Positions 1 through 64,000 of a DNA stretch of 64,000 bases are shown piece by piece (the first letter of the stretch is position 1; each line of letters opens with the position of its first letter). The DNA is from Salegentibacter sediminis (GTDB lineage Bacteria; Bacteroidota; Bacteroidia; Flavobacteriales; Flavobacteriaceae): positions 62,001-126,000 of the forward strand of contig NZ_MSJR01000003.1 in the NCBI RefSeq assembly GCF_002078605.1. The letters are read 5' to 3'. Under the pieces are notes generated by a model that was given only the letters and a program-made list of their open reading frames with translations, did not search any database and was not told the origin of the DNA. The position numbers and the translations under genes are program-made.

Positions 1-281
1 GAAACCCCTGGGATCTCAATTGGATACTGGAAAGACAGGAAAATTCCTTTGTGTGCTCTCTCGTCGGGATCAAGCTCTGAAAGTTCTTCCCCTTCAAAAA
101 TTATCTCTCCCTGGGTCATATCAAAATCTTCCTTTCCGGCTATAACCGAAGAAAGGGTACTTTTCCCAGATCCGTTTGGTCCCATGATTGCGTGAACCTC
201 CCCGGGATTGATTTCCAGGTTTATCCCTTTAAGGATTTCCTTATCGTCTATACTCGCGTGTAAATTCTTTATTTTAAGCAT
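1..281 (-). CDS. sufC: Fe-S cluster assembly ATPase SufC (5' part; rest lies left of the window)
   Basis: SufC is the cytosolic ABC-type ATPase that drives the SufB-SufD scaffold during iron-sulfur cluster assembly. Only the first 93 codons are present. The ATG is at 281-279 and the protein opens [19 protein letters not shown], the usual SufC beginning. Walker A (GPNGSGKS) is at residues 34-41 and the Q-loop glutamine is in LSFQYP (residue 85). The signature motif, Walker B and the C-terminus fall outside the window. It lies downstream of sufA, sufB and a lipoprotein gene on the same strand, so it is likely co-transcribed with them. sufD and sufS are expected further left, which is an inference. 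Confidence 0.95.
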
Positions 282-323
282 ATATTCTAGGTATGCATTC
301 CGCCGGTGACGGAACAGATTTAA

Positions 324-710
324 CTATTCTTCAATTTCTTCTGAAACCTTTTCGGTTTCCAGAATTTCAATTATTTCTCTTATTTCGATGTTCTCTTCCC
401 ATCCTTCCTGGTTGGAACTGGGAACAATTTTTCCTTTTATTTTTACTGAAACCATATCGAAATCTTCCTTCTGATAAGGTTTAACTTGTTCGGCCAGTGA
501 CTTTGAGATAGAATCTATACTTACTCCGTAAACAAAACTATCCCCCCTGAAAACCGCAGTCTCTCCCACAAAAATGATTTCGCCGGTTAAGGTTGGAATA
601 CTGTCTTGTTCTTCCTCTGCTTCAGCAGGTCCCATTAGTTCCTGCCGGCTTTCATCCTGGCAGGCTACCGCTAAAATCATTATGCTTAGTATGAATAAAA
701 ATTTCTTCAT
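324..710 (-). CDS. Small lipoprotein encoded between sufB and sufC
   Basis: This is a 128-residue protein of unknown function. It has a lipoprotein signal peptide: MKK, a hydrophobic stretch at residues 4-16 and a lipobox AVAC with Cys17. The mature part is acidic. It has a short linker rich in E and A (residues 29-36), a compact central segment containing VSIDSISKSLAEQVKP, and a C-terminal tail of alternating E and I. It sits 20 bases after sufB and 42 bases before sufC, with no terminator visible on either side, so it is probably part of the suf transcript. An envelope lipoprotein inside a cytosolic Fe-S assembly operon is odd. I do not recognise the family, and a role in Fe-S metabolism would be a guess from position only. 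Confidence 0.85.
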   Translation of the reverse strand: MKKFLFILSIMILAVACQDESRQELMGPAEAEEEQDSIPTLTGEIIFVGETAVFRGDSFVYGVSIDSISKSLAEQVKPYQKEDFDMVSVKIKGKIVPSSNQEGWEENIEIREIIEILETEKVSEEIEE

Positions 711-730
711 AGATTACATGATTACTTTAA

Positions 731-2176
731 TTATCCTACAGATCCTTCCAGTGATATCTCCAGCAATTTTTGCGCTTCCACAGCAAATTCCATGGGCAGC
801 TTATTCAGCACCTCTTTACTAAAACCATTTACGATGAGGGCGATGGCCTTTTCGGTGTCGATCCCACGCTGGTTACAATAGAAGATCTGGTCTTCCCCAA
901 TCTTGCTGGTGGTGGCTTCGTGTTCTACCTGCGCCGATTTGTTCTTCACCTCGATGTAAGGGAAAGTATGGGCCCCACATTTATTTCCCATTAAAAGGGA
1001 ATCACATTGTGAGAAATTTCTTGCATTTTCGGCACGGCCGTTAATTTGTACTAAACCACGGTATGAATTCTGGGATTTTCCTGCTGAAATACCTTTTGAA
1101 ATAATCGTGCTTCGGGTATTTTTTCCGAGATGAATCATTTTTGTTCCCGTATCGGCCTGCTGAAAGTTGTTGGTAACGGCAATCGAGTAAAATTCCCCGA
1201 TAGAATTATCTCCTTTTAACACACAGGAAGGATATTTCCAGGTTACTGCAGAACCGGTTTCCACCTGGGTCCAGGATATTTTTGCGTTTTTCTCGCAAAG
1301 TCCACGTTTGGTAACAAAATTATAAACACCGCCTTTTCCCTCTTTATTTCCGGGATACCAGTTTTGGACAGTACTGTATTTAATTTCGGCATTATCAAGC
1401 GCAATAAGTTCTACTACAGCAGCGTGCAACTGATTTTCGTCCCGGGTAGGGGCGGTACAACCTTCAAGGTAGCTAACATAACTGCTGTCTTCAGCAATAA
1501 CAAGCGTTCGCTCGAATTGGCCGGTCCCAGCCTGGTTAATCCTAAAATAAGTTGAAAGTTCCATAGGGCATTTTACGCCCTTTGGTATATAACAGAAAGA
1601 ACCATCACTAAATACCGCCGAGTTCAGGGCTGCATAAAAGTTATCGGTTTTGGGCACAACGGTCCCTATATATTTCTTCACCAATTCTGGATGTTCCTGA
1701 ATGGCTTCAGAAATAGAACAAAAAATGATGCCTTTTTCAGCAAGGGTTTTTTTGAAGGTAGTGGTTACAGACACCGAGTCCATCACCACATCTACCGCAA
1801 CCCCGGCCAGTTTCTTTTGCTCATCCAGAGAAATTCCAAGTCTTTTAAAGGTGTCCAGTAATTCAGGATCTACCTCATCCAGACTATTATATTTTGGTTT
1901 TTTATTGGGCGCTGAATAATATGAGATGTTCTGAAAATTCGGTTTTTCATAATGAACATTTGCCCATTCCGGCTCTTCCATTTTTTCCCAGGCGCGATAA
2001 GCTTCCAGGCGCCACTCTGTCATCCATTCGGGTTCTTCTTTCTTTTTAGAAATCGCTCTCACAATGTCTTCATTGAGACCTACAGGAAAAGTGTCAGATT
2101 CTATATCGGTATAAAATCCGTACTCATATTCCTTTGTTTCGAGCTCTTTTTTTAAATCGTCTTCAGTATATGCCAT
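731..2176 (-). CDS. sufB: Fe-S cluster assembly scaffold protein SufB
   Basis: SufB is the scaffold subunit of the SufBCD complex, on which the nascent iron-sulfur cluster is built in the cytosol. At 481 residues it has the normal family length. The beta-helix core is recognisable, with the conserved segments [37 protein letters not shown] (Cys about 400) and FYCNQRGID (Cys 434). The C-terminus [19 protein letters not shown] is typical of SufB. The ATG start at 2176 lies 67 bases downstream of sufA, across an AT-rich gap with a repeat-like sequence. It belongs to the same minus-strand operon as sufA, a lipoprotein gene and sufC. Confidence 0.97.
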
Positions 2177-2196
2177 TTTAATTTTTTCTAAAATTA

Positions 2197-2240
2197 TTCA
2201 AGGTTCAAAATTTAAAAATTCAAGATTTTAAATTCTGAAT
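2197..2240. repeat. AT-rich repeat-like spacer between sufA and sufB
   Basis: The 67-base sufA-sufB gap consists largely of short reiterated words built on TTCAA and AATTTAAA, with imperfect dyad symmetry (CAAGGTTCAAAATTT facing AAATTCTGAAT). Tracts of this kind are common as intergenic filler in Flavobacteriaceae genomes. A regulatory role is not evident. Confidence 0.35.
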
Positions 2241-2243
2241 AAT

Positions 2244-2573
2244 TTAAAGGGAAAAACTCTCCCCACATCCGCAGGTACGTTGAGCGTTGGGATTATTAAA
2301 TACAAATCCCTTGCCATTAAGTCCGCCGGAATATTCGAGAATCGTTCCGGCCAGATATAAGACGCTACGTTTGTCAACTACGATCTTTATATCATTGTCT
2401 TCAAAAAGTTTATCGTCTTCGGCTTTCTGCTTATCAAAGTTCAACTCGTAAGATAAGCCTGAACAGCCCCCGCTCTTAACACCAACCCGAACAAAGTCCT
2501 GGGCACTGTCAAAACCATCTTCTGCCATCAAAGCGGCAATCTTTTTTTTCGCACCTTCGCTAACTTTTATCAT
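2244..2573 (-). CDS. sufA: A-type iron-sulfur cluster carrier (SufA/IscA/ErpA family)
   Basis: This is a 109-residue A-type carrier that receives Fe-S clusters or iron and hands them to target proteins. The three diagnostic cysteines are present: Cys37 in SGGCSGLSY and Cys101 and Cys103 in the C-terminal CGCGESF. Length and the closing ESFSL match the family. It is the first gene of the minus-strand suf operon, followed by sufB. A Bacteroidota -7 element (TATATTTG read on the minus strand, 2604-2611) lies 30 bases before the ATG. Whether it is orthologous to SufA, IscA or ErpA cannot be decided from sequence alone; position in a suf operon favours SufA. Confidence 0.93.
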   Translation of the reverse strand: MIKVSEGAKKKIAALMAEDGFDSAQDFVRVGVKSGGCSGLSYELNFDKQKAEDDKLFEDNDIKIVVDKRSVLYLAGTILEYSGGLNGKGFVFNNPNAQRTCGCGESFSL

Positions 2574-2603
2574 AGCTTAACAAGATTAATTCTAAATTGG
2601 GGA

Positions 2604-2611
2604 CAAATATA
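2604..2611 (-). promoter_or_regulatory. Probable -7 element of the suf operon promoter
   Basis: Read on the minus strand the site is TATATTTG, an exact match to the Bacteroidota -7 consensus TAnnTTTG, 30 bases upstream of the sufA ATG. At the expected distance for the -33 box only a weak TG is seen. No other start signal lies between it and sufA. Confidence 0.55.
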
Positions 2612-2817
2612 CTACAAAACAGACGTTTTACCATAGGCCAGGCATATGTTTTAAGAATGATTGGATAAGCCTTGTCAATTAGGGAATTTAAAAGATAAAA
2701 TCATCTATTTTACTGATATTCAATAGCTTTAATAAATATCTTTTCTTTCATTCTCCTTAAGGTTTATTCTTATAGTTGAATAATATTCGTTTATTTTGCA
2801 GATTAAAATTTTACAAT

Positions 2818-3885
2818 ATGTTTGATGATAGTCAGGGAATGAAGACAAACCTTTCAGAATTAGGAGAGTTTGGTTTGATAGAACATCTTACCCGGAGTTT
2901 TTCTCCCAAATTAACCTCTACTATAAAAGCTATTGGCGACGATGCCGCCGTTCTTAATTTTGAAAATAAGCATAGCCTGGTCACAACCGATCTTCTAGTG
3001 GAAGGGGTGCACTTTGATCTGGCTTATATGCCGCTGAAACATCTTGGGTATAAGGCCGTCATGGTAAACCTCTCTGATGTGTATGCGATGAACGCAAAGG
3101 CTACCCAAATAACGGTATCTGTCGCTGTTTCAAATCGTTTTCCCGTGGAAGCCCTGGAGGAGTTGTATTCAGGAATAGAACTGGCTGCGAAACTTTATAA
3201 TATAGATGTAGTTGGTGGGGACACTACTTCTTCCACCTCGGGACTTTTAATAAGTGTAACCGCTCTGGGTTTTGCTGAAAAAGAAGATGTGGTTTTGCGA
3301 AGTGGCGCCAAACCCAATGATCTGCTCGTAGTAACCGGCGATCTGGGAGCTGCCTATATGGGTTTACAAATCCTGGAGCGTGAAAAGCAGGTTTTTAAAG
3401 CCAACCCTAATGCCCAGCCCGACCTTGACCAATATACTTACCTCATTGAACGACAGCTTAAACCTGAAGCGAGAAAAGATATTCCACCGCTTCTTAAAGA
3501 ACTTGGGGTAAAGCCAACTTCGATGATAGATATTTCTGATGGACTCTCTTCGGAAGTTATTCATCTTTGCAAGAATTCTCAGGTGGGTGCCAATCTGTAT
3601 GAAGATAAAATACCTCTGGATCCTGCCGTGATTTCAGTGTGTGAGGAATTTGACATAAACAGTACGACTATCGCGCTTAGTGGCGGTGAAGACTATGAAT
3701 TGCTTTTCACTATCTCTCAGGATGATTATGATAAGATAAAAGCTAATCCAAATTTAACGGTAATAGGTCATATGACCGAAAAAGAAGAAGGGATGCACCT
3801 GATTACACGTGCGAATACAAAAATCCCATTAATCGCCAGGGGCTGGAATTCTATGGAAGATAAAAATAAAGAAAAAGAAGATTAA
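2818..3885 (+). CDS. thiL: Thiamine-monophosphate kinase ThiL
   Basis: ThiL phosphorylates thiamine monophosphate to the cofactor thiamine diphosphate, using ATP, in the cytosol. The PurM/ThiL fold is evident: GEFGLIEHLT near the N-terminus, GDDAAVL, the metal-binding DLLVEGVHFD, VVGGDTTSS, DISDGLSSEV and SGGEDYELLF. An in-frame TTG at 2776 would add 14 residues (NNIRLFCRLKFYN), which do not look like ThiL. I therefore prefer ATG 2818, giving 355 residues starting MFDDSQGMKTNLSELGEFG; ATG 2839 is a second possibility. No TPP-riboswitch-like motif was seen upstream. It converges with the gene at 3882-4133 and their stop codons overlap. Confidence 0.95.
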   Translation: MFDDSQGMKTNLSELGEFGLIEHLTRSFSPKLTSTIKAIGDDAAVLNFENKHSLVTTDLLVEGVHFDLAYMPLKHLGYKAVMVNLSDVYAMNAKATQITVSVAVSNRFPVEALEELYSGIELAAKLYNIDVVGGDTTSSTSGLLISVTALGFAEKEDVVLRSGAKPNDLLVVTGDLGAAYMGLQILEREKQVFKANPNAQPDLDQYTYLIERQLKPEARKDIPPLLKELGVKPTSMIDISDGLSSEVIHLCKNSQVGANLYEDKIPLDPAVISVCEEFDINSTTIALSGGEDYELLFTISQDDYDKIKANPNLTVIGHMTEKEEGMHLITRANTKIPLIARGWNSMEDKNKEKED

Positions 3886-4133
3886 GAGGCCTGTGCCAGG
3901 GATTTTCCTTTTCTTCTTCTATGTATTTTGGCCAGATATTCGTTGGTTTCTTTAAATTTTGGAGTTAAACGCGCCAAAAAGCCATTTGCGGTATCGGTCA
4001 TTTCCATACCACATTTAGCGCATTGGTATTCATGAATGTGATCAGTCACATTCTTTGAAACTCTTAATTTGTGTCCAAAAATGCTGCAATAAACCTTTCC
4101 GAACGAAAATAAGTTAGGGTTTTTTTTCTTCAT
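3882..4133 (-). CDS. Small conserved protein with a CxxC zinc-ribbon-like motif
   Basis: This 83-residue protein has unknown function. Cys16, His21 and the pair Cys38-x-x-Cys41 (in YQCAKCGM) could form a small metal site. The C-terminal third is strongly basic (HRRRKGK), which would suit nucleic-acid binding, though this is speculation. The start is ATG 4133 (MKKKNPNLFSFGK). The gene converges on thiL: its TAA (3884-3882) overlaps the thiL TAA (3883-3885) on the other strand. No signal peptide or membrane segment is present. Confidence 0.75.
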   Translation of the reverse strand: MKKKNPNLFSFGKVYCSIFGHKLRVSKNVTDHIHEYQCAKCGMEMTDTANGFLARLTPKFKETNEYLAKIHRRRKGKSLAQAS

Positions 4134-4206
4134 AAAGGGTTGATATTCTTGTTTCTGTAAATACTAAATTATAAAAAAAAGTTAAACTATCGATAAAAAG
4201 TTAAAA

Positions 4207-4977
4207 TTAATCGATAAAGTGCAAAAACTCCATCAAACTTTTTTTGTTTTCTATAAATGCCAGATGCCCATCGGGGTAGCTCCAAAATTCACTTCCGGAA
4301 GAGCTTGAAATTCTTTTTATCTCTTCATAATTCAGGATCGGATCTTTTTCTCCCGCCATACAATATTTCGGATATTTTAATCCTGCAAGCAACCGGCTGT
4401 GGTCGGCACGAATTTTCATTCCCTGCAGAGCAGCAATAATTCCTTCTTTTGGGAAATTGAGCGCCCGGTGTTTCAACTCGTCCACCTGAGGCTTGAATCT
4501 TTTGTTGTTTTCTGGCGTCAATAAATTAGAGACTGCCATATTTACAAAAGCCCTCTTGTTTTTAGAAACCAATTGGGTGGCTCTTTCACGGTTTATCCTG
4601 CGCTCCTGCGAGTCTGCTTTGGGAGTGGAATTTATTAGTGCTAAACCGGTGGGTATTGTAGGAAAAATATTTTGAAATTCCAAATTTACATAACCCCCCA
4701 TGGAGTGACCGACAAAAAAGGCCTTTTCTATAGCCAATTCGTATAAAACCGCTTTTACGGTCAGGGCCATCTCCTTCATCGTGTGTACTTTGTCTATGCA
4801 TCCCGATCTCCCATGACCTGGAAGATCTACACAAACCACTTGTCTTTTTTCTGAAAGCTTGTTTTGAAAGTCCTCCCAGATTTCTGAAGATTCCAGAAAG
4901 CCGTGAAGCAAGACCAGGGGATTGCCGGTCCCTTTGCTGGAATAATGTATGGGCGTATTTTTATAATGGATTTCCAT
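4207..4977 (-). CDS. Alpha/beta-fold hydrolase
   Basis: This is a 256-residue alpha/beta hydrolase of unknown substrate, probably cytosolic. Features in order are the oxyanion HGF (residues 25-27), the nucleophile elbow GHSMGG (Ser92), an acidic residue in AGEKDP (about residue 214) and the catalytic His in PDGHLAF (about 240), so the triad looks complete. A start at 5016 is possible in frame, but it would lie inside a terminator-like hairpin (5000-5050) and add a Tyr/Phe/Ser-rich stretch without homology. ATG 4977 (MEIHYKNTPIHYSSKG) is the better start. It lies downstream of the aminopeptidase P gene on the same strand but is probably transcribed separately. Confidence 0.85.
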   Translation of the reverse strand: MEIHYKNTPIHYSSKGTGNPLVLLHGFLESSEIWEDFQNKLSEKRQVVCVDLPGHGRSGCIDKVHTMKEMALTVKAVLYELAIEKAFFVGHSMGGYVNLEFQNIFPTIPTGLALINSTPKADSQERRINRERATQLVSKNKRAFVNMAVSNLLTPENNKRFKPQVDELKHRALNFPKEGIIAALQGMKIRADHSRLLAGLKYPKYCMAGEKDPILNYEEIKRISSSSGSEFWSYPDGHLAFIENKKSLMEFLHFID

Positions 4978-4999
4978 AGGTTGGGGTTTCGATGAATAA

Positions 5000-5050
5000 T
5001 AAAAATAAAAAGCCACGAATTCACAAATTAAATTATGCTTCCGCGGCTTT
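5000..5050 (-). terminator. Terminator-like hairpin after the aminopeptidase P gene
   Basis: On the minus strand the arms AAAGCCGCG (5042-5050) and CGTGGCTTT (5009-5017) pair over 9 positions with one G-T. A T-rich run follows (minus-strand TTTTTATTTTT, 5000-5010). It starts 28 bases after the pepP stop. Its loop of about 24 bases is long, so confidence is moderate. Confidence 0.5.
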
Positions 5051-5077
5051 AAAAATAAATATTTCCGAAGGAAAGGG

Positions 5078-6370
5078 CTAGGAGTTCATGATCTCCTCAA
5101 TCTCCTCGATTTCTATTGGAATGTTGCGCATTAGGTTAAAAGGCTCACCTTTTTCCTGGATCACGACATCGTCTTCCAACCTAATCCCAAAACCTTCATC
5201 AGGCAGGTAGATTCCCGGTTCAACCGTGAAGACCTGGTTGGCTTTCATCGGCTCGGTGAGAATTCCGTAATCGTGGGTGTCCAGGCCAATATTATGGGCT
5301 GTGCCGTGCATAAAATATTTCTTATAAGCTGGCCAGTCGGGATTTTCATTTTGAACATCGGCTTTGTCCAGCAGTCCCAGGTCTAATAATTCTGAAGTCA
5401 TTAGCTTTCCAACTTCTTTATGATACTCTGCCCAAATGGTGCCAGGTACCAGCCATTTTGTGGCCTCTTTTTTCACGCGGTTTACCGCATTGTAGATTTG
5501 TTTTTGCCGGTCTGAATATTTTCCCGACACAGGAATAGTCCTGGTCATATCACTGGAGTAATTAGCATATTCGGCACCTGTATCGATCAGGATAAGGTCT
5601 CCTGCTTTACATTGCTGATCGTTTTCTGTGTAATGTAAAACATTAGCATTGTTTCCGCTTGCGATAATTGGGGTGTAGGCAAATCCCCGGGAACGGTTAC
5701 GAATCATTTCGTGCCAGTATTCGGCCTCAATTTCGTGTTCCCATACTCCGGGTTTTGTGAATTTTAGGGCTCTGCGGAAAGCTTTTTCTGTGATATCACA
5801 GGCTTTCTGCATAAGATCCAGTTCTATAGGGTCTTTTACCGAGCGTAGTCTTTGCAAAATAGGATTGCTTTTGGCTACCTGGTGAGCCGGATATTTTTCT
5901 TTTGTTTTTTTGATAAAACGCTCATCCCGGGTTTCGGTTTGAACATTTGCCCGGTAGTGTTCGTTGGTGTTGAAATAGATGGTGTCGCATTGCGACATTA
6001 CTTCAAAAAAGATCTTCTCAAAATCCTGAAGCCAGTAAACTGTTTTTATTCCACTAACCTCAAAGGCTTGCTCTTTAGTGAGCTTTGCACCTTCCCAAAC
6101 CGCGATGTGCGGGTTGGTTTCGGTTAAGAATAGCATTTCCCTGTGCTCTGGTTTCGGGGCGTCCGGGAATAGCACCAGGATCGCTTCTTCCTGATCTACT
6201 CCACTTAGGTAAAAAAGATCACGGTTTTGCTGAAAGGGCATGGTGCTATCGGCTCCAATGGGATAAATATCATTGGCATTGAATACCGCCAGGCTGGATG
6301 GTTTCATCTTATCCGTAAAATTCTTACGGTTTTTTATAAAAAGGCTTTTGTCTATTTGTTTGTATCTCAT
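5078..6370 (-). CDS. Aminopeptidase P family protein (Xaa-Pro aminopeptidase, M24B)
   Basis: Peptidases of this family remove an N-terminal residue that precedes proline, using two metal ions. The N-terminal AMP_N domain (about residues 1-140, with DSTMPFQQNRDLFYLSGVDQ) precedes the M24 pita-bread domain. The metal ligands are visible: Asp in LIDTGAEY, Asp in SSDMTRTIPV, His in HGTAHNIGLD, Glu in VEPGIYLPD and Glu in GIRLEDDV. The start chosen is ATG 6370 (MRYKQIDKSLFIKNRKNF), which matches relatives, rather than ATG 6394, which adds MSVSTLLN. A -7-like TAACTTTG (minus strand, 6419-6426) lies upstream of both. Length is 430 residues. No signal peptide is present, so it is probably cytosolic. 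Confidence 0.93.
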   Translation of the reverse strand: MRYKQIDKSLFIKNRKNFTDKMKPSSLAVFNANDIYPIGADSTMPFQQNRDLFYLSGVDQEEAILVLFPDAPKPEHREMLFLTETNPHIAVWEGAKLTKEQAFEVSGIKTVYWLQDFEKIFFEVMSQCDTIYFNTNEHYRANVQTETRDERFIKKTKEKYPAHQVAKSNPILQRLRSVKDPIELDLMQKACDITEKAFRRALKFTKPGVWEHEIEAEYWHEMIRNRSRGFAYTPIIASGNNANVLHYTENDQQCKAGDLILIDTGAEYANYSSDMTRTIPVSGKYSDRQKQIYNAVNRVKKEATKWLVPGTIWAEYHKEVGKLMTSELLDLGLLDKADVQNENPDWPAYKKYFMHGTAHNIGLDTHDYGILTEPMKANQVFTVEPGIYLPDEGFGIRLEDDVVIQEKGEPFNLMRNIPIEIEEIEEIMNS

Positions 6371-6475
6371 ATTTAGGAGTGTTGAGACGCTCATTACGTC
6401 ATTTTGTGTTCAGGTTTACAAAGTTATCAATATCTAAGAGAGTAAAAAGGAATAGCGTGATTCCCTCTTCCGGAA

Positions 6476-6766
6476 TCATTCATATAATCCCAAGCGGTTT
6501 TTGAGTTTGCGGTTTTGGAGTTGTAATTCTTCCAGTTGTGCAAGCAAATGTTGTATGGCCTCTAAACCTTCGAGGTTAATGTTTAACTCATAATGTAAAC
6601 GGCGTAACTTTTCGAATGCTGCGATTTCATCCGTGGGAACATATTGTGATTTCTCTACGGTAACGATTTTAATAAGGCCACTTTGAGAAAGCGAGCTAAT
6701 AAAAGTTTGCTCTACTTTGTAGCGCATGCAAATCTCTTCTGTAGGTATTAGATCTTCTAAATTCAT
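6476..6766 (-). CDS. cbpM: Chaperone modulator CbpM
   Basis: CbpM is a small MerR-like helix-turn-helix protein that binds the DnaJ homologue CbpA and inhibits it. The 96 residues open with [21 protein letters not shown], the family's N-terminal HTH-like part. They end with a leucine- and glutamine-rich coiled coil ([19 protein letters not shown]). Its ATG overlaps the stop of cbpA by four bases (ATGA, 6763-6766), indicating translational coupling. The cbpA-cbpM pair is a standard arrangement. Confidence 0.9.
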
Positions 6767-7704
6767 GAGCGTAGTTTTTGCAGTTCCCTGAATAGTTCTT
6801 TTTCTTTGGCACTAAGGTTTGTGGGCATTTCTACATTATAGGTAATATATAAGTCTCCGTATTGATTTTCTTTTTTATACTTCGGAAAACCTTTGCCTTT
6901 TAGTTTTACTCTGGTGCCAGATTGCGTTTCAGGCTTTACCTTGAGCTTCACCTTTCCGCTGAAAGTATCTACAGTAATCTCTCCGCCCAGCATAGCAGTG
7001 TAGAGATTAATGTTTACGGTGCTATATAGGTTCTCTTTTTCCCGCTTAAAAGTAGTGTTATTGATGATTTTAAAAGTTATATAGAGATCACCCCTGGGGC
7101 CTCCCTGTACGCCGGGACCACCGTGTCCTTTAATTTTAATGGTTTGTCCGTTTTCCACTCCGGCGGGAATTGTTAATCTGATGTTTTTCCCATTAATGGT
7201 AAGAGTTTGTTTTTGGCTGGTGTATACGTCCCTAAGATTAAGTTCTAATTCTGCATTATAATCCTGGCCTTTAAAATGCCTTTGCCTTCGTGAGCCATGT
7301 GCTCTGGCGCTACTGCCAAACATCTGTTCAAAGAAATCTGAAAAAGTATCCTCATCAAAATTACCGGAGTAGGAGTGCGCTCTTTGCCGGGGATCTCCAT
7401 AGCCTTCAAAACCTCCAAAGCCACCACCAGCCCCACCAGCGGTTTGTTGATGCCTTCTGGCTTCTTCGTATTGTTCGGCGTGTTCCCAGTCTTTACCGTA
7501 TTGATCGTATTTTTTACGTTTTTCCGGGTCGCTAAGGACTTCGTGCGCTTCATTTATTTGCTGAAATTTGGCTTGTGCTTCTTTGTTATTAGGGTTAAGA
7601 TCGGGATGATATTTTCTGGCCAGTTTGCGATAAGACTTTTTGATATCGGCCTGGGAGGCAGATTTGTCCAGTTCCAATAATTTGTAGTAGTCTATAAATT
7701 CCAT
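6763..7704 (-). CDS. cbpA: DnaJ-type co-chaperone CbpA
   Basis: This co-chaperone stimulates the ATPase of DnaK. An N-terminal J domain (residues 3-70) carries the HPD tripeptide at 33-35 ([10 protein letters not shown]). A Gly/Phe-rich stretch follows (about 85-130, with [14 protein letters not shown]), and then two C-terminal beta domains ([21 protein letters not shown] onward). The cysteine-rich zinc finger of DnaJ is absent, as expected for CbpA. Length is 313 residues. It is the first gene of a two-gene unit with cbpM, which overlaps its stop. No -7 consensus was found in front of it. Confidence 0.93.
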
Positions 7705-7893
7705 GGGTTCGGAAGAAGATTAGATTGAATTATTATCTGAAATTACTAAAAATGCGTCCAACTTGCGTTAAGTTTTTTGTAAAAAGAAAAATGCTATAGC
7801 ACCTCATTGTTAGGGTTTTCCCGAGAAAGAAAAATCTTTGTAGAAAGCTTCTTTGAATTAATTCTAAATTGATGCTGAATTAGCAATGAAAGT

Positions 7894-7924
7894 TTGTGAG
7901 TAATTAATTCAAAATGTATTTTTG
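7894..7924 (+). promoter_or_regulatory. sdhCAB promoter (Bacteroidota type)
   Basis: A -33 TTG at 7894-7896 (preceded by T, giving TTTG) and a -7 element TATTTTTG at 7917-7924 are separated by exactly 20 bases, matching TTG-N20-TAnnTTTG. The sdhC ATG is at 7956, leaving a leader of about 25-30 bases. This is one of the best promoter matches in the window. Confidence 0.75.
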
Positions 7925-7955
7925 TTGTTAAAATCTTCATAAAATAACTTAACTA

Positions 7956-8618
7956 ATGGGTGGAATATTTAATTCTTCAATAGCAAGAAAAGTTGCTATG
8001 GCCTTATCGGGACTTTTCCTTGTAATTTTCTTACTCCTGCATTTCATAATAAATTTCACTTCTGTATTTAGTGCTGACGTTTTTAACGAGTATTCCCATT
8101 TTATGGGAACTAATGTGTTAATTCAGTTTCTTTTACAGCCTATCCTTATTTTAGGGGTGATCTTGCATTTTGTTTTAGGATTTGTTCTCGAGTACAGAAA
8201 CAGAAGCGCCAGGCCAATAAATTATGTGCGTTTTAATGGTAGTGCTAACTCCAGCTGGATGTCCAGAAATATGATTTACAGCGGGCTGGTTATTCTGGCT
8301 TTCTTAGGGCTTCACTTTTATGATTTCTGGATTCCTGAAGTTGTACACAAATACATAGAGTCTCATCCTGACGACCCTTTCAGATATTATCATGAAACGG
8401 TGGCTAAATTTGAATCTCCCGTAAGAACAGGATTATATGTATTATCTTTTGTTCTTTTAAGCCTTCACCTGTATCATGGGTTTTCATCCTCATTCCAATC
8501 TATGGGGTGGGCAAACAAATATGCCAAGGGCTTAAGAGGTTTTACAGTGGCCTACGCCATCCTTATTCCTTTAGGCTTTATATTTATAGCCCTGTATCAC
8601 TATTTTAATAACGTTTAA
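7956..8618 (+). CDS. sdhC: Succinate dehydrogenase cytochrome b subunit
   Basis: This is the membrane anchor of complex II. It holds haem b and passes electrons from SdhB to menaquinone. The 220-residue protein has five predicted membrane helices, near residues 10-32, 58-80, 100-120, 160-180 and 195-217. Histidines within or next to helices (LLHFIIN, ILHFVLGF, LGLHFYD, LSLHLYHG, ALYHYF) are candidate haem ligands. A single fused anchor of this type (b558 family) is usual in Bacteroidota. It starts the sdhCAB operon, 12 bases before sdhA. Confidence 0.93.
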   Translation: MGGIFNSSIARKVAMALSGLFLVIFLLLHFIINFTSVFSADVFNEYSHFMGTNVLIQFLLQPILILGVILHFVLGFVLEYRNRSARPINYVRFNGSANSSWMSRNMIYSGLVILAFLGLHFYDFWIPEVVHKYIESHPDDPFRYYHETVAKFESPVRTGLYVLSFVLLSLHLYHGFSSSFQSMGWANKYAKGLRGFTVAYAILIPLGFIFIALYHYFNNV

Positions 8619-8630
8619 TACGTAAGATTT

Positions 8631-10634
8631 ATGTCAGTTTTAGAATCAAAAATACCGGCAGGACCACTTGAAGACAAGTGGAAAAACCATAAGAATGATA
8701 TCAACCTGGTTAACCCGGCAAACAAACGTAATATTGATGTTATAGTAATAGGGACAGGACTTGCCGGAGGCAGTGCCGCTGCGACTTTGGCCGAGCTTGG
8801 TTATAATGTTAAGACTTTTTGCTATCAGGATTCTCCTAGAAGAGCACACTCTATTGCTGCTCAGGGAGGTATTAATGCCGCAAAAAACTACCAGGGAGAC
8901 GGTGATTCAGATTACCGGCTATTCTATGACACTATAAAAGGAGGTGATTATCGTTCGCGGGAAGCTAACGTTTATCGCCTTGCCGAAGTATCAGGAAATA
9001 TAATAGACCAATGTGTTGCACAGGGAGTTCCCTTTGCACGTGAATACGGGGGCTTACTTGATAACCGCTCTTTTGGAGGGGTGTTGGTATCCCGTACTTT
9101 TTATGCTAAAGGTCAAACGGGACAGCAGTTGCTTTTAGGAGCTTATTCTGCCATGAACCGACAGATAAACCGGGGTAAGATCAAATCTTATACCCGTCAT
9201 GAAATGCTTGATCTGGTTATTGTTGACGGGAAAGCAAGAGGTATTATTGCCCGCGACCTGGTTACGGGAAAAATAGAAAGGCACAGTGCTCACGCCGTAG
9301 TAATAGGTTCTGGTGGGTACGGAAACGTATTTTACCTTTCTACCAATGCAATGGGGAGTAATGTTACCGCTTCCTGGAAAATCCACAAGAAAGGAGCCTA
9401 CTTTGCCAACCCTTGTTTTACACAAATTCACCCAACCTGTATTCCGGTTTCGGGAGATCATCAGTCTAAATTAACTTTGATGTCTGAGTCTCTTCGGAAT
9501 GATGGTCGAATCTGGGTGCCAAAGAAATTGGAAGATGCCAAAGCTATACAGGAAGGCCGCCTGAAACCTACCGATCTTAAAGAAGAAGACCGCGATTACT
9601 ACCTGGAAAGAAGATACCCGGCTTTTGGTAACCTGGTACCTCGTGATGTGGCTTCCAGAGCAGCAAAAGAGCGTTGTGATGCCGGATACGGTGTGAACAA
9701 AACAGGAGAAGCTGTATTCCTTGATTTTAGTGCGGCCTTTATGCGTTACGGTCAGGAAGCAGCCAATACCCAGCACCTTAAGAATCCTTCAGAAGAAAAA
9801 ATTAAGGAATTAGGAAAAAAGGTAGTCGAAGCAAAATATGGAAACCTTTTCCAGATGTACGAGAAAATTGTAGATCAAAACCCATATGAAACACCAATGA
9901 TGATCTATCCTGCGGTACACTATACTATGGGAGGCATCTGGGTAGATTATAATCTCGAAACTACCATCCCTGGATGTTTTGCAACCGGAGAAGCTAACTT
10001 TTCAGATCACGGTGCAAACAGACTTGGAGCTTCGGCCTTAATGCAAGGCCTGGCCGATGGTTACTTCGTGCTTCCATATACCATTGGGAATTATTTAGCC
10101 GATGATATTAGAACAGGACCTATCCCTACAGATAGTCCTGAATTTGAGGAGGCTGAAAATGCGGTGCGTAGCCAGCTTGAAAAACTTTGTAATAATAACG
10201 GAACAAAATCTGTAGACCACTTTCACAAACGTCTTGGGAAGATTATGTGGAATAAGGCCGGGATGTCCCGTAATGCTGAAGATTTGAAATCGGCGGTCGA
10301 AGAGATTAAAGCGCTTCGGGAAGAATTCTGGAGAGACGTTAAGGTTCCCGGAGAAGTAAACGAACTCAATACAGAGCTGGAGAAAGCAGCCCGTGTGGCC
10401 GATTTCCTTGAATTGGGAGAATTGTTTGCTGTAGATGCCCTTCATCGTAACGAAAGTTGTGGAGGTCACTTTAGGGAAGAATATCAAACCGAAGAAGGGG
10501 AAGCCCTAAGGGATGACGAAAACTTTATGTATGTTGCTGCCTGGGAGTATACCGGTAAACCGAGCGAGGCAATTCTGCATAAAGAAGATCTCAATTACGA
10601 ATTTATCGAAGTTAAAACAAGGAGCTATAAATAG
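8631..10634 (+). CDS. sdhA: Succinate dehydrogenase/fumarate reductase flavoprotein subunit
   Basis: SdhA oxidises succinate to fumarate at a covalently bound FAD on the cytoplasmic side of the membrane. The dinucleotide-binding GTGLAGG is at residues 41-47. The FAD-linking histidine is in [13 protein letters not shown] (His73). The substrate-site segment [11 protein letters not shown], the catalytic-type Arg region [11 protein letters not shown] and the late [20 protein letters not shown] segment are all present. Length is 667 residues, as expected for the Bacteroidota/epsilon-type enzyme that pairs with a b558 anchor. A 69-base gap with a repeat element separates it from sdhB. Confidence 0.97.
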
Positions 10635-10637
10635 AAT

Positions 10638-10699
10638 TGAGAGCTGAGTATTGGGAAGGCAAACTTTTCAATACTTACTACTCACTACTCAATACTGTA
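10638..10699. repeat. Palindromic repeat-like element between sdhA and sdhB
   Basis: The sdhA-sdhB gap contains GAGTATTGGGAAGG facing CAATACTTACTACTC, followed by a tandem-like ACTCACTACTCAATACT. The arms GAGTATTG and CAATACT(T) can pair. Its wording resembles dispersed intergenic elements of Flavobacteriaceae. It lies inside an operon, so any hairpin would be in the sdh mRNA. Confidence 0.5.
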
Positions 10700-10703
10700 C
10701 ATT

Positions 10704-11447
10704 ATGAATCTTACACTTAAAATATGGCGTCAGAAAAACGCTACAACCAAAGGGAAACTACAGACTTATCCCATAAGTGACGTTTCTCCCGATATGTCTT
10801 TCCTGGAAATGTTGGATGTTCTCAATGAGGAATTGATTGAAAAGGGAGAGGAACCTGTGGTTTTTGATCACGATTGTCGTGAAGGTATCTGCGGTACCTG
10901 TAGCCTTCAAATCAATGGTGAGCCGCACGGTCCCGATCGTGCTATTACTACCTGCCAGTTGCATATGAGAATGTTCAAGGATGGAGATACCATCACTATT
11001 GAACCATTTAGAGCTGCAGCTTTCCCGGTTATTAAAGATCTTATGGTAAACAGGGATTCCTTTGAAAGAATTCAGCAGGCAGGAGGTTATGTGTCTGTTA
11101 ATACCTCAGGGAATACTCAGGATGCCAATTCTATACCCGTCCAAAAAAACAATGCCGATGATGCTTTTGATGCTGCTACCTGTATAGGTTGTGGTGCCTG
11201 TGTTGCCGCATGTAAAAATGCCAGTGCGATGCTTTTCACTGCGGCGAAGGTGAGCCAATTTGCTTTGCTACCGCAAGGTAAAGTAGAGGCTACCAGGCGG
11301 GTTCTTGCCATGGTAGAGCAAATGGACAAAGAAGGATTTGGTAACTGTACCAATACCGGGGCCTGTGAAATAGAATGTCCTAAAGGGATCTCTCTGGATA
11401 ATATCGCCAGAATGAATAGAGAATATCTAAGCGCCAGTATGAAATAA
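10704..11447 (+). CDS. sdhB: Succinate dehydrogenase/fumarate reductase iron-sulfur subunit
   Basis: SdhB carries electrons from the FAD of SdhA to the haem/quinone site of SdhC through three Fe-S clusters. All ligands are visible. The [2Fe-2S] set is Cys58, Cys63, Cys66 and Cys84. The two ferredoxin-like sets are Cys160-163-166-170 ([11 protein letters not shown]) and Cys215, 221, 225 ([15 protein letters not shown]). Length is 247 residues. It is the last gene of sdhCAB and is followed 23 bases later by a strong terminator. Its clusters are presumably supplied by the SUF system encoded at the left of the window. Confidence 0.97.
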
Positions 11448-11470
11448 TACAGGTTAAATTATTTATAATA

Positions 11471-11505
11471 AAAATCCCGGACTTTGAAGTTCGGGATTTT
11501 TTTTT
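11471..11505 (+). terminator. Rho-independent terminator of sdhCAB
   Basis: The arms AAAATCCCG and CGGGATTTT, extended by ACT/AGT around a TTGA loop, form a strong hairpin. It is followed by an uninterrupted run of T (11497-11505). It starts 23 bases after the sdhB stop. Confidence 0.9.
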
Positions 11506-11526
11506 GACCTTACTAAAAACAATACT

Positions 11527-12681
11527 ATGCCCAAATTTCAGCATTTACCTTCTAAACTTCCCGGTGGGAAGACCAGTATTTTCTCGGTAATGAGCAATCT
11601 ATCCAGAAAGCACAAGGCTATAGATATGTCGCAGGGCTTCCCTAATTTCGAAACCGATGCTAAACTTAAGGATTTGGTATGTAAAGCTATGAAAGATGGT
11701 TTTAACCAGTATCCACCTATGAATGGCATTCCTGAATTAAGGGAACAGATAGTGGCTAAAATAGAAAACCTCTACAAAAGAAAGTATAACGAAGCTTCCG
11801 AGATTATTTTTACTGCCGGGGCTACCCAGGCTTTGTATTGTGCCATCACTGCATTTGTTCATCCCGGGGATGAGGTAATCGTTTTTAAGCCGGCTTACGA
11901 TTCTTATGAACCCGATATAAAAATGGCCGGGGGGAAGCCTGTGTTTGTTCAGTTGAAAGGGAAAGATTTTAAAATTGATTGGGAAGAACTGGAACAAAAG
12001 ATTAGTTCCAAAACCCGGATGATCGTCATTAATACCCCGCATAATCCAACGGGAACTATTTTGAGGAAAGACGATATGCTGAAACTGGAAAAATTGTTGG
12101 AAAACACCAACATTATTTTGCTTAGCGATGAGGTTTATGAACACCTTATCTACGATGGCGAGCAACATCAAAGCGCCTCAAAATTCTCCGGTTTAGCCGA
12201 AAGGGCTATCGTTTGTGCTTCTTTTGGAAAAACTTTTCATAATACCGGATGGAAAATGGGCTATTGCGTGGCTCCCGAAGTTTTAATGAAAGAGATCATT
12301 AAATTCCATCAGGCCACAGTTTTTTGTGTAAACCATCCTATGCAGCGTGCTTTTGCTGAATATTTAAAAGAACCTAGACACTATCTAGAACTTGGAGCCT
12401 TCTACCAGCAGAAACGCGATAAATTTCTTGAGCTCATTAAGGATACAAAATTTAAAGCTAAGCTCTCAAAAGGTACTTATTTCCAGGTGTTGGATTATTC
12501 AGAACTTACCGATGAATATGATGTAGATTTTTCCAAGAGGTTAATTACACAATATGGTTTGGCCAGCATCCCGGTTTCGGTATTTAATATTAATGGGAAA
12601 GACAATAAACAATTGCGGTTCTGTTTTGCCAAAACCGATGAAACCCTGGAAAAAGCTGCGGAGATTTTACATAGATTATAG
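11527..12681 (+). CDS. PLP-dependent methionine/aromatic aminotransferase
   Basis: This is a 384-residue class I/II aminotransferase. The closest recognisable relatives are the YbdL-type methionine aminotransferases and kynurenine aminotransferase-like enzymes. Visible are the N-terminal DMSQGFPNFETD, the cofactor-region NTPHNPTGTI, the Asp-Tyr region LSDEVYEHLIYDG and the Schiff-base lysine in SFGKTFHNTGWKMGY (about residue 235). The C-terminal arginine that binds the substrate carboxylate is probably in LRFCFAKTDETL. Substrate preference cannot be settled from sequence. It starts 21 bases after the sdh terminator, so it probably has its own promoter. Confidence 0.85.
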   Translation: MPKFQHLPSKLPGGKTSIFSVMSNLSRKHKAIDMSQGFPNFETDAKLKDLVCKAMKDGFNQYPPMNGIPELREQIVAKIENLYKRKYNEASEIIFTAGATQALYCAITAFVHPGDEVIVFKPAYDSYEPDIKMAGGKPVFVQLKGKDFKIDWEELEQKISSKTRMIVINTPHNPTGTILRKDDMLKLEKLLENTNIILLSDEVYEHLIYDGEQHQSASKFSGLAERAIVCASFGKTFHNTGWKMGYCVAPEVLMKEIIKFHQATVFCVNHPMQRAFAEYLKEPRHYLELGAFYQQKRDKFLELIKDTKFKAKLSKGTYFQVLDYSELTDEYDVDFSKRLITQYGLASIPVSVFNINGKDNKQLRFCFAKTDETLEKAAEILHRL

Positions 12682-12695
12682 CAAATATCTTTGTT

Positions 12696-12792
12696 TCATC
12701 ATTCCGAGGAGACCAGGGCAGACACAGCAATCTGTAGTTTATGATAATGCAGAAAAGACTTTCATCCGATGAGTATCGGGATCTTGATGACG
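12696..12792. repeat. Imperfect inverted-repeat element (CATCATTCCGAG...GATGACG)
   Basis: The element fills the gap between the aminotransferase and pdeM. It begins CATCATTCCGAGGAGACC, contains CAGCAATCTG and ends CTTGATGACG, with ATCCGAT and ATCGGGAT near the right end. The ends are complementary in outline (CATC..., ...GATG). Wording and position resemble the element at 31603-31679. Confidence 0.55.
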
Positions 12793-12821
12793 TATTTATT
12801 TTCCAATTTTTTTAAAAATAA

Positions 12822-13454
12822 ATGACCATAAACCTTCAAAATCAAACTTTTGAACTTCACCCTAGCGGTGCCGCCTTCTGGAAAGAGCAGGAGATACTTC
12901 TAATTAGTGATGTGCATTTAGGAAAGATCTCTCATTTCCGGAAATTTGGGAGTGCGGTGCCATACAAAGCGATCAATGCCAATTTTATAAGATTGAGTGA
13001 GGTAGTTGGAAAATTTCAGCCTAAAACAGTCTGTTTTTTAGGTGACCTTTTCCATAGCAATCTCAACAATGAATGGAAACTTTTTGAAAACTGGCTCAGT
13101 TTTGTAGATGCAAAAGTAGTGCTGATAGCAGGAAATCACGATCTTATTTCGCCGCTGAAATATGAAGAATTAGGAGTAAAAATTTATTCTGAGTGGCACC
13201 TCAACGGTTTTCTGTTAACTCATCATCCCAGACAAATAGAAGGTTTTTTCAATATTTGCGGGCATATTCATCCTGGTTATCGCTTAAATGGAAACGCGAG
13301 GCAAAGCCTTAAGTTGCCTTGTTTTTTTCGTAGAAAAGACCAGTTTATTCTTCCTGCCTTTGGCGAATTTACCGGGAATTATATGATGGAATTAAACGAA
13401 GGAGAAGCCGCCTATGCAATTACCCAAAAAGAAGTAATTTTAATTAGTAAATAG
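12822..13454 (+). CDS. pdeM: Ligase-associated DNA damage response endonuclease PdeM
   Basis: This 210-residue calcineurin-like metallophosphoesterase belongs to the PdeM family, found with DNA ligase/helicase repair cassettes. Metal-binding motifs appear in order: ISDVHLGK (about residues 27-34), FLGDLFHS (about 72), IAGNHD (about 105), LLTHHPRQ (about 130) and CGHIHPGYR (about 147). It starts at ATG 12822 (MTINLQNQTFELHPSG). The next gene begins 6 bases after its stop. The usual neighbours (ligase, DEXH helicase, exonuclease) are not in this window, so the gene is an orphan here. Confidence 0.88.
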   Translation: MTINLQNQTFELHPSGAAFWKEQEILLISDVHLGKISHFRKFGSAVPYKAINANFIRLSEVVGKFQPKTVCFLGDLFHSNLNNEWKLFENWLSFVDAKVVLIAGNHDLISPLKYEELGVKIYSEWHLNGFLLTHHPRQIEGFFNICGHIHPGYRLNGNARQSLKLPCFFRRKDQFILPAFGEFTGNYMMELNEGEAAYAITQKEVILISK

Positions 13455-13460
13455 AAGAAT

Positions 13461-14255
13461 ATGGAAAAGCGCCTGTCTGTTTTAAATGCGATCTCTGTAA
13501 TCCTGGTTATCGCTGTGAGCTATATCTCCCAAACCGGAATTATTAATGGCAATACTATGGGTAGTCTAAGCGCCGAGTATTATAATCTTTTTACTCCGGC
13601 CGGTGATGCATTTGCAATTTGGGGTCTAATTTTTCTTGGTCTTCTTGTTTTTTCGGGCTATCAACTCTATCAGGCTTTCGGACCGAAAAGAGATCTCGCT
13701 TTTCTCCGGAAATCAGGTTACTGGTTCTTTGTGGCCAACCTGGCCAATGCCGCCTGGGTTTTTGCCTGGTTAAACGAGCTCACTGCGCTTTCGGTTTTAT
13801 TGATGTTCCTCATATTATTTTCTCTTATAAAAGTGATTCTCCACACCAATATGGAGCGCTGGGACGCGCCTATTAACATCATCGCTTTTAGCTGGTGGCC
13901 AATTTGCCTGTATTCCGGCTGGATCACGGTGGCTGCCATTGCGAATGTTTCAGCTTACCTGTCTAAAATTGGATGGCATGCCCCATTTTTTTCCGAAGAA
14001 ATATGGACCCTGCTGCTTATCATAATTGCCGGAATTATAAATATTGCTATAATCTACCTTCGGAATATGCGCGAATTTGCCGCCGTGGGGGTTTGGGCTT
14101 TAATCGCGATCTACTTCAGGCATTTTGACGAAATACCCCTTATCTCCTATACAGCCCTAATCACTGCGGTAATCATTTTTTCAAATATTGTTTACCACGG
14201 CTGGATGAATAGAAAAACCAATCCGATGTATAAATTATTCAATAAAGAGAACTAG
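13461..14255 (+). CDS. Polytopic membrane protein, TspO/tryptophan-rich sensory-like
   Basis: This is a 264-residue integral membrane protein with about eight hydrophobic segments. The stretch LFTPAGDAFAIWGLIFLGLLV, together with many tryptophans (WVFAWL, WWPICLYSGWI), recalls the TspO/MBR tryptophan-rich family. It is longer than classical TspO (about 160 residues, five helices), so it may be a distant relative only. It starts 6 bases after pdeM and is probably co-transcribed with it. No ligand or function can be assigned from the sequence. Confidence 0.6.
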   Translation: MEKRLSVLNAISVILVIAVSYISQTGIINGNTMGSLSAEYYNLFTPAGDAFAIWGLIFLGLLVFSGYQLYQAFGPKRDLAFLRKSGYWFFVANLANAAWVFAWLNELTALSVLLMFLILFSLIKVILHTNMERWDAPINIIAFSWWPICLYSGWITVAAIANVSAYLSKIGWHAPFFSEEIWTLLLIIIAGIINIAIIYLRNMREFAAVGVWALIAIYFRHFDEIPLISYTALITAVIIFSNIVYHGWMNRKTNPMYKLFNKEN

Positions 14256-14258
14256 GGA

Positions 14259-15617
14259 TTAGAGCATTCCTTTTATATCATTTCCCCAGGTGGGATACGC
14301 AAAGATCATTTTTTTCACGTCCTGGCAATTCAGGTTTCCGCACATTACCATTACGAACATATTTATCACTTCTGAAGCCTCCGGGCCTATAAGATGAGCT
14401 CCTATTACCTGGCCGGTTTTATTGTCAATAAGGGTTTTGTAGGCATAAACCTTTTCATTAATGTGTTTGGCATTAAACCAATCTGTGGCCAGCTTATGCT
14501 TTACTTTAAAATCGTATCCCTGCTTGCGGGCTTCATCTTCCAGCAGTCCTACAGATGCCAGTTTCGGTAAAGTAAAAACTACCGTGGGTTGTGGGGGATA
14601 ATGCGCTTTTTCCGGCTTGTTTTTGTTGAGCAGATTGGCGGCCACCACCCTCGCTTCCTGGGATGAAAGTGGAGTTAAGGCTAGGCCTTCACTGGCTGAA
14701 ACATCTCCGCAAGCATACACACTTTTATTGGTTGAGTTCTGTAGATACTCGTTTACCACTATGCCATTCCTGTTGAATTCTATATTCCCCTTTTCCAGGT
14801 CCAGTTCGTCAATTGAGGGGACTCTCCCGGCGGTATTAAATACCATTTCGGCTTTTACCGAAATTTCTTTGCCATCCTGAATTGCAGTGACCCTGAAATT
14901 TTTTCTGAGCTTCTCGATGCCGTTGACTTTCGCATTAAAAATAAAGTCGATTCCCAGTTCTTCTTCAGAAACCTGCTGCAGGTATTTGACCATATCCTCA
15001 TCAAAATTATTAAGGATTCTACCTGCCATCTCGATCATGGTAACTTTTACACCTAGACGGGCGGCCACATGAGCAAATTCCATCCCGATATAACCCGCTC
15101 CTATAAAGATCATTGATTCCGGTAGGCTTTCCAGGTTCAAAAAATCATCGCTCAAAAGCGCATGATTCCGGCCCTGAATGGGTAACTCCATTGGTTTATG
15201 CCCGGTGGCGATCACGATTTTATCGGCCGTTACGGTTTTCCCTTCTACCGATAAAGTATTTTCATCAAGAAATTTGGGCGACTGGTGATACATCTCAATG
15301 CCCAGTTTTTTTAATTTCTTCTCGGTTGCTGCCGGCACGGCATCAACAAAAGTATTTTTGAAGGCCATGAGATCTTCCCAGGAGAACTCCGGCCCGCGCG
15401 TTATTCCCTTGCCTTCCATTTTTTTTGTGCGATCCAGGATCTCGGTGAAACCGGTAAGTACTTTTTTAGGGTCACAGCCCCTGTTTGCACAGGTACCACC
15501 ATATTCACGATTATCGGCGATGGCTACTTTCTGCCCTGCATCTACACAGGCATAAGCCACTCTTTTTCCCGCCGTACCGCTTCCTATTACAAATACATCA
15601 AAATGTTTAAAAGCCAT
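14259..15617 (-). CDS. NAD(P)/FAD-dependent disulfide-oxidoreductase family protein
   Basis: This 452-residue protein is built like glutathione reductase and dihydrolipoyl dehydrogenase. It has an FAD site VFVIGSGTAGK (residues 9-17), the redox-active cysteine pair in GGTCANRGCDPKK (Cys43 and Cys48), an NAD(P)-binding GAGYIGMEFA, the second FAD motif VYACGDVSAS and a C-terminal dimerisation domain. The C-terminal HPTxxE motif, whose His is the acid-base of the classical enzymes, reads YPTWGND here, so that His is absent. Its substrate is therefore unclear. It converges with the TspO-like gene, leaving a 3-base gap. Confidence 0.85.
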   Translation of the reverse strand: MAFKHFDVFVIGSGTAGKRVAYACVDAGQKVAIADNREYGGTCANRGCDPKKVLTGFTEILDRTKKMEGKGITRGPEFSWEDLMAFKNTFVDAVPAATEKKLKKLGIEMYHQSPKFLDENTLSVEGKTVTADKIVIATGHKPMELPIQGRNHALLSDDFLNLESLPESMIFIGAGYIGMEFAHVAARLGVKVTMIEMAGRILNNFDEDMVKYLQQVSEEELGIDFIFNAKVNGIEKLRKNFRVTAIQDGKEISVKAEMVFNTAGRVPSIDELDLEKGNIEFNRNGIVVNEYLQNSTNKSVYACGDVSASEGLALTPLSSQEARVVAANLLNKNKPEKAHYPPQPTVVFTLPKLASVGLLEDEARKQGYDFKVKHKLATDWFNAKHINEKVYAYKTLIDNKTGQVIGAHLIGPEASEVINMFVMVMCGNLNCQDVKKMIFAYPTWGNDIKGML

Positions 15618-15742
15618 AATTTCAAATTCTATTCTGAAATTAATGAAGATCGGTGGCTTTGGCTGTTAGGGAAATGGTAAAGTTGGATAACCCATAATTA
15701 CAAAGATTAAAATTTGGTATATTTAAGTGAAATTGATTGAAA

Positions 15743-15982
15743 ATGAAGAAGAAAACAGAAATAAGATTAGACCCATACTTTGAGGAGTTTATTAAGAATG
15801 AAATAAATTCCGGAAAGTACGATTCAGTAAGCGAAGTGGTTCGGGAAGGATTAAAACTTCTGGAAGAAAAGGAAAAATTAAGAGCTTTGAGCAATGCCAT
15901 TCAGGAAGGAATTGATAGTGGAATTGTTGAAGATTTTGATTCTGAGGAATTTCTGAAAAGAATGAAAACTGAAAACCATTAA
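15743..15982 (+). CDS. ParD-like antitoxin (ribbon-helix-helix)
   Basis: This 79-residue protein is the antitoxin of a type II toxin-antitoxin pair. The N-terminal KKKTEIRLDPYFEEFI is a ribbon-helix-helix DNA-binding segment. It is followed by SVSEVVREGLKLLEEKE and a charged tail that would wrap the toxin. I chose ATG 15743; a TTG at 15737 would add only MK. The toxin gene begins directly after its TAA with no spacer, so the two are translationally linked. ParD-ParE complexes typically repress their own promoter, but no operator was identified here. Confidence 0.88.
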   Translation: MKKKTEIRLDPYFEEFIKNEINSGKYDSVSEVVREGLKLLEEKEKLRALSNAIQEGIDSGIVEDFDSEEFLKRMKTENH

Positions 15983-16285
15983 ATGGCAGTATATTTCTTA
16001 ACCAGGAAAGCATTAAATGATTTAGCCGAAATTTGGGATCACACAGTCAAACGCTGGTCAGAGGAACAGGCGGATAAATACTATAGACTTTTAATAGAAG
16101 AGTTTATTTCCATCTCAGAAAATCCAGAATTAGGAAAAAAATATAGCCACATCCAACCGGACTTATTTGCCTCAATTTTTAAGAGGCATTTGATTTTTTA
16201 CAGGAAAATTAGTCCAGGGAAAATCGAAATAACCAGAATTCTACATCAAAGTATGGATGTGCAGTTTCACGTTAAGGAGACTTAG
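15983..16285 (+). CDS. ParE/RelE-superfamily toxin
   Basis: This 100-residue toxin has the ParE fold. It opens with YFLTRKALNDLAEIWDHTVKRW (two helices), continues with ENPELGKKYSHIQPDLFAS, the beta strand HLIFYRK and the closing strand EITRILHQSMD. ParE proteins act on DNA gyrase; RelE relatives act on mRNA. The YF-x-x-KA-DL start and RILHQSMD end are ParE-like. It directly follows the antitoxin gene (TAA then ATG). Confidence 0.88.
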   Translation: MAVYFLTRKALNDLAEIWDHTVKRWSEEQADKYYRLLIEEFISISENPELGKKYSHIQPDLFASIFKRHLIFYRKISPGKIEITRILHQSMDVQFHVKET

Positions 16286-16314
16286 CTTACCTACGTTAAA
16301 AAAATGTTGACTTG

Positions 16315-16345
16315 TTGCGAAGCTGATATCGGCGAATTATCTTTG
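16315..16345 (+). promoter_or_regulatory. mfd promoter with almost no leader
   Basis: TTG at 16315-16317 and TATCTTTG at 16338-16345 are separated by 20 bases, an excellent Bacteroidota consensus. The mfd ATG begins at 16351, only five bases after the -7 box, so the transcript would be leaderless or nearly so. Confidence 0.75.
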
Positions 16346-16350
16346 CGCCA

Positions 16351-19300
16351 ATGAGTAAATCTGTTATCGCCCAAAGCTTTGCACAGTCCCCGCAACAGCA
16401 GGAATTGAGGGAAATCCTTGTCTCTTCTGAAAAAAATGTTTCCAAAATTCAACTAAAAGGCCTGGTGGGCTCGTCGCTTTCCTTTGTGACCGCCAATGCC
16501 TTTAAGGAAGTTGATAAGCCGTTTTTGCTGATTTTTAACGACAAAGAAGAAGCTGCTTACTACCTGAACGATCTCGAACAATTGCTGGGCGATAAAAATG
16601 TGCTCTTTTACCCGGGAAGTTACCGTCGCCCATACCAGATCGAAGAAACCGATAATGCGAACGTTCTTTTGCGTGCCGAGGTTTTAAACCGAATAAATTC
16701 CCGGAAAAAACCTGCTATAATCGTTACCTATCCCGATGCTCTGTTTGAAAAAGTAGTTACAAGAAAGGAGTTAGACAGAAGTACTTTGAAAATTTCGGTA
16801 GGGGATGAGCTTTCCCTGGATTTTGTAAATGAAGTGCTTTTCGAATACAAATTCAAGCGGGTTGATTTTGTGACCGAACCCGGCGAGTTTTCGGTTCGTG
16901 GAGGGATAATTGATGTTTTTTCTTTTAGTAACGACGAGCCTTACCGTATTGAATTTTTTGGGGATGAAGTAGACAGTATCAGGAGTTTTGATGTGGAAAC
17001 CCAGCTTTCAACAGATAAAGTAAAGAAGATCTCGGTGATGCCGAACGTGGAAGACAAACACCTGGACGAGATCAGGGATAGTTTCCTCAGGTATATTTCT
17101 AATCAAACTGTTGTTTTTGTAAAAAACCTGGATTTGCTCACCGCACAGGCCGATAAACTTTTCAGCAAGGCAGAGGAGGCTTTTCAGAAACTTTCAGAAG
17201 AAGTAAAACACAGCGAACCCGAAGCGCTTTTCTGCGATGGCCAGTTAATAAGAAGTCAGTTGAAGGAATACATGGTGGTAGAACTCAGTAACCAGGCTTA
17301 TCTGGAGCCTGAAAAGATCATTGAGTTTCAAATCAGGCCACAGCCTTCTTTCAATAAGCAGTTCGATTTGCTCATCGATAACCTGATCGAAAACCAGGAA
17401 AACGGCTATAAAAATTACATTTTTTGCGTTAGTGAACAACAGGCAAAGCGTTTCCACGACATCTTTGACGACCAGGAAAAGGAAGTGAAATACGAAACCA
17501 TAACGCTGTCCCTTTTTCAGGGTTTTATAGACGAGCCTGGCAAAAATGTATGTTATACCGATCACCAGATCTTCGAGCGCTATCATAAATTCCATCTCAA
17601 GAATGGGTACGCCAAAAAACAGGCGATTACCCTCAAAGAACTTAATAATTTAGAAGTCGGCGATTATGTAACCCATATCGACCACGGAATAGGGAAGTTT
17701 GGCGGCCTTCAGAAAATTGATGTGGAAGGCAAAAAGCAGGAGGCCATAAAACTGTTTTATGGCGAGCGCGATATTTTGTACCTCAGCATCCATTCGTTGC
17801 ATAAGATTTCAAAATATAACGGAAAAGACGGGAAAGAGCCTAAAATCTTTAAATTGGGTAGCAAGGCCTGGAAAAATCTTAAGAAGAAGACCAAAGCCCG
17901 GGTTAAGCATATTGCCTATAACTTAATCGAATTATATGCCAAGCGCCGACTTCAGAAAGGTTTCGCTTTTGGTCCCGATTCTTATTTGCAGCACGAGCTG
18001 GAGGCCTCTTTTATTTATGAAGATACTCCAGATCAAAGCACCGCCACCCAGGCCGTAAAAGAAGATATGGAAAACGAACGCCCTATGGATCGTTTGGTTT
18101 GTGGCGATGTTGGTTTCGGAAAGACTGAAGTTGCGATTCGTGCAGCTTTTAAAGCAGTAGATAACGGCAAACAGGTCGCCGTCCTGGTGCCCACCACTAT
18201 TTTGGCATTTCAGCATCATCAAACATTTTCTGAACGCCTGAAAGATTTTCCAGTTACAGTAGATTATTTGAACCGCTTCAGAACAGCCAAAGAACGCCGG
18301 GAAACCTTAGCCGATCTTGAAAACGGAAAGGTGGATATCATCATAGGAACCCACCAGCTGGTCAATAAAGCCGTGAAATTTAAAGATCTCGGACTTTTAA
18401 TTGTAGACGAAGAACAGAAATTTGGGGTTTCGGTAAAAGATAAGCTCAAGACCATCAAAGAGAATGTAGATACGCTCACGCTCACGGCCACGCCAATTCC
18501 GCGGACGCTTCAGTTTAGTTTAATGGCTGCGCGAGACCTTTCTACTATCAGCACGCCGCCACCAAACCGTTATCCCATTGAAACCAATGTGATAAGATTT
18601 TCTGAAGAAACAATTAGGGATGCGGTCTCTTACGAAATTCAGCGAGGCGGGCAGGTTTTCTTTATCCATAACCGAATCGAAAATATTAAAGAGGTCGCGG
18701 GAATGATCCAGCGCGTAGTGCCAGATGCCAGAATTGGTGTGGGTCACGGCCAGATGGAAGGTAAGAAGCTGGAAAAACTGATGTTGAGTTTTATCAACGG
18801 CGAATTTGATGTGCTGGTTTCTACAACTATTGTGGAAAGCGGCCTCGATGTGACCAATGCGAACACGATTTTTATCAATAACGCCAATAATTTTGGAGTT
18901 TCCGATCTGCACCAGATGCGGGGGCGGGTAGGACGAAGCAATAAAAAGGCTTTTTGCTACTTTATTACGCCACCTTTTTCAGCAATGACAGAAGATGCCC
19001 GTAAGCGAATTAGCGCGCTGGAACAATTTTCTGAACTTGGTAGTGGAATAAACATCGCGATGAAAGATCTGGAAATTCGCGGTGCCGGAGACCTTTTGGG
19101 TGGTGAACAGAGCGGATTCATCAATGAAATTGGCTTTGAGACCTATCAGAAAATTCTGAATGAAGCGATTGAAGAGCTGAAGGAAAATGAATTTAAGGAT
19201 TTATATTCTGGCGATGAGGATATTGAAGATAAAAACTTTGTAAAAGAAACCCAGATCGACACCGATTTCGAGATCCTTTTCCCCGATGATTATATCAATA

Positions 19301-19725
19301 ATATCACCGAAAGGCTGAATCTTTATACGCAGCTCAATAAGATCACTTCGGAAGAGGATTTACAAAAATTTGAAGCTGAACTCACAGACCGCTTTGGGGA
19401 ACTGCCCGTGCAGGCGGTAGACTTGCTCAACAGCGTGCGCATCAAATGGATCGCTTCCAAAATTGGCCTTGAAAAAGTAGTGTTGAAACAGGGAAAAATG
19501 ATAGGTTACTTCATCGCCGACCAACAATCGCGTTTTTACCAGACCAACAATTTTACCCGGGTTCTGCAATATGTGCAAAGCCACCCGCAAAACTGCACCA
19601 TGAAAGAAAAGAAAACCCGCAGCGGGTTGCGGTTGTTATTGACCTTTGAGAAAGTAAACTCCATAGAAAGAGCTTTAAAGGTTTTGGAGCCTTTGGATTT
19701 AAGGGCTAAGGTTGAAGCCCCCTAA
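16351..19725 (+). CDS. mfd: Transcription-repair coupling factor Mfd
   Basis: Mfd removes RNA polymerase stalled at DNA lesions and recruits UvrA for nucleotide-excision repair. The 1124-residue protein shows the UvrB-like N-terminal part (YPGSYRRPYQIEETDNANVL, SVRGGIIDVFSF). The CarD-like RNA-polymerase-interacting domain follows (LEVGDYVTHIDHGIGKFGG, near residue 435). The superfamily 2 helicase core has Walker A in CGDVGFGKTEVAIRAA (about 582-596) and the DEEQ box in IVDEEQKFGV (about 686). The relay helix region and TRCF C-terminal domain come last. An excellent promoter sits just before the ATG. The stop codon is embedded in a C5-TAA-C5-GAA-G5 sequence. Confidence 0.97.
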   Translation: MSKSVIAQSFAQSPQQQELREILVSSEKNVSKIQLKGLVGSSLSFVTANAFKEVDKPFLLIFNDKEEAAYYLNDLEQLLGDKNVLFYPGSYRRPYQIEETDNANVLLRAEVLNRINSRKKPAIIVTYPDALFEKVVTRKELDRSTLKISVGDELSLDFVNEVLFEYKFKRVDFVTEPGEFSVRGGIIDVFSFSNDEPYRIEFFGDEVDSIRSFDVETQLSTDKVKKISVMPNVEDKHLDEIRDSFLRYISNQTVVFVKNLDLLTAQADKLFSKAEEAFQKLSEEVKHSEPEALFCDGQLIRSQLKEYMVVELSNQAYLEPEKIIEFQIRPQPSFNKQFDLLIDNLIENQENGYKNYIFCVSEQQAKRFHDIFDDQEKEVKYETITLSLFQGFIDEPGKNVCYTDHQIFERYHKFHLKNGYAKKQAITLKELNNLEVGDYVTHIDHGIGKFGGLQKIDVEGKKQEAIKLFYGERDILYLSIHSLHKISKYNGKDGKEPKIFKLGSKAWKNLKKKTKARVKHIAYNLIELYAKRRLQKGFAFGPDSYLQHELEASFIYEDTPDQSTATQAVKEDMENERPMDRLVCGDVGFGKTEVAIRAAFKAVDNGKQVAVLVPTTILAFQHHQTFSERLKDFPVTVDYLNRFRTAKERRETLADLENGKVDIIIGTHQLVNKAVKFKDLGLLIVDEEQKFGVSVKDKLKTIKENVDTLTLTATPIPRTLQFSLMAARDLSTISTPPPNRYPIETNVIRFSEETIRDAVSYEIQRGGQVFFIHNRIENIKEVAGMIQRVVPDARIGVGHGQMEGKKLEKLMLSFINGEFDVLVSTTIVESGLDVTNANTIFINNANNFGVSDLHQMRGRVGRSNKKAFCYFITPPFSAMTEDARKRISALEQFSELGSGINIAMKDLEIRGAGDLLGGEQSGFINEIGFETYQKILNEAIEELKENEFKDLYSGDEDIEDKNFVKETQIDTDFEILFPDDYINNITERLNLYTQLNKITSEEDLQKFEAELTDRFGELPVQAVDLLNSVRIKWIASKIGLEKVVLKQGKMIGYFIADQQSRFYQTNNFTRVLQYVQSHPQNCTMKEKKTRSGLRLLLTFEKVNSIERALKVLEPLDLRAKVEAP

Positions 19726-19738
19726 CCCCCGAAGGGGG
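19718..19738. repeat. C5/G5 mini-palindrome overlapping the mfd stop codon
   Basis: The sequence is CCCCC-TAA-CCCCC-GAA-GGGGG; the TAA is the mfd stop (19723-19725). CCCCC (19726-19730) and GGGGG (19734-19738) can form a tight hairpin. Sequences of this wording are familiar at gene ends in Bacteroidota genomes. It lacks a long T tail, so I do not call it a terminator. Confidence 0.5.
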
Positions 19739-19781
19739 AATTATTGCTTTCTCAAAAAAGAGAGAGTGTTTAATCCATCAG

Positions 19782-19835
19782 GCGTCACAGGTCCCGATAG
19801 CTATACGGAATCAAAACCTGTGAGGTCTTTTATCA
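19782..19835. repeat. Inverted repeat with ACAGGT/ACCTGT arms
   Basis: CGTCACAGGTCCCGATAGC is followed after about 15 bases by AAAACCTGTGAGGTC. The arms CACAGGT and ACCTGTG are exact reverse complements. It occupies the 150-base gap between mfd and the minus-strand gene at 19877. It resembles dispersed intergenic elements of this family. Confidence 0.5.
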
Positions 19836-19876
19836 TTTAATAAAATTCAGGTAGCATTAATTTGGATTATTTAGTT

Positions 19877-20410
19877 TTAGTCTTCCAGTATATACCAGTC
19901 ATAAAAAGTATATATAATTTCCCACTTTCCGTCCTTCTTTTGAAGGATATAGATTGGAGATTCATTTATACTTTCCGTTTTTAAAATCGCTATGTTATCC
20001 TCAACAATAATCGGTTTACTTATTCGAAATACTCCTCTGGAAATAGAATTTTTCCGATCAAAATTGGGGGAAAGCTTAATATTGCCATTTAGGTGCTTAG
20101 TTGATAGCCTGCAAGGCCTTAAACCATATATAGAAGAATTTATAAACCTTAATTTTCCTTTCCCCAAAATTTCTTTGAGTTTATCATTTGAAATAGAAGT
20201 AGGGATTCCTGCACGGTCAAAAATTTCTTTATAATCCTCAAAATACCGAGCCCATCCCTTTTCAAATAAGGTTGTCTCATAAATTTCTGTTTCTTCTGAA
20301 TCAAAAACTGCATTTATTATTTCATAAGTTTTTGCATCACAAGAAGATTGAGCATAAGTAGATGAGGAAAATAAAAGGAATATGAATAGAATTTTTATCT
20401 GGACACCCAT
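19877..20410 (-). CDS. Hypothetical secreted protein
   Basis: This 177-residue protein of unknown function has a signal peptide: MGVQIK, a hydrophobic core LFIFLLF and a probable cleavage after STYAQ (about residue 21), so it is exported. The mature part contains two cysteines (SSCDAK and RPCRLS) and ends with strands IAILKTESI, IYILQKKDGKWEII and FYDWYILED. That ending resembles the terminal sheet of NTF2-like proteins, but the match is weak. It is AT-rich like the next two genes and lies on the same strand, 183 bases after the gene at 20594. The gap holds an SDR gene remnant. Confidence 0.75.
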   Translation of the reverse strand: MGVQIKILFIFLLFSSSTYAQSSCDAKTYEIINAVFDSEETEIYETTLFEKGWARYFEDYKEIFDRAGIPTSISNDKLKEILGKGKLRFINSSIYGLRPCRLSTKHLNGNIKLSPNFDRKNSISRGVFRISKPIIVEDNIAILKTESINESPIYILQKKDGKWEIIYTFYDWYILED

Positions 20411-20440
20411 AAAATAATAAGTTCTGATTTTGTAATTGAA

Positions 20441-20518
20441 TTATATATTTCCCGTAAACTCAAACCCTAACATTTCCTCTAACCGCACCGAAGTAATCTT
20501 TTTTCCAAAGTTAAACCC
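20441..20518 (-). pseudogene. Remnant: C-terminal 25 codons and stop of an SDR-family gene
   Basis: On the minus strand this stretch reads GFNFGKKITSVRLEEMLGF then EFTGNI and a stop. The end of the intact SDR gene at 22867 reads GVSKGKKISSVELKEVLGF then EYTGHI and a stop: 16 of 25 residues are identical, with no gap. The nucleotide match is about 41 of 53 positions across 20455-20507. Upstream in the same frame a stop codon appears after about eight further codons and the match disappears, so only the 3' tail remains. Confidence 0.8.
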
Positions 20519-20593
20519 GCAACGGCTTGCGCCTGCTGCTTACTTTTGAGAATATCAATTCGATTGCCAAAGCTTTAAATCATAAAAAATAGT

Positions 20594-21346
20594 TTACTTT
20601 TTAATTTTTTTCAAAAGAACTAATTCTTCTTCAAGGGTAAGCAATCGGAGTTTATTATCAGTAATTTCTTGAATTAAAAATTTTTCGGTAGTTTCCTTTG
20701 ATTTTATCGATTTAGAAGAATCCTGAAAATGGATTTTAATCTTGGTTTTAAAGCCGAATAAAGTGTCTGTTTTAATTACTATTTCTTTTTTGCCAAGAGC
20801 TGATATTTGAAAATTTTCAATATACCTGTCGTAAATATTGAGGAATGGAAAGAAACCTTCAGTATCAGACATAAAAGCCATAATTATTTCCTGTTCCTTA
20901 TTCCGAAGAACCAGATTGGCACCAGATTGTGGAGTGCCTGGGTTATTAAAAACTTGAATTTTACTATATAACGGAGGATTTTCCAAACCAGAGTTAGAAA
21001 GAGATTTTATCTTTTTCTTTTGGATCATCTCCAGGCTACTTCCTAGTGAATCTGCATATTTCTCATAATTGAGGAAGAGTGTGTCTTTGGAGATAGAATA
21101 ATTGCCATGGGACTTTTCTTGGGTTCCAAGGTGCATAAAATCAGTTCTTTCGAATCTAAAATTTTCTTTAAATACAAATTTGACTCCTATATCCCGAGCA
21201 GCTGTAGAAGGATCAATCCTTTTAAATTCACCAATGATGTTTTGTGACTGACAATTATAATTATAGCCCCAAAAAAATAAAAAAAGTAAAAGAATTTTTT
21301 TTCTAACAGCCTGCAACTGTGCCTTTTTGTGTCTTGTGATTTCCAT
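20594..21346 (-). CDS. Hypothetical exported protein overlapping the HExxH lipoprotein gene
   Basis: No family is recognised. The N-terminus has a basic stretch (VRKK) followed by ILLLFLFFWGY and a likely cleavage near CQSQ, so it is probably secreted or membrane-tethered. The mature part starts IIGEFKRID, contains alternating strand-like segments (SHGNYSISKDTLFLNY, ANLVLRNKEQEIIMAF) and ends in a Lys/Leu-rich tail. The start is uncertain. ATG 21346 overlaps the 3' end of the upstream gene by 44 bases; TTG 21316 would reduce the overlap to 14; ATG-less extension to 21370 is possible. The overlap suggests coupled translation with the upstream gene, so the two products may work together. Confidence 0.7.
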   Translation of the reverse strand: MEITRHKKAQLQAVRKKILLLFLFFWGYNYNCQSQNIIGEFKRIDPSTAARDIGVKFVFKENFRFERTDFMHLGTQEKSHGNYSISKDTLFLNYEKYADSLGSSLEMIQKKKIKSLSNSGLENPPLYSKIQVFNNPGTPQSGANLVLRNKEQEIIMAFMSDTEGFFPFLNIYDRYIENFQISALGKKEIVIKTDTLFGFKTKIKIHFQDSSKSIKSKETTEKFLIQEITDNKLRLLTLEEELVLLKKIKK

Positions 21347-22755
21347 TTCTATCTTTTCCTGTGAGTTCAATTGCGATTAAATCCAAAATTCTATTTTGGG
21401 CCGTACTTGATAAATTGTCAAATGCATTTGTCCCTTGTAAACCGCCCCAAGCTATATCCTCATAAAACTGCCGATCCATTGTATAGCCTTTCAATTGACC
21501 GAATTCTTGTAAGACATCAGCTATTGAATTTACGTAAGTATTTGCGATGTAGTCATGACCATCATTAATATAAGCAATTATCCAATTAGGCCCAAGAAGT
21601 TCTTTCCGCTCTTCAAATGTTAAGGAACTAGCATTGCTTACAGAAATAACATAAGCATGAACAGCTTCATGGAGAAAGGTTCGAGCCCAAGATATATCAG
21701 TGCCATTTGAAAAGGTGCTGGCATTAAAAGTAGTAGTAGCGGTAGTGGTTGATGTATTATAATTTATATCGGTAGTTGCTGTAGCTGTTGCGGTTGTAGA
21801 ATTACCACTTTTAACTGCCCAATTAAAGGTGGAATAATCGTTTTCGGCAAACTCAACTATTATCTTACCAACTCCATGTTTATGACCTTGTAAGGAATCT
21901 AATATTTTTTTTAAACAAGATTCCAATTTAGAGTCATCAATATTTTCTTCAATGGCTGCTGCAGCATCCTCTTCCGGCTCAGGAAGTGTTGGTGGAGTAA
22001 ACCCACCACCGGTGTCGGGAAATTCTCCAGGGGCAACTCCATCACCATCATTGTTGTTATCATTATTATAATCACCTCCACCACCACCGCTGCATTCAAT
22101 GATGTAATAATAGGTAGTTATACAACTGAGTTTCCAGCCCTCCCCTTTTTCATCAATAATTTGTGTACATATGACATCAGAACCATCATAAATCATATCA
22201 CAAGAGCCTTTTGTATTATCATATGATGTATTCAGTAAAATATCACCATCCGCCATTTGAAAGCTGCTATACTTCTCCCCGGTGATTGTAAAAAAGCTTA
22301 TTTTACCGGAATAATTTTTGAAATCTTTCCAATACTTAAACCATTCCTCAGAGGGTTCATATCTAATGATATATTTAGAACTTTCGTTTTTGCCATTTTG
22401 AAAAATCACCAGGTTATCAAAATAATAATCGAATTCCTTAGACTGTGGGTTTGGTATGTTATTTAGAACAAAAGTGTAACTTATTTTCCCTCTCTCGCTT
22501 ACCACTTTCTTTACGGGCATATCCCTTCTTATTTTTCCAAATTTTCCTGAATTAGCCGCTGTTTTTCTTGAGGAAAAATCTTGTTCAATAAAGGGAATTA
22601 GGTCTTTAGGAAGGCTATTTAGGGATAGATTTTCAATAAAAGGAATTTTTTCCGGTGCAGAATCAATTTTATTTTCCGGGGGGGGGGAGAATTTCTTCAG
22701 TTTCACAGGCTGCAAAGAACAGAGCTAAAATGCCAAGTAAGTAGAATTTTTTCAT
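21303..22755 (-). pseudogene. Putative HExxH lipoprotein, signal peptide out of frame at a C10 tract
   Basis: From ATG 22755 the minus strand encodes a perfect lipoprotein signal: MKKFYLLGILALFF then AAC (Cys17), followed by ETEEILPPP. A run of ten C (22678-22687) then leads to GK and a stop. The long downstream frame (reading to 21303, about 457 codons beyond the tract) begins SPPPENKIDSAP and has no ATG start of its own near the tract; a TTG at 22715 is its only nearby start. Removing one C joins the frames into one 483-residue lipoprotein. That protein would have a Gly/Asn-rich linker, a Pro/Glu-rich segment, a Thr-rich stretch and FLHEAVHAYV, an HExxH zinc-peptidase-like motif (bases 21657-21671, about residue 362). 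Family unknown. It is either phase-variable or a homopolymer sequencing error. Confidence 0.8.
22678..22687 (-). repeat. Ten-base C homopolymer inside the 5' coding region of a lipoprotein gene
   Basis: Ten consecutive G on the plus strand (C on the coding strand). With 9 or 12 C the lipoprotein signal peptide and the main reading frame would be continuous. With 10, as here, translation from the ATG stops two codons after the tract. Confidence 0.95.
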
Positions 22756-22866
22756 TTAAGTAAGTTTAGGTTAAGTTGGCAGGGTAATTAGTTGCAATGA
22801 ATTTATGCTTAAGTTTAGTAAGAACAAAATTATTTATTAAAATTGTTAAATTTTTATCGAAAAACA

Positions 22867-23670
22867 TCAAATATGCCCAGTATATTCAAACCCCAACACC
22901 TCCTTTAATTCCACCGAGCTTATCTTTTTTCCCTTAGAAACCCCATTCTTCTCAAATTCCGGGGCTTTTAAATTCTTTTCTTTTGCGGTTTTGGTGTAAT
23001 AATCTTCTTTGGTTGGATGCTCCGGATAGGCTGCGTTAAAGATCTTCCCCCAGGCTTCTTTTTTGATGATTTGGGTGATGATTTCTATACAATCCTCTTG
23101 CTGGATCAAATTTACCGGTGCTTTCGGATTTTTTACTCCGGTTTTGCCGGCAAAATAATTCACCGGGTGCCTGGCTGGACCAATTAAGCCTCCGAAACGC
23201 ACCACAGTAGTTTGAAAATACTCGTTCTCCATCAACATTTTTTCTGAAGCGATAAGTTGTTTGGCGGCATCTGAAGTACCGTTTGGCTCGTCTTCTTCAG
23301 TATATTCCGGGAAATCTTCCCGGTCCTCATAAACCGAGGTGGAACTCACGAAAATTACTTTTTCCACCGGTGACTTTTCAATATAATTGATAATCCTACC
23401 TATTTTCCCCACAAAATCAGCTTCAGGATCACTGCGTAAACCCGGCGGAATATTAATGATTAGAATTTCAGAATGGCCTAAAAAGGAGGTGAGATCGCCC
23501 TGTACGCCTTCAGGAAAGATCTTGATCTGGAAGGGAGTAATTCCCGCATCTTGCAATTGTTCCATCCTTTCCCGCCGGGTGACCGAGCCTTTAACACTGT
23601 GTTCAGCTTCTATAAGTGCTTCGGCCAGGGGCAAGCCCAGCCAACCGGTTCCTAATATTGATATGTTCAT
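22867..23670 (-). CDS. SDR-family NAD(P)-dependent epimerase/dehydratase-like protein
   Basis: This is a 267-residue Rossmann-fold protein of the atypical short-chain dehydrogenase group (YeeZ-like). The dinucleotide motif GTGWLG is at residues 7-12. FVSSTSVYEDR (about 108-118) contains the Ser/Tyr region, and FGGLIGPARHPVNYF follows. The substrate is unknown. No signal peptide is present. A diverged copy of its last 25 codons lies at 20441-20518, on the far side of the AT-rich island. The start is ATG 23670 (MNISILGTGWLGLP). Confidence 0.85.
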   Translation of the reverse strand: MNISILGTGWLGLPLAEALIEAEHSVKGSVTRRERMEQLQDAGITPFQIKIFPEGVQGDLTSFLGHSEILIINIPPGLRSDPEADFVGKIGRIINYIEKSPVEKVIFVSSTSVYEDREDFPEYTEEDEPNGTSDAAKQLIASEKMLMENEYFQTTVVRFGGLIGPARHPVNYFAGKTGVKNPKAPVNLIQQEDCIEIITQIIKKEAWGKIFNAAYPEHPTKEDYYTKTAKEKNLKAPEFEKNGVSKGKKISSVELKEVLGFEYTGHI

Positions 23671-23732
23671 GATATCTTCTCTGTCTACTCCAAGGGGAGG
23701 CGACTTTTTATTTTATTACAATAGCCTTACTC

Positions 23733-23786
23733 CATTATGATGAGATTCTGAATCAAACCCTATAATTTTCGGGACAGAATGACGAT
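23733..23786. repeat. Short intergenic element ending in AGAATGACG
   Basis: The sequence runs ATTATGATGAGATTCTGAATCAA, then after a spacer CGGGACAGAATGACG. On the minus strand it reads CGTCATTCTG ... GATTCAGAATCTCATCATAAT. It shares the CGTCAT boundary with the elements at 12696 and 31603, and lies between the SDR and M28 genes. Confidence 0.4.
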
Positions 23787-23818
23787 TTATATGCTTCTCA
23801 AATCTACAAAACCCAGGG

Positions 23819-26134
23819 TTACTCGGGGCTTATGGTTTTCTTAAAAATTACCGCATCGTTTACTACAAATGGCCTTGGGATCATACTTTCAGATCTTTTT
23901 GGAACATTTAATTCTTGATTTTCCAGGAGATCGAAGCTGGATTCATAAAGGGTGAATGCTGGTTTTTTATCACTTTCCAGACTGAATTCCAGCCGCAAGG
24001 TGTCTCTCCCCGAAACATGCCAGGTAAGGAGTCGGTCGTGCCATCGCCGGGTATGGACATTAAATTTGTTGTCCCCAAGCCGTGTGTCATCAGCCTGCAA
24101 ACCATTTACTGTAAATTTTTCGAAATCCATACTGCGGTCAGCAAAAAGTTCCAGGCGGTGGATTTTACGGTTCGGAGCGATCTTTAGGGAATAATGGGTA
24201 ATCTCATCCGTAGTCCCCAGGCTATCGAAAAGAATCGCTGGAGCCTCCAGGTTTATTGAAGGCGCTTCGGCTCTCCAGGTAAAATTGGAGCCATACTTAC
24301 TGCTGAAGGTTTTCTCGTTTGAAGGGATAATCACCGGTTCTTTTCCGAAGAAATTTTCAGTCCATTCATCGGGCATTTCATCGTAGGAACGCCAGTGGGC
24401 AGTATTTTCATCGGCATCAAAAAGATAGACCAGGGAATTGGGTTTTGGGCTTTCTTCGTCGAATTTCGACTTGAAATGTGCGGTGAAGAAAAGAATATTG
24501 AAGATGAGGAAACTAAGAACTGCCAAAGCTTTCTTCCTTTTAAAATAAGCGAAAACCGGGAGCATTAATGTAAAAAGCAAAAAGCAGAGCAGGGCAGAGG
24601 CGAAAAGGATCTTTAAGCCCAGCGCTACCGGAAATTGTACTAGAAGCGGTAGAAAAATGGCAATCGCCGGGAGGCTTAAAAAAGCCATGAGTAGGTTGTT
24701 TGGTTTTTCCTGTCTTATCATCACAAAGAGCTGAAGCAACCCAAAGTAAACCGGGATGATAAAATAGGCAGCTCCTTTCAGGTAAAAAGCGAGCAGGCTA
24801 CAAAGCAAAATCCAGAAAAATAGTGGAAAAACCAAGAGGGAGGCCTTGTTGGTGTTTTTGTGATAGCGGTGATAGGTGAAAAAGGCCACCGTAAGACTTA
24901 GAAAAAGAAAAGCAGCGATATAATAATATCCGTTATAGGTGAAACCCTGTTCCATTTCTGAATATTCCGGGTAGATATAGAGGTTGAATTTCCATAAAAG
25001 GTAGACTAACAACCCGGAAATAGTTGAACTCAGCAAAAATGCCAGAAATCCTTTAAAAACCGATCTGCTTTCGAGACTTTTCCGGGAAAATCCATAGACC
25101 AAAAGCAGGATGAAGATCACCACGGCGATCAATAACATAGGGGTGATCCAGGAGAAAGGATAACTTATCATTTCTCCTCCCGGCAGGCTGAAAAATATTA
25201 ATTCTTTTTCGGTTTGAAAGTTGGAAAGATCGGCACTCTTAAAAGTCTCGAGTAAAGGCATAAGATAACTGCCTTGATGCGCCAGACTTTCCTTATCGAG
25301 GTTTTCGGGGGTGTCGGTTGCGGTGTGATAATCGAAGTGGTCATCGATAAACGCAAAATTAAAGCCCTGGATGTTCGCCTGTTCCCTAAGCACCGTAAGA
25401 TCGGTATCGTTTGGGAGCATTTTGTAAATGCTGTACACCAGGGAGTTGGTGACCGGATATTCGGGGTTTGCTTCCTGGAAAGCCTTTACCAGTTTGGCAT
25501 TTCCGGAATTGGTTTCGAGAAACATAAAGGAATCACCTCCGCTACCCCGGGCTTCGAAGTTTAGTACAAGTGCGGCGTCCTGGGTCCAGGGATGGTCTTT
25601 TACAAACAGCTCAGCGCCGTTTAAGCCCACCTCTTCTGCATCGGTAAAGAGAAGGATGATATCATTTTCGTGAGATTTGTTTTGAGCCAAGAAAGCACGA
25701 ATGCCTTCTAAAATTGTTGCCACGCCACTGGCCGCATCGCTGGCCCCTAAAGAAGAATGCGGATTGCTGTCGTAATGAGACATCAAGACCAGCGCCTGGC
25801 CATCGCCATCACCTTCAATTCGACTTAGAATATTTTGTGGTCTAACCAGGCTGCCGTTTTTATTTAGCGTATAATCTTCCTGGGTTTGCACCAGCAGATC
25901 CATTTTTTGAAGTTCATTAACTATATAATTGCGCACCCGGCTGTGCTCGGCAGTACCGATATAGTGTGGCTGTTGAGCCATAGCTTCGACGTGTTGGAAG
26001 GCGCGTTGGGTAGAAAATCCTGTTTCAGGGATGTTTTCTGAAGTGATATTTCCCGGCTGGCTACTAAAAAAAGTAAACCAGGCAGCGATGGCGATAAGAA
26101 TAAGCGAAAAAATGGGAGGTATACTTTTCAGCAT
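23819..26134 (-). CDS. M28-family membrane metallopeptidase
   Basis: This 771-residue protein has an N-terminal membrane anchor (residues 7-23). An extracytoplasmic M28 zinc-aminopeptidase domain follows, and then a multi-helix membrane domain (roughly residues 330-560, about eight segments) and a soluble C-terminal beta-rich domain. Zinc-site motifs are visible: LMSHYDS, GASDAASGVAT, FTDAEEVGLNGA and DDHFDYHTATDTPENL. The layout resembles vacuolar membrane protease-type M28 proteins. It probably cleaves peptides outside the cytoplasm. It is monocistronic; an intergenic repeat lies between it and the SDR gene. Confidence 0.9.
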   Translation of the reverse strand: MLKSIPPIFSLILIAIAAWFTFFSSQPGNITSENIPETGFSTQRAFQHVEAMAQQPHYIGTAEHSRVRNYIVNELQKMDLLVQTQEDYTLNKNGSLVRPQNILSRIEGDGDGQALVLMSHYDSNPHSSLGASDAASGVATILEGIRAFLAQNKSHENDIILLFTDAEEVGLNGAELFVKDHPWTQDAALVLNFEARGSGGDSFMFLETNSGNAKLVKAFQEANPEYPVTNSLVYSIYKMLPNDTDLTVLREQANIQGFNFAFIDDHFDYHTATDTPENLDKESLAHQGSYLMPLLETFKSADLSNFQTEKELIFFSLPGGEMISYPFSWITPMLLIAVVIFILLLVYGFSRKSLESRSVFKGFLAFLLSSTISGLLVYLLWKFNLYIYPEYSEMEQGFTYNGYYYIAAFLFLSLTVAFFTYHRYHKNTNKASLLVFPLFFWILLCSLLAFYLKGAAYFIIPVYFGLLQLFVMIRQEKPNNLLMAFLSLPAIAIFLPLLVQFPVALGLKILFASALLCFLLFTLMLPVFAYFKRKKALAVLSFLIFNILFFTAHFKSKFDEESPKPNSLVYLFDADENTAHWRSYDEMPDEWTENFFGKEPVIIPSNEKTFSSKYGSNFTWRAEAPSINLEAPAILFDSLGTTDEITHYSLKIAPNRKIHRLELFADRSMDFEKFTVNGLQADDTRLGDNKFNVHTRRWHDRLLTWHVSGRDTLRLEFSLESDKKPAFTLYESSFDLLENQELNVPKRSESMIPRPFVVNDAVIFKKTISPE

Positions 26135-26250
26135 AAACAGAACTTGAAATTTTCAGCAATAAAGATAATCAAGATTTTAAGAAGGAAAGCGCTTTAGCCC
26201 TAATAGGAAATTTCTTATATTTAAGAGATTAATACACAAATTTTTAAGCT

Positions 26251-26718
26251 ATGGCTATCAAAAGTTATCAAGGAAAGCAGGCGGCTCCCGAAAAACCGGA
26301 AAGTACGCCAATGCTGGTAAAAGATTATATGAGCACCGACCTGATTACCTTCAGGGAAAATGAGAATATTATGGATGTTGCTGAAAAACTCATAAAGCAT
26401 AAAATTTCCGGGGGATGCGTTGTAGACGAAAAAAATACCCTGATGGGAATAATTTCAGAAGGTGATTGTATGAAGCACCTTTCAGACAGCCAGTATTACA
26501 ATATGCCTCTCGAAGATACCACTGTTGGGAAGCGTATGAACTGCGATGTGGAAACTATAGATGGAAATATGAACGTGATCGATGCCGCCAAGAAATTTAT
26601 CGAGAAGCGTTACAGAAGGTTCCCAATTGTAGAAAATGGAAAGCTCGTTGGACAGATTAGTCAGAGCGATGTTTTGCGAGCAGCGACGAAATTAAAAGGC
26701 AACAACTGGCACGTTTAG
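26251..26718 (+). CDS. CBS-domain-pair protein
   Basis: This 155-residue cytosolic protein consists essentially of two CBS domains, at about residues 25-85 (VKDYMSTDLITFRENENI...GIISEGDCMKHL) and 90-150 (VGKRMNCDVETIDGNMNVID...GQISQSDVLRA). Paired CBS domains bind adenine nucleotides and regulate attached or partner proteins. No catalytic domain is attached, so the partner is unknown. It converges with the gene at 26722 across a 3-base gap. Confidence 0.9.
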   Translation: MAIKSYQGKQAAPEKPESTPMLVKDYMSTDLITFRENENIMDVAEKLIKHKISGGCVVDEKNTLMGIISEGDCMKHLSDSQYYNMPLEDTTVGKRMNCDVETIDGNMNVIDAAKKFIEKRYRRFPIVENGKLVGQISQSDVLRAATKLKGNNWHV

Positions 26719-26721
26719 AAA

Positions 26722-27069
26722 CTAGGTTCTCTTAACTAGGGCATAGACCCCGTTATCGAGCGGGAGGTAACCCTGGTCATAGACAAAATAATAAACTTTC
26801 CCGCTTTTGGTGGTGTAAATGCTTGTGATATAATCGAAGTTAAAGCCTTTGGACAATAACCTGTTTTTAGTTGTGGTGGTCTTTTCGCCTGGGTTACATT
26901 CTTCTAAAATGCGATAGTTCTTGCGCAGCCGGTTATTCACGTTCCTCAGCATATTTTTACTGTCTTTATTGAGGTTATTGTGGTATGCATTACGACAGTA
27001 ATCGCTGCAGAATTTTTTATCTACGCGGCCAACTATTTTTTCTCCACATTCCAAACAGGCTTTTTGCAT
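26722..27069 (-). CDS. Small protein with N-terminal zinc-ribbon
   Basis: This is a 115-residue protein. The N-terminus CLECGEKIVG then CSDYCRNAYHN gives two CxxC-type pairs (Cys5-Cys8 and Cys21-Cys25), typical of a treble-clef/zinc-ribbon. The C-terminal half (FDYITSIYTTKSGKVYYFVYDQGY) looks like a small sheet. Proteins of this layout are common in Flavobacteriaceae without known function. No signal peptide is present. The start is ATG 27069 (MQKACLECG). Confidence 0.75.
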   Translation of the reverse strand: MQKACLECGEKIVGRVDKKFCSDYCRNAYHNNLNKDSKNMLRNVNNRLRKNYRILEECNPGEKTTTTKNRLLSKGFNFDYITSIYTTKSGKVYYFVYDQGYLPLDNGVYALVKRT

Positions 27070-27147
27070 TTTTGAATGTTTTCACAATAAATATAGTAAA
27101 AACCCTGATAATTGCTGAAAACCAAATAAATAGACTTTTGCTGAATC

Positions 27148-27576
27148 TTACTTGTTTTTACGTATTTCAGATTGCCGCATCGGCATACTGTGAATGGTAC
27201 TAAACAATTTTTCAAGGGACAGGACTTTCGGTTGGTTTAATTTTATCCCGCCATCCAAACCTATAAGCAATACCTGAAAATCGCAATTCTTGGTTTTATA
27301 TTTCTCGTAAAGGGTGGAAGCTTTTTTCCAGTTTCGGGATTCCAGTCCTTTTGAAAATTTATCAGGTAAGATTTTATAGATAATGAGTTTGCGCTCGCTT
27401 AAGCCCTTCTGGTCTTTTTTGAGCTCAGAAAGCTGCTTTTTATAATTTGGACTGTCTTGTTCTTTCGAGATCACCAAAACCAGGCGGTTCTCCCATTTAT
27501 GGGTTTTTAAATCCTGAGCATTTACGGCCATAGACGATAGAATAATCAACAGAAATATTTTTACTGCCAATCGCAT
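27148..27576 (-). CDS. DUF4174-like secreted protein
   Basis: This 142-residue protein has a cleavable signal peptide (MRLAVKIFLLIILSSMAVNAQ). The mature part begins DLKTHKWENRLVLVIS, continues with a thioredoxin-like strand-helix pattern and ends LLIGLDGGIKLNQPK...IHSMPMRQSEIRK, which is the recognisable DUF4174 ending. The domain has a thioredoxin-like look but no CxxC redox pair, so redox activity is unlikely. Its function is unknown. It lies 25 bases upstream of the stop-proximal region of the DEAD-like gene on the same strand. Confidence 0.8.
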   Translation of the reverse strand: MRLAVKIFLLIILSSMAVNAQDLKTHKWENRLVLVISKEQDSPNYKKQLSELKKDQKGLSERKLIIYKILPDKFSKGLESRNWKKASTLYEKYKTKNCDFQVLLIGLDGGIKLNQPKVLSLEKLFSTIHSMPMRQSEIRKNK

Positions 27577-27601
27577 CTTCTAAACTATAAAGAATTTAAA
27601 A

Positions 27602-28216
27602 CTACTTCATTTTTAAAACTTCTGCCCGAGCCATAAAAGTATCCCGTAATCTTTCGATTTTAGAATTGGTCTCACTGGCAAATACAAGGTATTGACATTT
27701 TGAAATATGCTGAGGTATTCTAATCAAATCGTTGAAAATACCCGTATTGGTAATGAATTCAGCATCTTCCACAATAAGTAATTTTAGTTGACTCAAATTA
27801 ATTCCAGTAATGGAAAAAAGCTTGAATAATTTTTTAGGCGTTGCAATGACTATATCTACGCCTTCGTAAATGGCAACTTTCTGAACTTCTATATCGGGTT
27901 CATCATACGCACTGAAAATGCGTAGGTCCATATACCTGGTGAATTTTTTAAATTCCTTTTCAAGTTCCATCGCGGCCTCTTTGTCTTTCACATAGATTAA
28001 TGCCCTTGGAGCATCTTCAAAAGCAGCACTTTCCAGTTTTTGAATCGTACTAATTACCAGCGCAGTGGTTTTTCCAGCATTTTCGGGGGCGAGAATGTAA
28101 AGATCCCTTCCGCTTTTTATTTTAGGTAAAATTTTTTTCTGAAAAGGTAAAGGTTCTTCAATCCCCAATCTTTCAAGGGCTTCTTTCAAAGGGGGATTCA
28201 GTTTTTTAAAGGACAT
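27602..28216 (-). CDS. Single-domain DEAD-box-like protein with degenerate motifs
   Basis: This 204-residue protein corresponds only to the first RecA-like domain of a DEAD-box RNA helicase. The Q-motif glutamine is in LPFQKKILP (Gln26). Motif I is APENAGKT (residues 43-50) instead of the usual A-x-x-G-x-GKT. The Ia-like ALIYVKD and Ib-like IVIATPKKL follow. Motif II reads VEDAE instead of DEAD, and motif III FASE instead of SAT. The second domain, needed for unwinding, is missing and is not encoded next to it. Helicase activity is doubtful. It could bind RNA or ATP, or act as a modulator. The clean frame and ordinary composition argue against a fresh truncation. Confidence 0.8.
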   Translation of the reverse strand: MSFKKLNPPLKEALERLGIEEPLPFQKKILPKIKSGRDLYILAPENAGKTTALVISTIQKLESAAFEDAPRALIYVKDKEAAMELEKEFKKFTRYMDLRIFSAYDEPDIEVQKVAIYEGVDIVIATPKKLFKLFSITGINLSQLKLLIVEDAEFITNTGIFNDLIRIPQHISKCQYLVFASETNSKIERLRDTFMARAEVLKMK

Positions 28217-28386
28217 TTGGTTTGGTTTTATACCAGGTTTTTATTCAATTCTTTGTTAAGAATCATTATCCTACAAAGATAAGCTTCCCGATTTTGCCCC
28301 TACTATAAAACTCTTCAAAATTGATTTAACCTGAGTATCAATAAATTATGGCAAAATATCAATACTCATAAAGCTCAATTTCAACT

Positions 28387-28863
28387 TCATAAATTAAATT
28401 CTTCCATCTGCAGCCGGTAATCATATTGCAGGTCTTCATGAAGCTTCTGCAATTTCGTATTGATAAGCTGAAGCTGCCGCTCATAGAGATTCTGAAGTGT
28501 TTTATTGCGATGTATGGGCTTAGGGAAAGATTTCAACTTCGCACAGAAATAAATAAGTAGTTCTACTTCGGTTTCTTTTTTTCCTGAATAACGAGCGTGT
28601 TTTTTTACATCCTTTAAAATCTTACGCACACTCTTTTTTATAAAATACCAGGTTCGGGTGTTAATAGCAGAAAATTGCTCGTCTATTTCCTTCTTTACTT
28701 CAGAAATAAATTCTGCTTCATTATCAGATTCGAAGAGAAGGTAGGTGAGCAGTTCTTTATTCTCTTTTTTAAACTTAGAAAGCCTTAGGCAAAGCTCCAG
28801 GAGTTCATCCGGAGACCGGAAGGCGAGTTCTTTTTTTAACTGACTAACGCTGGCTGCTTTCAT
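28387..28863 (-). CDS. Hypothetical helical protein
   Basis: This 158-residue protein of unknown function is rich in Lys, Glu and Leu, with long helical stretches (SQLKKELAFRSPDELLELC, KKSVRKILKDVKKHARYSGKKE, NLYERQLQLINTKLQKL). It is probably cytosolic, since no signal peptide is present. Proteins of this type occur in many Flavobacteriaceae. It stands alone, with about 150-base gaps on each side in which I see no clear promoter or terminator. Confidence 0.7.
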   Translation of the reverse strand: MKAASVSQLKKELAFRSPDELLELCLRLSKFKKENKELLTYLLFESDNEAEFISEVKKEIDEQFSAINTRTWYFIKKSVRKILKDVKKHARYSGKKETEVELLIYFCAKLKSFPKPIHRNKTLQNLYERQLQLINTKLQKLHEDLQYDYRLQMEEFNL

Positions 28864-29015
28864 AAATTTCGGGTAGTGTTGAAGAGTTAAAAATATGAAT
28901 TCTAACTGTCAAACAATTCCATAAGCTCTTTTTCATTTAAGGTGCTTATTTAATAAGTGCCGCGGCTATTCCCGTGACTTCCTTAAGCGGTATAATTTTG
29001 TGCTAAGTTTGAGTT

Positions 29016-29381
29016 TTAAATCCAATCTGGGTTTTCTACGCTAAGTTTATCTTTTACCTCGCCGGTATGTTTGGTAGTTGATGGTTCAAAAAGTAACACC
29101 CAGGCTTCTTCCTCTGCTATGGGATTATGTTCTACACCTCTGGGAACGATATACATTTCGCCTTCGTTGAGGCTTATTGTTTTATCCCGAAACTCAATTT
29201 TAATGCTGCCTTTGATCACCAGGAACATTTCATCTTCATGTTTATGATCGTGCCATACAAATTCACCTTTTAGTTTGGCTAATTTCACCTGTTGGCCATT
29301 AAGTTCGCCAATAATTTTAGGCGTCCAGTATTCATTAAAAAGCCGGAATTTCTCCTTTAGGTTTATTTTACCTTCATTCAT
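29016..29381 (-). CDS. Cupin-domain protein
   Basis: This 121-residue single-domain cupin shows both metal-binding motifs. FVWHDHKHEDEMFLVIKGS (His, His, Glu, around residues 43-55) carries the first set. The second, GEMYIVPRGVEHNPIAEEE, carries the other His (about residue 82). Cupins of this kind can be sugar-binding, isomerase or dioxygenase proteins; no substrate can be named. No signal peptide is present. It lies 38 bases downstream of the YGSNL gene on the same strand and may be co-transcribed. Confidence 0.88.
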   Translation of the reverse strand: MNEGKINLKEKFRLFNEYWTPKIIGELNGQQVKLAKLKGEFVWHDHKHEDEMFLVIKGSIKIEFRDKTISLNEGEMYIVPRGVEHNPIAEEEAWVLLFEPSTTKHTGEVKDKLSVENPDWI

Positions 29382-29419
29382 AATTGATTTATTTTGATTA
29401 ATAGCAGGATAATATTCAC

Positions 29420-30055
29420 TTAGTCCCTAATGAGTTGCGATAGTTCAGCTTCAATGGGAAAACCTTTAATCCCCTCTTTGGTTTTGAAGTAGTTTTCAAT
29501 CGCTGCATCTGTCATTAGATAGGTTTCCTTTAATCCTTCAATGATGATTCTTAAATAATGCTCATTGGGAGCATTAATTTCGTTTTCAAGATATTCTTCG
29601 TTGGTAAAGGTGAAAATTGGATGGTATTCTTCCTCTCCCAAATAAATGATCTGGCCATACCAGGAATTATTTTTCATATCCAAAAAGCCCTGTTCGATAA
29701 CTTTTTTGAGATCTATATCAAAATTTCCTTCAAATTTTATCTCCTGCTTCACCAGGTCAATAAATTGCTGTCGGGTGATGAGGTACATGCGCCCCAGGGT
29801 TTCAATATTTTCATCAATTTTAGATTTGATAAAGACAGCGCCGCCTCCGCTCCAGGTTTTGGAACGTTTTGCGAAATACATTTCCCTGTTTATGATGATT
29901 CTCTTATTTTTTGAAGGAAAAGTTCTGTTGGTACATCCCGGGTAAATTCGATGTGCCCCTTTTGGCTGCCCACCACTTATATAACATCTAAAACGCTCCT
30001 CCAGGAGGTTGGAGCCATAACAGGCATACCAGACTTTTTGTTCTTCTTTTGCCAT
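29420..30055 (-). CDS. Gamma-glutamylcyclotransferase-like fold protein (YGSNL motif)
   Basis: This is a 211-residue protein. Near the N-terminus WYACYGSNLLEERF (residues 9-22) carries the YGSNL signature of the gamma-glutamylcyclotransferase/AIG2-like fold. Further conserved-looking parts are GCTNRTFPSKNKR, WSGGGAVFIK and GRMYLITRQQF. The catalytic glutamate of the family cannot be assigned with confidence, so cyclotransferase activity is not claimed. No signal peptide is present. The cupin gene follows 38 bases downstream. Confidence 0.65.
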   Translation of the reverse strand: MAKEEQKVWYACYGSNLLEERFRCYISGGQPKGAHRIYPGCTNRTFPSKNKRIIINREMYFAKRSKTWSGGGAVFIKSKIDENIETLGRMYLITRQQFIDLVKQEIKFEGNFDIDLKKVIEQGFLDMKNNSWYGQIIYLGEEEYHPIFTFTNEEYLENEINAPNEHYLRIIIEGLKETYLMTDAAIENYFKTKEGIKGFPIEAELSQLIRD

Positions 30056-30252
30056 TTTTTAATGCAAGTAAAGCTTTCTGTTGAATTAGCCAAATAAGAT
30101 AATTGGATTTCTTCTAATAACTGAATTCAAACGTTTACAAACGCCTATAAACGAAAACAAATAATTCCTAACCGAATAAGTTTTGTTGCTGAGTCTAAGT
30201 TTGTTGTGTTGAAATGAACTAACGATTTTCAGCTAAATTAAATTTATAAGTT

Positions 30253-30588
30253 ATGAGCACTTTAAGAAACAAAGTTCAGTTGATCGGGAATGTAGGAAGA
30301 GAGCCTGAGATCGTAAATCTGGAATCGGGAAAGAAAATCGCGAAATTTTCGATCGCGACTAATGAGCACTACAAAAATGCTGCAGGAGAAAAAATCACCG
30401 ACACCCAGTGGCACAACATCGTGGCCTGGGGGAAAACAGCCGAGTTGATAGAAAAATATGTCAACAAAGGTAAAGAGGTGGGTATAGAAGGAAAGCTTAC
30501 GAGCCGCAGCTGGGATGACAAAGAGGGCCAAAAGCATTTTATCACTGAAGTGGTTTGTAATGAGCTGCTTTTAATGGGAAATAAATAA
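30253..30588 (+). CDS. ssb: Single-stranded DNA-binding protein, short form
   Basis: This 111-residue protein has one OB fold. The typical start is LRNKVQLIGNVGREPEI, followed by FSIATNEHYK, TQWHNIVAWGKTAE and KGKEVGIEGKLTSRSWDD. It ends at NELLLMGNK, so the flexible linker and the acidic DDIPF-like tail that recruits partner proteins are absent. It may be an accessory SSB, with a full-length housekeeping SSB elsewhere in the genome. A TAAGTTTG -7-like element lies at 30196-30203. A terminator follows at 30623. Confidence 0.93.
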   Translation: MSTLRNKVQLIGNVGREPEIVNLESGKKIAKFSIATNEHYKNAAGEKITDTQWHNIVAWGKTAELIEKYVNKGKEVGIEGKLTSRSWDDKEGQKHFITEVVCNELLLMGNK

Positions 30589-30622
30589 ATAGTTATGAGA
30601 AATGAAATTTCTGAAGCCTAAT

Positions 30623-30656
30623 ATTCCCGTCCGGACACCCCGGATGGGAATTTTTT
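30623..30656 (+). terminator. Rho-independent terminator after ssb
   Basis: ATTCCCGTCCGG and CCGGATGGGAAT form a 12-pair stem (one G-T) around a short ACACC loop. Six T follow (30651-30656). It lies 34 bases after the ssb stop and directly before the stop of the convergent HDAC-like gene. Confidence 0.88.
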
Positions 30657-30659
30657 ACG

Positions 30660-31562
30660 TTAAAAGTAAATTTCCTGAGCTAAGCGATAAGTATTGGCAT
30701 GAGCTTCAATGATTATTTTAATTTCCTGCGAGTATCCACCGCCCATACTACATTGCACTGGGATATTTAGATCCCGGCAGGTTTGTAGCACAAACCGGTC
30801 ACGTTCTTTGCAGCCCGCGACGGTACATGAAAGTTTTCCCAGTTTATCGGTTTTTAAAATATCTACCCCACTTAAATAAAAGATGAAATCGGGATCTTGC
30901 TCTCTGATTACATCCGGAAGGGTATCTCTCAGTATTTTTAAATAGTCTTCATCGCCGGTGCCATCGGGTAATTCTATATCCAGGTCAGATTGTTCCTTTT
31001 TAAAAGGGTAGTTGTTTTTTCCGTGCATGGAAAAGGTGAAAACCGATGGATCATTTTCGAAGATCTCGGCCGTGCCGTTTCCCTGGTGAACGTCAAGATC
31101 TACGATAAGTATTTTTTCGGCCAGGTGTTTTTGCTGTAGATATCGGGCGGCAATCGCCTGGTCATTTAGCAAACAAAAGGCCTCCCCGTGATCGGAATAG
31201 GCATGGTGGGTACCTCCGGCAATGTTAAAAGCAATACCATTTTCCAAAGCAAAATGACAGCCCTTCATCGTACCCTCTGCAATCATGAGTTCTCTTTTTA
31301 CCAGTTCCGCAGAAAGGGGAAAGCCGGTTTTCCTTTCAGCGCTTCTATCCAGATCAAGGTTTTGAAGCTTTGTTAAATATTCGGCATCGTGCACAGCCAG
31401 AATATATTTTTCGTCCGGAATTTCCGGCTGAAAAAAATTTGATTCCACACAGGTCCCTTCATGCAGGAGTTGTTTGGGGAGCAGGTCATACTTTTCCATA
31501 GGGAACCGATGCCCCTCGGGCAAAGGATGTTTATAAATGGGATGGAAAGCGATTTTGAGCAT
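30660..31562 (-). CDS. Histone-deacetylase-family amidohydrolase
   Basis: This 300-residue zinc amidohydrolase is related to acetoin-utilisation protein AcuC and acetylpolyamine amidohydrolases. It contains FNIAGGTHHAYSDHGEAFC with the paired catalytic histidines, the metal-binding VDLDVHQGNGTAEIF, TFSMHGKNNYPF, and the later DILKTDKLGKL and SMGGGYSQE segments. The natural substrate is unknown; bacterial members deacetylate small molecules or proteins. I prefer ATG 31562 (MLKIAFHPIYKHP) over a TTG two codons earlier. It is cytosolic. Confidence 0.9.
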   Translation of the reverse strand: MLKIAFHPIYKHPLPEGHRFPMEKYDLLPKQLLHEGTCVESNFFQPEIPDEKYILAVHDAEYLTKLQNLDLDRSAERKTGFPLSAELVKRELMIAEGTMKGCHFALENGIAFNIAGGTHHAYSDHGEAFCLLNDQAIAARYLQQKHLAEKILIVDLDVHQGNGTAEIFENDPSVFTFSMHGKNNYPFKKEQSDLDIELPDGTGDEDYLKILRDTLPDVIREQDPDFIFYLSGVDILKTDKLGKLSCTVAGCKERDRFVLQTCRDLNIPVQCSMGGGYSQEIKIIIEAHANTYRLAQEIYF

Positions 31563-31602
31563 CTGCAAAGCTAATTAGCTATTTTAAGAAGTAAATTATA
31601 AA

Positions 31603-31679
31603 CGTCATTACGAACGCAGTGAAGTAATCTGCCAGTTGAGAATTGGTAATTTTAGATTGCTTCGTTCCATGCAATGACG
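31603..31679. repeat. 77-base imperfect inverted repeat (CGTCATTACGAACG...GCAATGACG)
   Basis: The left arm CGTCATTACGAACGCAGTG and the continuation AAGTAATCTG face a right arm AGATTGCTTCGTTCC, ATGCAATGACG. The two arms are near reverse complements over about 28 positions, so the element could fold into one long hairpin. It fills the gap between the HDAC-like gene and metG. Confidence 0.75.
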
Positions 31680-31715
31680 CTTATTTGCAACTTTCCGAAT
31701 GCCTTTTTATTAAAA

Positions 31716-33803
31716 CTAATTAATAGTCGCTCCCGGTTCTACGCCATCTTCATCGGGGTTCACAAAAACCAGTTTCCCCTGGGCATTTTCGGTCATCAGG
31801 ATCATCCCCTGGCTTTCAACTCCGCGCAGTTTTCGGGGAGCCAAATTAGCTAAAACCGTAACTTTTTTTCCAATGATATCTTCAGCTTTAAAATACTCTG
31901 CAATCCCTGAAACCACCGTTCTCTGGTCCAGTCCGGTATCTACCTTGATCACCATAAGTTTTTTGGTCTTGGGCATTTTATGAGCTTCTATGATAGTCCC
32001 TACCCTCAGGTCCATTTTCGTGAACTCCTCAAAGCTCGCAGTATCTTTTTGGGGCTCTACCTTACCGGCTTCAGCTGCATTGGCAGATTTTGTAGCTTCC
32101 AGTTTTTCCAATTGTTTCTCTATTTGTTCATCTTCAATTTTGCTGAAAAGCAGTTCTGCTTTCCCTATTTGATGACCTGCCGGCAAAAGTGCTTCCCTTG
32201 TTGAGATTTTATCCCATTGGGATTTTTCATTGCTTTCAAGTCGGTTTTCTGCTGCTGAAAATTTCAGCATACCTTTTAGTTTTACCGAAGTGAAGGGTAA
32301 AAATGGCTCACTTAAGGTGGCAAGGGCAGAGGCGATTTGCAGGGCGACATACATAATGCTTTGCACCCTGTCGGCATCTGTTTTTATAAGCTTCCAGGGT
32401 TCCTCATCGGCGAGGTATTTATTTCCAAGCCGGGCGAGGTTCATCAGTTCGGCCTGGGCTTCACGGAAGCGATATTTTTCAATAGAACTTGCAATCACTG
32501 CCGGGTAGGCTTTCAGCTCGGCAATGGTTTGCTCGTCAATCTTAGAAAGCTTTTGAGGCTGAGGTACGAGTCCGCCGTAATATTTATTAGTGAGCACTAC
32601 CACCCGGTTGATGAAATTTCCGAAGATGGCTACCAGTTCATTGTTATTTCTTGCCTGAAAATCTTTCCAGGTAAAATCGTTGTCTTTGGTTTCGGGAGCG
32701 TTGGCGGTAAGTACATAGCGCAGCACATCCTGCTGCCCGGGGAAATCTTCGAGATATTCGTGAAGCCATACTGCCCAGTTCTTGGAGGTGGATAGTTTCT
32801 TGCCTTCAAGATTAAGAAACTCGTTGGCCGGCACGTTTTGCGGTAGAATAAAGTCACCGTGAGCCTTTAGCATTACCGGGAATATAATACAGTGAAACAC
32901 AATATTGTCTTTTCCGATAAAATGAATGAGTTTGGTATTTTCGTCTTTCCAGTAAGCTTCCCAGTCTTTTCCTTCACGCTTGGCCCATTCCTTGGTGGAA
33001 GAGATATACCCGATTGGCGCATCAAACCATACATAAAGCACCTTTCCTTCAGCACCTTCAACAGGAACCGGAATTCCCCAGTCCAGGTCACGGGTAACTG
33101 CACGTGCTCTAAGCCCATCGTCTATCCAGGATTTAACCTGGCCATAAACATTGCTTTTCCAGTCGGCTTTATGTCCTTCCAGTATCCATTCTTTCAACCA
33201 GCCTTCGTATTGATCTAAAGGCAAAAACCAGTGCCGGGTTTCCCTTAAAGTAGGCGTAGCTCCTGAAAATGTTGATTTAGGATTAATAAGATCGGTGGCA
33301 TTAAGGGAAGTCCCGCAGCTTTCACATTGGTCGCCGTAAGCTTCCTCATTACCACATTTCGGGCAGGTTCCGGTTACAAAACGATCGGCTAAAAATTGCT
33401 TGGCTTCTTCGTCATAAAGTTGGTTGGTGGTTTCCTCGATAAATTTTCCGTCTTCATACATTTTTTTGAAAAATGCAGAAGCCGTATCGTGATGAACGTC
33501 AGCTGAAGTTCTGGAGTAATTGTCAAAAGAAACCCCAAAATCCTTAAAAGACTTTTTGATGATGCCGTGATACTTATCTACAATATCCTTCGGGCTCACG
33601 CCTTCCTTTTTAGCCTTAATGGTAATTGGTACGCCGTGCTCGTCACTTCCGCAAACAAAAGCAACGTCGTAGCCCTGCATTCTAAGGAAACGTGCATAAA
33701 TATCGGCAGGTACATAAACTCCTGCAAGATGACCAATATGAATAGGGCCGTTGGTATACGGTAAAGCCGCTGTTATAGTATATCGCTGTGTAGAATCGCT
33801 CAT
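31716..33803 (-). CDS. metG: Methionyl-tRNA synthetase
   Basis: This enzyme charges tRNA-Met. The 695-residue protein has the class I HIGH signature ([10 protein letters not shown], near residue 22). A zinc-knuckle insertion, [18 protein letters not shown], carries four cysteines. The KMSKS equivalent is KKLSTSKNW, followed by an anticodon-binding helical domain. A C-terminal EMAP/Trbp111-type tRNA-binding domain ([18 protein letters not shown] onward) starts about 110 residues from the end. The start is ATG 33803. Only a near-consensus TACCTTTA is seen upstream. Confidence 0.97.
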
Positions 33804-33961
33804 TAATCTTTAACTTTTTTGGAAGCCGTAAAGGTAAGCATCTGTTAAATAATACGCGTTAAATTCTTGTAAAAGACAGGGCTTCTCTGTGGAATGTTCC
33901 TGAATTTAGCGTCAAACTTTTTCCGCAGGGAGTTTTCTCTACGGAAGCAACTTAACCAAAA

Positions 33962-34531
33962 ATGAAAAAAGTACTTATAGTAATAGGCCTGTTGACTCTG
34001 GTTGCCTGCGGAAGCTCCCGAAAAACCGCTTCAAAAGATAAATTTGTAATCGAAAACCTACAAACATATTCTTCCGAAGATCTTAAACGCGAATATCCTG
34101 ATGCCAATTTTAGGGAAGATGTGGGGATGTTCGAGGAAGGGACTGTGGAACGGGCTTATACCATCCTTTATCCTGATACTCCCAACGAACTTCATATTAC
34201 CTGGAAAGATGAAAGTCGAACAGAGATCCACGATATTAGATTTGATGTAGCCGGAGATTGGAAATCGGCTAAAGGTGTTACTATAGGAACCACCTATGAG
34301 GAGCTTAACAGGCTTAACGGAAAAGAAGTTTCCTTTTATGGTTTTGGCTGGGATTATAGTGGCGCGGTGATTTGGAATAACGGGGAGCTCGAAGATTCAG
34401 GCTTACGCGTTTTCCTGGCACCTCAAAATGATCCCGGAAATAAGTTTTATGGGGATCGCCTAATTGAAGCGAGCCCGGAAGAAATAGAAGCCTTAGATCT
34501 AAGAGTAGAAACCATAATGCTGATTAAATAA
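33962..34531 (+). CDS. Hypothetical lipoprotein
   Basis: This 189-residue protein is probably anchored to the envelope. Its signal peptide is MKKVLIVIGLLTLVAC with the lipobox LVAC (Cys16), followed by GSSRKT. The mature part is acidic and contains an internal segment VTIGTTYEELNRLNGKEVSFYG. This resembles proteins that evaluate calcium- or ligand-dependent loops, but no family is recognised. It stands 66 bases upstream of yraN on the same strand, so co-transcription is possible. Confidence 0.8.
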   Translation: MKKVLIVIGLLTLVACGSSRKTASKDKFVIENLQTYSSEDLKREYPDANFREDVGMFEEGTVERAYTILYPDTPNELHITWKDESRTEIHDIRFDVAGDWKSAKGVTIGTTYEELNRLNGKEVSFYGFGWDYSGAVIWNNGELEDSGLRVFLAPQNDPGNKFYGDRLIEASPEEIEALDLRVETIMLIK

Positions 34532-34597
34532 GCAAAATTTAAAGGAAATCCCCCAATTCTTTTTCGGTCAGGAAAATTTAATTTGCCTAAAAATTAA

Positions 34598-34963
34598 ATG
34601 GCCGAACATAATTCATTAGGAATAAAGGGGGAACAAATTGCTGTGGCGCATCTTAGGAAAGAGGGGTATGAGATTCTGGCCGAGAACTACACATTTCAGA
34701 AAGCAGAGGTAGACATTATTGCCAGAACAGGTGATAGCCTCGTGATAGTTGAGGTGAAAACCCGCAGCACCCCCGATTTTGGCCTGCCTCAGGAATTCGT
34801 GAAACCAAAACAAAAACGACAACTTTTAAAAGTAGCCGATTTCTATATAAATGATCGAAATCTCACTGAGGTTGAAGTCCGTTTTGATATTATTGCGATT
34901 GTGATCAATAAACAGGGTGTGAAACTGGAGCATTTGAAAGATGCTTTTTACCATTTCCAATAA
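34598..34963 (+). CDS. yraN: YraN family protein (UPF0102, endonuclease-like fold)
   Basis: This 121-residue protein of the UPF0102 family is related in fold to Holliday-junction resolvase/restriction-type nucleases. Typical parts are the start GIKGEQIAVAHLRKEGYEIL, the acidic metal-site pattern KAEVDIIARTGDSLVIVEVKTR, and FVKPKQKRQLLKVADFYI. Asp and Glu of VDIIA and VEVKTR are the expected catalytic residues. The cellular role is not established. A bidirectional terminator directly follows. Confidence 0.92.
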   Translation: MAEHNSLGIKGEQIAVAHLRKEGYEILAENYTFQKAEVDIIARTGDSLVIVEVKTRSTPDFGLPQEFVKPKQKRQLLKVADFYINDRNLTEVEVRFDIIAIVINKQGVKLEHLKDAFYHFQ

Positions 34964-34964
34964 A

Positions 34965-35000
34965 AAAGGCCTACTGAAATTAAGTTTTCAGCAGGCCTTT
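34965..35000. terminator. Bidirectional terminator between yraN and the M13 peptidase gene
   Basis: AAAGGCCTACTGAAA and TTTCAGCAGGCCTTT form a long stem with one internal A-C mismatch around ATTAAGT. A-rich and T-rich flanks occur on both sides, so it can serve both convergent genes. Confidence 0.88.
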
Positions 35001-35022
35001 ATATTAATTGATTTTATAAATA

Positions 35023-37092
35023 CTACCAGATGATCACGCGATCTTCGGGAGCTACATACATTTTATCACCTTCTTCAATTTCAAAAGCTTCATAGAAAGC
35101 TTCTATGTTTTGAAGTGGCACATAAGCGCGGTACATTCCGGGAGAATGAGGATCGGTTTTGATCTTGTTTTTCAAAGCCTCATCACGCATTTTGGTTCTC
35201 CATACGGTTGCCCAGGACATGAAGAAACGTTGTTCTGGAGTATAACCGTCAATTTTACCAGGGTTACCGTTTTCTTCAAGGTGAATTTGTAAACCATCAT
35301 ATGCAGCATTAACACCACCAAGGTCACCAATATTTTCACCAAGGGTAAATTGCCCATTGATAAACACACTGTCTACAACTTCAATTTTGCTGTATTGGTT
35401 AGCCAGGTCGGCTCCCAGTTCTTCAAAGGCTTTAAGATCTTCATCGGTCCACCAGTTGTTAAGGTTTCCTTCAGCGTCAAAACGAGCACCACTGTCGTCA
35501 AAACCGTGGGAGATCTCATGACCAATAACGGCTCCAATTCCACCGTAATTAATGGCAGCATCTGCTTTGTAATCGTAGAATGGCGGTTGGAGAATAGCAG
35601 CCGGGAATACGATCTCATTATAACTTGGGTTATAATAAGCATTCACTATTTGAGGAGGCATAAACCATTCGCTTTTATCTACCGGTTTTCCCAGTTTAGA
35701 CATATCGTCGGCAGTTCGCCATTTACTCACATTCATCATGTTCTGAAAGTAAGAACCATTTTTCTCAACTCCGGCGATTTCCAGGTCGCTGTAATCTTTC
35801 CATTCGTCTGGATACCCAACTTTAATAGTTGTAGTTCCCAGTTTTTCGATCGCTTTTTTCTTGGTATCCTCACTCATCCAGCTCAGATTGTTAATCCTGG
35901 TTTCGTAAGCTTTAATGATATTTGCGATCATTTCTTCAGCTTGCTTTTTAGCTTCGGCAGGAAAGTGTTCCTCAACATAAAGTTTCCCAAGAGCTTCGCC
36001 TATGGTCCAGTTAATGGTTTGCAGGGCACGCTCATCGCGGGGGCGTTGTTCCTGTGCTCCCTGCAGGGTTTTATTATAAAATTCCCAGTTAGCGGTTTCA
36101 ATTTCGGTAGAAAGGGCATTTGCAGCATCGTTGAAAATGCTCCATTTTAAATATGTCTTCCAGTCTTCAACATTATTCTGGGTAAATACATCCTGTAAAG
36201 CCTTCATATATTTAGGCTGAGATACAATAATAGTGTCAAGTTCTTTTGCTCCTATTTCGCTGAAATACTTTTCCCATTCTAAAGCCGGAACCGAATTTTT
36301 AAGTTCAGAGACAGTCATTGGATTATAAGTATTACGCGCATCTCTACGCTCCACTTTATCCAACTGAGGTTCTGCCAGCCTGGTCTCGAATTCAAGGATG
36401 GTGGCAGCCGCTTTAGAGGCTTCTTCTTCAGAATAATCTATATACTGAAGCATTTTGGTAATATGCTCTTTGTATTTTTCACGTTTTTCCTTGGAATCGG
36501 CATCATCGGCTACGTAGTAATCTCTGTCGGGAAGGCCTAAGCCCGAAGGATAGAGATAAGCAGCATTCTGATTAGAATTCTTGGCATCGGCTCTAACCCC
36601 GAAGGAAAAGAATCCTGCCCCACCATATTGTTGCATTTCAGTTAAAAAAGCCTGAAGGTCTTCTTTGTTCTGAATGGCATCTACTTTTTCGAGGTACGGC
36701 TTTACAGGCTTTATGCCCAGTTCATTACGGCTTACCGTATCCATAATAGTTTTGTAAAGATAAACCGCTTTAGCCTGATCGCTATCAGGATCAAGGCTGT
36801 CGCTGGTAGAAGCACTTTCAAGTAATGCAAGTGCATCAGCATCGGTGGTTTGTCTTAATTCCATGAAACTACCCCAGGTAGTTTGATCTTCCGGAATTTC
36901 GGTAGAATCTACCCATTTTCCGTTTACGAATCTAAAGAAATCATCTTTTGGGCTCACGGTAGTATCCATATAAGCCAGGTTAATCCCGTGGATTTCTTCT
37001 TTTTCAACATTGCTTTCATTATCATTTTTACAAGCGCTCATTACAGCAGCTCCCAAAAATGAATAAAACAGCACATTGGTTATTTTCTTCAT
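35023..37092 (-). CDS. M13-family metallopeptidase (neprilysin/PepO-like) lipoprotein
   Basis: This 689-residue zinc peptidase is exported and lipid-anchored: the signal peptide ends MSAC with Cys21. The N-terminal M13_N domain (NLAYMDTTVSPKDDFFRFVNGKW onward) precedes the catalytic M13 domain. HEISHGFDDSGARF near residue 523 supplies two zinc histidines. The third ligand is Glu in GENIGDLGGVNAAYDG, and the substrate-backbone motif is VNAYYNPSYNEIVFPAAIL. It ends APEDRVIIW, the usual conserved tail. It probably degrades oligopeptides at the cell surface or in the periplasm. Confidence 0.96.
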   Translation of the reverse strand: MKKITNVLFYSFLGAAVMSACKNDNESNVEKEEIHGINLAYMDTTVSPKDDFFRFVNGKWVDSTEIPEDQTTWGSFMELRQTTDADALALLESASTSDSLDPDSDQAKAVYLYKTIMDTVSRNELGIKPVKPYLEKVDAIQNKEDLQAFLTEMQQYGGAGFFSFGVRADAKNSNQNAAYLYPSGLGLPDRDYYVADDADSKEKREKYKEHITKMLQYIDYSEEEASKAAATILEFETRLAEPQLDKVERRDARNTYNPMTVSELKNSVPALEWEKYFSEIGAKELDTIIVSQPKYMKALQDVFTQNNVEDWKTYLKWSIFNDAANALSTEIETANWEFYNKTLQGAQEQRPRDERALQTINWTIGEALGKLYVEEHFPAEAKKQAEEMIANIIKAYETRINNLSWMSEDTKKKAIEKLGTTTIKVGYPDEWKDYSDLEIAGVEKNGSYFQNMMNVSKWRTADDMSKLGKPVDKSEWFMPPQIVNAYYNPSYNEIVFPAAILQPPFYDYKADAAINYGGIGAVIGHEISHGFDDSGARFDAEGNLNNWWTDEDLKAFEELGADLANQYSKIEVVDSVFINGQFTLGENIGDLGGVNAAYDGLQIHLEENGNPGKIDGYTPEQRFFMSWATVWRTKMRDEALKNKIKTDPHSPGMYRAYVPLQNIEAFYEAFEIEEGDKMYVAPEDRVIIW

Positions 37093-37244
37093 CTGTTAAA
37101 TAATTGTTTTTAAGATTGAGCTAAAGTACTAAAAAGTAAGACATTTCAGATAAAATTCTGATGTCTTAGAAAGAAGGTGTATTTGAAGGAAATTATCGCT
37201 TCCTGACTCCAAAAAACTTCCCCAATGTTGAATTGGATGGGAAT

Positions 37245-37742
37245 TCAATTATTTCTAAACTCCGAAATTAGTTTTTCGTCAAAAGATTTTTTCATTTTGG
37301 TGATCTCTTCTACATTTTCATTAGGGATGGCAATTGAGAGCACATAGTGGGCGATTTTCCATCCGGTTTCGGTTTTTTGGAGCACCCCCGAGCCCCGACA
37401 AATTCCCATTTGGGTATCGAGAAGTTCATCAAACCAGGCGACCGATTTATTTTTGTTAAAATAAATGTGGCGTTCAAGAGGGGTGAAACTCCAGGCTTTT
37501 CCGCGATCAAAATAAGGTTTGGAAAATTTACGAAAATCATCGTTCTGCCAGTTTTCGGTAGCATCGGTGCCTATAAAAACGCCGTCTTCGGTCATTAAGC
37601 TGAAATACTGTTCAAAGTCGGCTTCGGCAGCGGCTTTATGCCACTGGTCTATTAGCGTGGTGACTTTTTCTTCGGAAGCTTCTTGAGAAAATACCGGGAT
37701 AGTAAGTGAGAAGAATAATAAGCTAAAGACAAGTTTTTTCAT
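37245..37742 (-). CDS. Secreted SnoaL/NTF2-like (DUF4440-type) protein
   Basis: This 165-residue protein starts with a signal peptide (MKKLVFSLLFFSLTIPVFSQ). The mature domain has the cone-shaped NTF2-like pattern: ATLIDQWHKAAAEADFEQYFSLMTEDGVFIGTDATENW, then the strand AWFDELLDT and CRGSGVLQKTETGWKIAHYVLSIAIPNE. The conserved final WKIAHYVLS and His suggest a SnoaL-like domain. The ligand is unknown. It is a single gene between the M13 peptidase and the next lipoprotein, all on the minus strand. Confidence 0.85.
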   Translation of the reverse strand: MKKLVFSLLFFSLTIPVFSQEASEEKVTTLIDQWHKAAAEADFEQYFSLMTEDGVFIGTDATENWQNDDFRKFSKPYFDRGKAWSFTPLERHIYFNKNKSVAWFDELLDTQMGICRGSGVLQKTETGWKIAHYVLSIAIPNENVEEITKMKKSFDEKLISEFRNN

Positions 37743-37798
37743 TAAGTAATTTTTTATTTAAGATACTATATTCAGAAGAAAGGCGAAAGGGGACGGGC

Positions 37799-38368
37799 TT
37801 AAACCGAATCTTGTATGCGTCTTGTTGCCCGGGAAATACTATCCTGTTCTTTTTCGAGTTCGTTCAGTTCGCGTTCGAAATCCTCCAGGCTTTTAAGGAA
37901 TAATTCATTAAGCTGGAGTTTGAAATTATTAAATTCAACCGGGATCTCCTGGGCGGTTTTGGAGATCTGTTCCAAATTTTTATTTCGGCGGGTTGCCAGT
38001 TGTTCGAGTACCTGCGCTTTGGTGGCCAAAACGTTTAATCTGGCATCTACCGCTTTTGACTTCAGCGTGTCTGGAACAGTAGTTTTTAAAGACTGCATGA
38101 TCTGGGAGATGGGTTTTGCATTCCCTATTATCTGGTTAAGACTGGCCGATTTTAGATTGTTTATCTCGTTTTGGGCGGTGATATAATTTACCCATTGTAC
38201 GGCGTGTTCCCGGGCTTCAGGAAGCAATTCTACCTCAGTATCGGGCAGACTGATGTTTTTGGCCAGCAGGCTGCTGTCCAATTCGGTTTGCTCGTTGGCT
38301 TCGGCATTAATATCAGACTTACATCCGGAAAGGATAAGTAAGTAAAAAAGTGGCAATAAGATTTTCAT
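37799..38368 (-). CDS. Hypothetical coiled-coil lipoprotein
   Basis: This 189-residue protein of unknown function has a lipoprotein signal MKILLPLFYLLILSGC (Cys16). The C-terminal half is a long charged amphipathic region, likely coiled coil (LEQLATRRNKNLEQISKTA, LKSLEDFERELNELEKEQD). It is exported to the envelope and probably helical. No homologue is recognised. The stop is at 37799 (TAA); the neighbouring minus-strand gene lies 56 bases downstream. Confidence 0.78.
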   Translation of the reverse strand: MKILLPLFYLLILSGCKSDINAEANEQTELDSSLLAKNISLPDTEVELLPEAREHAVQWVNYITAQNEINNLKSASLNQIIGNAKPISQIMQSLKTTVPDTLKSKAVDARLNVLATKAQVLEQLATRRNKNLEQISKTAQEIPVEFNNFKLQLNELFLKSLEDFERELNELEKEQDSISRATRRIQDSV

Positions 38369-38463
38369 ATACTCACAAAGTTAAATGAAAATTAGCTCTT
38401 TAGCCTGGAAATTTTTCCGGCATTAACAGATTTTTAAGTTGAAGATAGGTTTCGGAGGTTTTG

Positions 38464-38496
38464 TTGCGAATACCTTTATAATATTAAATATATTTG
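38464..38496 (+). promoter_or_regulatory. Promoter of the threonine dehydrogenase gene
   Basis: TTG at 38464-38466 and TATATTTG at 38489-38496 (exact -7 consensus) are 22 bases apart. The ATG follows at 38513, 16 bases after the -7 element. Confidence 0.6.
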
Positions 38497-38512
38497 CTGA
38501 AAATTGAATAAC

Positions 38513-39469
38513 ATGGCCAAAAAAATTTTAGTCATAGGTGCCAGTGGGCAGATAGGAACCGAATTATCCTTAAAACTTCGGGAAATTCATGGTAATGACC
38601 GGGTTATCGCAAGTGATATTAGGGAGGGAAATGAAGAGTTGATGCAATCGGGGCCCTTTGAAGTTCTTGATGCCACGAATTTTTCTGATGTAGAAGGTGT
38701 TATTGCAAAATACCAGGTAGGAGAGGTTTATCTTATGGCTGCAATGCTTAGCGCTACAGCAGAGAAACATCCTATGAAAGCCTGGAGCCTGAATATGGAT
38801 TCCCTTTTCCATATTTTAAATCTGGCAAAAGAAGGTAAGATTAAGAAGGTATTTTGGCCTTCCAGCATAGCCGTTTTTGGACCATCCACCCCTAAAGAGA
38901 ATACCCCGCAAACAACTATAATGGAGCCTTCCACGGTTTATGGAATTAGTAAACAAACCGGGGAGCGATGGTGTCAGTATTTTCATGACAAATATGGCGT
39001 AGACGTTAGAAGTTTGCGTTATCCCGGTATTATAAGTTACAAAACCCTTCCGGGCGGAGGGACTACAGACTACGCGATAGAAATTTTTCACGAGGCGCTT
39101 AAAAATAAAGCCTATACCTCTTATTTAAGTGAATCTACCGGTTTACCTATGATGTATATGGACGATGCTATTAAAGCTACTATAGATCTTATGGAAGCGC
39201 CTTCAGAAAAAGTGAAGGTTAGATCTTCATACAACTTAAGTGCGATAAGTTTTACCCCGAAAGAACTAGCTGAAGAGATCAAAAAGCATATACCGGAATT
39301 CAGTATAAATTATGATCCAGATTTCAGGCAGAAAATAGCTGATTCATGGCCTTCTGATATTGATGATTCTGAAGCGAGAAAAGATTGGGATTGGAAGCAT
39401 CAATATGATCTTGCTGCACTAACCGAAAAAATGCTTACCGGGGTTGCAGAAGCTTTTGAAATTAGTTAA
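38513..39469 (+). CDS. SDR-type L-threonine 3-dehydrogenase
   Basis: This enzyme oxidises L-threonine to 2-amino-3-ketobutyrate with NAD+. It belongs to the epimerase-like SDR group, not the zinc-dependent Tdh group. Visible are the Rossmann motif VIGASGQIG (residues 7-15), VYLMAAMLSATAEKHP, WPSSIAVFGPSTPKENTPQ and the catalytic VYGISKQTGE (Tyr about 142, Lys about 146). LRYPGIISYKTLPGGGTTDYA and PMMYMDDAIKATIDLM follow. Length is 318 residues from ATG 38513; a TTG at 38504 is unlikely to be the start. A good promoter lies upstream and a bidirectional terminator follows. Confidence 0.92.
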   Translation: MAKKILVIGASGQIGTELSLKLREIHGNDRVIASDIREGNEELMQSGPFEVLDATNFSDVEGVIAKYQVGEVYLMAAMLSATAEKHPMKAWSLNMDSLFHILNLAKEGKIKKVFWPSSIAVFGPSTPKENTPQTTIMEPSTVYGISKQTGERWCQYFHDKYGVDVRSLRYPGIISYKTLPGGGTTDYAIEIFHEALKNKAYTSYLSESTGLPMMYMDDAIKATIDLMEAPSEKVKVRSSYNLSAISFTPKELAEEIKKHIPEFSINYDPDFRQKIADSWPSDIDDSEARKDWDWKHQYDLAALTEKMLTGVAEAFEIS

Positions 39470-39501
39470 AGCAGGGAAATTAAAAGAAGTAAAAACAAAA
39501 A

Positions 39502-39526
39502 AAAAGCCGCTGTTTCAGCGGCTTTT
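39502..39526. terminator. Bidirectional terminator between threonine dehydrogenase and cold-shock gene
   Basis: AAAAGCCGCTG and CAGCGGCTTTT are perfect arms around TTT. The A-tract in front (39493-39505) provides T on the minus strand, so it serves both convergent genes. Confidence 0.9.
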
Positions 39527-39551
39527 GTAGTTCGAAAATAGGATAATATAT

Positions 39552-39746
39552 CTATTCAATAACGCGCACCTGGCTAGCGTTTACTCCTTTTCTTCCTTCT
39601 ACTTCAACGTACTCCACTTTGTCACCTTCATTTAGAGTTTCCCCGTCAAGACCGGTAACGTGTACGAAGATGTCTCTTCCTGTTTCGTCGTTGGTTATGA
39701 ATCCGTAACCTTTAGATTCATTGAAAAATTTAACTGTACCTTCCAT
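39552..39746 (-). CDS. Cold-shock domain protein (CspA family)
   Basis: This 64-residue single cold-shock domain binds single-stranded RNA or DNA and is often a translation or cold-adaptation RNA chaperone. RNP1 is KGYGFITN (residues 12-19) and RNP2 is DIFVHV (25-30). It ends GVNASQVRVIE. The leader is about 28 bases after a -7-like TAAGTTTG (minus strand, 39775-39782). No long cold-box-type leader is apparent. Confidence 0.96.
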   Translation of the reverse strand: MEGTVKFFNESKGYGFITNDETGRDIFVHVTGLDGETLNEGDKVEYVEVEGRKGVNASQVRVIE

Positions 39747-39774
39747 TGTAAAAAAATAAATAATTAATAAAGTA

Positions 39775-39782
39775 CAAACTTA
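39775..39782 (-). promoter_or_regulatory. Probable -7 element of the cold-shock gene
   Basis: Minus-strand TAAGTTTG matches TAnnTTTG exactly and lies 28 bases before the ATG. The -33 box at N20 is only a weak TGG. Confidence 0.5.
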
Positions 39783-39848
39783 ATATAATAATATAGACAA
39801 GCCCATAAATTTTTAAAAATTATTTTGAAGCGCTTTATAATCAGTCTG

Positions 39849-40088
39849 TTAATCGAGGCCTTTGTCCCGCATGCGATCCATGTTTTCTTTGGTGAGCGTA
39901 TAGTCTTTTAGCTTCTTGCCATTCCATCTTACATAGAGGAAAATTGGCATTAAGATGAATGCACTGGCGAGAACAGCCAATCCAATAATGACATCACCCA
40001 GAGCCTGATCCTCAAAAGTTCTAATGTAAAATCCAATTCCGATCGCAATGAGGATTGCGATTCCTAATATTTTCATTACAGTTTTCAT
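39849..40088 (-). CDS. Small two-helix membrane protein downstream of ClC
   Basis: This 79-residue protein has two hydrophobic segments, ILGIAILIAIGIGFYI (about residues 7-22) and VIIGLAVLASAFILMPIFLYV (about 33-53). A basic loop WNGKKLKDYTLTKENMDRMRD follows at the C-terminus. No family is recognised. Its ATG is 2 bases after the stop of the chloride channel gene, so the two are almost certainly co-transcribed. It might be an accessory to the channel, but that is an inference from position only. Confidence 0.75.
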   Translation of the reverse strand: MKTVMKILGIAILIAIGIGFYIRTFEDQALGDVIIGLAVLASAFILMPIFLYVRWNGKKLKDYTLTKENMDRMRDKGLD

Positions 40089-40090
40089 AG

Positions 40091-41881
40091 TTAAACAGTT
40101 ACTTCAATTAATTTTTGACGATAGGCGGTAAGCAGTTTGGATTTTGAAATAAAACCAACATATTTACCATCTTCTACCACCGGCAGATTCCAGGCATTGG
40201 TTTCCTGAAATTTAGTCATGATATCTTTTGGCCTGTCTTTTCTAAGATCAATAATTTCAGGTGCTCGTTGCATAATATCGCTCACCTTTACTTCATCGTA
40301 CATTTTCTGATCGAACATTATCGGTCTAATATCATCTAAAAGAATGATCCCTAAGAAGCTGCCGTTTTCGTCAATAACGGGAAAAAGATTTCGGGAGGAT
40401 TTTATGACGCCTTCGTGAATAACATCACCAAGGTTCTTATTTATATTTAAAGTCACAAAGTTTTTTTCAATAATCTGCTTAATATTCAATAGGGTAAGAA
40501 CGGCCTGGTCTTTATTGTGGGTCAATAAATCGCCACGTTGGGCAAGTTCCATAGTATAAACCGAATGTGGCTGAAACCGATTGGTGATCATAAAAGAAAT
40601 TGCAGCAGTAATCATTAAAGGCACAAAAAGTTCGTAACCACCGGTAAGCTCTGCAATAAGGAAAATTGCAGTGAGAGGGGCGTGTAAAACCCCGGCCATT
40701 AGCCCGGCCATTCCTACCATAGTAAAACTACTTACCGAAATAGGATTTCTTAAAACCCCCAGGTTATTTACAAATAATGCGAAACAGTGTCCCATGGCGC
40801 TTCCCATAAACATTACCGGGGCAAAAATGCCACCAACACCGCCAGCTCCAAAAGTAAGGGAAGTAGCGATAATTTTAAAAAATACGAGGCTCGCAAGCAG
40901 TATAATTACAATCCATATATTATCTAGATACTCGTTAAAGAAATTAGTGCCCAGAGCTTCAAAATAATCTTCGGCCAGAAGGTTATTTATCACATTATAG
41001 CCTTCCCCATATAGCGGCGGAATAAAGTAAATAAGGACTCCAAGCCCTAGTCCACCGAGTATGAGCCGGTAAAAAAGCGAATCAATCTTCTTAAAAGCAT
41101 CCCCAATTTTGAAATAAATACTGGTAAAATACATAGAGCAGCCAGCGGCAAGTATTCCCAGGATGATATAAAAAGGAACTTCAGAAATATTAAAACTATC
41201 CTCAAGTTGGAAAGGGAGAATAATATCAGAGCCAAAGAAAAAATAAGAGGTGAGAATAGCCGAAACCGAAGCAATAAGCAAGGGGACCATAGAAATTAAA
41301 GTAAGGTCCAAACTAAAAACTTCAATAGCAAAAATGATCGCCGCGATAGGCGCTTTAAAAATAGAAGACATAGCTCCGGCAGCCGCACAACCAATTAACA
41401 AGGTGCGTGAGCTTTGGTTCATCTTAAAAAAGCGAGAAATATTGGAGCCTAAAGAAGCTCCTGTTGCCACTGTAGGGCCTTCCAGTCCTACAGATCCTCC
41501 AAAGCCAACGGTTAAGGGCGCGGTAATTATTGAAGCATACATCTGGAAAGAACGCATAATTCCTTTGCGGCGTGAAATGGCATAAAGCGTAGATGGAATC
41601 CCGTGACCTATCTTTTTTTTGAAAATTACTTTAATTACAAACAACGTAAGGCTTAAACCTATAAGGGGAAAAATAAAATAAAAAGCGTGATGATAATTTA
41701 CAATAAGGTTTCCTTCCAGTAAGCGCTGAATAAAGTGGGTGAGGTTTTTAATGACTACCGCACCTAACCCGGCAATAAACCCAATAATAGCACTTAAAAT
41801 CATCAGAAATTGTTGATGACTTAAATACCGGTTACTCCAGTCGGAAATACGGATTAGTTGTTTTGTTGCCTTGGTGCCCAC
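40091..41881 (-). CDS. ClC-family chloride channel/transporter with CBS domains
   Basis: This 596-residue integral membrane protein moves chloride and possibly protons. The ion-pathway motifs are present: KIGHGIPSTLYA, GFGGSVGLEGPTVATGA with the gating glutamate in GLEGP, and LTFGAGGVGGIFAPVMF. About 10 to 12 membrane segments are expected. After about residue 450 come two CBS domains (VIHEGVIKSSRNLFPVID and VSDIMQRAPEIIDLRKD...NAWNLPVVEDG), which in relatives bind nucleotides. It is followed at 2 bases by a small membrane-protein gene. The aspS terminator lies in the gap before its ATG. Confidence 0.94.
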   Translation of the reverse strand: MGTKATKQLIRISDWSNRYLSHQQFLMILSAIIGFIAGLGAVVIKNLTHFIQRLLEGNLIVNYHHAFYFIFPLIGLSLTLFVIKVIFKKKIGHGIPSTLYAISRRKGIMRSFQMYASIITAPLTVGFGGSVGLEGPTVATGASLGSNISRFFKMNQSSRTLLIGCAAAGAMSSIFKAPIAAIIFAIEVFSLDLTLISMVPLLIASVSAILTSYFFFGSDIILPFQLEDSFNISEVPFYIILGILAAGCSMYFTSIYFKIGDAFKKIDSLFYRLILGGLGLGVLIYFIPPLYGEGYNVINNLLAEDYFEALGTNFFNEYLDNIWIVIILLASLVFFKIIATSLTFGAGGVGGIFAPVMFMGSAMGHCFALFVNNLGVLRNPISVSSFTMVGMAGLMAGVLHAPLTAIFLIAELTGGYELFVPLMITAAISFMITNRFQPHSVYTMELAQRGDLLTHNKDQAVLTLLNIKQIIEKNFVTLNINKNLGDVIHEGVIKSSRNLFPVIDENGSFLGIILLDDIRPIMFDQKMYDEVKVSDIMQRAPEIIDLRKDRPKDIMTKFQETNAWNLPVVEDGKYVGFISKSKLLTAYRQKLIEVTV

Positions 41882-41905
41882 TCAAAAAATATTTAAGTGA
41901 AGATA

Positions 41906-41936
41906 AAAAATTCCCGATCTGGAATCGGGAATTTTT
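41906..41936 (-). terminator. Terminator of aspS
   Basis: The arms AAAAATTCCCGAT and ATCGGGAATTTTT form a perfect stem around CTGGA, directly after the minus-strand aspS stop at 41942. The T-run on the minus strand comes from the plus-strand A tract at 41905-41910. Confidence 0.88.
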
Positions 41937-41941
41937 ATCAA

Positions 41942-43690
41942 TTATAATTTTATCTGAAGATGGAGTTCTTCAAGTTGTGCTTTATCAAGATTTGCCGGGG
42001 CATCAATCATCACATCTCTTCCGGCATTGTTTTTTGGAAAGGCGATAAAATCCCTGATGCTTTCCTGGCCACCAAGAATAGCTACCAATCTATCAAAACC
42101 AAAGGCGATACCACCGTGAGGAGGAGCTCCGTACTGGAAGGCATCCATAAGGAAACCAAATTGAGCTTTTGCTTCCTCGGGAGTGAAACCAAGATAATCG
42201 AACATTTTTGCTTGCGTTTCCTTGTCATGAATTCTTATAGAACCACCGCCAATCTCGTTTCCGTTTAAAACCAAATCGTAGGCATTTGCACGAACTTCTC
42301 CAGGCTTGGTTTCTAGAAGAGCAAAATCTTCTTTCTTAGGCGAAGTAAAAGGATGGTGCATGGCGTGGTAGCGTTGGGTCTCTTCGTCCCATTCTAAAAG
42401 CGGGAAATCTACCACCCAAAGTGGAGCGAATTCATTAGCTTTTCTTAGACCAAGTTCGTTCCCAAGATGCATTCTCAAAGCGCTTAGCTGAGTTCTGGTT
42501 TTGGTTGCATCGCCGGCCATTACCAGAACTAGGTCTCCCGGTTTTGCTCCTGTGGCTTCTGCCCAGCCTTTTAAATCTTCTTCGGAATAAAATTTATCCA
42601 CCGAGGATTTTAAAGAACCATCTTCATTGTACTTTGCCCAAACAAGTCCGTTTGCGCCAACCTGGGGTCTTTTCACCCAGGAAATAAGTTTATCGATCTC
42701 TTTTCTGGTAAATGAAGCTGCTCCGGGAACTGCAATCCCAACAACCAGTTCCTGTTGATCGAAAACATTGAAGCCTTTGTCTTTGGCAAGATCGTTCAAT
42801 TCGGCAAACTCCATCCCAAACCTGATATCGGGTTTGTCGTTTCCGTATTTTTTCATCGCATCAGCGTAGGTCATTCTAGGGAATTCTTCCACATCCACGC
42901 CATTGATCTCCTTCAATAAATGCCGGGTCAAACCTTCAAAAATATTCAAAATATCTTCTTGCTCTACAAACGCCATTTCACAATCAATTTGGGTGAATTC
43001 AGGCTGCCTGTCGGCTCTAAGGTCTTCATCCCGAAAGCATTTTACGATCTGGAAATATTTATCCATTCCGCCTACCATAAGCAATTGTTTGAAGGTTTGT
43101 GGCGATTGTGGGAGCGCGTAAAACTGACCTTCGTTCATTCGGCTTGGTACCACAAAATCACGGGCCCCTTCCGGAGTAGATTTTATGAGATATGGAGTTT
43201 CCACTTCAATGAAATCCTGGTGAGAAAGGTAGTTTCTAACTTCCATCCCTACTTTGTGGCGAAATTTCAGCTTATTTTTAACCGGATTTCTGCGGATATC
43301 CAGGTAACGGTATTTCATTCTTAGGTCTTCCCCACCATCGGTATCTTCTTCAATAGTAAAAGGAGGGGTTAGGGAAGTGTTCAGGATATTCAATTCTGAA
43401 ACGAGTACTTCAATTTCACCTGTTGCGATATTAGGATTTTTGGATTCGCGCTCGATCACTTTTCCGGTGATCTGGATCACGAATTCCCGGCCTAGTTTCT
43501 GGGCTTTTTCCATTAATTCGGCTGAAGAACGTTCCTCATCAAAAATAAGCTGGGTAATGCCATAGCGATCACGCAAATCTACCCATACCATAAATCCTTT
43601 ATCTCTTATTTTTTGAACCCAGCCCGAAAGTTGGATCTCCTGCCCAATATTAGCAGCGTTTAATTCTCCACAGGTGTGACTTCTATACAT
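41942..43690 (-). CDS. aspS: Aspartyl-tRNA synthetase
   Basis: This 582-residue class II synthetase charges tRNA-Asp. The N-terminal OB-fold anticodon domain ([23 protein letters not shown]) leads to motif 1 and then motif 2 with [21 protein letters not shown] near residue 220. The bacterial GAD insertion follows (about 285-415). Motif 3 is [14 protein letters not shown] near the end. The GAD domain and length indicate the bacterial type. The start is ATG 43690 ([11 protein letters not shown]). A TACTTTTG -7 element (minus strand, 43716-43723) lies 25 bases upstream. Confidence 0.97.
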
Positions 43691-43715
43691 AATTTCCCTT
43701 GAGTTTTAGTGCCTG

Positions 43716-43723
43716 CAAAAGTA
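43716..43723 (-). promoter_or_regulatory. Probable -7 element of aspS
   Basis: Minus-strand TACTTTTG is an exact TAnnTTTG match 25 bases before the aspS ATG. No clear TTG is found at N20. Confidence 0.5.
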
Positions 43724-43863
43724 AGAAGTTCTGGTGGCTTAACAGCTAATTTTTAATTGAAAATCCCGTTTTCGCTGTAAACTTCAGGTGTAAAATGAAA
43801 TTTATTAGACTTCTGATTTTTAGGTTTTGGGCGTCCCAATGTTAACTTAATGTTACGTAATTA

Positions 43864-43894
43864 TTGAATAAACGTAAACTTTTTGTTATATTTG
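43864..43894 (+). promoter_or_regulatory. Promoter of the YwqK-like gene
   Basis: TTG at 43864-43866, 20 bases, then TATATTTG at 43887-43894: both boxes match the Bacteroidota consensus. The ATG is at 43919, 24 bases after the -7 element. Confidence 0.75.
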
Positions 43895-43918
43895 TAAAGT
43901 TAAGATTATTAAATACTA

Positions 43919-44275
43919 ATGAAAAAGATCAGAAATATTTTGATGGCTGCGGTTTTTATTGCCGGCGGCACTATTATGGCACAGGATAAACCTGAGCCAC
44001 GTTTTGAAAAAGACGGCGATCTTATTAAAGGAACATTTTATTATGAAGACGGAAGTATTAAGCAGGAAGGAACGTACAAGGACGGGAAACTCCACGGGGA
44101 ATGGGTTTCTTACAACCAGAGAGGTGAAAAGGAAAGCCTCGCCCAGTATGCCTTTGGTAACAAGACTGGTAAATGGTTTTTTTGGAATAACAACCAATTA
44201 ACCGAAGTAATCTATGACGAAAATATAATTGTTGGGGTGTTAAAACGCGAAAGCGGTTACATCCCCAAACCCTAA
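43919..44275 (+). CDS. Secreted YwqK/MORN-repeat-like protein
   Basis: This 118-residue exported protein has the signal peptide MKKIRNILMAAVFIAGGTIMAQ. The mature part has MORN-like repeats: GTFYYEDGSIKQEGTYKDGKLHGEW, then GEKESLAQYAFGNKTGKWFFW. Repeats of this YwqK type are often labelled antitoxin in databases, but no toxin gene is adjacent, so I do not adopt that role. Its function is probably structural or binding at the envelope. A clear promoter precedes it and a bidirectional terminator follows it. Confidence 0.85.
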   Translation: MKKIRNILMAAVFIAGGTIMAQDKPEPRFEKDGDLIKGTFYYEDGSIKQEGTYKDGKLHGEWVSYNQRGEKESLAQYAFGNKTGKWFFWNNNQLTEVIYDENIIVGVLKRESGYIPKP

Positions 44276-44295
44276 TAAAAATTTATTGGAAAAGA

Positions 44296-44328
44296 AAAAC
44301 CCCGAAGTTGAAGCTTCGGGGTTTTTTT
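44296..44328. terminator. Bidirectional terminator between the YwqK-like gene and the RND operon
   Basis: AAAACCCCGAAG and CTTCGGGGTTTT are perfect arms around TTGAAG, with A and T tracts on the two sides. It directly precedes the stop of the minus-strand RND permease gene (44332). Confidence 0.9.
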
Positions 44329-44331
44329 ATT

Positions 44332-47300
44332 TTAGGCTTTTGCCTCCAGTTTTCTTTGTTTTCGCTCTTTTCGTTTATCGGCGGTTTTTACCTTGGCACG
44401 ATTTACCAGGTAGAACATTACCGGGACAATAACCAGGGTTAAAAAGGTCGCAAAAACAAGTCCGAAGATCACTGTCCAGGCCAGTGGACCCCAGAAGATC
44501 ACGTTATCTCCCCCAATATAGATTTTAGGATCGTAATCTATGAAGAGGCTAAAGAAATCGATGTTCAACCCAACCGCTAATGGAATAAGTCCTAACACAG
44601 TAGTAATTGCAGTTAGAATTACCGGTCTTAACCTGGAAATTCCACCTTTTACGATACTATCAAAATACTGCTCGCGGGTTAAAAGCTCGTTGTCTTCTAA
44701 GCCCAACTCGTTTTTCTTCCGGTCTATGAGAATTTGGGTATAATCCACCAGTACGATGGCGTTGTTAACCACGATTCCTGCTAAAGAGATAATTCCCATC
44801 ATCGTCATAATAATAATGAAGTCCATCTGGAAAATTATCAGTCCAAAGAAGACTCCCACCAAACTTAGCATCACCGCCATAACAATGATAATAGGTTTTG
44901 AGATTGAGTTGAACTGGGCTACCAGGATAAGCAGGATTCCACCAATGGCAATGAGCAGGGCTTTTAGCAGAAAGCTCATATTCTCTTTCTGTTCTTCCTG
45001 TTCCCCGGTAAACTCGAGAGAAATTTCCTTCGGAAGCTCGTAATTTTTCAGTTCAGTTTTCAGACGTTCTACTATCTCGTTTCCGTTGTAACCTTCCAGA
45101 ACATTGGAGTATAAGGTTATGACGCGCTTTAGATCTTTTCTCTTAATTGAGCTGAACGAAGAAGCTTTATTTGTGGTCACCAGGGAAGAAATTGGTACCT
45201 GTACAATCTCCCCGGTATTTTGATCCATAAAGGTTACGGGTTGATTAAACAAGGCATTTTCATCATACCGGAATTCCTCATTAAAACGTACGTTAACTTC
45301 ATAATCGTCGTCCCCATCTTTGTAAGTTGAAACCTCTTCCCCATAGATAGCTCTTCTTAGAGTTTGGCCCACTGCAGCTGTTGAAACTCCCAGCTGGCCG
45401 GCTTTTCGGCGATCAACTTTTACATCAAGTTCAGATTTTGATTTGTTAACATCAATTTTGAGGTTTTCTATTCCGGGGATGCTTAGGCTCTGGATATAAG
45501 CTCGCATATTTTCTGCCTCAGCAAGCATCTGCTCATAGTCGTCTCCCTTTAATTCCATGTTGATAGGATAACCGGAAGGAGGTCCTGCCTGGTCTTTTTC
45601 AACAATAACCGACGCTCCCGGGAAGCCCTGAACAGCATCCCGAACTTCGCTTAGAACCTTACTACTTCGCACCCCGCGTCTTTCATTAAATTCCCGCATA
45701 GAAAGCGTGATTTTTGCTTTATGTGGCATTTCGTTTTGCTGGCCCCCATCGGTCATAGGGTTTCCAGAGCCTTCTCCTACCTGCGAGATAGCCGATTCGA
45801 CCATAAAATTATAGCCGTCTTCATCTTCGTATTTTTTTATCACCTCAAAAACCTGACTCTCTATCTTTTTGGTGAGTTCGTTGGTTTTGTGAATATCTGT
45901 GCCTTCGGGGTATTCAATATAGGTGATAATTTGTTTAGGTTCATTCTCAGGGAAGAACAACACCTTGGGTTGTACCAAAGCGATTAAAACGAAAGAAACA
46001 AATAGTAGAAAAAGCGTTCCGAAGAAAAATAAATAAGCTTTTTTTCCGCGCAGTGCATAGATAAGGGTTCTCTCGTATAAACTTTCCATCTTTTTGAGTG
46101 CTCTTACCTGAAAGAAATCTACTGCCTTTGAGATAAAATACTTATAAGCCCAGAGCAGGATAACAACCAGGATAAGGATGTTTCCAAAAGCTCTTAAGAC
46201 CCCTGTAGGTAAAATAAAGCCAAGGATAAGTAGGATTATTCCTGTAGTTCCCAGAATTAAACTAAGACGGATTAGCCGTTTTTTCGAAATTGATTCTTCC
46301 TCGGTTTTCATAAACTGGGAGGTAAGCATGGAATTGATAATCAGCGCCACAAATAATGAAGATCCTAATACTATGGAAAGCGTGATGGGAAAAATCATCA
46401 TAAATTTTCCTACAAGACCCGGCCATAATCCCAGCGGAAAAAATGCTGCCAAAGTAGTAGCGGTTGAAGCGATAATTGGCCAGGCAATTTCGCCTAAACC
46501 TTGTTTGGCTGCTTTGGTTCGCGACATGCCCTGATCCATTAGAGAGTATACGTTCTCCACAACCACAATCCCATTATCTACCAGCATTCCCAGTCCCATT
46601 ACAAGTGCGAAAAGCACCATGGTATTCAGGGTGTATCCCATGCTGGATAAAATAATATAGGAGAGAAACATGGAAAGCGGAATCGCAATCCCTACAAATA
46701 AAGAGTTTCGGAACCCTAGAAAGAACATTAGAACCAATACCACGAGGATTACTCCAAAAATTATATTGTTAACAAGATCATCAACCTGGTTAATAGTTTG
46801 GGTTGATTGATCGTTGCTTAGGCTTATGTGTAAACTTTCCGGCAGGTAATTCTCCTGTTCGGTTTTTACGATCTCCTTGATGCTTTCTACCGCCTCGATC
46901 ATATTTTTTCCGGCGCGTTTTTTAACATCCAGCATCACTACAGGTTGACCATACTCCCTGGCAAATGTGGTGGCATCTTTTTCCTTGAAATTTATTTCAG
47001 CGATGTCCTTAAGAAATATGAGTCCGCCGTCGCGTTTTACCACCACATCCTTTAACTCATCGGGATCTTCAATTTCTCCGATTATCCTGATGTTTTTCTG
47101 AGCGCCGCTGGTAATGATGTTCCCTCCTGAAATGGTGCGGTTTTCAGCATTTACCGAATTTACAATATCATCAAAACTAACCTTGGAAGCCGTCATTTTG
47201 TAGATATCTACAGCGATTTCAACTTCCATATCTTCTGCACCCCTAATTCCCGCCTCTTTGATTTGCGGGAGGAGCTCTATTCGCTCCTGAAGATATTCGG

Positions 47301-47805
47301 CATATTCCTTTAACTGCTGTACGGTATAGTCTCCCGTAAGGTTAATATTAAGGATGGGCATTTCTTCGGTAAGGTTCAAATCGAAAACATTGGGCTCTAC
47401 TTTGGCTCCGTTATCCAGGGTAGGCCAGGTGGTTTCGGCTTTTACCAGATCAACCTTGTCTTTTACTTTTTGCCTGGCAATATCTACCAGGATATCTTCT
47501 TCAAATTCTACAATTACCAGGGAATAATCCTGAAGGGTGTTAGAAGTGATTTCTTTTACCCCTGCAATATTGTTGAATTCTTCTTCGAGGGGTTCGGTAA
47601 TAAATTTCTCGACATCTTCGGCAGAGTTGCCCGGGTTTACCGAGCTCACATAAATTTTAGTTTCAATAACCTCCGGGAATGATTCGCGGGGCATATTATA
47701 ATAGGACATGAGCCCGCCTATCATAATTATGGCGATAATCACATAGACCGTCATTTTATTGCCTATGGCCCAGGAAGAAAGTTTAAATTCCTTGTCTAAT
47801 TTCAT
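44332..47805 (-). CDS. RND efflux transporter permease (HAE1/AcrB-type)
   Basis: This 1157-residue inner-membrane pump subunit exports hydrophobic compounds using the proton gradient. An N-terminal helix (MTVYVIIAIIMIGGLMSYYNMP) leads to the large periplasmic porter domain. A six-helix bundle follows with IPLSMFLSYIILSSMGYTLN and GLGMLVDNGIVVVENV, where the Asp is the proton-relay type. The second half repeats this pattern (IIIMTMMGIISLAGIVVNNAIV). It forms a tripartite system with the adaptor (1 base upstream) and the TolC-like protein of the same operon. The substrate cannot be inferred. Confidence 0.95.
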   Translation of the reverse strand: MKLDKEFKLSSWAIGNKMTVYVIIAIIMIGGLMSYYNMPRESFPEVIETKIYVSSVNPGNSAEDVEKFITEPLEEEFNNIAGVKEITSNTLQDYSLVIVEFEEDILVDIARQKVKDKVDLVKAETTWPTLDNGAKVEPNVFDLNLTEEMPILNINLTGDYTVQQLKEYAEYLQERIELLPQIKEAGIRGAEDMEVEIAVDIYKMTASKVSFDDIVNSVNAENRTISGGNIITSGAQKNIRIIGEIEDPDELKDVVVKRDGGLIFLKDIAEINFKEKDATTFAREYGQPVVMLDVKKRAGKNMIEAVESIKEIVKTEQENYLPESLHISLSNDQSTQTINQVDDLVNNIIFGVILVVLVLMFFLGFRNSLFVGIAIPLSMFLSYIILSSMGYTLNTMVLFALVMGLGMLVDNGIVVVENVYSLMDQGMSRTKAAKQGLGEIAWPIIASTATTLAAFFPLGLWPGLVGKFMMIFPITLSIVLGSSLFVALIINSMLTSQFMKTEEESISKKRLIRLSLILGTTGIILLILGFILPTGVLRAFGNILILVVILLWAYKYFISKAVDFFQVRALKKMESLYERTLIYALRGKKAYLFFFGTLFLLFVSFVLIALVQPKVLFFPENEPKQIITYIEYPEGTDIHKTNELTKKIESQVFEVIKKYEDEDGYNFMVESAISQVGEGSGNPMTDGGQQNEMPHKAKITLSMREFNERRGVRSSKVLSEVRDAVQGFPGASVIVEKDQAGPPSGYPINMELKGDDYEQMLAEAENMRAYIQSLSIPGIENLKIDVNKSKSELDVKVDRRKAGQLGVSTAAVGQTLRRAIYGEEVSTYKDGDDDYEVNVRFNEEFRYDENALFNQPVTFMDQNTGEIVQVPISSLVTTNKASSFSSIKRKDLKRVITLYSNVLEGYNGNEIVERLKTELKNYELPKEISLEFTGEQEEQKENMSFLLKALLIAIGGILLILVAQFNSISKPIIIVMAVMLSLVGVFFGLIIFQMDFIIIMTMMGIISLAGIVVNNAIVLVDYTQILIDRKKNELGLEDNELLTREQYFDSIVKGGISRLRPVILTAITTVLGLIPLAVGLNIDFFSLFIDYDPKIYIGGDNVIFWGPLAWTVIFGLVFATFLTLVIVPVMFYLVNRAKVKTADKRKERKQRKLEAKA

Positions 47806-47806
47806 G

Positions 47807-48979
47807 TTACTCCTCGTTTCTTGATTTCACTTCCTGTCCTTCGCGGAGGTTTTTGGCGCCTTCTACAATAAGGATTTCACCAGGCTGTAAACCTTTGGTA
47901 ATCTCTATCTCGTTCTGGTAAACATAACCGGTCTCTACGATCTTTTTGCGGGCAATCCCTGTTTCGCCTTCGGCTTCTTTTTCCAATACATAGACAATAT
48001 TTTCTCCCAAAGCATTTTTCTGAACCGCATTTTCTGGAATTACCACGGCGTTTTCGGCAGTATAATCGTTAAGTTTTATAGTTGCAATCTGGTTGGGCTT
48101 GATAAGGCCCTCTTCGTTAGGCAGTGCAACCTGAACCCCGAAAGTGCGATTGTTAGGGTTAATATAGCTTCCAACCTGCCTCACTTCACCTTCAATTTCC
48201 TTATTAATAGAACCAATCCTTATATTTACCTGGGTGCCTTTTTTAATCTTGTTGAGGTAATTTTCAGGAACCGCGGCTTCCACATACATGTTTTCTAAAC
48301 TTATTAACCTGAATAACGGACTTTGCCCGGGATTCACTACCTGTCCTTCATCGGTGATCACTTCATCGATTACACCACTAAATGGAGCGGTAACCACAGT
48401 TTTTGCCAGGCGGGATTTTAATTGTTCCAGTGACCTTTGAATCGCTTCATAATTTGTTTTGGCTTCAAGGTATTGCATTTCTGAACCTATGTTCTGTTCC
48501 CATAACCTTTCCTGGCGTTCAAAAGTGGTCTTTGCTAAAGCGACTCGGGTTTCCAGTTGAGCAAGCTCACTCGAAAGTCCGCCGTCATCAATAATAGCCA
48601 GGGTTTGTCCTTTGCTAACCTTCTGGCCTTCTTCTATTCTAATATTGGTTAGAACTCCCGAAAATTCGGGATAGATAATGATATTTTCATCGGTAGCGAC
48701 ATCGCCCTGAACTTCAGCAAAATGCTTAAACAGGGTGTCCTGAATAACCTGCGTGGTAACGAGATCTAACCTACGGTTTTTATCAAGCTCGTTTATTGCC
48801 TCGTCCAGCTGGTCTATTTTGGTGGTCAATTCGCTTTGTTGTTGACCTAATTCAGTTTTCTTTTGTTTGATCTCTGTAAGATCCCCCCTTTTTATTATCT
48901 CTTCAACGGATTGCTCATCTTTTTTTCCGCAGGAAAAAATAAATAAGCTTATGGTTAATAAAACTGATATTTTCTTCAT
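47807..48979 (-). CDS. RND periplasmic adaptor subunit (membrane fusion protein)
   Basis: This 390-residue adaptor links the RND permease to the outer-membrane channel. ATG 48979 gives a lipoprotein signal peptide MKKISVLLTISLFIFSC (Cys17). A start at 49018 would place a hydrophilic stretch in front of it and overlap the tolC-like gene. A coiled-coil hairpin follows (KTELGQQQSELTTKIDQLDEAI and the LAQLETRVALAKTTFERQERLWEQ region), along with lipoyl-like parts (IRIEEGQKVSKGQTLAIID and VITDEGQVVNPGQSPLFRL). It lies in the four-gene operon tetR-tolC-adaptor-permease. Confidence 0.93.
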   Translation of the reverse strand: MKKISVLLTISLFIFSCGKKDEQSVEEIIKRGDLTEIKQKKTELGQQQSELTTKIDQLDEAINELDKNRRLDLVTTQVIQDTLFKHFAEVQGDVATDENIIIYPEFSGVLTNIRIEEGQKVSKGQTLAIIDDGGLSSELAQLETRVALAKTTFERQERLWEQNIGSEMQYLEAKTNYEAIQRSLEQLKSRLAKTVVTAPFSGVIDEVITDEGQVVNPGQSPLFRLISLENMYVEAAVPENYLNKIKKGTQVNIRIGSINKEIEGEVRQVGSYINPNNRTFGVQVALPNEEGLIKPNQIATIKLNDYTAENAVVIPENAVQKNALGENIVYVLEKEAEGETGIARKKIVETGYVYQNEIEITKGLQPGEILIVEGAKNLREGQEVKSRNEE

Positions 48980-49007
48980 CGGTATCTTTTGATTGCTGTT
49001 TATTAGT

Positions 49008-50363
49008 TTAGTTTTCATCAGGGTATTTTGTGGTGTCCAGTAGGTTTTCCAATTCGGCCTTATTGGTAATCACATTCAGCATGGCTTGAAGGAAATCCTG
49101 TTGTGCGCTATAAAGTTGTCTTTGTGCCTCACTTAGCTCAAAGCTACTACCCACACCTTCAAAAAATTTGATCTGGTTTTTGCGTTCTATGCGCTCGGAG
49201 AGTTCCAGATTTTTCTTTTGCGTCTGGAAATTTTCAAGGCTATATTCATATTCGATCTTAGCCGAATTTATTCTTCGCAATACATCATTCCTGGTTTCTT
49301 CCAGTTCCAGTATAGCCTGATCGTAGGCTATTTTCTTTTGTTGGGTACGCGCACCGCGCATTCCACTACTGAATATAGGGATGTTTAAAGAGACTCCTAA
49401 AATTGATTGTCCGTAGTATTCCTGGTCGCTGTTAAAAAAGGTGAACTCCTTGCTGAAGCCCTGAACCCCATAATTAAGAAAACCACTTAGACTTGGCAGT
49501 GCTTTTGATTTTTCAAGTTTTACCTGTATCTCGGCAGATTGAGCCCGGTTTTCAGCAATGCGGTAATCTATATTTTCTTCAACAGGAATTTGGGTTTCAA
49601 GAAGGCCCAAATCAAAATACTCCATTGCCAGCTCATCAAGATCCTGGGTTAGTTCTACAGGTGTTTCTATGGGTAGGCCTAAACTCAGTTTAAGGACATC
49701 ATAGGAGATATTTAGCATTCTACGGCTTCTGCTAAGGTTATTTTTTAAGCGCAATAATGTGATCTCCAGTTGTTCTACATCTTCTTCTTCGGCGAGGCCA
49801 TTTTTATAGATCTCTTTGGTCTCGTTGTAATTCTGTTGAACGTTTTCCTGATTTTTCTGAAGAATTGCTACACTTTCCCTGGCAAGAAGGACATTTCCGT
49901 AGGCATTAATGATAGCTTTTTTAACCTCATGATTGGTTTTGGTTTTTGCATTTTTGGAAATCTGCAGCAAGGTTTTAGCCGATTGGACCCCAACGATATA
50001 AGAACCGTCAAAAATTAGCTGGTTCCAGGTGGCTGTCGCATTAAGGTTATGTTTGGTGCCAAAAACCACAGGCACATAAGTGCCGGGCTCACCTCCCGAG
50101 ATTTCAGCCGGAATTAATGTCACCGGTTGTTTTAGATAATTCTGATAATCTGTAGTTGCTGAAAGTTGCGGCAGCCCCTGGGCAATAATCTCCCATTTCT
50201 GTTTAATAGCAATGTCTATATCCTTTTGGGCATTTACCGAGCTATAATTGTTTTCCAGGCCAAACCGGATAGCCTCTTCCAGAGAAAAGCTATATCCGTT
50301 TTCGATTTCCTGAGCCTGAATTCCTGCGGAAATCAGAAAGATGAGCAGAAAAAGTCTACGCAT
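49008..50363 (-). CDS. TolC-family outer-membrane efflux protein
   Basis: This 451-residue outer-membrane channel of the tripartite pump has the signal peptide MRRLFLLIFLISAGIQAQ. The mature part is mostly long alpha-helical repeats (YSFSLEEAIRFGLENNYSSVNAQKDIDIA; IVGVQSAKTLLQISKNAK; ELSEAQRQLYSAQQDFLQAMLNVITNKAELENL), as in TolC. Its start overlaps the stop of the tetR gene by 8 bases, indicating translational coupling. It is followed by the adaptor and permease genes. Confidence 0.94.
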   Translation of the reverse strand: MRRLFLLIFLISAGIQAQEIENGYSFSLEEAIRFGLENNYSSVNAQKDIDIAIKQKWEIIAQGLPQLSATTDYQNYLKQPVTLIPAEISGGEPGTYVPVVFGTKHNLNATATWNQLIFDGSYIVGVQSAKTLLQISKNAKTKTNHEVKKAIINAYGNVLLARESVAILQKNQENVQQNYNETKEIYKNGLAEEEDVEQLEITLLRLKNNLSRSRRMLNISYDVLKLSLGLPIETPVELTQDLDELAMEYFDLGLLETQIPVEENIDYRIAENRAQSAEIQVKLEKSKALPSLSGFLNYGVQGFSKEFTFFNSDQEYYGQSILGVSLNIPIFSSGMRGARTQQKKIAYDQAILELEETRNDVLRRINSAKIEYEYSLENFQTQKKNLELSERIERKNQIKFFEGVGSSFELSEAQRQLYSAQQDFLQAMLNVITNKAELENLLDTTKYPDEN

Positions 50364-50973
50364 GATTGGTGTTTTTTCGTTTGTTTAAAAATTCCTGAAG
50401 TGCTTTAAGACCTTTAGGGGTCGAAATGGCCCGGATGTGATATTCTACAAAATATTCCATCAACTTGGCATTGCTGTACTCTTCAGTAGGAAAGAGATCT
50501 TTATCTTTTAAACCCATCATTCCTGTAAAATGAATTCTACTAATAAAAGAAATAGGGATGTCGCTGCGATAATGTCCCGTAGTGATGCCACACTCAAGGT
50601 TTTCAATAACACAGCATTGAACCAGTTCATATTGCCTGTTGCTAATGCTCTGGTAAATTTTTGGGTAATACTTCTGAAGCTGATATTGTGGAGAAGTCTT
50701 TTCGTCTTTCAGGTATTTCATCGAAAAACTTTTAACCTCGTAAATTTCTTCGATAGGGTTCATTTTTTTCGCCCTAATATCTTTTATCCCCTTATCTATA
50801 TTCTCAAACAAATGGTTGGTGACCGCCTGCACCAATTTTGTTTTGGTGTCAAAATGGGCGTAAATGGTTTTTTTGGATATGGCCATTTCTGCGGCAATAT
50901 CATCCATCGTCACACTTTTAAAACCGAGGTTTAAAAACATCTCGGTAGCTGTATTTAAAATTTTATCTCTCAC
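50356..50973 (-). CDS. TetR/AcrR-family repressor of the efflux operon
   Basis: This is the first gene of the efflux operon and probably its repressor. The N-terminal HTH is typical: RDKILNTATEMFLNLGFKSV then TMDDIAAEMAISKKTIYAHF. The C-terminal ligand-binding region is divergent, as usual. The start is probably GTG 50973 (205 residues). A longer reading would use TTG 51027, but that TTG coincides with the -33 box of a good promoter (50997-51027), so translation must begin downstream. GTG 50973 lies 23 bases after the -7 element and its product begins exactly where relatives do. The stop overlaps the tolC gene. Confidence 0.9.
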   Translation of the reverse strand: MRDKILNTATEMFLNLGFKSVTMDDIAAEMAISKKTIYAHFDTKTKLVQAVTNHLFENIDKGIKDIRAKKMNPIEEIYEVKSFSMKYLKDEKTSPQYQLQKYYPKIYQSISNRQYELVQCCVIENLECGITTGHYRSDIPISFISRIHFTGMMGLKDKDLFPTEEYSNAKLMEYFVEYHIRAISTPKGLKALQEFLNKRKNTNHA

Positions 50974-50996
50974 AGATTCAAAAAAAAAATTGGCTG

Positions 50997-51027
50997 CAAA
51001 AGTAAGTTTTGGAAACTTTATATACAA
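50997..51027 (-). promoter_or_regulatory. Promoter of the tetR-tolC-adaptor-RND operon
   Basis: On the minus strand, TTG (51027-51025), 20 bases, then TACTTTTG (51004-50997): a full consensus match. It sits in the 144-base gap between tetR and the divergent polyprenyl synthetase gene. An operator for TetR would be expected to overlap it; no clear palindrome is seen. Confidence 0.75.
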
Positions 51028-51116
51028 GAAAGGTTTCCCTGGTTTTTGAATAATTTAACTTGGTCTTGAAATTTGAATTACATTCTATTATGGTATTTTA
51101 GCCAAAAATTGATACG

Positions 51117-52091
51117 ATGAGGTCCATTTCAGAGTACCGGGAAGAATTTTTGAAATATTTAGATACCAAAATTGAAGTAAAAGAGCCTAGAAATCTTTAC
51201 GAGCCTATGCGATACATTTTGCAATTGGGCGGAAAGCGTTTAAGACCCGTGTTGGTGCTAATGGCTACTGAAATTTTTGACGCCGATTACCGCAAGGCCC
51301 TTGATGCTGCACTAGCCATAGAGATCTTTCACAATTTCTCTCTGGTGCACGACGATATTATGGACGATGCGCCTATAAGGCGGGGTAAGAAAACCGTTCA
51401 TGAGAAATGGGATATTAACACAGGGATACTTTCAGGAGATGCAATGTTGATAAACGCATATCAGTTATTTGAAAATTATGAGGATAAGATTTTCAAAGAA
51501 TTAGCGCAATTATTTACAAGAACTGCCATGGAGGTCTGCGAGGGGCAGCAATACGATATGGATTTTGAGGTCCGGGAAGATGTGCAAATTGAGGATTACC
51601 TGAAAATGATAGAATACAAAACAGCCGTTTTAGTGGGTGCTTCCTTGCAGATGGGGGCTATAGTTGCCGGGACGCCCAGGGAATGTAAAGAGGCAATATA
51701 CCAATACGGGAGGTTGCTTGGAATTGCTTTCCAGCTTCAGGATGATTACCTGGATGCCTTTGGTGATCCTGAAACTTTTGGGAAACAATTAGGAGGTGAT
51801 ATTATTGAAAATAAAAAAACATTCCTCTATTTAAAGGCGCTGGAGGCATCGGGGAAAAGAGAGGCGAGACAGCTACAGCATCTCTATTCTATAAGTCCGG
51901 CAGAGACCTCCGGCAAGATAGAAGCAGTAAAAGCTTTATTTGAAAGCAGCGGTGCAGCTGAGCTTACCCGGGCCGAAATTGAAAAATATACCCAAAAGGC
52001 TTTTGATGTTTTGGATAAAATAGACTTGCAGGAAGAGAAAAAAGCTCCTTTGCGAAAATTTGGAGAGAGTTTAATGGAAAGACAGGTTTGA
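51117..52091 (+). CDS. Polyprenyl diphosphate synthase (octaprenyl/geranylgeranyl type)
   Basis: This 324-residue trans-isoprenyl diphosphate synthase makes the side chain of menaquinone or the precursor of other isoprenoids. The first Asp-rich motif is LVHDDIMDDAPIRRG (FARM, near residue 80). The second is FQLQDDYLDAFGD (SARM, near residue 210). GGKRLRPVLVLMA and AIEIFHNFSLVHD are present. The residues just before the first motif are HNFS, with no bulky Phe or Tyr block, which favours a medium to long product; the exact chain length is inferred only. The start is ATG 51117 (MRSISEYREEFL). Confidence 0.93.
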   Translation: MRSISEYREEFLKYLDTKIEVKEPRNLYEPMRYILQLGGKRLRPVLVLMATEIFDADYRKALDAALAIEIFHNFSLVHDDIMDDAPIRRGKKTVHEKWDINTGILSGDAMLINAYQLFENYEDKIFKELAQLFTRTAMEVCEGQQYDMDFEVREDVQIEDYLKMIEYKTAVLVGASLQMGAIVAGTPRECKEAIYQYGRLLGIAFQLQDDYLDAFGDPETFGKQLGGDIIENKKTFLYLKALEASGKREARQLQHLYSISPAETSGKIEAVKALFESSGAAELTRAEIEKYTQKAFDVLDKIDLQEEKKAPLRKFGESLMERQV

Positions 52092-52286
52092 GCTAAGCTG
52101 CAAGATAATTCTGAAAATAATGTAAAGTATTTTTAAATATTGAAATTACCCTGATAATACGCCGGCTTACTATGTTAAATTTCTTATAAGGCATAAGATA
52201 AATATATCGTTTTCTACAAGCTCTTTTTTTAAAAATTGTATTTTTGTCCTGTTTTTAAGAATTTAAAGAAACACTAGTTTCCACTT

Positions 52287-55055
52287 ATGGATAGATTCTC
52301 ATTTCTAAATGCTGCACACACAGCATATTTCGCCGAATTATACGATCAATACCTTCAGTACCCCGACAGTGTAGAGCCCAGTTGGAGGGCTTTTTTTCAA
52401 GGCTTTGATTTTGGAATGGAGCAAAACGGCGTTGCTCCCGAAGCGCTGGAGGAAGCTCCGGTAAAATTTGAAGAGGGAAAAATACCCGATCACGTGATCA
52501 AAGAATTCAGGGTAATTCGTTTAATTGATGGTTACCGAACCCGGGGTCATTTATTTACAAAGACCAACCCTGTAAGGGAACGCCGTAAATATTCGCCCAC
52601 TCTTGATATTGAAAATTTTGACCTTTCAAAAGAAGATCTGGATACTGTTTTCAATGCAGGAGATGTGCTTGGCATTGGTCCAAAAACCCTTAAAGAAATA
52701 GTTAACCATCTTGAGAATGTTTACTGTGATTCGATAGGGATCGAGTATATGTATATTCGTAAACCCGAGGAAATTTCATGGATTCAATCTAAACTGAATG
52801 TTAATGAGAACCATCCTTCGTTTTCTGCCGAAGAAAAAAAGCAAATCCTTAAGAAGTTAAATGAAGCGGTGTCCTTTGAGTCCTTTCTTCATACAAAATA
52901 TGTAGGTCAAAAGCGATTTTCCCTGGAAGGTGGGGAGAGCCTGATTCCGGCACTCGATGCGCTAATTGAAAAGGCTGCCGAAACAGGAGTTCAGGAGTTT
53001 GTAATGGGTATGGCCCACCGTGGAAGGTTAAATACACTCACCAATATTTTCGGAAAAAGCGCTAAGGATATTTTTAGTGAATTTGATGGAAAAGATTATG
53101 AGCAGGATATTTTTGACGGGGATGTGAAATATCACCTCGGTTGGACTTCCTGCCGTATTACCGATAAGGGAAAAGGAATAAATATAAATATTGCTCCTAA
53201 TCCCTCTCATCTTGAGACCGTAGGTCCCGTAGTAGAGGGAATTACCCGGGCAAAACAAGACAGGCGATATCAGGGTGATTCCAGTAAAGTATTACCCATT
53301 CTGGTTCATGGTGATGCCGCCATCTCGGCCCAGGGAGTGGTATATGAAGTGGTGCAAATGGCCCAGTTAGACGGTTATAAAACCGGAGGGACCATTCACA
53401 TTGTAGTCAATAACCAAATTGGCTTTACCACTAATTATTTAGATGGACGTTCTTCTACCTATTGTACCGATGTGGCAAAAGTAACCCTTTCTCCTGTACT
53501 GCACGTAAATGCCGATGACGCCGAAGCTGTGGTGCATTCTATATTATTCGCGCTGGAATTTAGAATGAAGTTTGGTCGGGATGTATTTATCGACCTGCTG
53601 GGATATAGAAAATACGGACATAACGAAGGAGACGAACCCAGGTTTACTCAACCTAAACTTTATAAGGCAATCGCCAAGCATAGTAACCCAAGGGATATTT
53701 ATGCAGAAAAGCTTAAGAAAGAAGGGGTGATTGAAGATGACTATGTAGGAAAACTTGAAGAGGACTATAAGGCCCGATTAGATGAAGATCTGGAAGACTC
53801 CAGAAAAGAAGAAACCACCAGGGTGACTCCTTTTATGCATGATGAATGGGAAGGCTTTCAATCAGTACGCCAAGAAGGGATGATGGAATCTGTCGAAACC
53901 GGTGTGGATATAAAAATGCTTGATCTGGTAGCAGAAACCATTTCGAAATTGCCCGGGGATAAGAAATTTTTACGAAAGATAACCAAGATCATAGAGGGCA
54001 GGAGGAAGATGTATTTTGAAAATAATAAGCTTGACTGGTCTATGGCAGAGCATCTGGCTTATGGTACTTTACTGGCAGAAGGTTATAATGTTCGCCTTAG
54101 CGGGCAGGACAGTGAAAGAGGGACCTTTTCTCACCGCCATGCCGTATTAAAAGTTGAAGACAGCGAAGAAGAAATAATTCTTCATAATAATATTCCCAAT
54201 AGAGATGGGGATATATTTATTTATAATTCGCTTTTATCTGAATACGGAGTTGTAGGTTTTGATTACGGTTATGCAATGACGAGTCCAAAAACGCTCACCA
54301 TTTGGGAAGCGCAATTTGGTGACTTTGTAAATGGCGCACAGATTATGATCGATCAATATATCTCGGCGGCAGAAGATAAATGGAAATTACAAAATGGTTT
54401 GGTGATGTTCCTTCCGCATGGCTATGAAGGTCAGGGTGCAGAACATTCATCAGGAAGAATGGAGCGTTTTCTTCAGCTTTGTGCCCGGGATAATATGTAT
54501 GTAGCCGATATTACCACTCCTGCCAACATGTTTCATATTCTTAGAAGGCAGATGAAAGCTGGTTTTAGGAAACCTCTAATCATATTTACTCCTAAAAGTT
54601 TGCTGAGACACCCAAAAGTGATTTCTACAAAAGAAGAATTTGCTAACGGAAGTTTCAAGCCATTCCTTGACGACAAAGAAGCTAAGGTTGATAAGGTTAA
54701 AACCCTTGTTTTTTGTACCGGTAAATTCTATTACGACCTTTTGGAATTCCGCGAAGAAAATAAGCGTGACGATGTTGCTTTAGTAAGGCTTGAGCAGTTG
54801 TTCCCACTTCCGGTTTCAGAAATGAAAGAGGCCCTTAAGAAATATAAAAATGCCGATGACCTTGTGTGGGCGCAGGAAGAACCTAGAAACATGGGAGCCT
54901 ATGGTCATTTATTACTGCATTTTGATGAAGCTAAGAACTTTAGGGTTTGCAGCAGGAAATTCTACGGGTCACCGGCTGCAGGTAGCGCCGTGAGGTTTAA
55001 AAAGCGTCACGAAAAAGTAATCGCCTGCGTATTTGATAAAAATTTAGAAGAATAA
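52287..55055 (+). CDS. sucA: 2-oxoglutarate dehydrogenase E1 component
   Basis: This 922-residue thiamine-diphosphate enzyme decarboxylates 2-oxoglutarate and passes the succinyl group to the lipoyl group of OdhB. The N-terminal segment (FLNAAHTAYFAELYDQYLQYP, WRAFFQGF) is the short OdhA N-terminus. The ThDP site includes GDAAISAQGVVYEVVQMAQL and IHIVVNNQIGFTT. The transketolase-like Pyr domain contains EHLAYGTLLAEGYNVRLSGQD and RGTFSHRHAVL. It ends in the C-terminal OGDH domain. It lies 65 bases upstream of odhB, and the two are co-transcribed. Confidence 0.96.
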   Translation: MDRFSFLNAAHTAYFAELYDQYLQYPDSVEPSWRAFFQGFDFGMEQNGVAPEALEEAPVKFEEGKIPDHVIKEFRVIRLIDGYRTRGHLFTKTNPVRERRKYSPTLDIENFDLSKEDLDTVFNAGDVLGIGPKTLKEIVNHLENVYCDSIGIEYMYIRKPEEISWIQSKLNVNENHPSFSAEEKKQILKKLNEAVSFESFLHTKYVGQKRFSLEGGESLIPALDALIEKAAETGVQEFVMGMAHRGRLNTLTNIFGKSAKDIFSEFDGKDYEQDIFDGDVKYHLGWTSCRITDKGKGININIAPNPSHLETVGPVVEGITRAKQDRRYQGDSSKVLPILVHGDAAISAQGVVYEVVQMAQLDGYKTGGTIHIVVNNQIGFTTNYLDGRSSTYCTDVAKVTLSPVLHVNADDAEAVVHSILFALEFRMKFGRDVFIDLLGYRKYGHNEGDEPRFTQPKLYKAIAKHSNPRDIYAEKLKKEGVIEDDYVGKLEEDYKARLDEDLEDSRKEETTRVTPFMHDEWEGFQSVRQEGMMESVETGVDIKMLDLVAETISKLPGDKKFLRKITKIIEGRRKMYFENNKLDWSMAEHLAYGTLLAEGYNVRLSGQDSERGTFSHRHAVLKVEDSEEEIILHNNIPNRDGDIFIYNSLLSEYGVVGFDYGYAMTSPKTLTIWEAQFGDFVNGAQIMIDQYISAAEDKWKLQNGLVMFLPHGYEGQGAEHSSGRMERFLQLCARDNMYVADITTPANMFHILRRQMKAGFRKPLIIFTPKSLLRHPKVISTKEEFANGSFKPFLDDKEAKVDKVKTLVFCTGKFYYDLLEFREENKRDDVALVRLEQLFPLPVSEMKEALKKYKNADDLVWAQEEPRNMGAYGHLLLHFDEAKNFRVCSRKFYGSPAAGSAVRFKKRHEKVIACVFDKNLEE

Positions 55056-55120
55056 ATAATAAGAAGTAAATTCAAAAAATATCTCTGCTTGGTAGAGGTA
55101 ACAAAATAAAAATTAAGAAC

Positions 55121-56365
55121 ATGGCTTTAGAAATGAAAGTTCCTTCTCCAGGAGAATCGATAACCGAAGTAGAAATAGCCCAGTGGCTTGTTGAAGACGG
55201 GGATTACGTTGAAAAAGATCAGGCGGTCGCCGAGGTTGATAGTGATAAAGCTACCCTGGAATTACCTGCCGAGGCTAGCGGAATCATCACTCTTAAAGCT
55301 GAAGAAGGTGATGCCGTAGCCGTAGGTGAGGTAGTTTGCTTAATCGATACCGAGGCTCCAAAGCCCGGAGGTGGTGAAGAAAAATCTGAAGCAAAAGCGG
55401 AAGATAAGAAAGAGGAAAAATCCGGTAAAGAAGAGCCTAAAAAAGAGGAGAAAAAAGAAGAGTCTAAAGAGGCTTCCAAAGAGACCTATGCTACAGGAAG
55501 TCCTTCTCCGGCTGCTAAGAAAATTCTCGATGAAAAGGGAATTGAGCCTAAATCTGTGAAGGGAAGTGGTAAGGATGGTCGAGTAACCAAAGAAGACGCT
55601 GTCCAGGCAAAAGCCTCTATGGGAACTCCGGGTCCTGGAAAAAGAGGGGAATCCCGTAAAAAAATGTCTATGCTTAGACGAAAAGTAGCTCAACGCCTGG
55701 TTTCAGCAAAAAATGAAACAGCGATGCTTACTACTTTTAACGAGGTAGATATGGCTCCTATCTTTGCGTTGCGTAAAAAATATAAGGAAGAATTTAAAGA
55801 AAAGCATGGAGTAAGCCTCGGGTTTATGTCTTTCTTTACCCTGGCAGTAGTGCGGGCGCTGGAAATGTACCCCGATGTAAACTCGATGGTAGATGGAGAT
55901 TATCAGATAAAATATGATTTTAAAGATATTAGTATAGCCGTTTCAGGACCCAAGGGGCTAATGGTTCCGGTGATTAGAAATGCTGAAAATCTTAGTTTCA
56001 GAGGTGTAGAAGAGGAGGTTAAACGTCTGGCTGTTCGGGCAAGGGACGGTGAAATCACGGTAGATGAAATGACTGGAGGAACTTTTACCATAACCAATGG
56101 CGGGGTCTTTGGGTCTATGCTTTCTACTCCTATTATTAACCCTCCACAAAGTGCTATTCTTGGGATGCATAATATTGTAGAGCGCCCCGTAGCCGTAGAT
56201 GGCCACGTAGAAATTAGGCCGATTATGTATGTGGCCTTGTCTTACGATCACAGAATTATAGACGGAAAAGAGTCTGTAGGATTCCTGGTTGCAATTAAAG
56301 AAGCTCTCGAAAATCCAGAAGAGCTCTTGATGGATAATGATGTGAAGCGGGCTTTGGAACTATAG
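55121..56365 (+). CDS. odhB: Dihydrolipoyllysine-residue succinyltransferase (OdhB/SucB, E2)
   Basis: This 414-residue core enzyme of the 2-oxoglutarate dehydrogenase complex has three parts in order. The lipoyl domain carries the lipoylated Lys43 in [10 protein letters not shown] long linker rich in Lys, Glu and Ser (about residues 85-125) follows, and then a peripheral-subunit-binding domain ([15 protein letters not shown]...[10 protein letters not shown]). The last part is the catalytic acyltransferase domain, ending with His377 and Asp381 in SYDHRIIDG. The linker repeats are low-complexity coding sequence, not a mobile element. It is the second gene of the sucA-odhB pair and is followed by a terminator. 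Confidence 0.96.
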
Positions 56366-56392
56366 AAAAGTCTTTGCTTGTCTGTTATAAAT

Positions 56393-56419
56393 AAAAAAGG
56401 AGGCCCAGGGCCTCCTTTT
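56393..56419. terminator. Bidirectional terminator after odhB
   Basis: AAAAGGAGGCCC and GGGCCTCCTTTT are perfect arms around a two-base loop. It lies 27 bases after the odhB stop, and 18 bases beyond the stop of the minus-strand 37-codon ORF. Confidence 0.88.
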
Positions 56420-56436
56420 CTAATTCCAATAACAAA

Positions 56437-56550
56437 TTAAAATAAAATAAGGGATGCTATGTTAAGTGACAAAACTCCTATGACTGCAGCCGTAAGGATG
56501 ACGAGAAATACTATACTAAGAGTCTTATTTTTAAACAAAACAGGCATCAT
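56437..56550 (-). CDS. 37-residue single-helix membrane peptide
   Basis: This short open frame on the minus strand starts ATG 56550 (MMPVLFKNKTLS). It has a hydrophobic stretch IVFLVILTAAVIGVL (about residues 13-27) that would span the membrane, then SLNIASLILF and a TAA stop at 56437. The charged N-terminus and single transmembrane helix fit small-membrane-protein patterns. It has no family or function I can name. It faces odhB tail-to-tail across a terminator and has no visible promoter. The retropepsin-like gene lies 66 bases upstream on the same strand. Confidence 0.55.
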   Translation of the reverse strand: MMPVLFKNKTLSIVFLVILTAAVIGVLSLNIASLILF

Positions 56551-56595
56551 CTAACATTAATGTTTCAAATTTAGATTATAAGCTGCCTTGCATCA

Positions 56596-56611
56596 AGGGG
56601 AAATTTCCCCT
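56596..56611. other. Perfect 16-base palindrome
   Basis: AGGGGAAATTTCCCCT is its own reverse complement. It ends 5 bases before the stop codon of the retropepsin-like gene, in the 66-base gap in front of the 37-residue peptide gene. It could be a protein-binding site or a terminator stem, but there is no loop and no good T tail. Confidence 0.4.
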
Positions 56612-56616
56612 AAAAT

Positions 56617-57051
56617 TTATTTGAGATACAAAGATTTGTTCTTGTAATCTATAATTGCTTTTCCTTTCCTTAAGATATCGGCTCCAATTATACCATGTAC
56701 CTTTTCGGCCTCGTGATTGAGAAGAGCTTCATTGACATGGCGAAGATCAAAAAGCACCAGATCTACTTTTTTCTTTTTCCATCCTTTTATTTCAATTTTG
56801 TTCTTTTGGGCTATTTGAGTGAGCATATTTGTGGCACCGGCTCCTGCAGCTTTTATGTCGCTGTCTTCGGCAAGAAGCTGAAAATGCTCTATGGCCTCCA
56901 TTCCTACGCAAGTACTGGAAGCGCCAGTATCCAGGATGAAATTTCCTTCAATATTATTTATTTTCGCAACCACTTCAAGGTGATTGGTTTTGGTGATATT
57001 TAACTTGATACGCTTATAACCTTTCTCTTTCAGCAATTTCTTAAATGACAT
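56617..57051 (-). CDS. Retropepsin-like aspartic protease (clan AA)
   Basis: This 144-residue protein has the single-domain retropepsin pattern. The catalytic FILDTGASSTCVG (Asp41-Thr-Gly) is followed by the flap-like region AAGAGATNMLTQIAQKN and the late IIGADILRKGKAIIDYKN. Such enzymes act as homodimers, each giving one Asp. No signal peptide is present, so it is probably cytosolic. The substrate is unknown. The start is ATG 57051; a TATCTTTG -7 element (minus strand, 57066-57073) lies 14 bases upstream, in the short gap shared with the divergent tatD promoter. Confidence 0.85.
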   Translation of the reverse strand: MSFKKLLKEKGYKRIKLNITKTNHLEVVAKINNIEGNFILDTGASSTCVGMEAIEHFQLLAEDSDIKAAGAGATNMLTQIAQKNKIEIKGWKKKKVDLVLFDLRHVNEALLNHEAEKVHGIIGADILRKGKAIIDYKNKSLYLK

Positions 57052-57065
57052 TCCTTGTTTTTTGA

Positions 57066-57097
57066 CAAAGATAGGTCTTCAAAATAAATTAATTTTG
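57066..57097. promoter_or_regulatory. Divergent -7 elements: retropepsin-like gene and tatD
   Basis: In the 51-base gap, TATCTTTG on the minus strand (57066-57073) precedes the retropepsin-like gene. TAATTTTG on the plus strand (57090-57097) ends 5 bases before the tatD ATG (57103). Both match TAnnTTTG exactly. The nearest -33 TTG candidates are 24-25 bases away, slightly long. Confidence 0.6.
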
Positions 57098-57102
57098 CAA
57101 TT

Positions 57103-57870
57103 ATGATATTAACCGATACCCATATACATTTATACAGCGAAGATTTTCAGAAAGATCAAAATGCAGTTATTGAAGAGGCTTTTGAAAATGATATCAAGAG
57201 GTTTTTTCTGCCTGCGATAGATTCCACTTATGTCCCGGCCATGTATAGGCTGGAAAAAAAATATCCGAAGCATGTCTTCCTAATGGCTGGCTTGCATCCA
57301 ACGCATGTAAAAGATGATTTTGAAGAAGAGCTGGCTAAAGTTGAAAAACAGTTTTTGGAAAGAAATTTTGTTGCCGTTGGAGAGATAGGCATCGATTTGT
57401 ACTGGGACAAGAGTACCTTGGAAATTCAGAAAGTGGCTTTTAGAAGGCAGATTCAGCTGGCAAAAAAATATAAATTACCCATAGTTATACATTGCCGGGA
57501 GGCTTTTGATGAAATTTTTGAAGTTCTGGAAAGTGAAAAAAGTGAAGACCTCTACGGAATTTTCCATTGCTTTACAGGAACTTATGAGCAGGCTCAGCAA
57601 GCAATGTCCTATAATATGAAGCTTGGGATAGGGGGAGTAGTCACTTTTAAGAATGGAAAGATCGATAAATTTCTAAAGCAAATTCCCATTGAGGAAATTG
57701 TACTGGAAACCGACGGGCCATACCTGGCGCCGGTTCCCTTTAGGGGAAAACGTAATAAACCTGTATATTTAAGAAAGGTAGCCGAAAAAGTTGCAGAAAT
57801 TTACCAGCTCAGGCTGGAGGAAGTGGCTTCAATTACTACTCAAAGTTCTAAAGATATTTTTAAGATTTAA
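57103..57870 (+). CDS. TatD-family metal-dependent hydrolase
   Basis: This 255-residue TIM-barrel amidohydrolase belongs to a family of 3'-5' DNA exonucleases. Metal-binding motifs in order are TDTHIHLYSEDF (residues 4-15), AVGEIGIDLYWD (Glu ligand), LPIVIHCREAFDE, GIFHCFTG and VLETDGPYLAP (Asp ligand). Its -7 box ends 5 bases before the ATG, so the transcript may be leaderless. It is followed by the acyltransferase and asparaginase genes on the same strand. Confidence 0.94.
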   Translation: MILTDTHIHLYSEDFQKDQNAVIEEAFENDIKRFFLPAIDSTYVPAMYRLEKKYPKHVFLMAGLHPTHVKDDFEEELAKVEKQFLERNFVAVGEIGIDLYWDKSTLEIQKVAFRRQIQLAKKYKLPIVIHCREAFDEIFEVLESEKSEDLYGIFHCFTGTYEQAQQAMSYNMKLGIGGVVTFKNGKIDKFLKQIPIEEIVLETDGPYLAPVPFRGKRNKPVYLRKVAEKVAEIYQLRLEEVASITTQSSKDIFKI

Positions 57871-57920
57871 GGGGTAATAAAATTTAAATTTGTTCATTTG
57901 CTAAGAAAATAAGACTTTTT

Positions 57921-59063
57921 GTGAAGGATTTTGAAGATATAAGATTTTACCGCGACGATGAGGTGCAGCAGGCCTTAAAGGAGAATATTAAGCACCCAAT
58001 GATTAAGGCGCTGTTACAGTTCACTTTTCCTGAAAAGGATTTTGCGGAGATTGAAGAGATTACGCTGGCTTGTACCTCCATTAGAGAGTTTCAAACCAAA
58101 GTGATTTATCATTCTGTACAAAAAGTTTTGGAGCGGAGTACTGAAGGTCTTACCTATTCGGGCTTTGATAAGCTGAATAAGAATGAATCCTATTTTTATA
58201 TTTCAAATCATCGCGATATTGTATTAGATACCTCTCTTCTGAACAGTGCTTTATATGAGAGTGACCTGGTGATGACGGCTTCGGCCATAGGAGATAACCT
58301 GGTGCAAAAACCTTTTTTGATGTTACTTTCCCGTCTTAACAGGAATTTTCTGGTGAAGCGTGGGTTAGGGCCCAGGGAAATGCTTAAAAGTTCACAAAAT
58401 CTGTCTAATTACATTAAACATCTTCTTCTTGAAGAAGGGCGCTCGGTTTGGATGGCACAAAGAGAAGGCCGCACCAAAGATGGTAGCGATCATACCCAGC
58501 AGGGTGTTTTAAAAATGATCGCCATGGCAAAAGGCAATCTCAGTCTTACTGAATACCTGAAGAAACTAAAGATAGTTCCGGTGGCAATCTCCTATGAATT
58601 TGATCCTACCGATAGATTGAAAATGCCTGAAATTATGGCCAAACGCATGCAGGAGACCTATGTGAAATCTGCTAATGAAGATTTTAATAGTATTATGCAG
58701 GGTGCCCTTGGTAATAAAGGTCGTATCCACATTAGTGCCGGAGATGTTTTGGGAGAAGAGGTTTTTGACGGAATAGAGAAAAATGCAGCTTCGGTAAACG
58801 AACAATTAAAGACTATCACTACCAAGATTGATGAAGCGGTGTACAGGAATTATAAACTTTGGCCTTCCAATTATATCGCCTGTGATCTTTTGAATAATTC
58901 CAGTACCTATTCCGATAAATATTCTGAAAAAGAAAAGCGACAGTTTGAGCGCCGAATTTCCCGAAGAATAGATATGAAAAATGCGCTTGAACTAAATAGT
59001 TACCTTTTAATGTATGCCAACCCGGTAATCAATAAAAATGCGCTTTATGAAAAAAAAGGCTAA
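57921..59063 (+). CDS. 1-acyl-sn-glycerol-3-phosphate acyltransferase-like protein
   Basis: This 380-residue PlsC-superfamily enzyme would acylate lysophosphatidate or a related acceptor in membrane lipid synthesis. The acyl-CoA/acyl-ACP site appears as YISNHRDIVLD (about residues 93-103); the His is followed by Asp at +2 and +6 rather than the canonical +5. Later come RNFLVKRGLG and WMAQREGRTKDGSDHTQQG, the glycerophosphate-binding EGR region. The start is GTG 57921 (VKDFEDIRFYRDDEVQQ), 50 bases after tatD. Its 3' end overlaps the asparaginase gene by 17-26 bases. Confidence 0.88.
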   Translation: MKDFEDIRFYRDDEVQQALKENIKHPMIKALLQFTFPEKDFAEIEEITLACTSIREFQTKVIYHSVQKVLERSTEGLTYSGFDKLNKNESYFYISNHRDIVLDTSLLNSALYESDLVMTASAIGDNLVQKPFLMLLSRLNRNFLVKRGLGPREMLKSSQNLSNYIKHLLLEEGRSVWMAQREGRTKDGSDHTQQGVLKMIAMAKGNLSLTEYLKKLKIVPVAISYEFDPTDRLKMPEIMAKRMQETYVKSANEDFNSIMQGALGNKGRIHISAGDVLGEEVFDGIEKNAASVNEQLKTITTKIDEAVYRNYKLWPSNYIACDLLNNSSTYSDKYSEKEKRQFERRISRRIDMKNALELNSYLLMYANPVINKNALYEKKG

Positions 59064-60075
59064 TATTCTCCTTATTTATACCGGGGGGACTATAGGTATG
59101 ATCAAAGATTATGATACCGGAGCCTTAAAGGCTTTTAATTTCGATGAATTACTTCAGAATATACCTGAGCTTAAGATACTCGAACATAATATTGATACCT
59201 TAAGTTTTGACGAGCCTATCGATTCTTCGAACATGGATCCCGAATGCTGGGTGCAGATTGCCGATACCATTAATTCTAATTTTGAAGAATATGATGGCTT
59301 CGTGATTCTGCACGGCAGTGATACCATGGCCTATACGGCTTCGGCACTTAGTTTTATGTTCGAAAACCTTACTAAGCCCGTGATTTTTACCGGATCCCAG
59401 CTTCCGATAGGTGATTTAAGAACCGATGCAAAAGAAAATCTCATTACCAGCATACAGATTGCCGGATTGCAAAAAAACGATAGACCTGTAATTAGTGAGG
59501 TGGGACTTTATTTTGAATATAAACTTTACCGTGCCAACCGCAGCACCAAAATAAATGCTGAACATTTTCAGGCTTTTGCTTCAATGAACCATCCACCATT
59601 GGCAGAATCCGGGGTTTATCTTTCGGTAAATTACAATGCCTTGTGGAAGCCAAATAGGAAGCAGCCTACAAAACTTCATACCAATTTTAATGATGATGTT
59701 CTTATTCTGAAAATGTTCCCGGGAATTAGTGAAAGCACCATCAGGCATATTTTGTCCAAGAAAAATTTAAAAGGAGTTGTTCTGGAAACCTATGGCAGCG
59801 GAAATGCTCCCAGCGCTCCCTGGTTTGTTAATATATTAAAAGAAAGAATCGCCGAGGGCTTATGCGTGGTAAATGTGACCCAGTGCATAGCGGGGAGTGT
59901 AAATATGGGGCAATATGAAACCAGTGTTAAGCTAAAACAGATAGGGGTGGTTTCCGGAAAAGATATTACTACAGAGGCCGCAGTCGCTAAATTAATGTAT
60001 TTATTAGGAAAAGATTTAAGCCCTGAGGTTTTTAAAACTATCTTTGAAACCTCTCTGCGAGGGGAAATGTCATAA
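59047..60075 (+). CDS. Type I (cytosolic) L-asparaginase
   Basis: This 342-residue asparaginase converts asparagine to aspartate and ammonia. The two catalytic threonine motifs are LLIYTGGTIGMIKDY near the N-terminus and VILHGSDTMAYTASALSF near residue 90. The later conserved FTGSQLPIGDLRTDAKEN is also present. No signal peptide is present, consistent with the cytoplasmic type I enzyme. The start is ATG 59047 (MKKKANILLIYTGG) or ATG 59038, three codons earlier; both overlap the acyltransferase gene, indicating coupling. Confidence 0.93.
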   Translation: MKKKANILLIYTGGTIGMIKDYDTGALKAFNFDELLQNIPELKILEHNIDTLSFDEPIDSSNMDPECWVQIADTINSNFEEYDGFVILHGSDTMAYTASALSFMFENLTKPVIFTGSQLPIGDLRTDAKENLITSIQIAGLQKNDRPVISEVGLYFEYKLYRANRSTKINAEHFQAFASMNHPPLAESGVYLSVNYNALWKPNRKQPTKLHTNFNDDVLILKMFPGISESTIRHILSKKNLKGVVLETYGSGNAPSAPWFVNILKERIAEGLCVVNVTQCIAGSVNMGQYETSVKLKQIGVVSGKDITTEAAVAKLMYLLGKDLSPEVFKTIFETSLRGEMS

Positions 60076-60147
60076 AATTAACGCCAACAACTTGATTGAG
60101 TTTAATTTTTTTTGTTATTTGGCGCACCGTTTAGAAAACGTTAAGAA

Positions 60148-60235
60148 AGAGAGGTGGCCGAGTGGTCGAAGGCGCACGCCTGGAAAGTGTGTATACGCCA
60201 AAAGCGTATCGAGGGTTCGAATCCCTTCCTCTCTG
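60148..60235 (+). tRNA. tRNA-Ser (anticodon GGA)
   Basis: The class II tRNA cloverleaf can be traced. The acceptor arms are AGAGAGG (60148-60154) and CCTCTCT (60228-60234). The D arm holds GCCGAGTGGTC. The anticodon stem is CACGC/GTGTG with loop CTGGAAA and anticodon GGA at 60182-60184. A long variable arm (TACGCC...GCGTA) and the T arm GGGTTCGAATCCC follow, with discriminator G at 60235. The 3' CCA is not encoded. It reads serine UCC/UCU codons. It lies between the asparaginase gene and the Exb/Tol operon. Confidence 0.96.
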
Positions 60236-60313
60236 CAAAATTTATAGTATTTTTATTAAAATTTTATTTTTATATCTTTAACCCTTTAACTAATTAAATT
60301 AAGACAAACAGCA

Positions 60314-61117
60314 ATGAAAAGATTATTTTCTATTTTGGTAATCGCCGCGGTGATGGTGCTAGGAGCCGGAAACCTATATGCGGCCAATAATGTGAATACA
60401 TTACCTGAGACAATTGTAAATTTTGTACAGGATGATGAGGCTGCAGCTGCCGCTGACGAGGTAGAGGAAGAAAGCCTCGGTTTTCACCAGGAACTTAAAA
60501 AACGATTTATAGAAGGGGGTCCTGCCTTTATGGGGATCGTGCTTTTATGTTTAATTCTTGGTCTGGCTGTAGCCATTGAGAGAATCATCTTTTTGAATCT
60601 TTCTACCACAAACACCAGAAAACTGGCAAAGGATGTTGAAGACGCTTTAAACAGTGGTGGAGTAGATGCTGCTAAAGAGGTATGCCGAAACACTAAAGGT
60701 CCTGTTGCTTCTATCTATTATCAGGGTCTGGATCGTGCCGATGAAAGCATTGACGCTGCAGAGAAAGCCGTAGTTGCTTATGGTGGTGTTCAAATGGGAC
60801 AATTGGAGAAAAACGTATCCTGGGTGTCTTTATTTATCGCCATTGCACCTATGCTTGGTTTCATGGGAACTGTAATTGGTATGATTACCGCCTTCGATAG
60901 AATTGAGGCTGCTGGTGATATGCAACCATCACTTGTTGCCGGAGGTATTAAAGTGGCGTTACTTACTACAGTATTTGGTTTGATCGTGGCTATTATCCTT
61001 CAAATCTTTTATAACTATATTATCGCTAAAATCGATAGCATCGTAAATGATATGGAAGATGCTTCTATTACCCTTATCGATATGTTAGTAGCTTACAAAA
61101 ACAAAAAAAGAATCTAA
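60314..61117 (+). CDS. MotA/TolQ/ExbB proton channel family protein
   Basis: This 267-residue inner-membrane subunit uses the proton gradient to energise outer-membrane processes. An N-terminal hydrophobic segment (MKRLFSILVIAAVMVLGAGN, ending near YAAN) is followed by an acidic stretch DDEAAAAADEVEEES. The three-helix TolQ core comes next: AFMGIVLLCLILGLAVAIE, then VSWVSLFIAIAPMLGFMGTVIGMITAF and GIKVALLTTVFGLIVAIILQIF. The extra N-terminal segment resembles a signal sequence, as often seen in Bacteroidota homologues. It is the first of five clustered genes. Confidence 0.92.
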   Translation: MKRLFSILVIAAVMVLGAGNLYAANNVNTLPETIVNFVQDDEAAAAADEVEEESLGFHQELKKRFIEGGPAFMGIVLLCLILGLAVAIERIIFLNLSTTNTRKLAKDVEDALNSGGVDAAKEVCRNTKGPVASIYYQGLDRADESIDAAEKAVVAYGGVQMGQLEKNVSWVSLFIAIAPMLGFMGTVIGMITAFDRIEAAGDMQPSLVAGGIKVALLTTVFGLIVAIILQIFYNYIIAKIDSIVNDMEDASITLIDMLVAYKNKKRI

Positions 61118-61131
61118 GACCAGATTAAATT

Positions 61132-61569
61132 ATGACTTTACATAAAATATTAAAATATATAGCCCTCGTTATTGGTGTTATAGGTCTTATCCTGCTTGGA
61201 AGGATCCTGGCCGAAAACGATGATGCTATCGAGGCCTCAGCCGATCTGCAGAACAGCCTTCTTGATCCGTTTATGTGGGTAGCGTATCTGGTATTAGCCG
61301 TTGTGTTGGTATTGGTAGCCTTCTTTGTAATAAAAGGCCTTTTTAAAGGAAATATCAAAAACACACTTATTTCTCTAGGGGCATTTTTAGCAGTTATTGT
61401 AATTGCATATGTGATAACCGATGGATCTGAAATGACTCTTAAAGACGGAAGTGTTCTTTCGGCGAGTGGAGCTCATTGGATAAGCGCAGGATTAGTGACT
61501 TTTTACATCCTTGCAGGAGTAGCTATTTTAGCAATGATATTCTCTGGAGTTAAAAAATTAATGAAGTAA
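61132..61569 (+). CDS. Hypothetical four-helix membrane protein in the Exb/Tol operon
   Basis: This 145-residue protein has four predicted membrane helices: YIALVIGVIGLILLGRILA (about 9-27), FMWVAYLVLAVVLVLVAFFVI (about 44-64), LISLGAFLAVIVIAYVI (about 76-92) and ISAGLVTFYILAGVAILAMIF (about 113-133). A short polar loop NDDAIEASADLQN follows the first. I recognise no family. It is 14 bases after the ExbB gene and 4 bases before the ExbD gene. A structural role in the energiser complex is possible, but that rests on position only. Confidence 0.8.
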   Translation: MTLHKILKYIALVIGVIGLILLGRILAENDDAIEASADLQNSLLDPFMWVAYLVLAVVLVLVAFFVIKGLFKGNIKNTLISLGAFLAVIVIAYVITDGSEMTLKDGSVLSASGAHWISAGLVTFYILAGVAILAMIFSGVKKLMK

Positions 61570-61573
61570 TAAT

Positions 61574-62182
61574 ATGGCAAGAAGAGATGCACCAGAAGTT
61601 AATGCCGGCTCGATGGCCGATATTGCTTTCTTGCTTCTAATCTTCTTTTTGGTAACCACAACCATTGAGACAGATAGCGGGATAAGTAGGAAACTACCCC
61701 CGTGGCAGCCAGAAGAGCAAGAGCCGCCGGTAATTAAGCAGAGAAACATCTTTACTGTACTTGTTAACCGTAATAATGAGTTACTTGTAGAAGATGAGTT
61801 TATGGAGATTGAGGAATTGCGTCAGGCAGCCTTCGAATTTTTAGATAATGGAGGGGGAGCCGGAGACGAGGCCTGTGATTTCTGTCAGGGCCCCGGTGAT
61901 CCATCTTCCTCTGTGAACCCACAGAAAGCGATTATTTCCCTGGTGAATAACCGTGGTACCGAGTATGGAACCTATATCGCAGTTCAAAATGAACTCGTAG
62001 CGGCTTATAACCAATTGAGGGATCGGGAAGCCCAACGTATGTTTGGAAAATCCTTTACCCAAATGGAAAAGGAGTATAACGATCCTAATTACACAGGAAA
62101 TAAGGATAAACTGAAAGATCAAATTGAGGTTATTAAAGATATGATACCTCAAAAGCTTTCTGAAGCAGAGCCAACAAGTTAA
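61574..62182 (+). CDS. ExbD/TolR family transporter, first copy, with CxxC periplasmic domain
   Basis: This 202-residue protein has one transmembrane helix with the functional aspartate in GSMADIAFLLLIFFLVTTTI (Asp16). A periplasmic domain follows. It contains an unusual Gly-rich insert with a cysteine pair, GGGAGDEACDFCQGPGDP (about residues 95-112), which could form a disulfide or bind metal, and it ends with a basic tail. Length is well above the usual 130-150 residues. It pairs with the second ExbD gene and with the ExbB gene of this operon. Confidence 0.9.
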   Translation: MARRDAPEVNAGSMADIAFLLLIFFLVTTTIETDSGISRKLPPWQPEEQEPPVIKQRNIFTVLVNRNNELLVEDEFMEIEELRQAAFEFLDNGGGAGDEACDFCQGPGDPSSSVNPQKAIISLVNNRGTEYGTYIAVQNELVAAYNQLRDREAQRMFGKSFTQMEKEYNDPNYTGNKDKLKDQIEVIKDMIPQKLSEAEPTS

Positions 62183-62219
62183 CAGGCCTACTAACAAAAC
62201 TTAAATTTGAGACTTAATT

Positions 62220-62702
62220 ATGTCTAAATTCAAAAAGAAAACAAACGAAGGGCAACCAGCTATTAGTACAGCATCCTTACCGGATATTGTGTTTATGCTA
62301 CTGTTCTTCTTTATGGTGGTAACCGTGATGCGCCAAAATACCTTGATGGTTAAGAATAAATTACCTTATGCCAATCAGGTTGAAAAACTGGATAAAAAGG
62401 ATTTGGTAATGTACATCTACGCCGGTAAACCGAGTCCGCGTTATCAACAGCGTTTTGGAACCGAAGCCAGAATCCAGTTGAATGATAAGTTTGCCAGTGT
62501 AAGTGAGGTGCAACAGTTTATTTATTCTGAAAGAGAGACTAAGCGTGAAGAATTGATTCCCTATTTAACTACTGCCTTAAAGGTAGATGAAGAAACAAAT
62601 ATGGGATTGGTTTCAGACATCAAACAGGAATTGAGAAAAGCTGAAGCTCTTAAAATCAATTATACCACCTTACAAGGGGATGCCTTAAGAAATATGGAAT
62701 AA
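62220..62702 (+). CDS. ExbD/TolR family transporter, second copy
   Basis: This 160-residue ExbD-type protein has the transmembrane helix ASLPDIVFMLLFFFMVVTVM with the functional Asp23-type residue in LPDIV. A compact periplasmic domain follows (KKDLVMYIYAGKPSPRYQQRF, LIPYLTTALKVDEETNMG). It shares the fold but little sequence with the copy at 61574. Two non-identical ExbD proteins in one operon suggest a heteromeric stator. It is followed by a strong terminator at 62735. Confidence 0.9.
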   Translation: MSKFKKKTNEGQPAISTASLPDIVFMLLFFFMVVTVMRQNTLMVKNKLPYANQVEKLDKKDLVMYIYAGKPSPRYQQRFGTEARIQLNDKFASVSEVQQFIYSERETKREELIPYLTTALKVDEETNMGLVSDIKQELRKAEALKINYTTLQGDALRNME

Positions 62703-62734
62703 CGGATAGTCCGTTAAATCTTTTCAAAACTGTA

Positions 62735-62777
62735 AAAACATCCTGCCTTAATTAATTTTTGGCAGGATGTTTTTTTA
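62735..62777 (+). terminator. Rho-independent terminator after the Exb/Tol genes
   Basis: AAAACATCCTGCC and GGCAGGATGTTTT are perfect arms around TTAATTAATTTTT. A run of seven T follows. The outer-membrane barrel gene lies beyond it, so that gene is probably transcribed separately. Confidence 0.9.
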
Positions 62778-62805
62778 TATTTAATAATTAAATGTATAAA
62801 TCCAG

Positions 62806-63531
62806 ATGAAGTTGGTGCGGCTTAATTTCTTCTTTCTCCTTTTCCTGCCCTTAATGCTTACTGCACAAATAAATGAACAGGAAGAAGCAAGACGAATTCC
62901 CGATACGGTGCCCTCGGTTATAGATAGTCTGTACCGCGAGGATCAGTTTTATATAGGTCTTACTTTTAACCTAATAGATCAAAAGCCTGCCTCGATTTCT
63001 CAGTCGAGTTTTTCAGGGGGACTACATCTTGGTTTTATAAGGGATTTTCCCTTGAATAAACAACGTAATATCGCAATAGGGACTGGGTTGGGCTGGTCTT
63101 TAAACAGCTTTGGTCATAATCTTTTTGTCGGACAGGCAGAGAATGGTGAAACCATCTTTAGAAGTCTTGATAAGAGCCTGGATTATGATACTAACCGATT
63201 CACTACCCAGCTTATTGAAGCTCCTGTAGAATTTAGATGGCGTACTTCTTCAGCCGAAAGCTATAAGTTCTGGCGTGTTTATACGGGCTTGAAATTTGGA
63301 TATATTTATAAATTTAAATCTAATTTTGTCCAACCTGGCAACCAAGTGGTACAATACGATCTCCCGGAATTAAACCGGTTCCGGTTGGGAGCCAATCTCA
63401 CCTTTGGTTACAACACTTTCAACTTTCATTTTTATTATAGTCTGAATCCTCTCTTTAAAGATTCCTTTGTAGATGACTCTGAAATAGGAATGCACCTCGT
63501 TCGCATAGGCTTAATGTTCTACATACTATAG
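62806..63531 (+). CDS. Outer-membrane beta-barrel protein (PorT/porin-like)
   Basis: This 241-residue protein carries the signal peptide MKLVRLNFFFLLFLPLMLTAQ. The mature part shows alternating amphipathic strands ending in aromatic residues (FYIGLTFNLIDQKPAS, SGGLHLGFIRDF, VYTGLKFGYIYKFKS, GANLTFGYNTFNFHFYYSLN). It closes with RIGLMFYIL, as expected for an 8- to 10-strand barrel. Type PorT/OmpW-like families are possible. It lies beyond the terminator of the ExbD genes but in a conserved-looking order with them. The final codons overlap the convergent PAP2-like gene by 6 bases. Confidence 0.85.
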   Translation: MKLVRLNFFFLLFLPLMLTAQINEQEEARRIPDTVPSVIDSLYREDQFYIGLTFNLIDQKPASISQSSFSGGLHLGFIRDFPLNKQRNIAIGTGLGWSLNSFGHNLFVGQAENGETIFRSLDKSLDYDTNRFTTQLIEAPVEFRWRTSSAESYKFWRVYTGLKFGYIYKFKSNFVQPGNQVVQYDLPELNRFRLGANLTFGYNTFNFHFYYSLNPLFKDSFVDDSEIGMHLVRIGLMFYIL

Positions 63532-64000
63532 CCAGAATCGCCACATAATTAACTGAGGAAGAAATCCAGCCAGGGCACCGAGTAAAAGTTCTGGTGGGGT
63601 GTGGGCCTTGTAATATAATCGGGAAGAACCTGTTAATCCACTTGCCAGCACTAAAAACAGGATGCTATAGACAAGGTTTATGCGGTAATGAATGCTTAGG
63701 CCTGCGAGGAACATTGTTATGCCGGCCAACCCCATCATATGAAGACTTATTTTTATTCTGAAAATCGAAAAAAGATAAGCCACTACCCCTGAAATTAAAA
63801 TCCCGGTGAAGTAATAGTAGAGTGCTGGATAGTTGTATACATTCAATATCTGCTTTAATATCATCAATGTTAACAGAATAAAGAAGAAAAGTGGCCACTT
63901 TCGCTCTTTTGCATTTTGCATAAAAATACTGTCTACTTTTCCGAGATTCCGAAGCAGAAAATAGAAAACAATGGGGATGAAGATAGTGAGAATAGCAATA
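63526..64000 (-). CDS. PAP2-family membrane protein, 3' part (extends beyond the right edge)
   Basis: Only the C-terminal 157 codons are visible; the reading frame stays open to base 64000, so the start lies to the right. An ATG at 63921 is internal. The C-terminal half has several membrane helices (LFFFILLTLMILKQIL, YYYFTGILISGVVAYLF, INLVYSILFLVLASGL). A PAP2-like catalytic region follows, with HMMGLAG and SSRLYYKAHTPPELLLG (SR-x5-H-x3-E). PAP2 enzymes remove phosphate from lipids such as undecaprenyl diphosphate. The final acidic residue is Glu where Asp is usual. Confidence 0.8.
   Translation of the reverse strand, partial: IAILTIFIPIVFYFLLRNLGKVDSIFMQNAKERKWPLFFFILLTLMILKQILNVYNYPALYYYFTGILISGVVAYLFSIFRIKISLHMMGLAGITMFLAGLSIHYRINLVYSILFLVLASGLTGSSRLYYKAHTPPELLLGALAGFLPQLIMWRFWL

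What the first reader, a model, noticed from the sequence alone, without database searches (positions are those of the whole stretch)
22678..22687. Ten-base C tract separates a lipoprotein signal peptide from its long reading frame (possible phase variation)
From ATG 22755 (minus strand) translation gives a textbook lipoprotein signal ending AAC, then PPPGK and stop, because the tract has 10 C. With 9 or 12 C the frame joins an uninterrupted 450-plus-codon ORF encoding an HExxH-containing protein, giving a 483-residue lipoprotein. Long homopolymers near the 5' end of surface-protein genes are a classical slipped-strand switching arrangement. A homopolymer sequencing error is the main alternative.
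Basis: partly seen in the sequence, partly recalled or inferred. Interest (0 to 1): 0.82.

Follow-up and report, generated by a model that had tools for sequence, protein, structure and literature searches.

The report
Phase-switched lipoprotein toxin gene, currently off
A run of ten C's puts a bacterial surface-protein gene out of frame; comparison with its relatives suggests that it is an on/off switch on an antibacterial lipoprotein toxin of a kind found in many Bacteroidota.

Summary
Confirmed: a C10 tract (22678-22687, coding strand minus), 18 nt after the lipobox Cys codon, puts MKKFYLLGILALFFAAC out of frame with an intact 457-codon HExxH ORF. The genome (Salegentibacter) has two C/G runs of 10 or more. 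No second strain or reads were available, so switching is not shown directly; relatives decide the reading. The protein belongs to a Bacteroidota family with a lipobox, a shared N-terminal module and variable C-termini (this HExxH domain; AHH or WHH nuclease; M23 peptidase). All 127 testable HExxH members are followed by a small exported ORF, like an immunity gene: a polymorphic lipoprotein toxin. Family 5' ends carry frame-shifting repeats (C/G runs; 2-, 4-, 5-, 7-, 8-bp units) in 24 of 187 members against 1 of 124 controls (p 5.5e-5; window gene not counted). Of 19 with the start codon before the repeat, 18 are OFF. Two OFF congeners with different repeat units have dN/dS 0.23, like an intact pair. 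Best reading: a slippage-switched toxin caught OFF. A fixed mutation or a sequencing error remains possible for this one tract.

The parts
22678..22687 (-). C10 tract, proposed slippage switch (OFF length in this assembly)
   Evidence: sequence
22669..22755 (-). 28-codon frame read from the ATG: lipoprotein signal peptide (Cys codon 22705-22707) and premature TAA
21303..22676 (-). 457-codon ORF of the mature lipoprotein, in another frame than the signal peptide
22227..22622 (-). N-terminal module shared with lipoproteins that have other C-termini
   Evidence: found again as G000:C16:84236-84598 (E 1.6e-23)
21306..22001 (-). C-terminal HExxH domain, zincin-like (HEAVH 21657-21671, further conserved His and C-terminal Cys)
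   Evidence: alignments; model pLDDT 91.8; weak zincin fold matches
20594..21346 (-). candidate immunity gene 1: exported 250-aa protein, starts 44 nt inside the end of the lipoprotein ORF
   Evidence: homologue directly behind the HExxH gene of L061
19877..20410 (-). candidate immunity gene 2: 177-aa protein with a signal-peptide-like start
   Evidence: homologues directly behind HExxH ORFs in L039, L102, L035
22825..22832 (-). TAATTTTG, fits the Bacteroidota -7 promoter motif TAnnTTTG (motif recalled), 77 nt before the ATG
16351..19725 (+). flank: mfd-like gene; next to the epimerase-like gene in 12 of 13 other Salegentibacter stretches
22867..23670 (-). flank: epimerase-like (NAD-binding) gene

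Best explanation
The gene encodes a lipoprotein of a Bacteroidota polymorphic-toxin family: lipobox, shared N-terminal module, Gly-rich linker, C-terminal HExxH zincin. Small exported proteins encoded directly downstream act as its immunity proteins. The C10 tract behind the lipobox is a slippage switch: mispairing at replication changes its length, one length class in three joins signal peptide and toxin, and this assembly shows an OFF length. Shown: tract, frame relation, conserved residues, family membership, repeat enrichment in the family, and an exported ORF behind every testable HExxH member. Inferred: toxicity, immunity, surface delivery, and actual length switching at this tract.
For: Family 5' ends: 24 of 187 members with an in-frame lipobox carry a frame-shifting SSR against 1 of 124 control ORFs (Fisher p 5.5e-5); 16 of 111 with the HExxH domain, 8 of 76 without; eleven distinct 7-bp units, two 8-bp, one each of 5, 4 and 2 bp, plus A, C and G runs. 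18 of the 22 SSRs of unit 4 bp or more in 1.387 Mb fall in these zones, and one more in L043. Other C runs at family 5' ends: C8 L259, C7 L251, C6 L108. Two OFF congeners, L294 and L295, have dN/dS 0.234; intact pair L057-L064 0.254. G357 has two copies with 4 and 2 ACAAA units. Toxin reading: AHH, WHH/colicin-DNase and M23 C-termini on the same N-module; 127 of 127 HExxH members followed by a small exported ORF against 26 of 179 controls. The window gene entered none of the repeat counts and is the only family member found in its genome.
Against: No length variation at this tract, or within any one species, was observed. 18 of 19 informative repeat-bearing members are OFF, more than the two thirds expected of neutral switching (p 0.0047). 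Many members are broken by in-frame stops, lost start codons or plain frameshifts, so the family also loses genes. The window's tract lies after the lipobox, unlike most others, which lie before it. Of six (AAAC)5 arrays read in a reverse search, none was in this family. Fold matches are weak (best Z 7.1). Toxicity is untested.
Confidence: 0.7

Rival explanations
1. A recent and effectively irreversible loss: slippage in an ordinary proline-coding C run knocked out a costly toxin gene in this lineage or in culture, and the gene will decay.
For: Non-repeat 5' breaks are common in the family (in-frame stops, lost starts, frameshifts); 18 of 19 informative repeat-bearing members are OFF.
Against: The downstream 457 codons are intact; repeats are concentrated exactly in this zone of the family; OFF congeners are under purifying selection.
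Confidence: 0.15
2. A sequencing or assembly error in the homopolymer; the real gene is in frame.
For: C/G runs of 10 or more are error-prone (recalled); no reads were available.
Against: The genome's runs of 8-9 C/G in coding sequence are read without breaking long ORFs in the listing; relatives with 7-, 5- and 4-bp repeats are out of frame too, which homopolymer errors cannot explain.
Confidence: 0.11
3. Programmed frameshifting or transcriptional slippage at the C run makes some full-length protein without any DNA change.
For: The long ORF is in the +1 frame after a run of CCC codons; C runs can be slippery (recalled).
Against: Neither site nor repeat is conserved in the family; most relatives have 4-, 5-, 7- or 8-bp units, which are no slippery sites.
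Confidence: 0.04

Closest known systems
Polymorphic toxin systems (Zhang et al. 2012, PMC3482391; passages seen)
   Same: Conserved N-terminal part, variable C-terminal toxin domains, small gene directly downstream; lipobox-anchored N-terminal domains (APD1, APD2) are described there for Amoebophilus.
   Different: APD effectors are presented there as aimed at a eukaryotic host; 'phase variation', 'slipped' and 'simple sequence' do not occur in the held text.
TANFOR polymorphic toxins of Bacteroidetes (PMC7073777; abstract and passages seen)
   Same: Same phylum; C-termini include AHH and WHH nucleases; downstream immunity genes.
   Different: Described as large proteins with an N-terminal TANFOR domain; no lipoprotein, phase or frameshift wording in the held text.
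SitA lipoprotein toxins of myxobacteria (PMC8546572, passages; PMC5562445, listing and start of abstract only)
   Same: Polymorphic toxins that are lipoproteins, paired with immunity proteins.
   Different: Delivered by outer membrane exchange; no repeat switch in the passages seen; other phylum.
SSR contingency genes (Haemophilus, Neisseria and others; listings; PMC3711429 passages)
   Same: Tandem repeat near the 5' end of a surface-protein gene, frame switching by unit gain or loss.
   Different: Known cases in the passages seen are capsule, pili, adhesin, receptor or methyltransferase genes, not polymorphic toxins.
FSD surface genes of Ornithobacterium hominis (PMC13183296, passages)
   Same: Bacteroidota surface genes with a stated 'putative phase variation mechanism'.
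   Different: Described as adhesins; mechanism not detailed in the passages seen.

Membership tests
SSR phase-variable (contingency) gene | Frame-shifting repeat near the 5' end of an otherwise intact gene | tested here: met
   C10 18 nt after the lipobox, 457 intact codons
SSR phase-variable (contingency) gene | Repeat length varies between cells or strains and expression follows | not testable with these tools
   No reads and no second strain; between-copy difference seen only in relative G357
SSR phase-variable (contingency) gene | Repeats recur at this place in the family beyond chance | tested here: met
   24 of 187 against 1 of 124; 18 of 22 long-unit SSRs
Polymorphic toxin system | Shared N-terminal module with different C-terminal toxin domains | tested here: met
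   N-module in front of AHH (4), WHH/colicin-DNase (1), M23 (1) and the HExxH domain; 20 further N-module proteins tested matched no recognised toxin family
Polymorphic toxin system | Small gene directly downstream (immunity) | tested here: met
   127 of 127 HExxH members against 26 of 179 controls; in the window ORF 20594-21346
Polymorphic toxin system | Toxic C-terminus, neutralised by the neighbour | not testable with these tools
   needs expression and competition assays
Zincin metallopeptidase | HExxH helix and a further metal ligand in a zincin fold | tested here: inconclusive
   H, E, H invariant in the alignments (rows were chosen for HExxH), a third His in 90% or more; best fold matches are zinc enzymes but Z is 7.1 or less for the domain and no Foldseek match is significant
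TANFOR toxin class | TANFOR (TIGR02542) N-terminal domain | tested here: inconclusive
   No NCBIfam match up to E 0.1, but I did not check that this model is in the library

The most novel reading that the evidence does not exclude
Across Bacteroidota, a class of lipobox-anchored polymorphic toxins is armed at random. Many lineages have independently grown their own repeat (C/G runs; 2-, 4-, 5-, 7-, 8-bp units) at the 5' end of the toxin gene. Most cells keep the toxin OFF while the downstream immunity gene remains, and slippage yields a small armed subpopulation, so contact killing is bet-hedged genetically.
Probability: 0.45. Interest if true: 0.9.

Novelty: new variant of a known kind. Interest (0 to 1): 0.8.

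Why it matters
Slippage switches are best known from host-interaction genes of pathogens. Here the switch sits on what looks like an interbacterial weapon in environmental bacteria, and recurs with unrelated repeat units at the same place. If true, armed and unarmed clone-mates coexist by design, genome annotation under-reports these toxins because many read as broken genes, and the cost and benefit of carrying a contact toxin become measurable by counting repeat lengths.

Tried and rejected
Genus-wide poly-C habit: besides the window's tract and the C11 at C12, 15 C/G tracts of 9 or more in 11 Salegentibacter genomes (the window's own included) were read. In that listing they are intergenic or a reading frame runs on through them; none breaks the 5' end of a surface-protein gene. 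So the switch goes with the gene family, not with the genus.

Same-locus comparison: in 12 of 13 other Salegentibacter stretches the mfd-like and epimerase-like genes lie 0.1-1 kb apart; none of the 13 stretches gave a match to the lipoprotein or its two neighbours (E 1e-3), so there is no orthologue to compare. The thirteenth (L179) gave no mfd match. The genus relative G006 has a C-terminal homologue elsewhere, without a readable signal peptide.

Family libraries: no relevant Pfam, NCBIfam or PADLOC match for the window protein and its two neighbours (PF06184 at E 0.054 was below its cut-off). Foldseek: no significant match for the whole model or the domain; VIA-align best Z 7.3 and 7.1, which may be only a common arrangement.

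Controls redone: the first N-terminal regex was too narrow and gave way to an iterated HMM. The first repeat control (2 of 114) held an N-module relative, L004; it was repeated with relatives excluded (1 of 124). The remaining control hit, L149, had been fetched because of its poly-C tract, so the control errs high.

Rows left out: 111 of 298 ORFs without a recognised in-frame lipobox, the window gene among them, are not in the 187. A few truncated duplicates stay in the 298 and the 187 (L125 is the window gene cut by a locus end; L293 and L301 are one gene), which makes the rate slightly low. In the ON/OFF count five of 24 were left out: tract upstream of the likely start (L032, L039, L208, L269) or contig edge (L115). 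Breaks below the repeat thresholds (L055, L246, L251, L108, L374, L377) are not in the 24. dN/dS omits the first 55 residues. Further pairs there: L055 copies 0.46, L093 copies 0.17, L209-L211 0.25, L084-L088 0.19, L228-L275 0.81, L228-L376 0.78, L118 copies 0.83, L352 copies 0.71; L285-L293 gave none. So tandem copies often diverge under weaker constraint.

Literature: nine searches listed no paper on SSR phase variation of Bacteroidota polymorphic toxins; most subscription papers are not held, no paper was read in full, and listings were capped.

Full report
What is there. The C10 tract is real and exactly placed. The ATG frame gives a lipoprotein signal peptide and stops after 28 residues; 457 codons are open in another frame just after the tract. 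The assembly has 3.26 Mb in 22 contigs and two C/G runs of 10 or more. The genus is Salegentibacter: same-genus relative G006 has a 183,065-bp contig that matches Salegentibacter sp. 24. Only one family member was found in this genome; a random genome position falls in its 185-nt 5' zone with a chance of about 6e-5.

Where it sits. In 12 of 13 other Salegentibacter stretches the mfd-like and epimerase-like genes face each other 0.1-1 kb apart; here 3.1 kb with three genes lies between them. Three congeners hold a different 185-codon ORF there. The segment is probably acquired (inference).

What the protein is. No Pfam, NCBIfam or PADLOC family fits. Sequence and profile searches, the own genome counted each time, found relatives in 7 of 99 near genomes, 36 and then 79 of 397 family genomes, and 32 of 395 phylum genomes, and 74 loci in named genomes. 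The C-terminal domain keeps H, E and H of HExxH (rows were chosen for that motif), a further His in 90% or more of rows and a C-terminal Cys. AlphaFold gives a confident domain (pLDDT 91.8). Its nearest solved folds are mostly zinc enzymes, SprT-like protease and YbeY first, but with Z of 7.1 or less, which may be only a common arrangement.

Why I call it a polymorphic toxin. The module of roughly 100 residues after the lipobox also stands in front of other C-termini. Of 26 N-module proteins without the HExxH domain that were sent to Pfam, four matched AHH nuclease, one WHH and colicin-DNase, and one M23 peptidase above the curated cut-off; one more matched DUF4056 barely, and 19 matched nothing above cut-off. 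Every HExxH member with 900 nt of downstream sequence (127 of 127) is followed by an ORF of 280 aa or less with a signal-peptide-like start, against 26 of 179 control secreted ORFs from the same loci; of N-module proteins with other C-termini 3 of 14 are. That fits exported immunity against a periplasmic peptidase and non-exported immunity against nucleases (inference). In the window the first neighbour starts 44 nt inside the lipoprotein ORF, as it does in G006. Its homologue follows the HExxH gene of L061, and homologues of the second neighbour follow HExxH ORFs in L039, L102 and L035. Tandem and truncated copies occur in several genomes. Toxicity and immunity are inferred, not shown.

Why I call the tract a switch. 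Reading the 5' ends of relatives shows one design again and again: ATG, a few codons, a tandem repeat, then a stop, with the signal peptide in another frame. In the full set (298 ORFs, 187 with an in-frame lipobox) 24, from 22 genomes, carry a frame-shifting SSR by fixed thresholds, against 1 of 124 control ORFs. The units are eleven different 7-mers, two 8-mers, one each of 5, 4 and 2 bp, and A, C and G runs; 16 of the 24 are in HExxH members and 8 in members with other C-termini. Of the 22 SSRs with units of 4 bp or more in 1.387 Mb of non-redundant fetched DNA, 18 fall in these zones, which make up 2.5 per cent of that DNA, a 19th is in family member L043, and three are elsewhere. The window gene is in none of these counts. 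Where a start codon lies before the repeat, 18 are OFF and one (L381) is ON. L294 and L295, from one genus, have different 7-bp units at the same site and are both OFF, yet show dN/dS 0.234, like an intact pair (0.254); so the proteins have been under selection although both sequenced isolates are OFF. G357 has two copies whose ACAAA arrays differ, 4 units against 2 (print).

What speaks against it. Neutral switching should leave a third of loci ON; 18 of 19 OFF is more than that (p 0.0047). Selection for OFF in culture is my explanation, but loss fits too. Many members are broken by in-frame stops, lost start codons or unrelated frameshifts. Most repeats lie before the lipobox; the window's lies after it. 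A reverse search for (AAAC)5 in 264 genomes found seven arrays in six genomes; six were read and none lies in this family. One (L390) has the same ATG-repeat-OFF layout in an unrelated 237-codon lipoprotein frame, so the design is not exclusive to the family. No length variation within a species was seen.

Mechanism, step by step. Slipped-strand mispairing in the C run (established for such tracts, inferred here); frame lost or regained (frame relation shown); with the frame regained, export as a lipoprotein (inferred from the lipobox); contact delivery of a zincin to neighbours, with exported immunity proteins protecting kin (inferred).

Known or new. Polymorphic toxins, lipobox-anchored ones among them, and SSR phase variation are each known (listings). 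In nine literature searches I saw no report that joins them in Bacteroidota; the nearest is a stated putative phase variation of O. hominis FSD surface genes. I file it as a new variant of a known kind.

Noticed in passing
G000:C12:114514-114524 (L012:1501-1511): The genome's longest C run (C11) lies in a short duplicated stretch about 230 nt before an ORF that looks, by eye, like a type I restriction-modification methylase gene; it could act on a promoter.
   Followed up: no
L390 (G110:C85): (AAAC)16 directly after an ATG, out of frame with the signal peptide of a lipoprotein outside this family: the same switch design in another gene.
   Followed up: partly
L055, ORFs starting near 4283 and 6635: Marivirga arenosa has two tandem copies, both broken at the 5' end in different ways: a T-run frameshift in one and a TAG just after the lipobox in the other.
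   Followed up: partly
L374 (G105:C2): A 14-bp unit repeated three times inside the signal-peptide coding region, out of frame; not counted by my unit thresholds.
   Followed up: no
G000:C9:30-695 (L050): A 28% identical paralogue of the first candidate immunity gene lies at a contig end of the same genome, perhaps next to an unassembled repeat.
   Followed up: partly
L288 (G380:C1:1347000-1354500), L242, L263, L247: Arrays of several full and truncated HExxH copies in one place, like displaced toxin cassettes.
   Followed up: no
L174, L175, L177, between the mfd-like and epimerase-like genes: Three congeners carry a different 185-codon ORF with a signal-peptide-like start in this interval, which may be an insertion spot.
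   Followed up: no
L149 (G007:C26:195618-195628): C11 shortly upstream of the start codon of a lipoprotein gene in another Salegentibacter.
   Followed up: no
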